Origin: Candidatus Kappaea frigidicola
Lineage (GTDB): Bacteria; Omnitrophota; Gorgyraeia; JAGLLT01
Length of the DNA: 42,295 nt
Assembly (NCBI GenBank): GCA_030765555.1
Contig: JAVCCI010000027.1
Location: 1 to 42,295 of the forward strand
Direction: 5' to 3'
Part shown: positions 1-42,295 of the stretch, in pieces
Position numbering within the stretch: position 1 is the stretch's first letter
Layout: every line of letters starts with the position of its first letter
Notes under the pieces: model-generated
Database searches by the model: none
What the model was told of the DNA's origin: nothing
What the model saw: the letters and a program-made list of their open reading frames with translations, nothing else
Translations under genes and position numbers: made by a program

Positions 1-219
1 TCCCTAACGGTGTTATCAACTAAAGCCAAAGTACTTATTTGTCCGGCTATGCATGAAAATATGTATAAAAATAAAGTAGTAACTGAAAATATCAGCACCC
101 TAAAAAAAAGAGGTTACAAATTTTCTGGTCCCATAAAGGGTAAGCTTTTGAATAATAAATTAGCCATGGGGCATCTGCAGGAAATTAATCTGATTTTTAA
201 AAGTCTCAAACAGCTATAA
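1..219 (+). CDS. coaC: Phosphopantothenoylcysteine decarboxylase (CoaC/Dfp flavoprotein), C-terminal part, truncated by window start
   Basis: Frame 1 open from base 1; VLICPAMHENMYKNK resembles the Dfp PAMN/HxxM motif; directly followed by CoaB ORF. Confidence 0.75.
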   Translation, partial: SLTVLSTKAKVLICPAMHENMYKNKVVTENISTLKKRGYKFSGPIKGKLLNNKLAMGHLQEINLIFKSLKQL

Positions 220-220
220 T

Positions 221-865
221 ATGACACGGAAAAAAAGCCTCAATTTTTTGATTTCTGCTGGACCCACCAGAGAACCCATAGATCCCATAAGGTTTATTTC
301 TAATTATTCTACTGGATATTTAGGTTATGAAATGGCTAAAGCAGTAAAAAAACGGGGACATAAAGTTATTTTAGTGAGCGGGCCGGTAGCTCTAAAGAAA
401 CCCGCAGGTGTTAAGCGTATTGAGGTTACTACTGCCAAAGAGATGCTTAAATCCTTAAAAGATAATATAAGATGGGCTAATTGTCTGATAATGGCTGCGG
501 CAGTATCTGATTTTCGTGTAAAAAAAATTAATCAACAGAAAATCAAAAAGAATACTTTTGAACCATCTCTTCAACTAATAAAAAACCCAGATATACTAAA
601 ATGTCTTAAACCGTATAAAAAGGGCAAAATTTTTGTGGGCTTTGCTTTGGAGACTGAAAATCTATATGAGAATGCTAAAGCGAAACTTAAAAGCAAGGGT
701 TTAGATTTAATAGTGGCTAATCAGAAAAGCGGTAAATCAGCATGTTTTGGTGAAACGATTAACACCTACTATGTAATAGATAAGTCGTTTAATTGCAGTG
801 TGTTGAAAGATAAATCTAAAAGCTATATATCAAGGCATATAATTGACAAATCTTTTAACCTATGA
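221..865 (+). CDS. coaB: Phosphopantothenate-cysteine ligase (CoaB)
   Basis: ISAGPTREPIDPIRFISNYSTGYLGYEMA and AAAVSDFR motifs; separate ORF starting 1 nt after the CoaC stop. Confidence 0.88.
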   Translation: MTRKKSLNFLISAGPTREPIDPIRFISNYSTGYLGYEMAKAVKKRGHKVILVSGPVALKKPAGVKRIEVTTAKEMLKSLKDNIRWANCLIMAAAVSDFRVKKINQQKIKKNTFEPSLQLIKNPDILKCLKPYKKGKIFVGFALETENLYENAKAKLKSKGLDLIVANQKSGKSACFGETINTYYVIDKSFNCSVLKDKSKSYISRHIIDKSFNL

Positions 866-871
866 TATAAT
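843..871 (+). promoter_or_regulatory. Sigma70-type consensus promoter upstream of pilin gene cluster
   Basis: TTGACA (843-848), 17-nt spacer, TATAAT (866-871); overlaps the 3' end of coaB. Confidence 0.75.
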
Positions 872-908
872 TTAAATAACAAAGAAAAGGTATGATAAAT
901 TGGTTAAA

Positions 909-1322
909 ATGAGGGTGTTGATGGAGCGCCCGATAAATAGAAGTTATACATTAATTGAATTATTAATGTCGCTCTCTGTTATATTTATAATTTTAGGGCT
1001 TATGTTACCCAGTGTCTTCGGTGTTAACAGGCAAGCAGTAAAGACACAATGTGCTAATAATTTACGTCAGGCTTCACAAGTTTTAAATGCTTGGGCAATG
1101 AGCCATGATAATTTCCCCCAAGACTATAATGAGTTGGTTACCGAAGGGTACATAAGTAACCTTAGTGTTTTTAAATGCCCTTGCACTAACTCAATTAGTG
1201 ATTACGAGTTTCTAGTCAAGGGCAAATCAGTAAATAGTGTTGGGGCCAGTGAGGTTTTAATTCGTTGTAATCATTGTAGTATGTCTGTTTATATGGATAC
1301 TCACGTTGAACAAGATAAATAG
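909..1322 (+). CDS. Type IV pilin/pseudopilin-like protein (start uncertain: 900, 909 or 921)
   Basis: N-terminal SYTLIELLMSLSVIFIILGLMLP; Cys pairs CPC and CNHC in C-terminal part. Confidence 0.7.
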   Translation: MRVLMERPINRSYTLIELLMSLSVIFIILGLMLPSVFGVNRQAVKTQCANNLRQASQVLNAWAMSHDNFPQDYNELVTEGYISNLSVFKCPCTNSISDYEFLVKGKSVNSVGASEVLIRCNHCSMSVYMDTHVEQDK

Positions 1323-1352
1323 AAAATTTCATTAAAGAAGGAGGTGGACAAG

Positions 1353-1760
1353 ATGAAAAGTAAAAAAGGTTTTACACTCGTCGAGTTGATGATTGTTATG
1401 GTTATTATAGGTATTTTGTTAAGCCTGTTACTTCCGGGTGTATTTACAGCTCGTCAGGAAGCCTTAAAGACTCAGGTAGCCAGTAACATGCGCCAGATAG
1501 GTATTGCTCTATATGCTCATGCTAAGAATAATTCTGGAGAGTTACCTGCTACTTTAGCTGCTTTGGATCCCGAATATATTGAAGGCATGTCTGACATTAA
1601 TACTAATATTGATGGCAATGCATTCACTTACGAGTATGAAGATGCTAGCGGCAATCTTTATAGTTTGAAAGCAAGCGATGTATTAGTTACTGATGATGAC
1701 GGTGATAATGCGACTGATTATGAACTTCGAGCTGATGGTGCTGTTGATACATCTCCATAG
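1353..1760 (+). CDS. Type IV pilin/pseudopilin (prepilin N-methylation motif)
   Basis: KKGFTLVELMIVMVIIGILLSLLLPG; AAGGAGG upstream of ATG 1353 (track start 1344 is a GTG directly behind the SD). Confidence 0.85.
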   Translation: MKSKKGFTLVELMIVMVIIGILLSLLLPGVFTARQEALKTQVASNMRQIGIALYAHAKNNSGELPATLAALDPEYIEGMSDINTNIDGNAFTYEYEDASGNLYSLKASDVLVTDDDGDNATDYELRADGAVDTSP

Positions 1761-1790
1761 TTAATGGTCACTAGCAGTTGTTAAGAATGT

Positions 1791-1825
1791 AAAAAGCACT
1801 TAAGGAGTAGCTTTAAGTGCTTTTT
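1791..1825 (+). terminator. Intrinsic terminator
   Basis: AAAAAGCACTTAA-ggagtagct-TTAAGTGCTTTTT inverted repeat with T tract. Confidence 0.85.
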
Positions 1826-1861
1826 ACCTAATATTAGCCGATCGGCTGATATGTTAATTTT

Positions 1862-2296
1862 ATGCCCGGAGATGGAATTTTGAAGAGGAAGCTAAAAAGT
1901 TTTACTTTAGTTGAACTTATGATAGTTGTAGTTATTATAAGTATCTTGATTAGCCTTAGTTTAACAGGTATATTCATTGGCCAGCAACAGGCTCTTGAAA
2001 CAAGAACAATGAGTAATTTAAGGCAATGCTCTATAGCTATTTATAGTTATGCTAAAAATAATGGGGGTGACTGCCCTAATAACTGGTCAGACTTAACTGC
2101 GGGGTCAAATCCTTACCTTGATAGCCTTGAGGTTACTAAAAACGGCAAAGGCATTACCTTTAATCTTGATTGTGCTGGACTTAATATGTATCAGATGTCT
2201 TTGGGTGAAGCCTTAGCTAGTGATTCTCTAGGTGAAGATCCCTCAAATCAGGCTGTTTATGGCGATGGACACGTTGCTATAATGGGTGGAACCTAA
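1862..2296 (+). CDS. Type IV pilin/pseudopilin
   Basis: KSFTLVELMIVVVIISILISLSLTG prepilin motif. Confidence 0.8.
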   Translation: MPGDGILKRKLKSFTLVELMIVVVIISILISLSLTGIFIGQQQALETRTMSNLRQCSIAIYSYAKNNGGDCPNNWSDLTAGSNPYLDSLEVTKNGKGITFNLDCAGLNMYQMSLGEALASDSLGEDPSNQAVYGDGHVAIMGGT

Positions 2297-2339
2297 TTAA
2301 TAACCATATTTATGGAAGTTTATATTAGATTACCAATAC

Positions 2340-2372
2340 AGCACTTAGGTTAATATTCCTAAGTGCTTTTTT
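2340..2372 (+). terminator. Intrinsic terminator
   Basis: AGCACTTAGG-ttaatatt-CCTAAGTGCT followed by TTTTT; stem resembles the 1791-1825 terminator. Confidence 0.85.
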
Positions 2373-2465
2373 CACTTGACTTTTCGCTTTTAAGTGATAA
2401 ATTGGTATCAAGTTTATATTTAGAGACTATATAGTATTACTGGCACGCAGTTAAAGGAGTAAAAT

Positions 2466-3140
2466 GTGGGAATAAAATATAAGGTTAATAGAGATATCTT
2501 TAAAACATGGTCCCGAACAATGGCATACGTTTTGGGGCTTTGGTTTGCTGATGGTAGCCTTGAAGACGCATGGTATATTAGAGGTAAATATATTAGGTTT
2601 GTAAGTACAGATTATAGTTTGACATTATCAGTTAAGCACATTTTAGCAGCACAGCATCCAATAAAAATACTACCTCCTACTACAAAAAATGGCAAGAGGA
2701 AATATTTCATAAGGATAGGTGATCACGAGATTTATACTGATCTTGAAAAATTAGGGGTTCATCCGAACAAATCACTTACCATGAAATTTCCTCAAGTTCC
2801 TATTGATTTTCTTTCTGATTTTGTGCGCGGATATTTAGATGGTGACGGATGTGTACATATAGAAAAAGCTAAAAGAAGAATTAAGGTTATTTTTACGTCT
2901 GGGAGTAAGAATTTTTTGCAAGCTCTTTCTTTAACTCTTTCAAAATCATGCAAATTGATACATAATAAAGTATTTGATAGCCATAGAAGCTATCAGTTGC
3001 GCTATGCATCTGCGGAAGCATTAAAATTATTAAACTATCTCTATGATGACCTTAAAAAAGACATTCCATATTTAAATAGAAAATATCAAATATTTCAGAG
3101 ATATTTGTTAGAACGAAAGGCGGTATGCCCAAGCGGTTAA
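2466..3140 (+). CDS. Free-standing LAGLIDADG-family homing endonuclease, GTG start
   Basis: Two motifs YVLGLWFADGSL and FVRGYLDGDGCV; AAAGGAG 6 nt upstream of GTG; stop codon lies inside tRNA-Cys. Confidence 0.85.
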   Translation: MGIKYKVNRDIFKTWSRTMAYVLGLWFADGSLEDAWYIRGKYIRFVSTDYSLTLSVKHILAAQHPIKILPPTTKNGKRKYFIRIGDHEIYTDLEKLGVHPNKSLTMKFPQVPIDFLSDFVRGYLDGDGCVHIEKAKRRIKVIFTSGSKNFLQALSLTLSKSCKLIHNKVFDSHRSYQLRYASAEALKLLNYLYDDLKKDIPYLNRKYQIFQRYLLERKAVCPSG

Positions 3141-3194
3141 GGGGACGGTCTGCAAAACCGTTATTCATCGGTTCGAATCCGATTGCCGCCTCCA
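3119..3194 (+). tRNA. tRNA-Cys(GCA)
   Basis: Acceptor GGCGGTA/TGCCGCC, anticodon loop CTGCAAA, T-loop TTCGAAT, U73, encoded CCA. Confidence 0.95.
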
Positions 3195-3215
3195 GTAAAT
3201 ATTAATTTTTTATAA

Positions 3216-3302
3216 GGGCGAGTGGTGGAATGGCAGACACGTGGGACTTAAAATCCCATGGATGAATAATCCGTGTGGGTTCGACTCCCACCTCGCCCAC
3301 CA
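3216..3302 (+). tRNA. tRNA-Leu(TAA)
   Basis: Acceptor GGGCGAG/CTCGCCC, anticodon stem-loop TGGGA-CTTAAAA-TCCCA, long variable arm, encoded CCA. Confidence 0.95.
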
Positions 3303-3382
3303 TTCTACTTCGCCAAGCAACTTTCGTCCTTGGCTTCGTAGGAATGCGAAAATGTAAGCCCGAGTGCATGGCAAATGGCTAA
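3295..3382 (+). repeat. Post-tRNA direct repeat, copy 1
   Basis: gcccaccattctacttcgccaagcaactttcgtccttggcttcgtaggaatgcg... near-identical to 3682-3769. Confidence 0.9.
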
Positions 3383-3441
3383 GGGCATATAAAAAACAAT
3401 AACCAAGACAAAACAGGATTAATCCCGCCAGAGGCGGACAG

Positions 3442-3458
3442 GGATTAAGACGCTCATT
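3442..3458 (+). repeat. 17-bp inverted repeat, left arm (tRNA-Val unit)
   Basis: GGATTAAGACGCTCATT; exact reverse complement at 3920-3936. Confidence 0.9.
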
Positions 3459-3612
3459 ATTGACAAATTGTTGGTGAGCTCTAAGGATTAAGTAAAAAGC
3501 AAAAAAACATAGAAAAAAACAAAAAGATAATTATTCGCTTGTGACTTATGACTGGTGTCTTGTGACTTGTGTTTTGTAACTTGTGACTTAAATATTAGAA
3601 TGAGCGAAGGTG

Positions 3613-3689
3613 GGGCGCATGGCGCAGTTGGTTAGCGTGCTTGCATGACATGCAAGAGGTCATAGGTTCGAATCCTATTGTGCCCACCA
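3613..3689 (+). tRNA. tRNA-Val(GAC)
   Basis: Acceptor GGGCGCA/TGTGCCC, anticodon stem-loop CTTGC-ATGACAT-GCAAG, T-arm ATAGG-TTCGAAT-CCTAT, encoded CCA. Confidence 0.95.
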
Positions 3690-3769
3690 TTCTACTTCGC
3701 CAAGCAACTTTCGTCCTTGGCTTCGTAGGAATGCGGAAATGTAAGAGCGGGTGCATGGCAAATAGCTAA
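3682..3769 (+). repeat. Post-tRNA direct repeat, copy 2
   Basis: Copy of 3295-3382 with few substitutions; hairpin CTAC-ttc-GCCAAG...CTTGGC-ttc-GTAG. Confidence 0.9.
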
Positions 3770-3919
3770 TAGCTAATAGCGAAGGGCTAAGGGCAAATAG
3801 CGTAGAGCGGATAAAAAAACAATAACCAAGACAAAACAGGATTAAGAATTAAGGATTAAGTTAGAAGCAGGATTTGAGTACAGAATTAAGTAAAAAAACT
3901 TAATTCTTAGAGCGAATAA

Positions 3920-3936
3920 AATGAGCGTCTTAATCC
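3920..3936 (-). repeat. 17-bp inverted repeat, right arm (tRNA-Val unit)
   Basis: AATGAGCGTCTTAATCC; exact reverse complement of 3442-3458. Confidence 0.9.
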
Positions 3937-3954
3937 TAATCGAGGAAATACGTT

Positions 3955-5661
3955 ATGAAGTTAGATACTCTAAGGCATTCAGCCTCGCACGTTATGGCTC
4001 AGGCCGTAAAAAGCATGTATAAAAATGTAAAGCTGGGGATAGGTCCGTCAATCGAGAATGGGTTTTATTATGATTTTGATCTTGATCAACCCATAAAAGA
4101 AGAGGATTTGCCTCGCATTGAAAAGAAAATGCGTGAAATTATAAAGAAGAACTATAAATTTGAAAAAGAGACTATTTCTAAAGATGAAGCCAAAAGACTC
4201 TTTAAAGATTTAAATGAGACGTATAAATTAGAATTGATTGATGAGCTTGAGGATGGAGAAATCTCTATATATAAAGATGGTGATTTTATTGATCTCTGTA
4301 AAGGGCCTCACCTTAATTCGACTGCTGAGATAGGGCATTTCAAGCTTTTAAATGTAGCCGGAGCTTATTGGAGGGGAAGCGAAAAGAATCCGCAGCTTAC
4401 TCGAATATACGCTACAGCTTTTGAAACAAAAAAAGAATTAGACGATTATTTGAATAGGCTTGAAGAAGCTAAAAAGAGAGATCACCGAAAAGGATTTGCT
4501 CTAGGATATTTTAGTATGCATCAGGAAGTTGGGCCAGGCTTGGTGGTATATCATCCTAAGGGAGCCTTATTGAGAAGTCTCATCGTGGATTATTTAAAAA
4601 ATGAGCACCTCAGACGTGGTTATCAGATGGTTTTAGGGCCCCACATAATGAAGTCGGATATCTGGAAGACTTCCGGGCATGCTGATTTTTACAAGGAAAA
4701 TATGTATTTCTTTGATATAGAAGGGCAAGAGTATGTGGTTAAGCCCATGAATTGTCCTGCGCATATTTTAGTTTACGCATCAAAGATTAGAAGTTATAAT
4801 GATTTACCTATAAGGTTCTTTGAGTTGGGTACTGTTTACAGGCATGAGAAGTCAGGAGTTTTACACGGACTGCTTAGGGTTAGAGGCTTTACACAGGATG
4901 ATGCACATATTTTTTGCATGCGAAATCAGCTGCAAGAAGAGATAGTGGGGGTAATCAAATTTGTTAAAGCTGTCATGGCTAACTTTGGGTTTACTGATTA
5001 CGAATACGAAGTTAGTACTCGTCCTGAAAAATATATCGGCTTAGAGCATGATTGGGATAATGCCGAAAAGATACTTATTCAATCATTAGAAGCTGAGGGT
5101 GAAAAATTTGACATCAATGAAAAAGATGGAGCTTTTTACGGTCCCAAGATAGATATTAAGATTAAAGATGCCTTGGGAAGACCATGGCAGTGCGCAACTA
5201 TTCAATGTGATTTTGCTCTGCCGGAACGCTTCGATTTATCATACATAGATAATCAAGGTAAGAAGCAGCGTCCCGTTATGCTACATAGAGTAATCGTAGG
5301 CAGTATAGAGCGCTTTATGGGTGTGCTGCTGGAACATTATGATTTTGATTTACCTTTATGGTTGGCGCCGGTTCAGATAAGGATGCTTCCGGTTACATCA
5401 AGAGCTCAAGAGTTCGCGTTGGAAGTTAGTGAGAAATTGAATACTACCTATAGAGTTGAAGTTGATTTAAATAATGAAACCCTAGGTAATAAAATTAGAA
5501 AAGCACAACAGGAAAAAATTCCTTATATGGTTATTTTGGGTGACCGAGAAATAAAGAATAATACTCTTTCGATTAGATCGCTAAAAAAAGGTGATTTAGG
5601 TAATATTAATTTAGATGAATTTGTAAAAGTATTGGCCGAGGATTTATTGAACAGGAGGTGA
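3955..5661 (+). CDS. thrS: Threonyl-tRNA synthetase lacking the N-terminal TGS domain
   Basis: Starts directly at LRHSASHVMAQAV (editing domain); class II motifs and C-terminal anticodon-binding domain present. Confidence 0.95.
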   Translation: MKLDTLRHSASHVMAQAVKSMYKNVKLGIGPSIENGFYYDFDLDQPIKEEDLPRIEKKMREIIKKNYKFEKETISKDEAKRLFKDLNETYKLELIDELEDGEISIYKDGDFIDLCKGPHLNSTAEIGHFKLLNVAGAYWRGSEKNPQLTRIYATAFETKKELDDYLNRLEEAKKRDHRKGFALGYFSMHQEVGPGLVVYHPKGALLRSLIVDYLKNEHLRRGYQMVLGPHIMKSDIWKTSGHADFYKENMYFFDIEGQEYVVKPMNCPAHILVYASKIRSYNDLPIRFFELGTVYRHEKSGVLHGLLRVRGFTQDDAHIFCMRNQLQEEIVGVIKFVKAVMANFGFTDYEYEVSTRPEKYIGLEHDWDNAEKILIQSLEAEGEKFDINEKDGAFYGPKIDIKIKDALGRPWQCATIQCDFALPERFDLSYIDNQGKKQRPVMLHRVIVGSIERFMGVLLEHYDFDLPLWLAPVQIRMLPVTSRAQEFALEVSEKLNTTYRVEVDLNNETLGNKIRKAQQEKIPYMVILGDREIKNNTLSIRSLKKGDLGNINLDEFVKVLAEDLLNRR

Positions 5662-5668
5662 GAGTTCC

Positions 5669-6181
5669 ATTTCTAGCGAAGCAAGAATAAATAGATTTAT
5701 TAGGGCTAGCAAAGTAAGAGTTGTAGGTAAAGAAGGAGAACAAATTGGTATTCTCTCTATTGAAGATGCCCTTAAGAAGGCGCAGGATGTAGAGCTTGAT
5801 TTAGTTGAGGTTGCCCCTTCAGCTGATCCACCAGTTTGTCGTATAATGGATTATTCTAAATATAAGTATGAACAATCCAAGAGGGCTAAAGAAGCAAAGA
5901 AAAACCAAAAAATAATTGACTTAAAAGAAATTAAGTTTAAGCCAAAAATCGAAGAGCATGATTATCAAGTTAAATTAGCCAAAGCTATTAATTTTTTAAA
6001 AAAAGATGAAAGAGTAAAAGTGAGTTTGCGCTACCGTGGTAGAGAAGTAACTCATCCTGAAATTGGCAAACGACTTTTAGATAGATTTGTTAGTGATGTT
6101 AGCCAGTATGGCGAACTAGCAAAAGAGCCCAATCAAATGGGTAAAACCATTATGATGTTTATTGATCCAAAAAAAAAGTAG
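5669..6181 (+). CDS. infC: Translation initiation factor IF-3 with ATT start codon (track start 5846 is internal)
   Basis: In-frame N-terminus SSEARINRFIRASKVRVVGKEGEQIGILSIEDALKKAQDVELDLVEVAPSADPPVCRIMDYSKYKYEQ; AGGAGGTG at 5653-5660, 8 nt before ATT; followed by rpmI-rplT. Confidence 0.93.
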   Translation: MSSEARINRFIRASKVRVVGKEGEQIGILSIEDALKKAQDVELDLVEVAPSADPPVCRIMDYSKYKYEQSKRAKEAKKNQKIIDLKEIKFKPKIEEHDYQVKLAKAINFLKKDERVKVSLRYRGREVTHPEIGKRLLDRFVSDVSQYGELAKEPNQMGKTIMMFIDPKKK

Positions 6182-6211
6182 CTTATTTAGAGTAAAGGAA
6201 GGATAACTTGA

Positions 6212-6409
6212 ATGCCAAAACTTAAAACAAATAAAGGGACGGCTAAGCGTTTCAAAGTAACCAAAAACGGTAAAATTAAACGCAATAAAGCTGGTAGTAG
6301 TCACATTTTAAGTAAAAAAACTAGAAAAAGAAAAAGAAGCTTAAGGCGGGGTGCAATGGTCGATCAGAAAGATGAAAAACGATTAAAGCAGTTATTACCC
6401 TATAGTTAA
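6212..6409 (+). CDS. rpmI: Ribosomal protein bL35
   Basis: [33 protein letters not shown]. Confidence 0.95.
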
Positions 6410-6437
6410 TAAAAATTTTTTAAGGAGGAATTGAATT

Positions 6438-6806
6438 ATGCCTAAAGTAAAACATGCGCCTGCATCAAAGAAAAGAAAAAAGCGGGTGCTAAAGGCGGTA
6501 AAGGGTGCTAGAGGCGGGCGTAGTAAGCTTATCATAAGCGCCAAAGAAACTCTTAATAGAGCGCTTGCCTATGCATATAGGGATCGTAAGGTTAAGAAGA
6601 GGGAATATAGAACTCTCTGGATAACTAGAATTACAGCAGCTTGCAAGTTGCATGCTATAGGTTATTCAAAATTTATTAATGGATTAACTAAGGTCAAGAT
6701 TGTTTTGAATAGGAAAATGTTGGCTGAAGTTGCTGCAACTGATGACAACGCTTTTTCAAAACTAGTAAAATTAGTTAAAGAATCAGGATTAAAAAAGCAG
6801 GATTAA
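6438..6806 (+). CDS. rplT: Ribosomal protein bL20
   Basis: AKGARGGRSKL.., AYRDRKVKKREYRTLWITRI motifs. Confidence 0.95.
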   Translation: MPKVKHAPASKKRKKRVLKAVKGARGGRSKLIISAKETLNRALAYAYRDRKVKKREYRTLWITRITAACKLHAIGYSKFINGLTKVKIVLNRKMLAEVAATDDNAFSKLVKLVKESGLKKQD

Positions 6807-6816
6807 GGATTAAGAC

Positions 6817-6844
6817 GCTCACGATTGACGAATTGTTAGTGAGC
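6817..6844 (+). repeat. 28-nt hairpin module of intergenic element, copy C
   Basis: GCTCACGATTGACGAATTGTTAGTGAGC; same-length relatives at 3452-3479, 38040-38067 and 39526-39553, each flanked by GGATTAAG words. Confidence 0.85.
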
Positions 6845-6898
6845 TTAAAGGATTAAGTAAAAAGCAAAATCAAGTGAAATATAGGATTAAGAAAATAA

Positions 6899-7036
6899 AT
6901 GAAAACTTTTAAGGATCTTATTATATTAAGTAATGATTTAAATTATCTGGATGAAGCTGCAAGTGATAAAGTAAATAGCATGTGTGAGGAAATAGGAAAA
7001 ATGCTTTATGGTTTACAGAATAAGCTTAATCCTTAG
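6899..7036 (+). pseudogene. Relic of S23/IVP-type four-helix-bundle protein
   Basis: Translation MKTFKDLIILSNDLNYLDEAASDKVNSMCEEIGKMLYGLQNKLNP resembles N-terminus joined to C-terminal helix of S23-type four-helix-bundle proteins; lies inside repeat element. Confidence 0.6.
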
Positions 7037-7065
7037 AGCGAATAAAATGAGCGTCTTAATTCTTA

Positions 7066-7090
7066 GAGTGAGCGAATGCGAACGTCTTGA
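7066..7090 (+). repeat. Right-end module of intergenic element
   Basis: GAGTGAGCGAATGCGAACGTCTTGA; relatives at 21102-21126, 38174-38198 and 39777-39801. Confidence 0.85.
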
Positions 7091-7142
7091 TAGTTAATTA
7101 TTTAAAGTATCTAATAGGTATAATATATAAGGAGGTAGAACT

Positions 7143-7451
7143 ATGAATAAAGCTATAATAATGGCAAAAATCAAAAGACAGCAAGCAGAATTAGGTGAAA
7201 TCATAGCTGAAATCAGCAAAGATAGAAGGTTGAATAATATTTTGCGTGTGTTAGAGGTAAGGTATAGGGAAACAGAGCAGCTTTTAGATGCTATGGGTGA
7301 TAAGAGTTATATTCCAAAAGGTATTGAGGACTTAGATGCTCTTGATGAAATTAAAATAACAGAAAAGAAAATCGGTAAGATTAAAACCAGCATTAAGAAA
7401 ATGAAGCAACTGGACAAAGAAAAGAAGAAAATAGAAAAGAAGCTGAAATAA
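7143..7451 (+). CDS. Small coiled-coil hypothetical protein upstream of pheS
   Basis: AAGGAGG upstream; highly charged helical protein. Confidence 0.7.
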   Translation: MNKAIIMAKIKRQQAELGEIIAEISKDRRLNNILRVLEVRYRETEQLLDAMGDKSYIPKGIEDLDALDEIKITEKKIGKIKTSIKKMKQLDKEKKKIEKKLK

Positions 7452-7455
7452 TTTT

Positions 7456-8460
7456 ATGCTTAAGGAGATAAAAGAATTACAGAAAGCTGCTTTTTCTGAG
7501 CTTGATAAAGCTCAATGCTTAAAAGATATAGAAAAAATAAGAATAAAATATTTAGGAAGAAAGAGTAAGCTTAGTCAAATTTTAAAAGGCCTCAAAGACT
7601 TAACGGCTGAACAAAAAGCAGACGTTGGTAAAGCTGCTAATGTTTTAAAGCAGAAGATTAATAAGGAAATTGAGGCCAATATAAGTGCATCTAATGAATC
7701 TAGCTTAGGAGCTAATATTGATGTTACAACCCCAGGCATTAAAAATGCATGTGGTCATCTGCACCCAATTACGAAAACTATATATGAAATATGTGATGTT
7801 TTTGTGTCCTTAGGCTTCAATGTGGTAGAGGGGCCCGAAGCAGAGAAAGAGCGTTATAATTTTGAAGCGCTGAATATTCCTCTTGATCATCCAGCTAGAG
7901 ATGCTTTTGATACATTTTATATTAAAGATGATCTTCTCTTGCGTTCGCATACTTCCCCTGTTCAAGCTAGAGTAATGGAAAAAGAGTCACCTCCTCTTGC
8001 TATCATTGTACCCGGCAAGGTCTACAGGCCGGATGCTGTAGATGCCACCCATTCGTTTATGTTCCATCAAGTAGAAGGCCTCTTAGTGGATAAGAATATA
8101 ACTTTTTCAGATTTAAAAGGAACTCTTTCTGTTTTTGCTAGAAAGATGTTTGGTAAGGATGTTAAAGTAAGATTTCGACCTCATTTCTTTCCATTTACAG
8201 AACCAAGTGCCGATTTAGATGTTTCCTGTTTTGTATGTAATCAGAAAGGTTGCCGTGTTTGTTCTAATACCGGGTGGCTTGAAATAGGTGGTGCTGGTAT
8301 GGTTGATCCAGAGGTTTTTAAAGTTGTAAAGTATGATTATAATGAGTTTAGTGGATTTGCTTTTGGTATGGGTGTGGAAAGAATAGCTATGTTGAAATAT
8401 GGTGTAAATGATATTAGATTATTTTTTGAAAATGATTACAGATTTTTAAAACAATTTTAA
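7456..8460 (+). CDS. pheS: Phenylalanyl-tRNA synthetase alpha subunit
   Basis: HPITKTIYEICDVFVSLGFNVVEGPE; FRPHFFPFTEPSAD; GFAFGMGVERIAMLKYGVNDIR. Confidence 0.96.
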   Translation: MLKEIKELQKAAFSELDKAQCLKDIEKIRIKYLGRKSKLSQILKGLKDLTAEQKADVGKAANVLKQKINKEIEANISASNESSLGANIDVTTPGIKNACGHLHPITKTIYEICDVFVSLGFNVVEGPEAEKERYNFEALNIPLDHPARDAFDTFYIKDDLLLRSHTSPVQARVMEKESPPLAIIVPGKVYRPDAVDATHSFMFHQVEGLLVDKNITFSDLKGTLSVFARKMFGKDVKVRFRPHFFPFTEPSADLDVSCFVCNQKGCRVCSNTGWLEIGGAGMVDPEVFKVVKYDYNEFSGFAFGMGVERIAMLKYGVNDIRLFFENDYRFLKQF

Positions 8461-8513
8461 ATGAAGACGCAATTTATGGAATGTAATAAACATAAACTGC
8501 TTGTCTGAATTTA
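8460..8513 (+). repeat. 54-bp direct repeat, copy 1 (pheS-pheT intergenic)
   Basis: aatgaagacgcaatttatggaatgtaataaacataaa..tctgaattta; about 50/54 identical to 8544-8597. Confidence 0.9.
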
Positions 8514-8543
8514 CCTCGCATTCAGAAATTGGGTGTAGTGGCA

Positions 8544-8597
8544 AATGAAGACGCAATTTATGGAATGTAATAAACATAAATTGTATATCTGAATTTA
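8544..8597 (+). repeat. 54-bp direct repeat, copy 2
   Basis: See copy 1; period 84 bp. Confidence 0.9.
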
Positions 8598-8639
8598 TCC
8601 CGAAAAGTGTGCTTCTTTGAGGGAATCTATAATCGGGAT
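8597..8639 (+). ncRNA. Stem-loop element shared with 30539-30580
   Basis: ATCCCGA...TCGGGAT outer stem, internal GTGCTTCTTTGAGG motif. Confidence 0.5.
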
Positions 8640-8702
8640 GTATGTTTTTTTGTATAGTTTTATAATTATTTATTAAGTTATTCACTTAATAAGGAACTCA
8701 AA

Positions 8703-10772
8703 ATGCTAATAAGTTATAATTGGTTAAAAGATTTTACGAATATTAAGGATAGTCCTGAAAGACTTGCCCATATGCTTACTATGGCTGGAATAGAAGTGAG
8801 TTCACTTGAAAAAATAAATGACGATTTCATTTTTGATGCAGAAATTACGCCAAACAGACCAGATTTATTATGCACAAAAGGAATTGCCAGAGAAGCCGCT
8901 TGTTTAATGCATAGTGAGTTTAATGATCCTTTTAGTTTTAGCGTAGAAGACAGGCCTTCTGGCAGTAGTATTGATCTTGAAATTAGACAAAAAGAAGTTT
9001 GCTCTAGGTATAGTGCAACTCTTATTAAAGATATTCAGGTTAAGGTATCGGATGAAAAAATTACAAGACGTCTTTCGGCGCTAGGTTTGAGGCCAGTCAA
9101 CAGCATTGTTGATATAACTAATTACTTTCTTTTGGGCTGGGGTCAGCCTATGCACGCCTTTGATTATGATAAAATAGAGGGTCATAAAATCATTGTTCGT
9201 TATGCTAGGAAAGGCGAAAAGCTTTTAGCTTTAGATGGAAAAGAGTATGAATTAGATGAAACTATATTAATTATTGCCGACGCAAAAAAACCCATTGCAA
9301 TTGCTGGGGTAATAGGGGGCGTCAATACAGAAATTGGTTTGGAAACAAAAAATGTGTTATTGGAATGTGCTAGCTTTGACTCTATTCAAATAAGAAAGGC
9401 CGCGCGAAAATTAGGAATTTCAACTGATTCATCATATAGATTTGAAAGAGGTGTTCCCATTGCCTCTGTGGGTGAAATATCTCTGGCGGCTGCATCTTTC
9501 ATTCAGCAAAAAGCTGGTGGTAAAATCACCGATAATATAGACATATCTAGTCTTGAGTCAGAAAAAATTACCTGCACTTTAAGGCTTTCTGAGATTGAAA
9601 GAATTTTGGGAATTGTCATTTTGCAGGATGATGTTAAGAGAATTTTAGTTTCACTTGGCTTTGCCATAGAAAATGAGACTCAAGGTTCTATGGATGTTAC
9701 CTCACCCTATTTTAGGGAAGATGCTAAGCGAGAGATAGATTTAATAGAAGAAATTGCACGTATATATGGATACGATAAAATGCCATCAACAATTGCTAAG
9801 GTGAGCAGCAGAGAGATTAGCAAATATAAATCATTATCAGGGATAATTGATGAAACAACAAGATTTACAATTAAGAAAAAAATTTGCCAGGCATTATGTG
9901 CTTGTGGCTTAAATGAAGTAATTACTTATAGCATGATTAGTGATAAGGAATCAGCTGTTTTTAGTTATAAATCTGATGAAATTGTTAAGCTTCAAAAGGC
10001 TCTAAGTAGCCAGCAGGAAGTAATGCGACCAACTCTTTTAAGTGGCCTTATGCAGGCGTTAAGCTGGAATATTAATAGGCAAATGGATGATATTGGTGTT
10101 TTTGAATTAGGGGATGTATTTGTAAATCAAAATCATAAATTTTCTGAAAAATTAAATGTAGCTTTTGGTTTATGTGGTAAGAAATATATAAGTGATTGGA
10201 AGCACAAACCCAAAGAAGTTGATTTTTATGATTTAAAAGGTATTCTTGAAAATTTATTTGAAACCTTAGGTATTGAGGAAGTTAAATTTTTAGAATGCAA
10301 AGATTCATATTTTTTAAAAGGTGAGAGGGCTAAAGTTAGTTATAAAAATAAAATTATTGCTAAATTTGGCAAACTTACCAAGGAAGTTGTTTCTATATAT
10401 GATGTTGATAAAGATGTTTATGTAGCTGAAGTATATTTAGAAGATATACTTGGCGATGTATGTTTAGAAAAGAAATTTGAACCTATAGCAAAATTTCCAG
10501 CTGTCATTAGAGACTTAGCCGTAATTGTAAAAACTGGTTTGTCGACGAAAGAAATTATTGATGAGATTAAGAAGACGGGCAAGCATCTCATTAAAGAGGT
10601 TAGTTTATTTGATGTTTATGAAGGCAAGCAGATACCTGCTGGGTATTTAAGCTTGGCTTTTTCTATTAAATATCAGGCTGAAGACAGAACTTTAGTTGAT
10701 GAAGAAGTTGACGAAATTCAAACTCAGATTCAAAAAGTTTTAGTTGAAAATCTTAAGGCTCAAATTAGGTAG
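8703..10772 (+). CDS. pheT: Phenylalanyl-tRNA synthetase beta subunit lacking the N-terminal EMAP-II-like tRNA-binding domain
   Basis: MLISYNWLKDFTN...GIEVSSLEKINDDFIFDAEITPNRPDLL; core and C-terminal FDX-ACB domain present. Confidence 0.95.
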   Translation: MLISYNWLKDFTNIKDSPERLAHMLTMAGIEVSSLEKINDDFIFDAEITPNRPDLLCTKGIAREAACLMHSEFNDPFSFSVEDRPSGSSIDLEIRQKEVCSRYSATLIKDIQVKVSDEKITRRLSALGLRPVNSIVDITNYFLLGWGQPMHAFDYDKIEGHKIIVRYARKGEKLLALDGKEYELDETILIIADAKKPIAIAGVIGGVNTEIGLETKNVLLECASFDSIQIRKAARKLGISTDSSYRFERGVPIASVGEISLAAASFIQQKAGGKITDNIDISSLESEKITCTLRLSEIERILGIVILQDDVKRILVSLGFAIENETQGSMDVTSPYFREDAKREIDLIEEIARIYGYDKMPSTIAKVSSREISKYKSLSGIIDETTRFTIKKKICQALCACGLNEVITYSMISDKESAVFSYKSDEIVKLQKALSSQQEVMRPTLLSGLMQALSWNINRQMDDIGVFELGDVFVNQNHKFSEKLNVAFGLCGKKYISDWKHKPKEVDFYDLKGILENLFETLGIEEVKFLECKDSYFLKGERAKVSYKNKIIAKFGKLTKEVVSIYDVDKDVYVAEVYLEDILGDVCLEKKFEPIAKFPAVIRDLAVIVKTGLSTKEIIDEIKKTGKHLIKEVSLFDVYEGKQIPAGYLSLAFSIKYQAEDRTLVDEEVDEIQTQIQKVLVENLKAQIR

Positions 10773-10782
10773 AGCGCCCATC

Positions 10783-10811
10783 TTGATTTTGAACATTCGA
10801 TATGATATCAT
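10783..10811 (+). promoter_or_regulatory. Putative sigma70 promoter of 6S RNA
   Basis: TTGATT (10783-10788), 17-nt spacer, TATCAT (10806-10811). Confidence 0.65.
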
Positions 10812-10817
10812 TTAAGC

Positions 10818-10980
10818 AGGAAAACAATTCCCTGCCTTGTGCGTGAAGGGCGCATAGGTTTGAGCCAACACCATTTTAAGGGGAACCTAACTTCATGATG
10901 CCTGAGGGCAGAATGAGAGGGTGCCCACTTAGTAGATTGGGTTCAAAACTATCACTTTCTCACGGCTATGGCGGGGATTT
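10818..10980 (+). ncRNA. ssrS: 6S RNA
   Basis: Closing stem CCCUGCC/GGCGGGG and CGUGA/UCACG; conserved-looking GAGCCAACACCA, GGGGAACCUAACU, GGGCAGA, GCCCACUUAGUA, GGGUUCAAA blocks; about 160 nt; T run follows; located upstream of rarA. Confidence 0.82.
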
Positions 10981-10989
10981 TTTTATATT

Positions 10990-12384
10990 ATGGACCTTTT
11001 TAAACAAACTACAATAAATAATAATTCCTCTGATCCACACATTCCTTTGGCAAACAGGATGAAACCTACTTGCCTGAAAGATTTTGTTAATCAAAAGCAT
11101 ATTCTAGCAGAAGGCAAACCACTTTTCAGAGCTATTAAGGCTGATAGATTGTCATCACTCATTTTTTATGGTCCTCCAGGGGTTGGCAAAACCGCTCTAG
11201 CTTATATTATCAATCATGAAACTAAAGCTTATTTTCATCGCTTAAATGCTGCTATCTCATCTGTAAAAGAGTTAAAAGAAGTTATCATGGTGGCTAGAAA
11301 GAGAAAAAGAAATGATGGCCAGCGAACTACTGTATTTATTGATGAAATTCACCGTTTTAATAAAGCTCAACAAGATGTTCTATTGCCCGATATTGAGGAG
11401 GGCAACATAGTTCTTATTGGTGCTACTACTTATAACCCCTTTTTTAGCATAATACCTCCTTTATTATCAAGGTCAGAAATTTATGAGCTAAAACCCTTGA
11501 AAGAAAATGACATAGAATTAATAATAGAAAGAGCCATAGAAAATAAAGAAAGAGGTTTGGGTAATTTAAAAGTAAATCTTGATTCTGAAGCTAAAAGAAT
11601 TATTATGAAAGTCTCCGATGGAGACGCTAGAAGGGCTTTAAATATACTTGAAGTGGCAGCGTTAACTACTCCGGCTGATAAGAAAGGTGTTATTAATATT
11701 ACTCGTAGAGTTGCTGAAGAGTGTATAGGTAAAAAGATTGTGCTTTATGATAAAAAAGGCGATTCTCATTATGATACAATTTCTGCATTTATTAAAAGTA
11801 TGCGTGGTTCTGATCCCGATGCCGTTGTTTACTGGTTAGCAAAAATGATTTATGCCGGGGAAGATATCAGATTTATAGCTCGCCGGATAGTAATTTGTGC
11901 TGCTGAAGATGTAGGCAATGCTGACCCCCAAGCATTAATTTTAGCTCAAGCAGCTATGCAGGCAGCGATGAATATAGGGCTTCCGGAAGCGCGAATTATT
12001 TTATCGCAAGCAGCTATATATGTAGCTTGTGCAGCTAAAAGTAATGCTAGTTATTTGGCTATAGATAAAGCTATTGAAGATGTATCTAATAATAAACTTC
12101 TACAAATACCAAACCACTTAAAGGGAACTGGATATAAGGGTGCTAAAAGTTTAAAAAGAGGAGAGGGCTATGTTTATCCTCATAGCGAACCTCAGGCGGG
12201 AGTTGATCAAGAGTACTTACCTTGTAAGAATAGATACTATTTTCCTAAAAATAGCGGCTTTGAGAAGATTTTTGTTAAAATATTAGAAGAAAAGGAACGA
12301 ATAATTAAACATCTATCTAAAAATGATCAAGGTGTGAATTATGAAGTTCGTAAAGAAAATAAGGAGCTAAAAGATAAACTGTAA
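10990..12384 (+). CDS. rarA: AAA+ ATPase, replication-associated recombination protein RarA/MgsA
   Basis: GPPGVGKTALA Walker A, VFIDEIHRFNKAQQD Walker B, FVNQKHIL. Confidence 0.93.
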   Translation: MDLFKQTTINNNSSDPHIPLANRMKPTCLKDFVNQKHILAEGKPLFRAIKADRLSSLIFYGPPGVGKTALAYIINHETKAYFHRLNAAISSVKELKEVIMVARKRKRNDGQRTTVFIDEIHRFNKAQQDVLLPDIEEGNIVLIGATTYNPFFSIIPPLLSRSEIYELKPLKENDIELIIERAIENKERGLGNLKVNLDSEAKRIIMKVSDGDARRALNILEVAALTTPADKKGVINITRRVAEECIGKKIVLYDKKGDSHYDTISAFIKSMRGSDPDAVVYWLAKMIYAGEDIRFIARRIVICAAEDVGNADPQALILAQAAMQAAMNIGLPEARIILSQAAIYVACAAKSNASYLAIDKAIEDVSNNKLLQIPNHLKGTGYKGAKSLKRGEGYVYPHSEPQAGVDQEYLPCKNRYYFPKNSGFEKIFVKILEEKERIIKHLSKNDQGVNYEVRKENKELKDKL

Positions 12385-12387
12385 AGC

Positions 12388-12418
12388 TATAAAGTATTTT
12401 TTCTCTAAATACTTTATA
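12388..12418 (+). terminator. 12-bp inverted repeat downstream of rarA, possible bidirectional terminator
   Basis: TATAAAGTATTT-tttctct-AAATACTTTATA. Confidence 0.5.
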
Positions 12419-12503
12419 TAATTTAAAAAATATAAATACTATTGATATATTAACAACCTTAAGTTATAATTATATAGACAAGTAATAAATAAAATAATTA
12501 GAT

Positions 12504-12530
12504 AAAAGCCGGCAAAAAACCGGCATTTTT
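12504..12530 (+). terminator. Intrinsic terminator
   Basis: AAAAGCCGG-caaaaaa-CCGGCATTTTT. Confidence 0.75.
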
Positions 12531-12550
12531 GTCAATTACGAGATTGAACA

Positions 12551-13594
12551 ATGAAACTAAAAGAATATTTATATCAAGTAACTATAAATGGCAAAAGGGG
12601 TCCTTTTGCTTTTTTAGTAAGATTATTTTTACTATTATTGTCTTGTATATATTTTGTTTTAGTTAAGGCGCTCGTTTTTATATATACTAGTGGGTTAACT
12701 TCGAGAGTCACTTGCAAAAAGAAGATAATTAGCATAGGCAATATAACAGCTGGTGGCACAGGCAAAACACCTTTTGAGATGTTTCTTGTTAATAACTTTC
12801 TTGCTCAAAAGAAAGTTGTTATAATTTCCCGTGGATACAATAATGACGAGCTTGATCTATTGCAGTATAATTTACCTAAGGTAAAGATACTTTCCGGGAG
12901 AAATAGAATACAGCTTATAGAAAAGGCTCAAAAAATATTTGATCCTGACATTATAATCTTAGACGATGGTTTTCAGCAGTGGCGTATAAAAAAAGATATT
13001 GAAATTGTACTTATAGATTCATCGAATCCTTTTTCTAATAATAAGTTATTGCCTGCTGGATTATTAAGAGAGCCTTTGAGTAGTCTTAGTAGGGCTGATA
13101 TTTTCGTTTTAACTAAGGCTGATGAATGCCCTGAAGGTTTAACTTCAATTAGGAAATTAATACAAAATATTAACCATGAAGCTTTGGTGCTTGAATGTAA
13201 CCATAAAGCTTCTGAGATATATGAGCCGATTAGTAAAAATAATTTAAATATAGAACTGCTTAAAAATAAAAAGGTGTTCACATTTTGCGCTATTGGATCT
13301 GCTGAATCTTTTAGAAGAACGCTTAAAAATTTAGAAGTAAATATAGTCGGCTATAAAGATTATCTTGATCACCATCAGTATACTAATAATGATATTGATA
13401 TTATCATCCGTGCTGCCGCTGCTTCTAAGACAGAAGTAATTATTACAACAGAAAAAGATTGGATGAGATTAGATGCTAATATGATATGGCAATTATCGAA
13501 TGGCCACAAATTTTATTTGCTTAAAATTGATATAGAGCTTATAGGTAAAAAAGAAATACTAAATGAAAAACTATCTCAGTTATTTAATCATTAA
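12551..13594 (+). CDS. lpxK: Tetraacyldisaccharide 4'-kinase
   Basis: ISIGNITAGGTGKTPF; ILDDGFQQWRIKKDIEIVLID. Confidence 0.93.
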   Translation: MKLKEYLYQVTINGKRGPFAFLVRLFLLLLSCIYFVLVKALVFIYTSGLTSRVTCKKKIISIGNITAGGTGKTPFEMFLVNNFLAQKKVVIISRGYNNDELDLLQYNLPKVKILSGRNRIQLIEKAQKIFDPDIIILDDGFQQWRIKKDIEIVLIDSSNPFSNNKLLPAGLLREPLSSLSRADIFVLTKADECPEGLTSIRKLIQNINHEALVLECNHKASEIYEPISKNNLNIELLKNKKVFTFCAIGSAESFRRTLKNLEVNIVGYKDYLDHHQYTNNDIDIIIRAAAASKTEVIITTEKDWMRLDANMIWQLSNGHKFYLLKIDIELIGKKEILNEKLSQLFNH

Positions 13595-15506
13595 ATGTTG
13601 CTTAGTAATTTTACGCATCCTTCCCATGAAAATGTCTCAAATTTTGGGAAGAATTCTGGGTTATTTGGCCTGGTCTTTATCTGGTAAGCAAAAAAGAATT
13701 TCCTATAAAAATCTAAGGGCTGCTTTTTATAAGAAGAAGGATGTTGGTGTGCTGAAGAATGTTGTTTGGTCTATGTATCAACATCTAGGGTTATCTTTTG
13801 TGGAAATAGCGCGCTTCGCTGAATTAGACAAAACCTATCTTAATAAGCATATTAATATATCAGGCCTTGAATATGTAGAGCAAGAAAAGGATAAAGAAAA
13901 AGGTATAATATTTCTTACTGCTCATTTTGGAAATTGGGAGCTTTCCTCTCAAATCGTTAGTATCTTAGGATATCCTACTAAAGTTTTAGCCCGTCAGCAA
14001 AAAACAACTCTAATAGATGAAATATTAAACAAGTATAGAAGTCTTCATGGCTGCACAGTTGTAACTAAGGGTGCTAATCTAAAAAATGCCTTAAGAACGT
14101 TGCGCGATAAAGAGGATTTAGGTATGTTGGCAGATGAAGATGTGAAGAAGGACGGGCTTAATGTTAATTTTTTTGGTAGGACTGTTTCGGCTCCTCAGGG
14201 CCCCATGTCAATAGCTTACAGAACAAAAAGTCCTATTATCTTTAGTTTCTTAAAACGAATTAGTGGATTTAATCATGAGCTCATAATGCAACAAGCGTTT
14301 TACATTAAAGACGAAGATGATGTACAGAAGGGACTACAACTTTATTGTGATAGACTTGCTAGTTTGATTGAAGATTGCCCGGAGCAATGGCTTTGGCTGC
14401 AAAAGAGATGGCGTTCAAGCAGAGAACGTAATATTGTTGTTCTTAGTGATAATAAGGCTGGTCATTTGAATCAGAGCAAAGCTGTCGCTTTTTGGCTGAA
14501 AGAAGAGCTTAACAAAAAAGGATTAAAGGTTTCTTTGCCTTATCAGAGCGAAGAAGAGATAAAAATAGTAAAACCAAACTATCGATATAAATGGTGTCCA
14601 GTATTTTTGAATATAGTTTTGCTATCTAAGCTTTATAAGTTTTTTCCTGAAAAATTACTTAGTTATTGCCTTACAAAGAAAAGCTTTCAGGAGCTTAGTC
14701 AACTACCTGTTGATTATTTAATTTCTTGCGGGAATAGTCTTAGTGCTCTGAATGTAATTATTAAGTATATAAATCTATCTAAAAATATTATCATCATGAA
14801 GCCAACATTGCCCATTAGTAATTTTGATTTAGCTATCATTCCGGAGCATGATGAAACATCAAATGCAAATAATGTGGTTATTACACAAGCAACACCAAAT
14901 ATTATAGATCGTCAACTTAAAGTTGAGGGTGATAATAAGATAAAGAACAAACTTGATAAGCACAAGAAGACGTTGTCTTTATTTTTTGGTGGAGATGCTC
15001 AGTTTTTCAAATACCAAGATAATTATTTGCAGAATTTAATTTCGATACTAAAACAAACATGTAATGATGAAGATCTTAATCTTTTAATCACTACTTCGCG
15101 CAGGACTTCAAAGTCGAATGAGTTAATTTTCAAGCAAGAACTAGCTAATTATAATAAATGTAGATATCTTGTTATCGCAAACAAGGATAATCCAGTAGGT
15201 TCAGTAGTCTCAATGCTGGCTGCCAGCGATATCGCTTTAGTGACTTTTGATAGTGTTTCTATGATTAGTGAAGCTGCAAGCTCAAATAGTCATGTAGTTG
15301 TGGTTTTGCCCGATGCTTTGGATAAATTAAAAGGATTTACAAAGCATAAAAAATTAATTAATAATTTTGCTAATAAAGGATTTGTAAGCATAGCCGCAAT
15401 GGATGAAATAAAAAGAGTTATAAGAGATAAGCTTTATCAAAAAGAAAAAGCTAAGGTTTTAAATGAGGAGCTTCAAGTTAAAGAGGCCATGGGCAAGATA
15501 GTATGA
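13563..15506 (+). CDS. Fusion: LpxL/HtrB-like lipid A acyltransferase + ELM1-like (DUF1022) domain
   Basis: N-term FLTAHFGNWELSSQI and QKRWRSSRE; C-term VVLSDNKAGHLNQSKAV, LLITTSRRTSKSNE, DSVSMISEAASS. Confidence 0.85.
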   Translation: MKNYLSYLIIKCCLVILRILPMKMSQILGRILGYLAWSLSGKQKRISYKNLRAAFYKKKDVGVLKNVVWSMYQHLGLSFVEIARFAELDKTYLNKHINISGLEYVEQEKDKEKGIIFLTAHFGNWELSSQIVSILGYPTKVLARQQKTTLIDEILNKYRSLHGCTVVTKGANLKNALRTLRDKEDLGMLADEDVKKDGLNVNFFGRTVSAPQGPMSIAYRTKSPIIFSFLKRISGFNHELIMQQAFYIKDEDDVQKGLQLYCDRLASLIEDCPEQWLWLQKRWRSSRERNIVVLSDNKAGHLNQSKAVAFWLKEELNKKGLKVSLPYQSEEEIKIVKPNYRYKWCPVFLNIVLLSKLYKFFPEKLLSYCLTKKSFQELSQLPVDYLISCGNSLSALNVIIKYINLSKNIIIMKPTLPISNFDLAIIPEHDETSNANNVVITQATPNIIDRQLKVEGDNKIKNKLDKHKKTLSLFFGGDAQFFKYQDNYLQNLISILKQTCNDEDLNLLITTSRRTSKSNELIFKQELANYNKCRYLVIANKDNPVGSVVSMLAASDIALVTFDSVSMISEAASSNSHVVVVLPDALDKLKGFTKHKKLINNFANKGFVSIAAMDEIKRVIRDKLYQKEKAKVLNEELQVKEAMGKIV

Positions 15507-17614
15507 ACATATTGCAAATATTACCAAATTTAAATACTGGTGGAGTTGAGACTGGAACAGTTGATTTAGCAAAGAAACTGATTTTGGCTAAACATAAGGC
15601 GGTAGTTGTTTCGGCTGGAGGTAAATTAGTTGATGAACTAATTTCTTCGGGTATTAGGCATTATACGTTAGCAGTGGATAGAAAATCTCCAATCAACATT
15701 ATTAAGATGTCCAGGCGTTTAGCTGAAATAATAAAAGTGGAAAAAATTGACATTGTTCATGCTAGAAGCCGAGTGCCAGCCTGGATAGCATACATTGCTT
15801 GCTATAAAACAGGATGCAAGTTTGTAACGACATGCCATGGATATTATAGTAATCATTTTTTTAGTCGTGTTATGGGTTGGGGTAGGGAAGTGATTGTGGC
15901 TAGTCATGTTATAGGTAGGCATATGATAGATGATTTTAATGTGTCCGATGAAAAGATAAAGTATATTCCGCGAGGTGTTGATTTAAATTTATTTACTTTT
16001 AATCCTAGTTATTTAAGGCAGAGAAGCCATTTTACAATTGCGATTATAGGGCGCTTGACTCCCATAAAAGGACATGCATATTTTTTAAAAGCAATTTCCA
16101 GGATTATTAGATCAATCCCGAAAGTTAAGGTTCTTATTGTTGGTGATCCTTCTCCTGGAAAGCAGGGCTATAAGTCGCAGTTACAACTTTTAATAAGACA
16201 ATTAGGTATTTCTAATTATGTAGAATTTCTTGGTCGGTGTAGTGATATTCCAGATTTGTTGGCTAATGTAGATGTAGTAGTGTTGCCCAGTATAGTTCCG
16301 GAAGCATTTGGCAGAGTAATTATTGAGGCTCAGGCGGTTGGTGTGCCGGTTATTGCTTCAAATATTGGCGGGATTTCAGAAGTTATAGATGATAAAGAAA
16401 CAGGTTTTTTGGTTCCGGCAAAAGATGTGGATGCGCTTTCTGAGGCAATGCTTAAATTGAGACAAGATAAGCAGCAAATTATTAGTGTTGTTCAAAAAGC
16501 TAGGGAAAAAATTGAAAAAGTCTATAGTTTAAAGCAAATGGCTGAAAAAACTATTGAAGTTTACGAGAAAACTCTAAAATCACTTAGAATTCTTGTTATA
16601 AAGTATAGTGCCCTAGGAGATATAATTTTAGCGATTCCCTCATTGAGAAGTTTGAAAAATAAATATCCTGATTCAAAGATATCTGTATTGGTTGATCTGC
16701 AATTTCAAGATATTCTAAAAAATTCTCCTTATGTGAATAATATTCTAGCTTACCATCTCAAGGAAGTATCAATTGTTTCTAAGGATTTCTGGCGCATAGC
16801 ATCTCACTTAAGAGATGAATCGTTTGATCTTGTAGTGGATTTGCAAAATAATTCAAAAAGTCATCTTCTTGGTTTTCTGAGTCTGTCTTCCAAGCGATAT
16901 GGGTATAAAAATAAAAAAATGGGCTTTTTAATAAATAATGGGATAAATGATAATAAAGCTAAAATTGACCCTGTAAGTCATCAGGCAAAAGTTCTTCATC
17001 TTTTAGGAGTGGATATCCTTGATAAAACACTTGAGCTTTCACCGGGAAAAGAAGAAAAAGAAAGTATAGATAAATTTCTAAATAAAGAGTGGGTGGCGGG
17101 CAGACAGTTGCTTTTCGGATTTAATATAAGTGCTAGTCATAGGTGGCAGACAAAAAGATGGCCCATAGAGAAATATGCTAAATTAGGTGATATAATATGT
17201 AAGAGACATAATGCTCGCATTTTGATTACAGGCACTAAAGATGATCTTGAGTTATCTAATAAGTTTAAGAAGTTATCAAAGACGAAACCAATTGTAGCCT
17301 GTGGGAAAACTCAACTTTTGGAATTAGCTGCTTTAATAGGTCGGTGCAAGGTTTTAGTGACGTCTGATTCGGCCCCCATGCATATTGCGGCGGCCATGCA
17401 TGTTCCTTTTGTTGCAATATTTGGCCCTACGGATCCTAAGCGCCACATGCCTGCTAACGATAATTGTGCTGTTATCTACAAAAAATTGTCTTGTAGCCCA
17501 TGCTATAAGCCTGTATGTAGTTCTAATAGGTGTCTTAAAACTGTTACAGTAGAAGAAGTAGCTAAAGCTATAGAGGAATTAATTAAAAAAAATGAAAGTA
17601 TTAATTGTAACTAG
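15503..17614 (+). CDS. Fusion: GT4 glycosyltransferase + GT9 heptosyltransferase
   Basis: N-term LPNLNTGGVETGT...IPRGVDLNLF...PEAFGRVIIEAQAVGVPVIASNIGG; C-term ILVIKYSALGDIILAIPSLRSL...SDSAPMHIAAAMHVPFVAIFGPTDP. Confidence 0.9.
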   Translation: MNILQILPNLNTGGVETGTVDLAKKLILAKHKAVVVSAGGKLVDELISSGIRHYTLAVDRKSPINIIKMSRRLAEIIKVEKIDIVHARSRVPAWIAYIACYKTGCKFVTTCHGYYSNHFFSRVMGWGREVIVASHVIGRHMIDDFNVSDEKIKYIPRGVDLNLFTFNPSYLRQRSHFTIAIIGRLTPIKGHAYFLKAISRIIRSIPKVKVLIVGDPSPGKQGYKSQLQLLIRQLGISNYVEFLGRCSDIPDLLANVDVVVLPSIVPEAFGRVIIEAQAVGVPVIASNIGGISEVIDDKETGFLVPAKDVDALSEAMLKLRQDKQQIISVVQKAREKIEKVYSLKQMAEKTIEVYEKTLKSLRILVIKYSALGDIILAIPSLRSLKNKYPDSKISVLVDLQFQDILKNSPYVNNILAYHLKEVSIVSKDFWRIASHLRDESFDLVVDLQNNSKSHLLGFLSLSSKRYGYKNKKMGFLINNGINDNKAKIDPVSHQAKVLHLLGVDILDKTLELSPGKEEKESIDKFLNKEWVAGRQLLFGFNISASHRWQTKRWPIEKYAKLGDIICKRHNARILITGTKDDLELSNKFKKLSKTKPIVACGKTQLLELAALIGRCKVLVTSDSAPMHIAAAMHVPFVAIFGPTDPKRHMPANDNCAVIYKKLSCSPCYKPVCSSNRCLKTVTVEEVAKAIEELIKKNESINCN

Positions 17615-18692
17615 CCATTTAAATTTTGGAGGAATAAGTTCTTACAGTGTTTCTTTAGCCAGAAAACTTAAGGAAAAAGGGCACGATGTTTTCATTGCTT
17701 CTTCAGGAGGAGACATGGTAAAAGAGCTTGAAGGAGATAAAATAAAACATATAAGAGTAGCTCTTAATACAAAATCTGAACTTAATCCTAAAATTATTTT
17801 ATGTAGCATTAAGATTGCTCTTTTTTTGAAATCAAAAAAAATTGATATAATGCACGCTCAAACCAGGGTGGCGCAAGTAAGTTGTTGTTTAGCTTCTTTG
17901 TTTACGCAAATACCGTATATAACAACATGTCACGGTTTTTTTAAGCCAAAATTTACAAGGAAACTTTTCAAATTTTGGGGAGCTAAAGTTATCGCAATTA
18001 GTGAAGCCGTTAGAGCACACATGGTTACTGATTTAAAAGTTTCCAAAAGTAAAATAGTTATGATTCATAATGGCGTTGATATAGCTAATTTTAAAAGAAA
18101 TTACAATAATAGTGAAAAAGAGAGCATTAGAAAAGAATTTAAAGTTTCAAATGCTCCAGTTGTAGGCATTATAGCTCGCTTGTCTTCGGTGAAGGGTCAT
18201 ACGTATTTGATAGAGGCTGCTAAATTAATATTGAACAAAAAGAAGGATATACAATTTTTGATTATAGGTGATGGTCCAGAGGAAGAAAGACTAAAAAAAC
18301 TTGCAAAAACACTCAAGATAGAAAAAAACATTATTTTTCATAAATCAGTTTTAGATACTGCTCGACCCCTTGCAATTATGGATATATTTGTTATGCCTTC
18401 AATTTCTGAGGGATTGGGTCTGGCTATATTAGAAGCTATGGCTAGTGGGCTTGCGATTGTGGCAAGTAATGTTGGAGGTATATATAGTTTGATTTCAGAG
18501 GGCAACAATGGTTATCTAGTAACTCCAAAAAATCCAGAGGCTTTAGATGAAGCAATATTAAAAGTAATCATGAATAATAAGCTATCTGAAAGCATGGGTC
18601 AACTAAGTCAAAAAATATGTGAGAATAATTTTTCACTAAGTGTTTTTGCAGACCAGGTTGAGAATGTGTATGGTCAGGTGCTTGAAAGCTAA
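17592..18692 (+). CDS. GT4 family glycosyltransferase
   Basis: HNGVDIANF; GDGPEEERL; PSISEGLGLAILEAMASGLAIVASNVGG. Confidence 0.92.
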   Translation: MKVLIVTSHLNFGGISSYSVSLARKLKEKGHDVFIASSGGDMVKELEGDKIKHIRVALNTKSELNPKIILCSIKIALFLKSKKIDIMHAQTRVAQVSCCLASLFTQIPYITTCHGFFKPKFTRKLFKFWGAKVIAISEAVRAHMVTDLKVSKSKIVMIHNGVDIANFKRNYNNSEKESIRKEFKVSNAPVVGIIARLSSVKGHTYLIEAAKLILNKKKDIQFLIIGDGPEEERLKKLAKTLKIEKNIIFHKSVLDTARPLAIMDIFVMPSISEGLGLAILEAMASGLAIVASNVGGIYSLISEGNNGYLVTPKNPEALDEAILKVIMNNKLSESMGQLSQKICENNFSLSVFADQVENVYGQVLES

Positions 18693-18729
18693 AGTAACAA
18701 AATGCTGGCAGGTAGTCTCATTATAAAAT

Positions 18730-19773
18730 ATGAAGAAGATGAATAATTTTAAAAGAATATTAATAGTTGAAGTTAATTGGCTGGGGGATGTTTTATTTTC
18801 AACAGTAGCCATTAAAGCTATCAAGGAAAAACATCCGGATTGTTTTTTGGCATGTATGGTTGTCAAGCGTTGTGCTCAAGTATTAGAAAATAATCCTTCG
18901 GTAGATGAAGTAATAGTATTTGATGAAAAAAGTTCACATAAGTCTTCATTTTCTAAGATAAAATTTATGTTTTCTTTAAGAGAGAGAAAATTTGATGCAG
19001 TTTTTTTATTTCACCGGTCATTTACAAGAGCTCTAATTTGTTATCTGGCTGGTATAAAAAGGCGCATTGGTTATTATAGGAAGAAAACTGCTTTTTTACT
19101 GACTGATAAAATTGAAATGCCTGATAATGGTTTGCATCGAGCTGAATATTACATTAGCCTAATAGATAAGGTTGGCATAGAAGCTAAAGATAAAAATTAT
19201 GAGTTTTTTACTACTTCACAAGCTGAACAAGAAGTTGTTAAGTTATTAGCCAAGGATCATATTACAAAGGAAGATAATTATATCGTAATTAATCCGGGAG
19301 GAAACTGGGATCCTAAAAGGTGGCCTGCCGAAAATTATGCCCGGCTAGCTGATAAAATGATGCAGGAATTAAAGTATAAGATAGTTATTTCTGGAGCTAA
19401 AAAGGATATTGTTTTATCTCAAGAAATCAGTTCAGAAATTAAAAATGAAGTGGTAGTTTTAGCCGGAAAAACAGACCTAAATGAATTAGGGGCTCTTTTG
19501 AAGAGGGCAAGTGTTGTGATTTCAGCTGATTCAGGCCCTATGCATTTGGCATCTGCACTAGGAACACCGGTTGTAGCTATTTTCGGTCCAACTAGTCCCC
19601 AAGTTACAGGTCCTTATAATAAAAAGGCGCAGCATATTATTCTTCGAAAAGACGTCGGGTGTTTAGTTCCTTGTTATGAAGTTGATTGTCCGGATAATAA
19701 ATGTATGAAAGCTGTGACTGTAGATGAGGTTTTTGATGCAGTTAAAAAAACATTAAATTATGATAAAAAATAA
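18730..19773 (+). CDS. GT9 heptosyltransferase
   Basis: ILIVEVNWLGDVLFSTVAIKAIK; NPGGNWDPKRWP; SADSGPMHLASALGTPVVAIFGPT. Confidence 0.92.
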   Translation: MKKMNNFKRILIVEVNWLGDVLFSTVAIKAIKEKHPDCFLACMVVKRCAQVLENNPSVDEVIVFDEKSSHKSSFSKIKFMFSLRERKFDAVFLFHRSFTRALICYLAGIKRRIGYYRKKTAFLLTDKIEMPDNGLHRAEYYISLIDKVGIEAKDKNYEFFTTSQAEQEVVKLLAKDHITKEDNYIVINPGGNWDPKRWPAENYARLADKMMQELKYKIVISGAKKDIVLSQEISSEIKNEVVVLAGKTDLNELGALLKRASVVISADSGPMHLASALGTPVVAIFGPTSPQVTGPYNKKAQHIILRKDVGCLVPCYEVDCPDNKCMKAVTVDEVFDAVKKTLNYDKK

Positions 19774-20737
19774 AGATAAAATTAATTCTGCGCTTTTAAT
19801 TTCTCTAAGTAATATTGGGGATGCTATTTTGACGACTCCTGTTTTAGGAATTATGCTAAAGCAATTACCAATGGCCAAAATTGATGTTTTGGCTTCTCCC
19901 AGAACTGTTGAGTTGTTTAATAATAATACTCATCTGAGAGAAGTAATCGTTTATAATAAGCATGATTCAATAAGAGGAAAGATAGCATTTATTAAAAAAC
20001 TAAGACTTAAGCATTATGATTTAGTGATTGATTTAAAGAATAGTGCTTTTCCATTCCTGATAGGAGCTTATTACAGAACGCCACTTTTTTTTAAAACTAA
20101 AGAAAATATTTCTATGAAGGAAAAACATCTTCAAAAAATTAAAACTTTGGGTTTTGAAACTCAAGGAGCTGATTTTTTAATAAAAATAGATAAGGAAAGC
20201 GAAATATTTGTTGAAAAAGTATTTTCTGAGGCAAAAGCTAAAAAGAGAATAGTGGCAATTTCAGTTGGTGCTCGTAGTCATATAAAAAGATGGCCCCTAA
20301 ATAACTTTATTGAAGTTTGCAAAAAATTACAGGATAAATATGAAGCCTGCATAGTTTTTTTAGGGGATGACGCTGATGTGAGCTTGGTTGAAGAAGTAAC
20401 TGCTGAAATAGGCGATAGTTATCTTAATCTAGCTGGGAAAACTAATCTTATTCAATTAGCTGCTATTTTAAAACATTGTAATATCTTAATCTGTAATGAT
20501 AGCGCTATAATGCACATGGCGAGCGCTGTAAATAAACCAGTAATAGCTCTTTTTGGTCCCACTGATAGTAAGAAATACGGCCCTGAAAGTGAAAATAGTA
20601 TCGTAATTTATAAAAAGATTAAATGCTCTCCTTGTCAGAAAGCTCAATGTATTTTTAATCATGAATGTTTAAAACTAATTACACCGCAAGAAGTTTTAAG
20701 TAAAATAGAAATATTAATTGATAAATTGAATATTTAG
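19760..20737 (+). CDS. GT9 heptosyltransferase family
   Basis: LISLSNIGDAILTTPVLGIM; NDSAIMHMASAVNKPVIALFGPTD. Confidence 0.9.
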   Translation: MIKNKDKINSALLISLSNIGDAILTTPVLGIMLKQLPMAKIDVLASPRTVELFNNNTHLREVIVYNKHDSIRGKIAFIKKLRLKHYDLVIDLKNSAFPFLIGAYYRTPLFFKTKENISMKEKHLQKIKTLGFETQGADFLIKIDKESEIFVEKVFSEAKAKKRIVAISVGARSHIKRWPLNNFIEVCKKLQDKYEACIVFLGDDADVSLVEEVTAEIGDSYLNLAGKTNLIQLAAILKHCNILICNDSAIMHMASAVNKPVIALFGPTDSKKYGPESENSIVIYKKIKCSPCQKAQCIFNHECLKLITPQEVLSKIEILIDKLNI

Positions 20738-20755
20738 AATAGCAAGGAGAATAAT

Positions 20756-20836
20756 ATGCCTCTCTGGTTTATATTATTAGGTTTAACTATAATATTTTGC
20801 AGAACAAGCAAGAGACAAAACAGGATTAAGGATTAA
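20756..20836 (+). pseudogene. Truncated membrane-protein ORF interrupted by intergenic element
   Basis: AAGGAGA SD then MPLWFILLGLTIIFCRTSKRQNRIKD*; reading frame runs directly into the GGATTAAG repeat. Confidence 0.4.
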
Positions 20837-21126
20837 GAATTAAGGATTAAGTTAGAAGCAAGAAATAGCAAAGAGCTAATAGCAAATAGCGTATAGCGTA
20901 TAAAAAACAATAACCAAGACACAAGAGACAAGAAACAAATAATAACCAATGACCAAATTCAAATAACCAAACAAAAAGCAAAAGCAAAAAAAAGAACAAA
21001 AAACAAAAAGATAAGAGTTGCGGTTTGATTATTGGATATTGGAACTTAAATATTGTTTGTAACTTGTAACTTGTATCTTGTATCTTGTTTCTTAATTTTT
21101 AGAGTGAGCGAACGCGAATGTCTTGA
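20820..21126 (+). repeat. Intergenic modular element, copy D
   Basis: Starts ggattaaggattaag..., A/C-rich words, complementary T/G-rich words, ends GAGTGAGCGAACGCGAATGTCTTGA. Confidence 0.8.
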
Positions 21127-21132
21127 GATTAT

Positions 21133-22176
21133 ATGGAAAAATATAAAAAAATATTAATTGTAAGGACAGATAGAATTGGAGATGTGGTTTTATCCACTCC
21201 TGTCATAGAATCTATAAGAGCGGCATATCCACAGGCTTGGTTGGCTTTTATGATTAGGCCTTACGCTGCTGATATCCTTGCAGATAACCCTTGTTTGAAT
21301 GAAGTTATTATATACGATAAGCACCATAAGCATAAAAGTTGGTATGCCAGTTTCAAATTTGCCCAAGAACTAAAGTGTATGCATTTCGATGTGGCTATTA
21401 TTCTTCATCCGAGCAATAGAGTTCATATAATAACCTATCTTGCTGGAATTCCTCAAAGAATTGGGTATGACAAAAATTTTGGTTTTCTTCTGACGGAAAA
21501 AATAAAAGATGAAAAATTTAGAGGTTTAAAGCATGAAGTTGAATACAATTTTGATTTATTAAAAATTTTAGGTATTAATAGTGAATCTAAAAAAACACAT
21601 ATAGAAGTATCAAAACGAGATACTGATGTGGTTAAGAATCTTCTTTTGAATAAAGGCATTGAAGAAAATGATAAGTTTATTGTAATGCATCCGGCGGCCA
21701 GCTGTTCTTCGAAGATATGGCTAAAGGAAAATTTTATAAAGGTAGCCAAACAATTGTTAAAGGATATAAAAACCAAAATAGTGCTTATCTGTTCGGATGA
21801 GCACCTAAACATTTGTCAGGAAATTTACAAAGAACTTCCTTCCCAAGCGGTGATTATTATTAATGATTTGGAACTTAAGCAACTTGCTGCTTTATTTAAA
21901 AAAGCGGAATTGCTGATCTCAAACGACTCAGGTCCAGTGCATATAGCCGTTGCTGTTGGTTGTCCTGTGGTTGATATTTTTGGCAGAAGCCAGCCAGGTT
22001 TAAGCCCTAAACGCTGGGGGCCCCTTGATGAGAAGAGTATTGTTTTGCATAAACCAGAAAATTGTCACCCCTGTTTAGCTCATAATTGTAAGCGCAATTA
22101 TAAATGTCTTAAAAATATAGAAGTAAAGGACGTAGTAAATGCGGCAGAAAAATTATTCAAAAATATTAGTAATTAA
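21133..22176 (+). CDS. GT9 heptosyltransferase family
   Basis: ILIVRTDRIGDVVLSTPVIESIR; SNDSGPVHIAVAVGCPVVDIFG. Confidence 0.9.
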   Translation: MEKYKKILIVRTDRIGDVVLSTPVIESIRAAYPQAWLAFMIRPYAADILADNPCLNEVIIYDKHHKHKSWYASFKFAQELKCMHFDVAIILHPSNRVHIITYLAGIPQRIGYDKNFGFLLTEKIKDEKFRGLKHEVEYNFDLLKILGINSESKKTHIEVSKRDTDVVKNLLLNKGIEENDKFIVMHPAASCSSKIWLKENFIKVAKQLLKDIKTKIVLICSDEHLNICQEIYKELPSQAVIIINDLELKQLAALFKKAELLISNDSGPVHIAVAVGCPVVDIFGRSQPGLSPKRWGPLDEKSIVLHKPENCHPCLAHNCKRNYKCLKNIEVKDVVNAAEKLFKNISN

Positions 22177-23230
22177 TCCTTATGGAATAGGAGATGTTCT
22201 TTTTACAACTCCGCTAATAAGTAATCTTAGAGAATTTTATCCAAAGAGCAAAATAGATGTTGTTTTAGGTTCTAGAACGAAGCAAATCTTAGAATTCAAT
22301 TCAGATATTAGTAAGATTCATGTATTTGATAAGGGGTTTTTTGATAAACTAAGTTTTTTAAGGCGTTGGCAATACTTAATGGAGTTTTGTCGATGTATTA
22401 GAGAAGAAAAGTATGAATTGCTTATTGATTTATCTAATTCTTCTCAGTATGGATTTATTGAAAAGTTTTTCTTAAGGATTCCGGAAAGAATTGGTTTTAA
22501 TTATAAGGGTAGGGGTAGACATTTAACTCACCATATAGATCTAACTAGTTTTAGTAGTAAGCATGTTGTTGATTATTATCTTTCTTTGTTAACATTACTT
22601 AATATGGTTCCTGCGAACAAGCCTTTAAGGTTTCCTTTGAGGCAAAATAGCATTGATAAGGTTGGAAAATATTTAATAAGTAAGGGAATTGAAGAGGAAA
22701 ATTTGCTGATAACTTTGGTGCCGGCAGGAGGATTAAGTTGGTCAGATAAGGCGTCCTATAAACAATGGCCTCAAGAAAAGTATGCGCAATTGGCAGATGA
22801 GCTTATATTAAAGCTGAACGCGAAAGTTATAATTACTGGAGGGGAATGTGACCGGGATATTTGCCGAAATGTAATGAATTTAATGAAGTCTAAGGATGTT
22901 GAAGTGATATGTAATTTTAGTATTCTGGAATTTGCTGCTCTATGTAATCTTTCTAATCTGGTAATCTGTAATGATGGAGGTCCTTTGCATGTGGCTGTAA
23001 GTCAAAAAACGCCTACAATTTCATTTTTTGGACCTGTAGATGAAAAAGTTTATGGGCCATATCCGCCCCAAGAAATTCATGCAGTAATTACCAGTGAGAT
23101 TGAATGTCGGCCATGTTATAAGAGCTTTAAATTTACTGAGTGTGGCACAAAAAATTGCCTGAATTCAATAGAAGTTGATAAGGCTTTTTGCAAGGCAAGA
23201 CAAATGCTTCAAATAACATATAATATATAG
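22139..23230 (+). CDS. GT9 heptosyltransferase family
   Basis: ILVINPYGIGDVLFTTPLISNLR; CNDGGPLHVAVSQKTPTISFFGPVD. Confidence 0.9.
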   Translation: MRQKNYSKILVINPYGIGDVLFTTPLISNLREFYPKSKIDVVLGSRTKQILEFNSDISKIHVFDKGFFDKLSFLRRWQYLMEFCRCIREEKYELLIDLSNSSQYGFIEKFFLRIPERIGFNYKGRGRHLTHHIDLTSFSSKHVVDYYLSLLTLLNMVPANKPLRFPLRQNSIDKVGKYLISKGIEEENLLITLVPAGGLSWSDKASYKQWPQEKYAQLADELILKLNAKVIITGGECDRDICRNVMNLMKSKDVEVICNFSILEFAALCNLSNLVICNDGGPLHVAVSQKTPTISFFGPVDEKVYGPYPPQEIHAVITSEIECRPCYKSFKFTECGTKNCLNSIEVDKAFCKARQMLQITYNI

Positions 23231-23243
23231 GCTTTATATACAT

Positions 23244-23272
23244 TTGACACCTTTTTTAGCATGTGATAGAAT
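23244..23272 (+). promoter_or_regulatory. Sigma70 consensus promoter for hldE
   Basis: TTGACA (23244-23249), 17-nt spacer, TAGAAT (23267-23272). Confidence 0.75.
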
Positions 23273-23279
23273 AAAGGAC

Positions 23280-24271
23280 ATGAATAAATTGCTTAAGATC
23301 CTACCCAAATTTAAAAAAATCAGGATTTTAGTTGTGGGTGATTTAATCCTGGATGAATTTATATGGGGCAGCGTGGAAAGGATTTCCCCGGAAGCTCCAG
23401 TTCCTGTAGTGCGCGTAAAATCCCAATCTTTTATGCCTGGAGGAGCTAGTAATGTTGCTAATAACATAAAGGCTTTAGGAGCAACTGTTTTTATGGTTGG
23501 AGTTGCCGGTGCAGATAGTTATGGTGATATTTTAAAACACCAACTTCAGGATAGAGGCATAAACACAGATGGCCTTATTACTGATGGTTGTCGTCAGACT
23601 ACCTTAAAAACAAGAGTAATTGCTCATAATCAACAGGTTGTGAGGATAGATAAAGAAGACAGTCATCATATAAATAGCCGTATTTTAAAAAAGATATCCA
23701 GTTATATTCTTAAAAAAATACCAAAAGTTGATGCTGTTATAATCGAGGATTATGGCAAAGGTGTCATTACTCCTCAGCTGTTAAGTTCTATTCTAAAAGA
23801 AGCTAAAAAGCAGAATAAGATAGTAACTATTGATCCCAAAGAGCAGCATCTATCATATTATAAGAAAGCTACTTGTATTACACCCAATAAGTATGAATTA
23901 GAGAAAGTAACGCATGTAAAAATTGAAGACGCAACGAGCCTTAAAAAAGCAGCTAATATAATATTGAAGAAACTCGAACTTGATTCTATATTGGTTACCC
24001 TAGGTGAGGATGGAATGTGTTTATTTGAAAAAGGGGGAAAAGCTACCAAGATACCGACTATGGCTCAAGAGGTTTATGATGTGTCAGGTGCTGGTGATAC
24101 TGTAATTTCTGCTTTTACCTTAGCTTTAGCTAGTAAAGCCAATATGAAGCAAGCAGCGTTAATGTCTAATTGTGCTGCCGGAGTTGTGGTTGGGAAAGTT
24201 GGAGTTGCTGTCTGCTTAGTAGATGAATTACGGAAGAAAATTATTGCACAGAATAAAAAAGAGGTGAAAAA

Positions 24272-24275
<4 letters not shown>
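23280..24275 (+). CDS. hldE: D-glycero-beta-D-manno-heptose-7-phosphate kinase (kinase-only HldE/RfaE domain I)
   Basis: ILVVGDLILDEFIWGSVERISPEAPVPVVRV; DVSGAGDTVISAFTLAL; ATG 23280 preferred over track TTG 23244. Confidence 0.92.
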
Positions 24276-26606
<2,331 letters not shown>

Positions 26607-26611
26607 ATGTT

Positions 26612-27433
26612 ATGAGAGAAATTAAGATAGCTGATTATAAAATTGGAGCTAAAAATCCCCTGTTTATTATTGCAGGACCCTGTGTTATTGAAAATGAAAA
26701 AGACACCATTAGGATGGCTCATCAACTGAAAGAAATATCAATTACCAGCGGTGTTAATTTGATTTTTAAATCTAGTTATGATAAAGCTAATAGAAGTTCG
26801 CTATCTTCTTATCGTGGTCCCGGAATTAGGAAAGGCTTGGATATACTTAAAAAAGTCAAGAAAGAAACGGGGCTAGCTATAATTAGCGATGTTCATAGTG
26901 TTAATGAAATAAAACAAGCTGCTGCGGTTTTAGATGTAATTCAAATACCAGCTCTTTTATCTAGGCAGACAGATTTAATTATAGCTGCAGCCAAAACTAA
27001 AAAAATTATCAATATTAAAAAAGGACAATTTTTGTCCCCTTATGAAGTATTGAATATAATCGAAAAAATAACCAGTTGTAAAAATGAAAATATTATATTG
27101 ACTGAAAGAGGTTTCGTGTTTGGATATAATAATTTAGTTAGCGATATGCGTTCAATTGTGATAATGAGAAAGTATGGTTTTCCAGTGGTTTTCGATGCAT
27201 CGCATAGTGTTCAATTGCCGGGAGGGGCAGGTAATAAATCTTCTGGTGAGAAAGAATTTATTCCTTATTTAGCTAAAGCTGCCGCTGCTGTGGGAGTGGA
27301 CGGTATTTTTCTGGAAGTTCATAATCAGCCCAATAAGGCTAAGTGTGATGGTCCTAATATGTTAAAAATAAGTCAACTTAAAAATTTAATTATTCAGTTA
27401 AAAGAAATTTCCATTATTGTAGGAGATAGATAG
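26612..27433 (+). CDS. kdsA: 3-deoxy-8-phosphooctulonate synthase
   Basis: FIIAGPCVIEN; FKSSYDKANRSS; FDASHSVQLPGG. Confidence 0.96.
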   Translation: MREIKIADYKIGAKNPLFIIAGPCVIENEKDTIRMAHQLKEISITSGVNLIFKSSYDKANRSSLSSYRGPGIRKGLDILKKVKKETGLAIISDVHSVNEIKQAAAVLDVIQIPALLSRQTDLIIAAAKTKKIINIKKGQFLSPYEVLNIIEKITSCKNENIILTERGFVFGYNNLVSDMRSIVIMRKYGFPVVFDASHSVQLPGGAGNKSSGEKEFIPYLAKAAAAVGVDGIFLEVHNQPNKAKCDGPNMLKISQLKNLIIQLKEISIIVGDR

Positions 27434-27435
27434 GG

Positions 27436-28395
27436 ATGCCTAGTAAGAGAGCTCAGGATGTTCTAAAAATAGAGGCAAAGGCAATAAGTGATCTTGTGCC
27501 TCGCATTGGAAAAAATTTTCAAGAAGCTATCACAATTTTATTTAAAACTAAAGGACTTATTATAGTTACTGGTATGGGCAAGCCTGGATTTATTGCTCAA
27601 AAGATTTCTGCTACTTTAGCTTCTCTGGGAATTTCCAGTATTTTCTTACATCCAGCAGAAGCCATACATGGAGATTTAGGAAGAGTTGCCAAAGAGGATG
27701 TCATCATTGCCTTGTCTAACAGTGGCCAAACAGAAGAAATAATAAGATTATTAGCTACTATAAAAAAAATTGGGGCAAAACTGATTGCCCTCACCGGTAA
27801 TATTAAATCAGATTTAGCTAAAAATAGCGATGTAGTTTTAGATGTAAGTGTTAAAAAAGAAGCCTGTTCTTTAGGTTTGGCTCCGACATCTTCTACAACA
27901 GCTATGCTCGCTATGGGAGATGCTCTGGCTATGGTTTTAGCTGATAAAAAAGGTCTTAAGGAAGAAGACTTTGCTCTTTATCATCCTGGTGGAACCCTGG
28001 GAAAGAGATTGCTTCTGAAGGTTGAAGATATTATGAGAAAAGGGGCTGGTAATCCTATTGTAGATGAGGAAATGCTGATTAAAAGTGTTCTTTTGAAGAT
28101 TACCAAAGCTAAAGCTGGAAGCGCAACAGTGATTAATAAAAAAGGTAAACTAATTGGTATATTTACTGATGGTGACCTAAGGAGACACTTGGAAGCAGAT
28201 ATGGATCTCAGGGTAAAAAAAGTTAAGGATGTAATGACGAAAAATCCAGTGTCTATTGAAAGAGGAAAATTAGCTTACGAGGCTCTTAAGATATTGCAAC
28301 AAAAACGAATCGACGAAATCCCAGTTGTTGATAAAAATAATAAGCCTGTAGGCCTGGTAGATGTTCAGGATTTACTTAAGGCTGGATTGGTTTAA
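27436..28395 (+). CDS. kdsD: D-arabinose 5-phosphate isomerase (KdsD/KpsF), SIS + CBS domains
   Basis: ALSNSGQTEEIIRLL; LAPTSSTTAMLAMGDALA; paired CBS domains. Confidence 0.94.
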   Translation: MPSKRAQDVLKIEAKAISDLVPRIGKNFQEAITILFKTKGLIIVTGMGKPGFIAQKISATLASLGISSIFLHPAEAIHGDLGRVAKEDVIIALSNSGQTEEIIRLLATIKKIGAKLIALTGNIKSDLAKNSDVVLDVSVKKEACSLGLAPTSSTTAMLAMGDALAMVLADKKGLKEEDFALYHPGGTLGKRLLLKVEDIMRKGAGNPIVDEEMLIKSVLLKITKAKAGSATVINKKGKLIGIFTDGDLRRHLEADMDLRVKKVKDVMTKNPVSIERGKLAYEALKILQQKRIDEIPVVDKNNKPVGLVDVQDLLKAGLV

Positions 28396-28928
28396 TGCAA
28401 TTAGATAGTAATCTTAAGGATAAAATACAGAAAATTAAACTTCTTATTTTAGATGTTGATGGTGTTTTGACTGATGGAAAAATTATTTATTCTTCCTTTG
28501 GTCATGATATTAAAGAGTTTGATGTAAAAGATGGTTTTGGGATCACCCTCTTGTATAGGGCAGGCATTCGTTCGGTTATTCTTTCTGCACGTTCATCTAG
28601 AACAATCAGGAAAAGAGCTAAAGATATGCACATCGATGCAATTTATGAAAATGCATATATAAAATTAGATGCGTATAATAAAATACTACAAAAATATAAA
28701 TTGACTTGCGAACAAACAGCTTTTATTGGAGATGATTTGGTTGATTTGCCAGTTTTAACAAGAGTAGGTTTTTCAGCTTGTACTGCTTGTGCTGTTAGGC
28801 ATTTAAAAGAAAAAGTTGATTATGTAACTGAACACAGGGGAGGCTCTGGTGCAGTCAGAGAAGTAGCTGAAATGATATTAGATGTTCAGGGTTTATGGCA
28901 GAGTGTTACCAGTAGGTATTACAAATAA
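28395..28928 (+). CDS. kdsC: KDO 8-phosphate phosphatase (HAD)
   Basis: LLILDVDGVLTDGKI; FIGDDLVDLPVL. Confidence 0.94.
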   Translation: MQLDSNLKDKIQKIKLLILDVDGVLTDGKIIYSSFGHDIKEFDVKDGFGITLLYRAGIRSVILSARSSRTIRKRAKDMHIDAIYENAYIKLDAYNKILQKYKLTCEQTAFIGDDLVDLPVLTRVGFSACTACAVRHLKEKVDYVTEHRGGSGAVREVAEMILDVQGLWQSVTSRYYK

Positions 28929-29777
28929 ATGAAAAAATTTAAGTTTGGATTTATATTTATATGTTTAATGATATTGCTTGCAGGCTGCGCTCCTAAATCT
29001 AGCACTCAAGAGAGTGATAGTATGGATGATATTGGTTCTGAAGAAGGAGCACAACAAAAATTGCTTACTTTTTCTCTTTCTGGCACAGAAGAGGGTAAAA
29101 AGAAATGGGATCTTGAAGGAGAATCAGCAGACATCTTGAGCTCTGAACTAATTGAGCTTTCTAATATTAAAGGCAAAACATATAATAAAGATAACGTTAT
29201 TACGCTTACTGCAGATAGTGGAACGTTCGATAGGAATAGTAATGACGTTAAGTTAAAATCCAATGTAGTAGCTGTTACTGACGATGGAGCAAGGCTTACT
29301 ACAGATAAATTGAATTGGAATGCCCAGAAGGAAGAAGTTTGGACTGAAGATATTGTTAATGTTGACAGGGATAATGTAAAAGTGAAAGGTACCGGAATAA
29401 CTGGTCATCCAAGTTTAGAGCAAGTAAAGTTTGAGCAGGATGTGACAATTGATATTGCTCCCAGTACTATAATCACCTGTGACGGTGCTTTAGAAATAGA
29501 TTATAAAGAAAGCGTTGCTTATTTAAATGACAACGTAGAAGTTATTGATGAAAGAGGTAAGTTGAAAGCTGATAAAGCGTGCGTTTATTTTGATAAAGAG
29601 AGAAAAGAGATAAAAAAAGTTATAGCTGAAGGAAATGTAAGTATTCAAAGAGGCGAAAATATTACTTACAGTGAAAAGGCTATATACTACGCCAAAGAAG
29701 CAAAAGTTATTTTACAGGGAAGGCCTAAATTTATAATTTATTCTAGCATACAAGAGGATAATGATGGACTTAATTAA
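28929..29777 (+). CDS. LPS export lipoprotein combining LptC-like and LptA/OstA-like regions
   Basis: Lipobox LLAGC; LptC-like N half, LptA/OstA-like C half ([35 protein letters not shown]...[33 protein letters not shown]); between kdsC and lptB. Confidence 0.75.
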
Positions 29778-30486
29778 AACTGAAAAGTTGATTAAATCTT
29801 ACTCTGGCCGCAAGGTTGTTAATCAGGTCAGTATTGAGATAAGAAGAGGTGAAATAGTTGGTCTCTTGGGACCTAATGGTGCTGGCAAGACGACAACATT
29901 TTATATGTTAGTTGGTTTAATTAATCCTGAAGGCGGAGGCGTATATTTTGGTAATCGTAATATTACTCGACTTCCAATGTATAGAAGGGCTCGTTTTGGC
30001 ATAAGTTATTTATCTCAGGAAACGTCAACTTTTAGAAAGTTAACTGTTGCGGAAAATATTATGGCTATTTTGGAGACAATGCGAATACCCTATTCAGAAA
30101 GAAAACGAAGATTGCAAGCTTTGTTGGAGGATTTAAATATTGCACATTTAGCCAAGAGCAAGGCTTACACTCTTTCTGGAGGAGAAAGAAGGCGCCTCGA
30201 AATAACTAGAGCGTTAGTTTCTGATCCAGCATTTATTTTGTTGGATGAACCTTTTTCAGGGGTTGATCCTATTGCTGTTTTTGAGGTTCAGCAGATTATC
30301 ACTCATCTTCGGAATCGGGGCTTAGGAATTCTTCTTACAGATCATAGTGTTAGAGAAACGCTGGCGATTACTGATAGGTCTTATATTATGGCAGAAGGAA
30401 AAATTTTAATTTCTGGCACCAGCGAGGAATTAATTAATGATCCTAAAGCAAGGCAAATATACTTGGGCGAAAAATTTACTATGTGA
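29761..30486 (+). CDS. lptB: LPS export ABC transporter ATP-binding protein
   Basis: [48 protein letters not shown]. Confidence 0.96.
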
Positions 30487-30538
30487 GTGAGACCCCGACT
30501 TATGGAGCGAAGTGAAGATAAGTCATTTGGTCGAACTT

Positions 30539-30580
30539 ATCCCGAAGATAGTGCTTCTATGAGGAAACTTCATTCGGGAT
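30539..30580 (+). ncRNA. Stem-loop element shared with 8597-8639
   Basis: ATCCCGAA...TTCGGGAT, internal GTGCTTCTATGAGG. Confidence 0.5.
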
Positions 30581-30665
30581 TAATTCGCACATATCCCCTG
30601 TACATTCTTTCTTGATGAAAGAATGGGGATTCCCTGAAAATCACAGGGACTAAAAAGAGTAATTC

Positions 30666-30712
30666 GCACATATAATTTATGTCATCTTTTGACTGTCATA
30701 AATTATATGTGC
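30666..30712 (+). promoter_or_regulatory. 16-bp perfect inverted repeat upstream of hpf
   Basis: GCACATATAATTTATG (30666-30681) / CATAAATTATATGTGC (30697-30712). Confidence 0.75.
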
Positions 30713-30733
30713 TCATTAAAAGGAGAACGTTTG

Positions 30734-31249
30734 ATGCGGCTTATAATTACTGGAAGACATTTTGATGTTACCGAGGGAATAAAGAATCACATAGAAGATA
30801 AAATAGAGAAGTTCGAAAAATATCTTAAGAAAATAATGGAGATACATGTCATCTTAAGCATTGAACATGAAAGACAGATGGCCGAAATTATTTTAAGTGG
30901 TTCTGAAATTAAATTACTTGGGAAAGAAGAATCTGGAGATATGTATTCTTCAATTGATGCTGCAGCAAATAAGATTGAACATCAGTTGAGAGATCGCAAA
31001 GAAAGGCTAAAGCATCACAAAAGAAAACCTTTCAAAGAAGACGAGAAGTTATTCGAAGATGAAGAGCAAATTCCGCTAATTATTGAAGATAAAAGAATTC
31101 TTGATAAACCCATGAGTCCGCAAGAAGCTATGCTTGAGCTTGACGTTCAGGGGTTGGAATTCATGGTTTTTAAAGATAGCAATGATAACACTAGGAAAAT
31201 AATTTATAAAAGACGTGATAACAATTATGGGCTAATTATTACCGAATAA
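30734..31249 (+). CDS. hpf: Ribosome hibernation promoting factor (long form)
   Basis: MRLIITGRHFDVTEGIKNHIEDKIEKFEKYL; AAAGGAGA upstream of ATG 30734; track start 30689 lies within the inverted repeat. Confidence 0.92.
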   Translation: MRLIITGRHFDVTEGIKNHIEDKIEKFEKYLKKIMEIHVILSIEHERQMAEIILSGSEIKLLGKEESGDMYSSIDAAANKIEHQLRDRKERLKHHKRKPFKEDEKLFEDEEQIPLIIEDKRILDKPMSPQEAMLELDVQGLEFMVFKDSNDNTRKIIYKRRDNNYGLIITE

Positions 31250-31267
31250 GTTCAAGGAGGAGTTTTA

Positions 31268-31732
31268 ATGAAAATTTTTGATTTTTTAGATCAAAAGGCA
31301 GTGAGTGCGAATTTGAAATCAACAGACAAAGGAACCGTCATAGATGAGCTTGTAAATCTGTTAGTTGCCAGTGGCAAGGTGAAAAATGCTGATGGAATGG
31401 TTAAGATACTTTTGGAAAGGGAGTCTCTGGGATCTACTGGTATCGGTCAGGGTATTGCTATTCCGCACGGCAAATCATCAAAGATTTCACAGATGATAGG
31501 AGCCATAGGTATTTCAAAAAATGGTGTAGATTTTGAAGCTCTGGATGGTGAATCAGTTTATATATTCGTTTTACTTTTAGCTCCCGCTGATTCAGCAGGA
31601 CCTCATTTAAAAGCATTGGCAAGAATATCACGATTGCTGAAAGATAAATATTTTAGAGATTCTTTGAAAAATGCGACGAGTGAAGAGAACCTTCTTGAGA
31701 TAATCAAGCGTGAAGATGAAGTTAAGGAATAA
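31268..31732 (+). CDS. ptsN: PTS IIA-like nitrogen regulatory protein
   Basis: ERESLGSTGIGQGIAIPHGKS; VFVLLLAPADSAGPHLKALARISRLLKD. Confidence 0.92.
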   Translation: MKIFDFLDQKAVSANLKSTDKGTVIDELVNLLVASGKVKNADGMVKILLERESLGSTGIGQGIAIPHGKSSKISQMIGAIGISKNGVDFEALDGESVYIFVLLLAPADSAGPHLKALARISRLLKDKYFRDSLKNATSEENLLEIIKREDEVKE

Positions 31733-31750
31733 TTACTGGACTAAACTATT

Positions 31751-33001
31751 ATGAATAAACTTAAATGGTTGCTTCCTGGTATGGGTATTAAGCGTTGGAT
31801 AATGCTATGCGTTGCAGGCATTAGTTTATTGGCTTTGGGCGCGTTTCTTTTAGGTAGCTTCGAGATGGGAACCGGAAATTTATTTTTTCCTGTTTTAGGA
31901 GTTGTCATACTATTAGGTGGTGTTTATTTTTTAATTGTCGGTGTTAAAGAATTAATTAGATTTATTTTAAGTATTCTCTTGCCTCAAAGGGAATCAGAAC
32001 TTGTTGATATTGTTTATACTAAACAGCATTTGTCTAAAGGCCCTAATATAGTAGCTATTGGTGGAGGAACGGGCCTATCAGTATTGCTGCACGGACTTAA
32101 AAATTATACGAGTAATATAAGCGCTATAGTAACCGTTGCTGATGATGGAGGATCTTCTGGAAGACTTCGTAAGGAATTTGATATGCTGCCACCTGGAGAT
32201 ATAAGGGATTGTTTGGTAGCACTGGCTGATACAGAACCGTTAATGCGTGATTTATTTCAATTTCGTTTTGAAGAAGGGTCTCCTTTGAGTGGTCACAATT
32301 TTGGTAATCTTTTGATCACTGCAATGACAAAATTGACGGGAGATTTTGAAAAAGCTATTAAAGCTTCAAGTAAAGTTTTAGCTATTAGAGGACAGGTGAT
32401 ACCTTCTACCTTGCAAAAGGTTACTCTTGTAGCCAAACATAAGAATGGTAAAACAACCAGAGGTGAAACTAATATAACCGAGACTGATCAAAAGATAGAC
32501 AAAGTTTATTTAGAGCCAGAAAATTGTGAAGCAACGAAGGATGCAATAGATGCTATCTTAAAAGCTGACGCAGTTATACTTGGACCCGGGAGCCTTTATA
32601 CAAGCATATTGCCTAATCTTTTAATTGGAGATATTAAGAAGGCTGTGCGTGAGTCTAAGGCAACTAAAATTTATGCTTGCAATGTTATGACCCAGTCGCA
32701 TGAGACAGATGCATGTTCAGCCAGTGAGCATGTAAAGGCAATTACAAGCCACGCGGGAGATGACATAATTGATTATGTAATTGTGAATAAGCAAAAGATA
32801 CCTGGTGAATTTCTTGAAAAGTATAAAAAGGAAAATGCCTACCCTGTTAATAATGATAGTGATGTTATAAGAGGTTTAGGCTATACAGTAATTGAAGAAA
32901 ATGTAATTAACACCGTTGATCACGTAAGGCATAATTCTGAGAAATTAACAGAAATTGTAATTAATCTTATAAGTGATATAAAGATATTTAAGGATATTTA
33001 G
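31751..33001 (+). CDS. yvcK: YvcK/CofD-like protein with two N-terminal TM helices
   Basis: IVAIGGGTGLSVLLHGLK; VADDGGSSGRLRKEFDMLPPGDIRDCLVAL. Confidence 0.9.
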   Translation: MNKLKWLLPGMGIKRWIMLCVAGISLLALGAFLLGSFEMGTGNLFFPVLGVVILLGGVYFLIVGVKELIRFILSILLPQRESELVDIVYTKQHLSKGPNIVAIGGGTGLSVLLHGLKNYTSNISAIVTVADDGGSSGRLRKEFDMLPPGDIRDCLVALADTEPLMRDLFQFRFEEGSPLSGHNFGNLLITAMTKLTGDFEKAIKASSKVLAIRGQVIPSTLQKVTLVAKHKNGKTTRGETNITETDQKIDKVYLEPENCEATKDAIDAILKADAVILGPGSLYTSILPNLLIGDIKKAVRESKATKIYACNVMTQSHETDACSASEHVKAITSHAGDDIIDYVIVNKQKIPGEFLEKYKKENAYPVNNDSDVIRGLGYTVIEENVINTVDHVRHNSEKLTEIVINLISDIKIFKDI

Positions 33002-33002
33002 G

Positions 33003-33263
33003 ATGCATCTACAAAAAAAAATTAAAATAAATAATGCAAGTGGATTACATGCGAGACCGGCTGCTTTGTTTGTGCAAATAGCAAATAAATATGATAGTGA
33101 AGTCATTATAAAAAAAGGTATTCAAGAAGTAAATGGTAAATCCATAATGGGAATAATGATGCTTGCTGCTGAGTGCGGAAGTCAAATAATTTTGCAAGTT
33201 GAAGGAGATGACGCCCAGGAAGCCATAGAAGAACTTGAAGATTTTTTAAACAAGGAAACTTAA
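33003..33263 (+). CDS. ptsH: Phosphocarrier protein HPr
   Basis: ASGLHARPAALFVQIA; VNGKSIMGIMMLAA. Confidence 0.95.
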   Translation: MHLQKKIKINNASGLHARPAALFVQIANKYDSEVIIKKGIQEVNGKSIMGIMMLAAECGSQIILQVEGDDAQEAIEELEDFLNKET

Positions 33264-33285
33264 TAAATATTTCAGAGGTTAAAAT

Positions 33286-35037
33286 ATGATTTTAAAAGGT
33301 ATAGCAGCTTCACCTGGTTTAGTAATTGGCAAGGCCTATTTAGTAGGTGACGAGAATGTAGCTGTTCCTAAAAGGAAAGTTCCTAAGGAAGAGTTGCCAC
33401 TTGAAATAGCTAGATTTGAAGAAGCTCTTATAAAAACACGTTCAGAAATAATTGAAATAAAGAATAAGATAATAGAAGAGCTCGGCCATGAGCACGGTGA
33501 AATTTTTGATGCTCATTTATTAGTTTTAGAAGACAGGGCTTTAATTGAGGAGGTTATTTCATATTTAAAGAAAGATCGATATTCAGTGGAATATGCATTT
33601 TCGCAAGTTTTAGAAAGATATATAAGTGCATTTATTAAAATTGATGATGAATATTTAAGAGAACGCCTAAGTGATATTCAAGATGTGGGTCGTAGAATTC
33701 TTCATAATTTATTAGGAGGCCATCAGGCTTTACTCAAGGATTTAAGGGATGAAGTGGTGCTTGTAGCTTATGATTTATCTCCTAGTGATACTGCTTCAAT
33801 GCCTAGAGATAAAATATTAGCCTTTGTAACTGATATTGGAGGTAGAACTTCACACACGGCTATTATGGCACGCTCTTTAGAAATTCCGGCTGTTATAGGT
33901 ATTGAGACAGCCACAAAGGATATTAGAAATGGCGATATTATAATTGTTGATGGTAGCGACGGATTGGTTTATGTTAATCCGGATAAAGATATCATGCAGA
34001 GATATAAGAAAAGCCAAAAAAAGCGGACGGCTTTAACAAGAGAATTAGTTAAAATAAAAGATTTGCCAGCTGAGACAAAAGATGGGTACAGGATTCAGCT
34101 TTCGGCTAACATTGAATTTCCAGAAGAAATAGCTTCGGTACAGGCTCATGGTGCCCATGGAATTGGACTCTATAGAACAGAGTATTTCTATATGAATCGA
34201 GCTGGTCTACCCACTGAGGACGAGCATTTCGAAGCTTACAAAAAAGTAGCCGAGAGAATGAAGCCAGAAATGGTTATAATTAGAACCATGGATTTAGGGG
34301 GAGATAAGTTTATTTCGCAGTTAGAAATTCCCAGAGAAATGAATCCTTTTTTAGGTTGGAGAGCTATAAGATTTTGTTTAGCTCGGCCCGAGTTATTTAA
34401 AATTCAGTTACGAGCTATACTAAGAGCCAGTGTTTTTGGTAATTTAATGTTGATGTATCCCATGATATCTGGAGTTGAGGAAATCAAGGAAGCTAACAAA
34501 ATTCTAAAAAGTTGCAAAAGAGAGCTTGAAAAAGAGAATGTAAATTTTAATAAAGACTTAAAAGTAGGAGCTATGATTGAGATTCCTTCAGCTGCTTTAA
34601 CTGCTGATGTATTAGCTGAGGAAGTAGATTTCTTTTCAATTGGAACCAATGATCTTATTCAATATTCCATGGCGGTTGATAGGTCGAATGAAAAAATAGC
34701 TTATTTGTATAATCCAGCTCATCCAGCAGTATTAAGGCTTATTCGGAATGTTATTAATGCTGGGCATCAAAAAGGTATCTGGGTGGGAATGTGCGGTGAA
34801 ATGGCCGCTGATCCTGCGATGGCTTTACTTTTGGTTGGTATGGGGCTGGACGAGTTTAGTGTTTCTTCTATTAGCGTGCCTACTGTAAAGAAAATAATTC
34901 GTTCCATTAGCCTTAAAGAAGCTCAGGATATAGCAAAGCAAGCTTTAAAGCTAACATCAGGTGATAAGATAAGAACTTTTCTCAATGATAAGGCGAAAGA
35001 AATAATTCCGGAATTATTATCTCTAAAGGATAAATAA
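33286..35037 (+). CDS. ptsI: PTS enzyme I
   Basis: GGRTSHTAIMARSLEIPAV; GIGLYRTEYFYMNR; FSIGTNDLIQYSMAVDR. Confidence 0.96.
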   Translation: MILKGIAASPGLVIGKAYLVGDENVAVPKRKVPKEELPLEIARFEEALIKTRSEIIEIKNKIIEELGHEHGEIFDAHLLVLEDRALIEEVISYLKKDRYSVEYAFSQVLERYISAFIKIDDEYLRERLSDIQDVGRRILHNLLGGHQALLKDLRDEVVLVAYDLSPSDTASMPRDKILAFVTDIGGRTSHTAIMARSLEIPAVIGIETATKDIRNGDIIIVDGSDGLVYVNPDKDIMQRYKKSQKKRTALTRELVKIKDLPAETKDGYRIQLSANIEFPEEIASVQAHGAHGIGLYRTEYFYMNRAGLPTEDEHFEAYKKVAERMKPEMVIIRTMDLGGDKFISQLEIPREMNPFLGWRAIRFCLARPELFKIQLRAILRASVFGNLMLMYPMISGVEEIKEANKILKSCKRELEKENVNFNKDLKVGAMIEIPSAALTADVLAEEVDFFSIGTNDLIQYSMAVDRSNEKIAYLYNPAHPAVLRLIRNVINAGHQKGIWVGMCGEMAADPAMALLLVGMGLDEFSVSSISVPTVKKIIRSISLKEAQDIAKQALKLTSGDKIRTFLNDKAKEIIPELLSLKDK

Positions 35038-36110
35038 TGAGTAAAGATCTCGATAAATTAAAAAATATTAAAAAATATGATCAAAATGATATGGCTTCGA
35101 TTTTAGAAGCTTTCGCTTTGCAGTGTCAGGAAGCTTTAGCTATTGCAGATAAAGTAATTATGCCAATTGCTTATCAAAAGAAAAAATTTGAAAATATCGT
35201 ATTTTGTGGTATGGGGGGCTCAGCCATTGGAGCTGCTTTAATAAAGGATATTTTAAGACATGAATTAAATATACCTATGTTTGTGTGTCAGCAGTATACC
35301 CTGCAAGCTTTTGTGAATAAAGCATCTTTGATTGTTATCTCAAGTTATTCAGGTAATACTGAGGAGACGGTGTCGTGTTTTAATGATGCGCTGAAAAGAA
35401 AAGCACCTATGATTGTGATTTCTTCGGGAGGCAAATTAGAAGGCTTAGCAAAGAAACACAGGATGCCTTTTTTAAAAATTCACGGTGATTATCCGCCTAG
35501 ATGTGCTTTGGGTTTTTCTTTTTTCTGCGGGCTCAAAATTTTAAGTAAGTTAAAACTTATAGGAAATATGTCTAAGGATATTTCTGAAACTGTTAAAATA
35601 CTTGATGATTTAGGAGTATTAATGGTACCAGCAGTTAAAATAGGACATAATGAGCCTAAAAAAATTGCTCAGATGCTAATGAATAGGTTCATTGTTATTT
35701 ATTCTTCATCAGAGTTCAGCGAAGCTGTTTCTGTACGTTTTAAAGGACAATTAGCTGAAAACAGTAAAACTTTTTCATCTGTTAATTTTATACCTGAATT
35801 AAATCATAATGAAATTGAAGGATGGAATAAACCAGCAGCAATGTTAAAAAATACGGCTGTAATTTTTTTAGAAGACCGTAATGAATTAAAAAAAATAAGA
35901 TGTAGATTCAGAGCGACGAAAAAAACCATTAAACCTACGGGATGCAAAATTATTACATTGGTGGCTACTGGAAAAAGTAAAATGGCCAAAATTTTTAGCT
36001 TAATTTATTTTTGTGATTGGGTAAGTTATTATTTAGCTATTATAAATAATGTTGATCCGTATCCAGTAAAAAGGATTGAGAAGCTTAAAAAAGATCTTAC
36101 AAGGAGCTAA
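35037..36110 (+). CDS. Bifunctional phosphoglucose/phosphomannose isomerase
   Basis: CGMGGSAIGAALIKDIL; SSYSGNTEETVSCF; PELNHNEIEGW. Confidence 0.92.
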   Translation: MSKDLDKLKNIKKYDQNDMASILEAFALQCQEALAIADKVIMPIAYQKKKFENIVFCGMGGSAIGAALIKDILRHELNIPMFVCQQYTLQAFVNKASLIVISSYSGNTEETVSCFNDALKRKAPMIVISSGGKLEGLAKKHRMPFLKIHGDYPPRCALGFSFFCGLKILSKLKLIGNMSKDISETVKILDDLGVLMVPAVKIGHNEPKKIAQMLMNRFIVIYSSSEFSEAVSVRFKGQLAENSKTFSSVNFIPELNHNEIEGWNKPAAMLKNTAVIFLEDRNELKKIRCRFRATKKTIKPTGCKIITLVATGKSKMAKIFSLIYFCDWVSYYLAIINNVDPYPVKRIEKLKKDLTRS

Positions 36111-36113
36111 TTT

Positions 36114-36854
36114 ATGAAGGGAATTATTCTTGCCGCGGGCTACGCTACAAGGTTGTATCCATTAACAAAAGATAAGTCTAAACCACTTTTGCCTGTACAG
36201 GAGAAACCTATAATAGATTATATACTGAAAAAAATGGAAGGCCTGACAGACTTAGATAAAGTTTATGTTGTTACGAATAATAAGTTTTATAATGGTTATG
36301 TGGAGTGGTCAACTAATAGCCCCTTTTCCAAAGAGATAGTTATTGTTAATGATAACACATTGGAAGATGAAACAAAATTAGGTGCTATTGGGGATATAGA
36401 TTATGTTATGAAATCACAAGGCATTGATGATGATGTCCTGATTATTGCCGGTGATAATCTTTTTAATTTTAATATTGAGTCTTTCATTAAAAAAGGTTAC
36501 AATGTAAAACCGTCTGCTTCTATGGGAGTTTACGATATTAAGGATATTAAGGCAGCACATCTTTATGGAATTGTGGCTTTGGATGAGAACGGCTTAATAA
36601 TAGAATTTCAAGAGAAGCCAGATGAGCCAAAAAGCACATTGGCAGCCGTAGGTATTTATTTTTTACCAAAAGATATAGCCCGGCTGATAACTGATTACTT
36701 ATCTGAAGGTAATAGTTCAGATCAACCGGGTCACTTCATGACTTGGTTATCTAAGCAAGGTAAGTTGTATGGATTTGAGTTAGTTGGCGATTGGTATGAT
36801 ATTGGTAGTATAGAATCTTATAATAAAGCGAATGAATCTTACAAGGAGGGTTAA
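36114..36854 (+). CDS. Sugar nucleotidyltransferase (glucose-1-phosphate thymidylyltransferase-like)
   Basis: [36 protein letters not shown]. Confidence 0.9.
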
Positions 36855-36856
36855 TC

Positions 36857-38023
36857 GTGCTTAAAAAGGATCCACATTTTTTCACATCAGAATCAGTTAC
36901 GGAAGGACATCCAGATAAGGTAGCTGATCAGATATCAGACGGAGTTCTTGATGCCATTTTTACAGAAGACCCGGATGGTAGAGTTGCCTGTGAAACCTTG
37001 GTAACTACTGGAATAGCTTTTGTGGCTGGTGAAATAACAACAAATTGCTATGTAGATGTTCCTACTGTAGTAAGGCAAACTTTAAAGGAAATAGGTTATA
37101 CCGAACCAGAGTATGGATATGATTACAAGACCATTGGTGTTATTACTGCTATTCAAGCACAGTCAAAAGATATAGCTATGGGAGTTGATACTGGTGGTGC
37201 TGGTGATCAGGGTATGATGTTTGGCTATGCTACAAATGAGACCAAAGAATTGATGCCAATGCCTATTTTGCTTGCCCACAAGCTAACTAGGGAGTTAAGC
37301 AGAGTTAGAAAAGAAAAAAAGGTAAATTATCTTAGGCCTGATGGTAAGTCTCAGGTTACTATAGAATATGATAATGCGAAACCTAAAAGAGTTGAGGCTG
37401 TTGTTTTGAGTGCTCACCATTCTCCAAAAGCAGATATAGAAATGATTAGGAAAGATCTTAAAAAAATAGTAATTGATAAGATAATTCCTGAAAACTTAAT
37501 AGATGCCAAGACAAAAATATATATTAATCCTACTGGTAGATTTGCAGTTGGAGGCCCTGTGGCCGACACTGGTTTAACTGGTAGAAAGATTATTGTTGAT
37601 ACTTATGGTGGTGTTGGAAGCCATGGTGGAGGCGCGTTTTCAGGTAAAGACCCAACGAAGGTTGATAGGTCGGCTTCATACTATGCCAGATATATAGCAA
37701 AGAATGTAGTAGCTGCTAAGTTGGCTGATAGGTGTGAAATCCAATTAGCTTATGCTATTGGTGTAGCTGAGCCAGTTTCTGTTATGATTAATACTTTTGG
37801 TACAGGCAAAATATCTGATGTTACTATAGGCAAGCTTGTACGTGAAAATTTTAATATGACACCAAGAGGCATTATCGAAGAATTACATCTAAGAAGACCC
37901 ATCTATAAGAAGACGGCAGCCTATGGACATTTCGGAAGAGAATGTGAAGACGGCTTTAATTGGGAAATAACTGATAAAGCAGATATTCTAAAAAAAAGTG
38001 CTAAACAATCATCAAAAGAATAG
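36857..38023 (+). CDS. metK: S-adenosylmethionine synthetase (GTG start)
   Basis: [48 protein letters not shown]. Confidence 0.97.
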
Positions 38024-38198
38024 GTTTAAGGATTAAGACGCTCACCAGTAATAAATTGATAACGAGCTTTAAGGATTAAGTTACAAGTAAAAGTTATACC
38101 CTTTTACCCTTTCGGGCACAAGCAAGACACAAGTCACAAACAAAAAGCAAAAGAACAAAAAAGTAAAAAAATAGAGTGAGAGAACGCGAATATTTTGA
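38024..38198 (+). repeat. Intergenic modular element, copy E
   Basis: ggattaagac + 28-nt module 38040-38067 + ...; right-end module 38174-38198. Confidence 0.8.
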
Positions 38199-38245
38199 TA
38201 TAAGAAGTGAAACAATGGGCATACTATATAACGAAGGGAATAGAT

Positions 38246-39502
38246 ATGAAGTATGATATCAAAGATATTAAACTTGCTAAAAAGGGGAAATTAAGGATTG
38301 AGTGGGCAGAAGAGCGCATGCCTGTATTGAAGTTAATTAGAAATAGATTTAAGAAAGAAAAGCCTCTTAAAGGCACAACGATTGCTTGTTGTCTGCATGT
38401 TACTACAGAAACAGCTAATTTAGCCATTACTTTAAAAGAGGGTGGTGCTAATGTATATGTTTGTGCTTCTAATCCTTTAAGTACTCAGGATGATGTAACG
38501 GCATCTTTGGTTAAGGATTATAAAATACCAACTTTTGCCATAACGGGAGAGGATAATAAGACATATTATTCACACATTAATGCTGTTTTAGATGTGAAAC
38601 CAAATATTACTATGGATGATGGTGCAGACCTTGTATCAACCATTCATAAAAAAAGACAGAATTTAGTTAAACATATTTTAGCTGGCACAGAAGAGACCAC
38701 AACAGGTGTTATTAGATTAAGAAGTTTGCAAGACACAGGTCTTTTAATGTTTCCTGTATTTGCTATTAATGATGCCCAAACAAAGCATTTTTTTGATAAT
38801 CGCTATGGAACTGGACAATCAACCATTGATGGCATTTTAAGAGCAACTAATGTTCTTTTATCAGGAACAAAATTTGTTGTTGGTGGATATGGTTGGTGTG
38901 GTAGGGGTGTTGCTATGCGAGCCGAAGGTATGGGCGCTAATGTTATTGTCTGTGAAGTAGACCCTCTAAAGGCTCTTGAAGCCTTAATGGACGGATATGA
39001 TGTTATGCCGATGGAGAAAGCAGCTCAAGTTGGAGATATTTTTCTCTCAACTACTGGAGATATGCATGTAATTGATGTGAAGCATTTTAAGAAAATGAAA
39101 GATGGTGCTATTGTTGCTAACTCAGGGCATTTTGATGTTGAAATTAATATACCTGGCTTGAAGAAAATAAGTAAAGCAAAAAGACGCATTAAAGAGTTTG
39201 TAGATGAATATACTCTTAGAAGTGGCAAGAGGATAAATATACTCGGAGAAGGTAGATTAATAAATCTAGCTGCAGCTGAAGGTCATCCGGCTAGTGTTAT
39301 GGATATGAGTTTTGCTAATCAGGCTCTAACTTCTGAGTTTATTAAAAAGAATTATAAAAAACTCAATAAGGAAGTTTATCGAGTACCAGTTAGAATCGAT
39401 GAAAATGTAGCCAAATTGAAGTTAAAAGCTATAGGTATTAAAATAGATACTCTTACTAAAGAACAAAGAGAATATTTGGCTTCATGGCACATAGGAACAT
39501 AA
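38246..39502 (+). CDS. ahcY: Adenosylhomocysteinase
   Basis: [46 protein letters not shown] 38246 preferred over track 38207. Confidence 0.95.
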
Positions 39503-39504
39503 AA

Positions 39505-39801
39505 AACAGGATTAAGGATTAAGGCGCTCACCATCGACAAGCTGACGGTGAGCTCTAAGGATTAAGTTAAAAACAAGAAATAAGATACAAGTTACAAGAA
39601 ACAAGATATACCCTAACGGGCACAGGCAAACAATTTCCAATAATCAATAATCAATCATCAAACAGTTTCTCTTGTTTGATTTTAACTTGGTTATTCGAAT
39701 TTGGTCATTGGTTATTATTTGGTTATTGTTTCTTGTCCCTTGGTTATTTTTTTATCCGCTAAACGCTAAAAAAATAGATTGAGCGAATGCGAACGTCTTA
39801 A
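39505..39801 (+). repeat. Intergenic modular element, copy F
   Basis: ggattaaggc + 28-nt module 39526-39553 + word tracts; right end GATTGAGCGAATGCGAACGTCTTAA. Confidence 0.8.
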
Positions 39802-39825
39802 TTTTTACTAAGGTATGGTGAAGCA

Positions 39826-40797
39826 ATGAGAAAAATAAAGAGGATAGGTGTTATTACAAGTGGCGGAGATTGCTCAGGGATGAATGCTGCTTTGCGCAGT
39901 GTTGTTCGTTGTGCTATTTATAATAATATTGAGGTTGTTGGTTTTTATAATGCTTATGCTGGTTTGATTAGGAATGAATGTATAAAAATGACACGTCGTT
40001 CAGTTAGTAATATAGTTGGTCGAGGAGGTACTATATTAAAAACTGAGAGATTTGAAAAATTCAGAGAAAAAAAGTGGCAAAAAAAAGCCGTTACTGTTCT
40101 TAAAAAGAATAAAATTGATGCCTTAGTTGTTATTGGAGGTAATGGTTCTTTTGCTGCTGCCCACACATTAAGTAAAGATTGGGGCATAAAAACCATAGGG
40201 ATACCAGCGACGATTGATAATGATGTGAATGGCTCAGATTATGCTGTGGGTACCTTTACAGCTGTAAATGTAGCCTTAGAAGCGATTGATAAAATTAGAG
40301 ATACGGCTACAAGTATGGAACGGATTTTTGTGGTAGAAATTATGGGGCGCAAAGAAGGTTATATTGCTTCTTTGGTGGGTTTGGCTGGGGGAGCTGAAGA
40401 CATTCTTTTACCAGAAATGCCTGTTCATTTAGATGAGATGTGTCAGGATATTAAGGATGGTCGCAAGAGAGGCAAAAAAAGTTGGATAATCGTTGTTGCT
40501 GAAGGAGCTGGTAAAGCTCATGATGTGGCTGATGCAATTTCTTTAAAAACTAATTTTGAGACTAGAGTAGTAGTGTTGGGTCATGTACAACGTGGTGGAG
40601 TCCCGAGTGCTTTTGATAGATCTTTGGCTTCTCGCTTTGGAGCTAAAGCTATAGAACTTCTTCTTGCAGGAAAAACAGACAAAACTACTGCAATTCAAGC
40701 CAACGAAATCATTTCAGTATCTCTGACAACCGCAATCAAACCAATCAAAAAAAATAATACAGAAATATATAAATTAACTCGTATTTTAGCTACCTAA
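39826..40797 (+). CDS. pfkA: 6-phosphofructokinase
   Basis: GVITSGGDCSGMNAALRS; GIPATIDNDVNGSDYAVGTFTA; VVLGHVQRGGVPSAFDR. Confidence 0.93.
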   Translation: MRKIKRIGVITSGGDCSGMNAALRSVVRCAIYNNIEVVGFYNAYAGLIRNECIKMTRRSVSNIVGRGGTILKTERFEKFREKKWQKKAVTVLKKNKIDALVVIGGNGSFAAAHTLSKDWGIKTIGIPATIDNDVNGSDYAVGTFTAVNVALEAIDKIRDTATSMERIFVVEIMGRKEGYIASLVGLAGGAEDILLPEMPVHLDEMCQDIKDGRKRGKKSWIIVVAEGAGKAHDVADAISLKTNFETRVVVLGHVQRGGVPSAFDRSLASRFGAKAIELLLAGKTDKTTAIQANEIISVSLTTAIKPIKKNNTEIYKLTRILAT

Positions 40798-40823
40798 ATT
40801 TTTTAATAAAAAGGAGTTCTAAA

Positions 40824-42212
40824 ATGTTATTTTCCAGGGTTGGTGAAGTGTTATCATCCATAGAAGGCGTACTTTTGGTTGCTGAAAATGAAGTAAAAGT
40901 TTTAGATGAGATGAAATTAAAGGATGAGCTTATTGAGAGTTTGGTCTATAACGCAGCTCTTTGCGAGAATGAGGATATAAAAGAGCTTTCTTGTTGGTTA
41001 ATTCGAAGTGCGGCTGAAGAATTAGGCATTGTTTGTTCTTCAATTCAAGGGTTGTATGAAGCTCGAGGTAGAGAAGAGTATAAGGATATGAGTGTTCCAG
41101 CAGTTAATTTAAGGGGTTTGACTTTTGATTTATCGCGGGCTCTTTTCAGATGCGGTCTTAAAAATAATTCACTGAGCTTTATTTTTGAAATAGCTAAATC
41201 AGAAATAGCTTATACTATGCAAGCTCCCTCTGAATATAGTGCAGTTATATTAGCTGCTGCTATAAAAGAAGGTTATAGGGGGCCGGTTTTTATTCAGGCA
41301 GACCACGTTCAAGTTAAAAGTAAAAATTTTATTGAAGATAGAGCTAAAGAAATAAACCTTTTAAAAGGTGTAATAAAAGAAGAATTAGATGCTGGATTTT
41401 ATAATATCGATATAGATTCTTCAACTTTAGTTGATCTTGATAAGCCAACTATAGATGAGCAACAAACTCATAACTATGAAGTTGCAGCAGAGCTTACCGA
41501 TTATATAAGAAATAATCAGCCGGCTGGAATTGAAGTATCAATTGGGGGAGAAATAGGTGAGGTTGGTTCTAAAAATTCTACTCCTGAAGAATTGAAGGCC
41601 TTTATGAATGGCTATAATAAAAAGCTTAAAGAAATCAATGCAAATGGCAAGGGTATAAGTAAGATAAGTGTTCAGACAGGCACTTCTCATGGAGGTGTCG
41701 TTTTAGCTGATGGCAGTGTGGCTGAGGTTAAAGTAGATTTTGATACCTTAGAGACGCTTTCAAGAATGGCTCGAGAAGATTATGGTTTGGGGGGAGCAGT
41801 TCAACATGGAGCTTCTACTTTGCCAAAGGAAGCGTTTAACAAGTTTGCCAAAACTGAAACTTTAGAAGTTCACTTAGCTACTGGTTTTCAAAATACAGTT
41901 TATGAAAGTAAAAATTTGCCTGATGGGCTTAAAAAAGATATTTACGATTATTTAAAGGCTGAATTAGCTTCCCAGAGAAAAGAGGGACAAACGGATGAGC
42001 AGTTTATATATAGCCTCAGAAAAAAGGGATTTGGGCCTTTCAAGAAAGCGTTTATGGATTTAGCTCAGAATATTAAAGATGATATTAGTGCGGAAGTAGA
42101 GGCGGAATTTGATTTTATTTTTAAACAAATGAATGCTATTAATAATAAGGAACTTGTTTTAAAGAATGTAGAGTTAATTAAGAGTAAAACTACTTGCCCG
42201 GTATCAATTTAG
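40824..42212 (+). CDS. Class II fructose-bisphosphate aldolase-like protein (long, divergent)
   Basis: FIQADHVQ; IGGEIGEVGSKNS; GTSHGGVV; GAVQHGASTLP; adjacent to pfkA. Confidence 0.8.
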   Translation: MLFSRVGEVLSSIEGVLLVAENEVKVLDEMKLKDELIESLVYNAALCENEDIKELSCWLIRSAAEELGIVCSSIQGLYEARGREEYKDMSVPAVNLRGLTFDLSRALFRCGLKNNSLSFIFEIAKSEIAYTMQAPSEYSAVILAAAIKEGYRGPVFIQADHVQVKSKNFIEDRAKEINLLKGVIKEELDAGFYNIDIDSSTLVDLDKPTIDEQQTHNYEVAAELTDYIRNNQPAGIEVSIGGEIGEVGSKNSTPEELKAFMNGYNKKLKEINANGKGISKISVQTGTSHGGVVLADGSVAEVKVDFDTLETLSRMAREDYGLGGAVQHGASTLPKEAFNKFAKTETLEVHLATGFQNTVYESKNLPDGLKKDIYDYLKAELASQRKEGQTDEQFIYSLRKKGFGPFKKAFMDLAQNIKDDISAEVEAEFDFIFKQMNAINNKELVLKNVELIKSKTTCPVSI

Positions 42213-42295
42213 TATAAAATATTTATTTATCTTTATTTTGATGTTTTTGAAAGCATGATGAGACCAGCAATTGAAAATATTATATTTGCCAGCCA

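What the first reader, a model, noticed from the sequence alone, without database searches (positions are those of the whole stretch)
6899..7036. S23/IVP four-helix-bundle relic inside an intergenic element
Between the inverted ends of element C (ATTAAGACGCTCA 6809-6821 and TGAGCGTCTTAAT 7048-7060) lies a short ORF, MKTFKDLIILSNDLNYLDEAASDKVNSMCEEIGKMLYGLQNKLNP. It looks like the first residues plus the C-terminal helix of an S23-type four-helix-bundle protein with the middle deleted. That superfamily is known from 23S rRNA intervening sequences, and the DGR accessory protein Avd belongs to it. This suggests the elements derive from, or are mobilised with, an IVP-like gene.
Basis: partly seen in the sequence, partly recalled or inferred. 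Interest (0 to 1): 0.8.

Follow-up and report, generated by a model that had tools for sequence, protein, structure and literature searches.

The report
Single-gene jumping element with seven-letter arms
The short reading frame is the broken remains of a gene carried by a tiny jumping DNA element that consists of one Avd-like four-helix protein between mirror-image arrays of seven-letter repeats; the same plan turns up in about 20 bacterial phyla, moves between sites, and carries no known enzyme for moving.

Summary
Window 6899-7036 encodes 45 aa that match the last 39 positions of TIGR02436 (E=1e-4). They equal an intact 117-aa S23/IVP four-helix-bundle (4HB) gene elsewhere in the same genome, minus an in-frame 216-nt middle. 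Both copies carry the same flanking ends. It is a decayed copy of a mobile element.

Following the intact gene gave a general rule. In 34 loci from the window's class, 79 loci from about 20 phyla and 25 held-out loci, 4HB genes lie between two mutually inverted arrays of degenerate 7-nt repeats. Arm sequence differs between elements, but period 7 and a Y-A-G core are shared. Cyanobacterial plasmids show occupied and empty alleles, with one exact 5-bp target duplication, so the arms arrive with the gene. Insertions between co-directional genes were always in the sense direction (100:0).

No reverse transcriptase is correlated. HUH Y1 transposases co-occur with 4HB genes but do not share the arms. 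I propose a selfish element whose pentameric 4HB protein reads YAG every 7 nt on single-stranded arms, moved by an unidentified enzyme. Architecture and mobility are shown; binding and enzyme are inferred. No description of it was found in the papers held.

The parts
6797..7090 (+). decayed S23/4HB mobile element between rplT (ORF 6438-6806; its stop codon lies within the element's left edge) and ORF 7143-7451
   Evidence: aligns end to end with the intact element at G000:C2 except for one internal deletion; outer right end shared with sister copies
6797..6896 (+). left arm: AGGATTA-type 7-nt repeats and hairpin GCTCAC...GTGAGC
   Evidence: 97% identical to the left arm of the intact copy over 70 nt; at least 8 copies in the genome
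6899..7036 (+). relic ORF, 45 aa: residues 1-7 plus the C-terminal helix of an S23/IVP four-helix-bundle protein, 216 nt deleted in frame
   Evidence: TIGR02436 E=1e-4, PF05635 E=1.5e-4; alignment with the intact 117-aa gene
7019..7090 (+). right arm (inverted; overlaps the 3' end of the ORF)
   Evidence: repeat families D3 and D14; right-end motif with the same orientation relative to flanking genes in the own-genome copies
3442..3622 (+). arms-only relative of the element (no 4HB gene), next to tRNA-Val
   Evidence: D1 and D3; period-7 array 3538-3589
3752..3941 (+). arms-only relative of the element upstream of ORF 3955-5661
   Evidence: D2 and D14; period-7 array 3755-3809
20813..21126 (+). 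arms-only relative, composite of several heptamer families
   Evidence: period-7 arrays 20822-21043 and 21057-21101; right end D3
38019..38198 (+). arms-only relative
   Evidence: D1, D3
39505..39801 (+). arms-only relative
   Evidence: D1, D3; period-7 arrays 39571-39606 and 39631-39664

Best explanation
The ORF is the remnant of the only gene of a small mobile element. An intact element is about 450-600 bp: an array of 7-nt units of the form NNNYAGY, a ribosome-binding region, one gene for a roughly 120-aa S23/IVP (Avd-like) four-helix-bundle protein, and the inverted complement of the array. It inserts, arms included, at intercistronic junctions (often at a stop codon), makes a short target duplication (5 bp in the one exact case), and is found in the direction of host transcription. 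SHOWN: architecture, presence/absence alleles, copies at different sites, decay by internal deletion, arms-only copies. INFERRED: a 4HB pentamer binds its own arms as single-stranded RNA or DNA, one protomer per YAG spaced 7 nt (a TRAP-like register reader), so the arms may drift in sequence provided period, core and arm-to-arm pairing are kept; when transcribed the arms pair and spare the host message, as in 23S rRNA IVS. The cutting and joining enzyme is not recognised in the element and presumably acts in trans.
For: Relic and intact copy share both arms in one genome. A 90.6% identical 4HB with related arms lies at another locus in another genus (L085). Period-7 flanks in 34 class loci (lag-7 identity 0.377/0.352 against 0.26-0.30 at lags not a multiple of 7), 79 loci from about 20 phyla (0.362/0.366; neighbour-gene controls 0.266/0.274; inverted up/down match in 58/79 against 9/268) and 25 held-out loci (0.395/0.361; 20/25 inverted). 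145 arm arrays at period 7 against 6-35 at other periods; common core YAG, 2.86 bits against null 2.02, maximum 2.12. Own arms share 12.3% of 6-mers, foreign arms 2.8%; arm sequence is unrelated between proteins below about 0.6 relative bit score; own arms pair better than swapped arms. Empty against occupied alleles, exact 5-bp GTAAT duplication at site B. 81:0 and 19:0 sense insertions between co-directional genes, Y1 genes 15:6. The fold equals 2GSC and 2RLD (five chains each) and Avd alone and in the DGR RNP.
Against: No mobility event was watched; empty/occupied pairs are natural alleles. Only one duplication is exact; the others are blurred by divergence or indels. No enzyme is identified. 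Binding of YAG arms by 4HB is untested. A fifth to a quarter of 4HB loci lack a clear inverted match, and some arms use 8-nt units. Distant family members (Avd in DGRs) lie outside such arms.
Confidence: 0.72

Rival explanations
1. The element is a non-autonomous unit moved in trans by a HUH (Y1/RAYT-type) transposase that recognises hairpins in the arms, and 4HB is an accessory protein.
For: 4HB and Y1 presence co-occur among 59 relatives (36/38 against 12/21, Fisher p=8e-4; copy numbers rho=0.51); the DDE_Tnp_1 control was present in only 10/59 (6 with and 4 without 4HB). Own-genome arms contain hairpins such as GCTCAC...GTGAGC.
Against: Y1 genes are not flanked by heptamer arms (lag-7 0.290/0.285) and show weaker strand bias (15:6). 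The own-genome Y1 has a different flanking repeat, GGGACAGGCTAC. Y1 transposition is known not to duplicate the target, yet one site shows an exact 5-bp duplication. Two of the 59 genomes have 4HB and no Y1.
Confidence: 0.15
2. The element is a retroelement: 4HB acts like Avd with a reverse transcriptase in trans, and RNA-level copying explains the sense-strand bias and the stop-codon junctions.
For: 4HB is homologous to Avd, an RT partner. Complete sense bias (100:0). Rapid turnover of arm repeats.
Against: No RVT_1 in the window's genome and no association of RT with 4HB in 59 relatives (8/38 against 5/21, p=1); multi-copy genomes over 90% complete have none.
Confidence: 0.12
3. Heptamer arrays are pre-existing intergenic regulatory repeats and hot spots, into which a host 4HB gene family has been copied by recombination.
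For: Arms-only arrays exist in this and other genomes; heptamer arrays have been read as regulatory (PMC4679880).
Against: Empty alleles at sites B and C contain no array, so the arrays come with the gene; the two arms of an element match each other far more than those of other elements.
Confidence: 0.05
4. The 45-aa ORF is a functional miniature peptide rather than a relic.
For: The deletion is in frame and start and stop are kept.
Against: One in three deletions is in frame; the folded protein has four helices and only the last is left; no second copy of such a mini-ORF was seen among the own-genome copies read.
Confidence: 0.03

Closest known systems
23S rRNA intervening sequences (IVS) with S23 ORF, e.g. 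Coxiella burnetii (PMC4990558)
   Same: A small selfish unit whose only gene is an S23/IVP protein, with terminal inverted repeats that form a stem; mobility had been suggested but not shown.
   Different: IVS are defined by position in rRNA and by RNase III excision; the elements here sit between protein genes. Whether rRNA IVS arms are YAG heptamers was not tested.
Avd protein of diversity-generating retroelements
   Same: Same fold and detectable sequence homology (bAvd, DivGenRetAVD); solved relatives have five chains.
   Different: No RT, template repeat or variable repeat; no RT found in this genome.
REP/REPIN elements with RAYT transposases
   Same: Many short palindromic non-coding intergenic copies.
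   Different: Arms are degenerate 7-nt arrays differing per element; the gene is 4HB, not a Y1 transposase; Y1 flanks lack the heptamer period.
MITEs (non-autonomous DNA transposon derivatives)
   Same: Short inverted ends, arms-only copies, target duplication.
   Different: No parent transposon with these ends was found; the coding member carries 4HB only.
Heptamer repeats such as TAACTGA in Beggiatoaceae, Cyanobacteria and Bacteroidetes (PMC4679880)
   Same: Intergenic 7-nt arrays, other heptamers mixed in, patchy distribution without a known mechanism; the complement TCAGTTA fits the YAG core, and this very heptamer forms the arm of a 4HB element in an Acidobacteriaceae genome (L134).
   Different: The paper's main text has no mention of helix bundle, S23 or 23S rRNA and reads the repeats as translational regulators.
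TRAP-type RNA-binding rings (own knowledge)
   Same: Proposed analogy: ring protein reading (G/U)AG triplets at fixed spacing.
   Different: Unrelated fold, spacing differs; analogy only, untested.

Membership tests
S23/IVP four-helix-bundle family (PF05635, TIGR02436) | profile match above curated cut-off, intact gene | tested here: met
   L068 gene: PF05635 147.4 bits, TIGR02436 134.6 bits
S23/IVP four-helix-bundle family (PF05635, TIGR02436) | profile match above curated cut-off, window ORF | tested here: not met
   22.5 and 22.4 bits, below 24 and 33.8, because only the last third remains; homology shown by the intact copy instead
S23/IVP four-helix-bundle family (PF05635, TIGR02436) | four-helix bundle like 2GSC and 2RLD | tested here: met
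   model of relative L115, pLDDT 97.4, four helices, 2GSC TM 0.92
23S rRNA IVS | inserted in an rRNA gene | tested here: not met
   the window copy lies between rplT and a hypothetical ORF, no rRNA match in the window
23S rRNA IVS | terminal inverted repeats able to form a stem | tested here: met
   58/79 and 20/25 loci; arm pairing
23S rRNA IVS | excision by RNase III | not testable with these tools
   needs RNA
Diversity-generating retroelement | reverse transcriptase | tested here: not met
   none in G000 (89% complete); no association in 59 relatives
REP/RAYT system | Y1 transposase gene flanked by the same repeats | tested here: not met
   the own-genome Y1 has a different repeat; Y1 flanks lack period 7
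MITE | ends shared with an autonomous transposase element | tested here: inconclusive
   PF01609 absent from G000, the single Y1 has other ends; other transposase families not searched and the genome is incomplete
mobile genetic element (general) | presence/absence alleles with target duplication | tested here: met
   sites A-F; exact 5-bp duplication at B, probable at C, 3 bp exact at D

The most novel reading that the evidence does not exclude
A kingdom-wide class of single-gene mobile elements defined by arm period and a YAG core instead of arm sequence, whose pentameric four-helix-bundle protein reads one YAG per protomer on its own transcript or single strand and directs sense-strand, transcription-linked insertion at cistron junctions. 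23S rRNA IVS and Avd would be specialised descendants, and most orphan heptamer arrays of bacteria its remains.
Probability: 0.3. Interest if true: 0.95.

Novelty: categorically new. Interest (0 to 1): 0.86.

Why it matters
S23/IVP ('four helix bundle protein') is a very widespread family of unknown function; the architecture found here covers about 20 phyla. If it is the only gene of a mobile element with no recognisable transposase, there is an undescribed way of moving DNA. It would also explain orphan heptamer repeats, turn the old guess that rRNA intervening sequences are mobile into a test, and suggest an evolutionary source for Avd. It warns against guilt by association: 4HB genes sit inside CRISPR operons simply as insertions (cas10/cmr3, cas6/cas4). 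Natural occupied/empty pairs in culturable cyanobacteria (PCC 7003 and PCC 7002; T. variabilis and relatives) make it directly testable.

Tried and rejected
RT hypothesis: rejected on absence and lack of association. Specific co-inheritance of arm sequence with protein: present only between close relatives. My first version of that test and of the unit consensus used wrong gene ends for the 79 named loci and was redone; only numbers are used, although the YAG result was the same. Anti-phage role: no PADLOC match. Rfam: nothing matches the element. Purine-rich core due to ribosome-binding sites: rejected, because downstream arms give the same core on the opposite strand and random strand assignment lowers the information. 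Reaching rRNA-embedded copies through another class failed because only G handles can be centres. Literature: eight searches, no paper found that links S23/4HB to heptamer arms; preprints and most subscription journals are not held, so novelty is provisional.

Full report
What the window shows. The 45-codon ORF at 6899-7036 is real. Its translation matches the last 39 positions of TIGR02436 (E=1e-4) and the end of PF05635, 23S rRNA-intervening sequence protein (E=1.5e-4), just under the curated cut-offs. The genome the window comes from (916 kb in 91 contigs, 89% complete) holds one intact gene of the family, at contig C2 226-579. The phylum is very probably Omnitrophota: locus L234 from genome G096, in the same phylum as the window, has the same flanking sequence as L178, a record named Candidatus Omnitrophota. 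Aligned with the intact element, the window copy is the same from the left arm through codon 7, lacks 216 nt in frame, and is the same again through the C-terminal helix, stop and right arm, with a few substitutions. Its left edge supplies the stop codon of rplT, a position that recurs elsewhere.

Other copies at home. The left 70 nt hit at least eight places in the genome at 80-100% identity. The right end AGAGTGAGCGAAYGCGAACGTCTTGA is shared by more, nearly all without the gene. In the window alone five other intergenic stretches carry related ends, filled with degenerate 7-nt arrays (AGGATTA, AATAGCN, ACAAGAN, CTTGTGA). A scan finds six period-7 arrays in the window and zero or one at periods 5, 6 and 8-12.

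The general rule. 38 of 59 relatives and 233 of 384 genomes sampled from the phylum carry the gene, in 1 to 11 copies. Reading the flanks of the class copies showed an unexpected common plan: upstream of the start and downstream of the stop lie arrays of 7-nt units, the second the inverted complement of the first, with a different unit at almost every locus. In 34 copies self-identity at lag 7 is 0.377 upstream and 0.352 downstream, with 0.349/0.332 at lag 14 and 0.26-0.30 at the other lags. The same holds for 79 named loci from about 20 phyla, among them Nitrospirota, Planctomycetota, Chloroflexota, Acidobacteriota, Bacteroidota, Elusimicrobiota, Patescibacteria, Verrucomicrobiota, Cloacimonadota and KSB1: lag 7 is 0.362/0.366 against 0.266/0.274 for 268 neighbouring genes, and a clear inverted match between the flanks occurs in 58/79 against 9/268. 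Twenty-five further loci not used before gave 0.395/0.361 and 20/25; there the few control genes gave 4/21 and about 0.31, and at least two of these loci hold a second copy of the gene.

The unit. 145 arm arrays reach 60% identity at period 7, against 6-35 at other periods (period 8 is second, and some elements may use 8). Aligned by phase, they share a core: pyrimidine-A-G-(mostly pyrimidine) once every 7 nt on the sense strand upstream, and its complement downstream. Information is 2.86 bits; with columns permuted within arrays it is 2.02 (maximum of 100 runs 2.12), and with random strands 2.17. The remaining positions are free: arms of different elements share 6-mers at background level unless the proteins are close relatives, yet the two arms of one element share 12.3% of 6-mers against 2.8% with foreign arms, and pair better as RNA than swapped arms (median -50 against -36 kcal/mol, p about 1e-16). 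So arm sequence turns over while period, core and mutual complementarity are kept.

Mobility. Cyanobacterial and a few other plasmids hold the gene in 36 records. Six sites have an allele without it. Site A: cas10|cmr3 of a type III-B locus, occupied in Picosynechococcus PCC 7003, empty in PCC 7002 (92.8% identity). Site B: Trichormus variabilis ATCC 29413 and Scytonema NIES-4073 occupied; Microchaete diplosiphon, Aulosira laxa and others empty at 97.5-97.9% identity. The empty sequence AAAAAGTAATTAAC becomes AAAAAGTAAT|element|GTAATTAAC, an exact 5-bp duplication. Site C: Nostoc C052 pC052_D, ATCC 53789 pNsp_a and strain N6 occupied; several sister plasmids empty; TTCTA appears on both sides in the pNsp_a copy. 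Site D: ATCC 53789 pNsp_c with a different arm family, 3 bp exact overlap. Sites E and F: Calothrix brevissima and Nostoc edaphicum against empty relatives, junctions blurred by divergence. Empty alleles at B and C contain no heptamers, so the arms arrive with the gene. Brasilonema carries an arms-only version at site B and Nostoc C052 pC052_E a remnant there, the same kind of decay as in the window.

Orientation. Between two co-directional genes the 4HB gene points the same way in 81 of 81 cases, and in 19 of 19 held-out cases; for Y1 transposase genes the figure is 15:6 (ORF assignment is automatic). One antisense case was seen on a plasmid (L215), so the rule is not absolute. Arms-only copies at home follow the same direction where it could be read. 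The likeliest reasons are selection, if the gene depends on the host operon's transcript and decays in place, or an RNA-linked insertion step; the data do not separate these.

The protein. The AlphaFold model of a Nitrospirota relative (60% identical to the home gene) is a four-helix bundle, pLDDT 97.4. It matches 2GSC (TM 0.92) and 2RLD, each with five chains, then Avd (4DWL) and Avd in the DGR ribonucleoprotein (8UB7, 8UBE). The most conserved residues cluster in and just before helix 2 (P, E, Q, RR, S, N, E, G). No catalytic motif of a transposase or nuclease is recognised by the family libraries searched.

How it may work. Shown: one gene, two mutually inverted heptamer arms, insertion of the whole as a unit, short target duplication, decay. 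Inferred: by homology to Avd (a ring that works on RNA), the 4HB ring reads YAG triplets at 7-nt spacing on the single-stranded arm, which would explain why only period and core are conserved; transcribed arms pair into a stem that can be cut as in rRNA IVS, sparing the host message. Not known: the enzyme. RT is not associated (p=1) and absent from the home genome. DDE_Tnp_1 is rare, 10 of 59. Y1 transposases co-occur (p=8e-4) but have other flanks. Co-occurrence counts ignore phylogeny, although the 59 genomes span 53 genera.

Comparison with the known. IVS elements of 23S rRNA are the nearest kind: S23 ORF, terminal inverted repeats, suspected of past mobility (PMC4990558). rRNA insertions in CPR bacteria include some with IVP (PMC11270868). 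The present elements are outside rRNA and so fail that definition, and the IVS arms could not be examined here. TAACTGA repeats were described as unexplained intergenic heptamers (PMC4679880); their complement fits the YAG core and the unit occurs as an arm in L134. A CRISPR survey lists 23S rRNA IVP in a figure legend of domains (PMC10910872); insertions inside cas operons such as L198 and L199 could explain such links. Eight literature searches found no account of S23 genes with heptamer arms; unheld papers and preprints may contain one, so 'categorically new' is provisional, and the more modest label would be a new variant of the IVS kind.

Noticed in passing
window 3278-3391 and 3665-3778: A 114-nt stretch, 87% identical, spans the ends of tRNA-Leu (3216-3302) and tRNA-Val (3613-3689) and what follows, including a hairpin-like CTTCGCCAAGC...GCTTCGTAG; it looks like a duplicated tRNA 3' flank with arms-only elements between.
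   Followed up: no
window 8459-8602: Two 60-nt direct repeats (90% identical, spacing 84) between the ORFs 7456-8460 and 8703-10772, AATGAAGACGCAATTTATGGAATG...; not period-7.
   Followed up: no
window 10826-10981: 6S RNA gene (Rfam RF00013, 79.2 bits).
   Followed up: yes
L198 (Anabaena sp. 90 pANA02) and L199 (Picosynechococcus PCC 7003): 4HB elements inserted in CRISPR operons (cas6/cas4 type I-D; cas10/cmr3 type III-B); for L199 an uninterrupted relative exists.
   Followed up: partly
L067 (G000:C70), reverse strand: The single Y1 (RAYT-like) transposase of the genome is bounded by GGGACAGGCTAC / GTAGCCTGTCCC, a repeat of its own.
   Followed up: partly
L080 (G001:C14): 4HB element that appears to lie inside a longer coding gene, its own 4HB gene carrying a premature TAA: an apparent gene disruption.
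   Followed up: no
L102 (G056:C1:647000-657000): A reverse transcriptase gene (C1:651725-652339) lies between an Avd-like 4HB without heptamer arms and a second 4HB gene with a heptamer array upstream, so both kinds occur within 7 kb.
   Followed up: no
59 relatives of G000: 4HB and Y1 transposase copy numbers correlate (Spearman 0.51), 4HB and RT do not; the cause of the Y1 link is unknown.
   Followed up: partly
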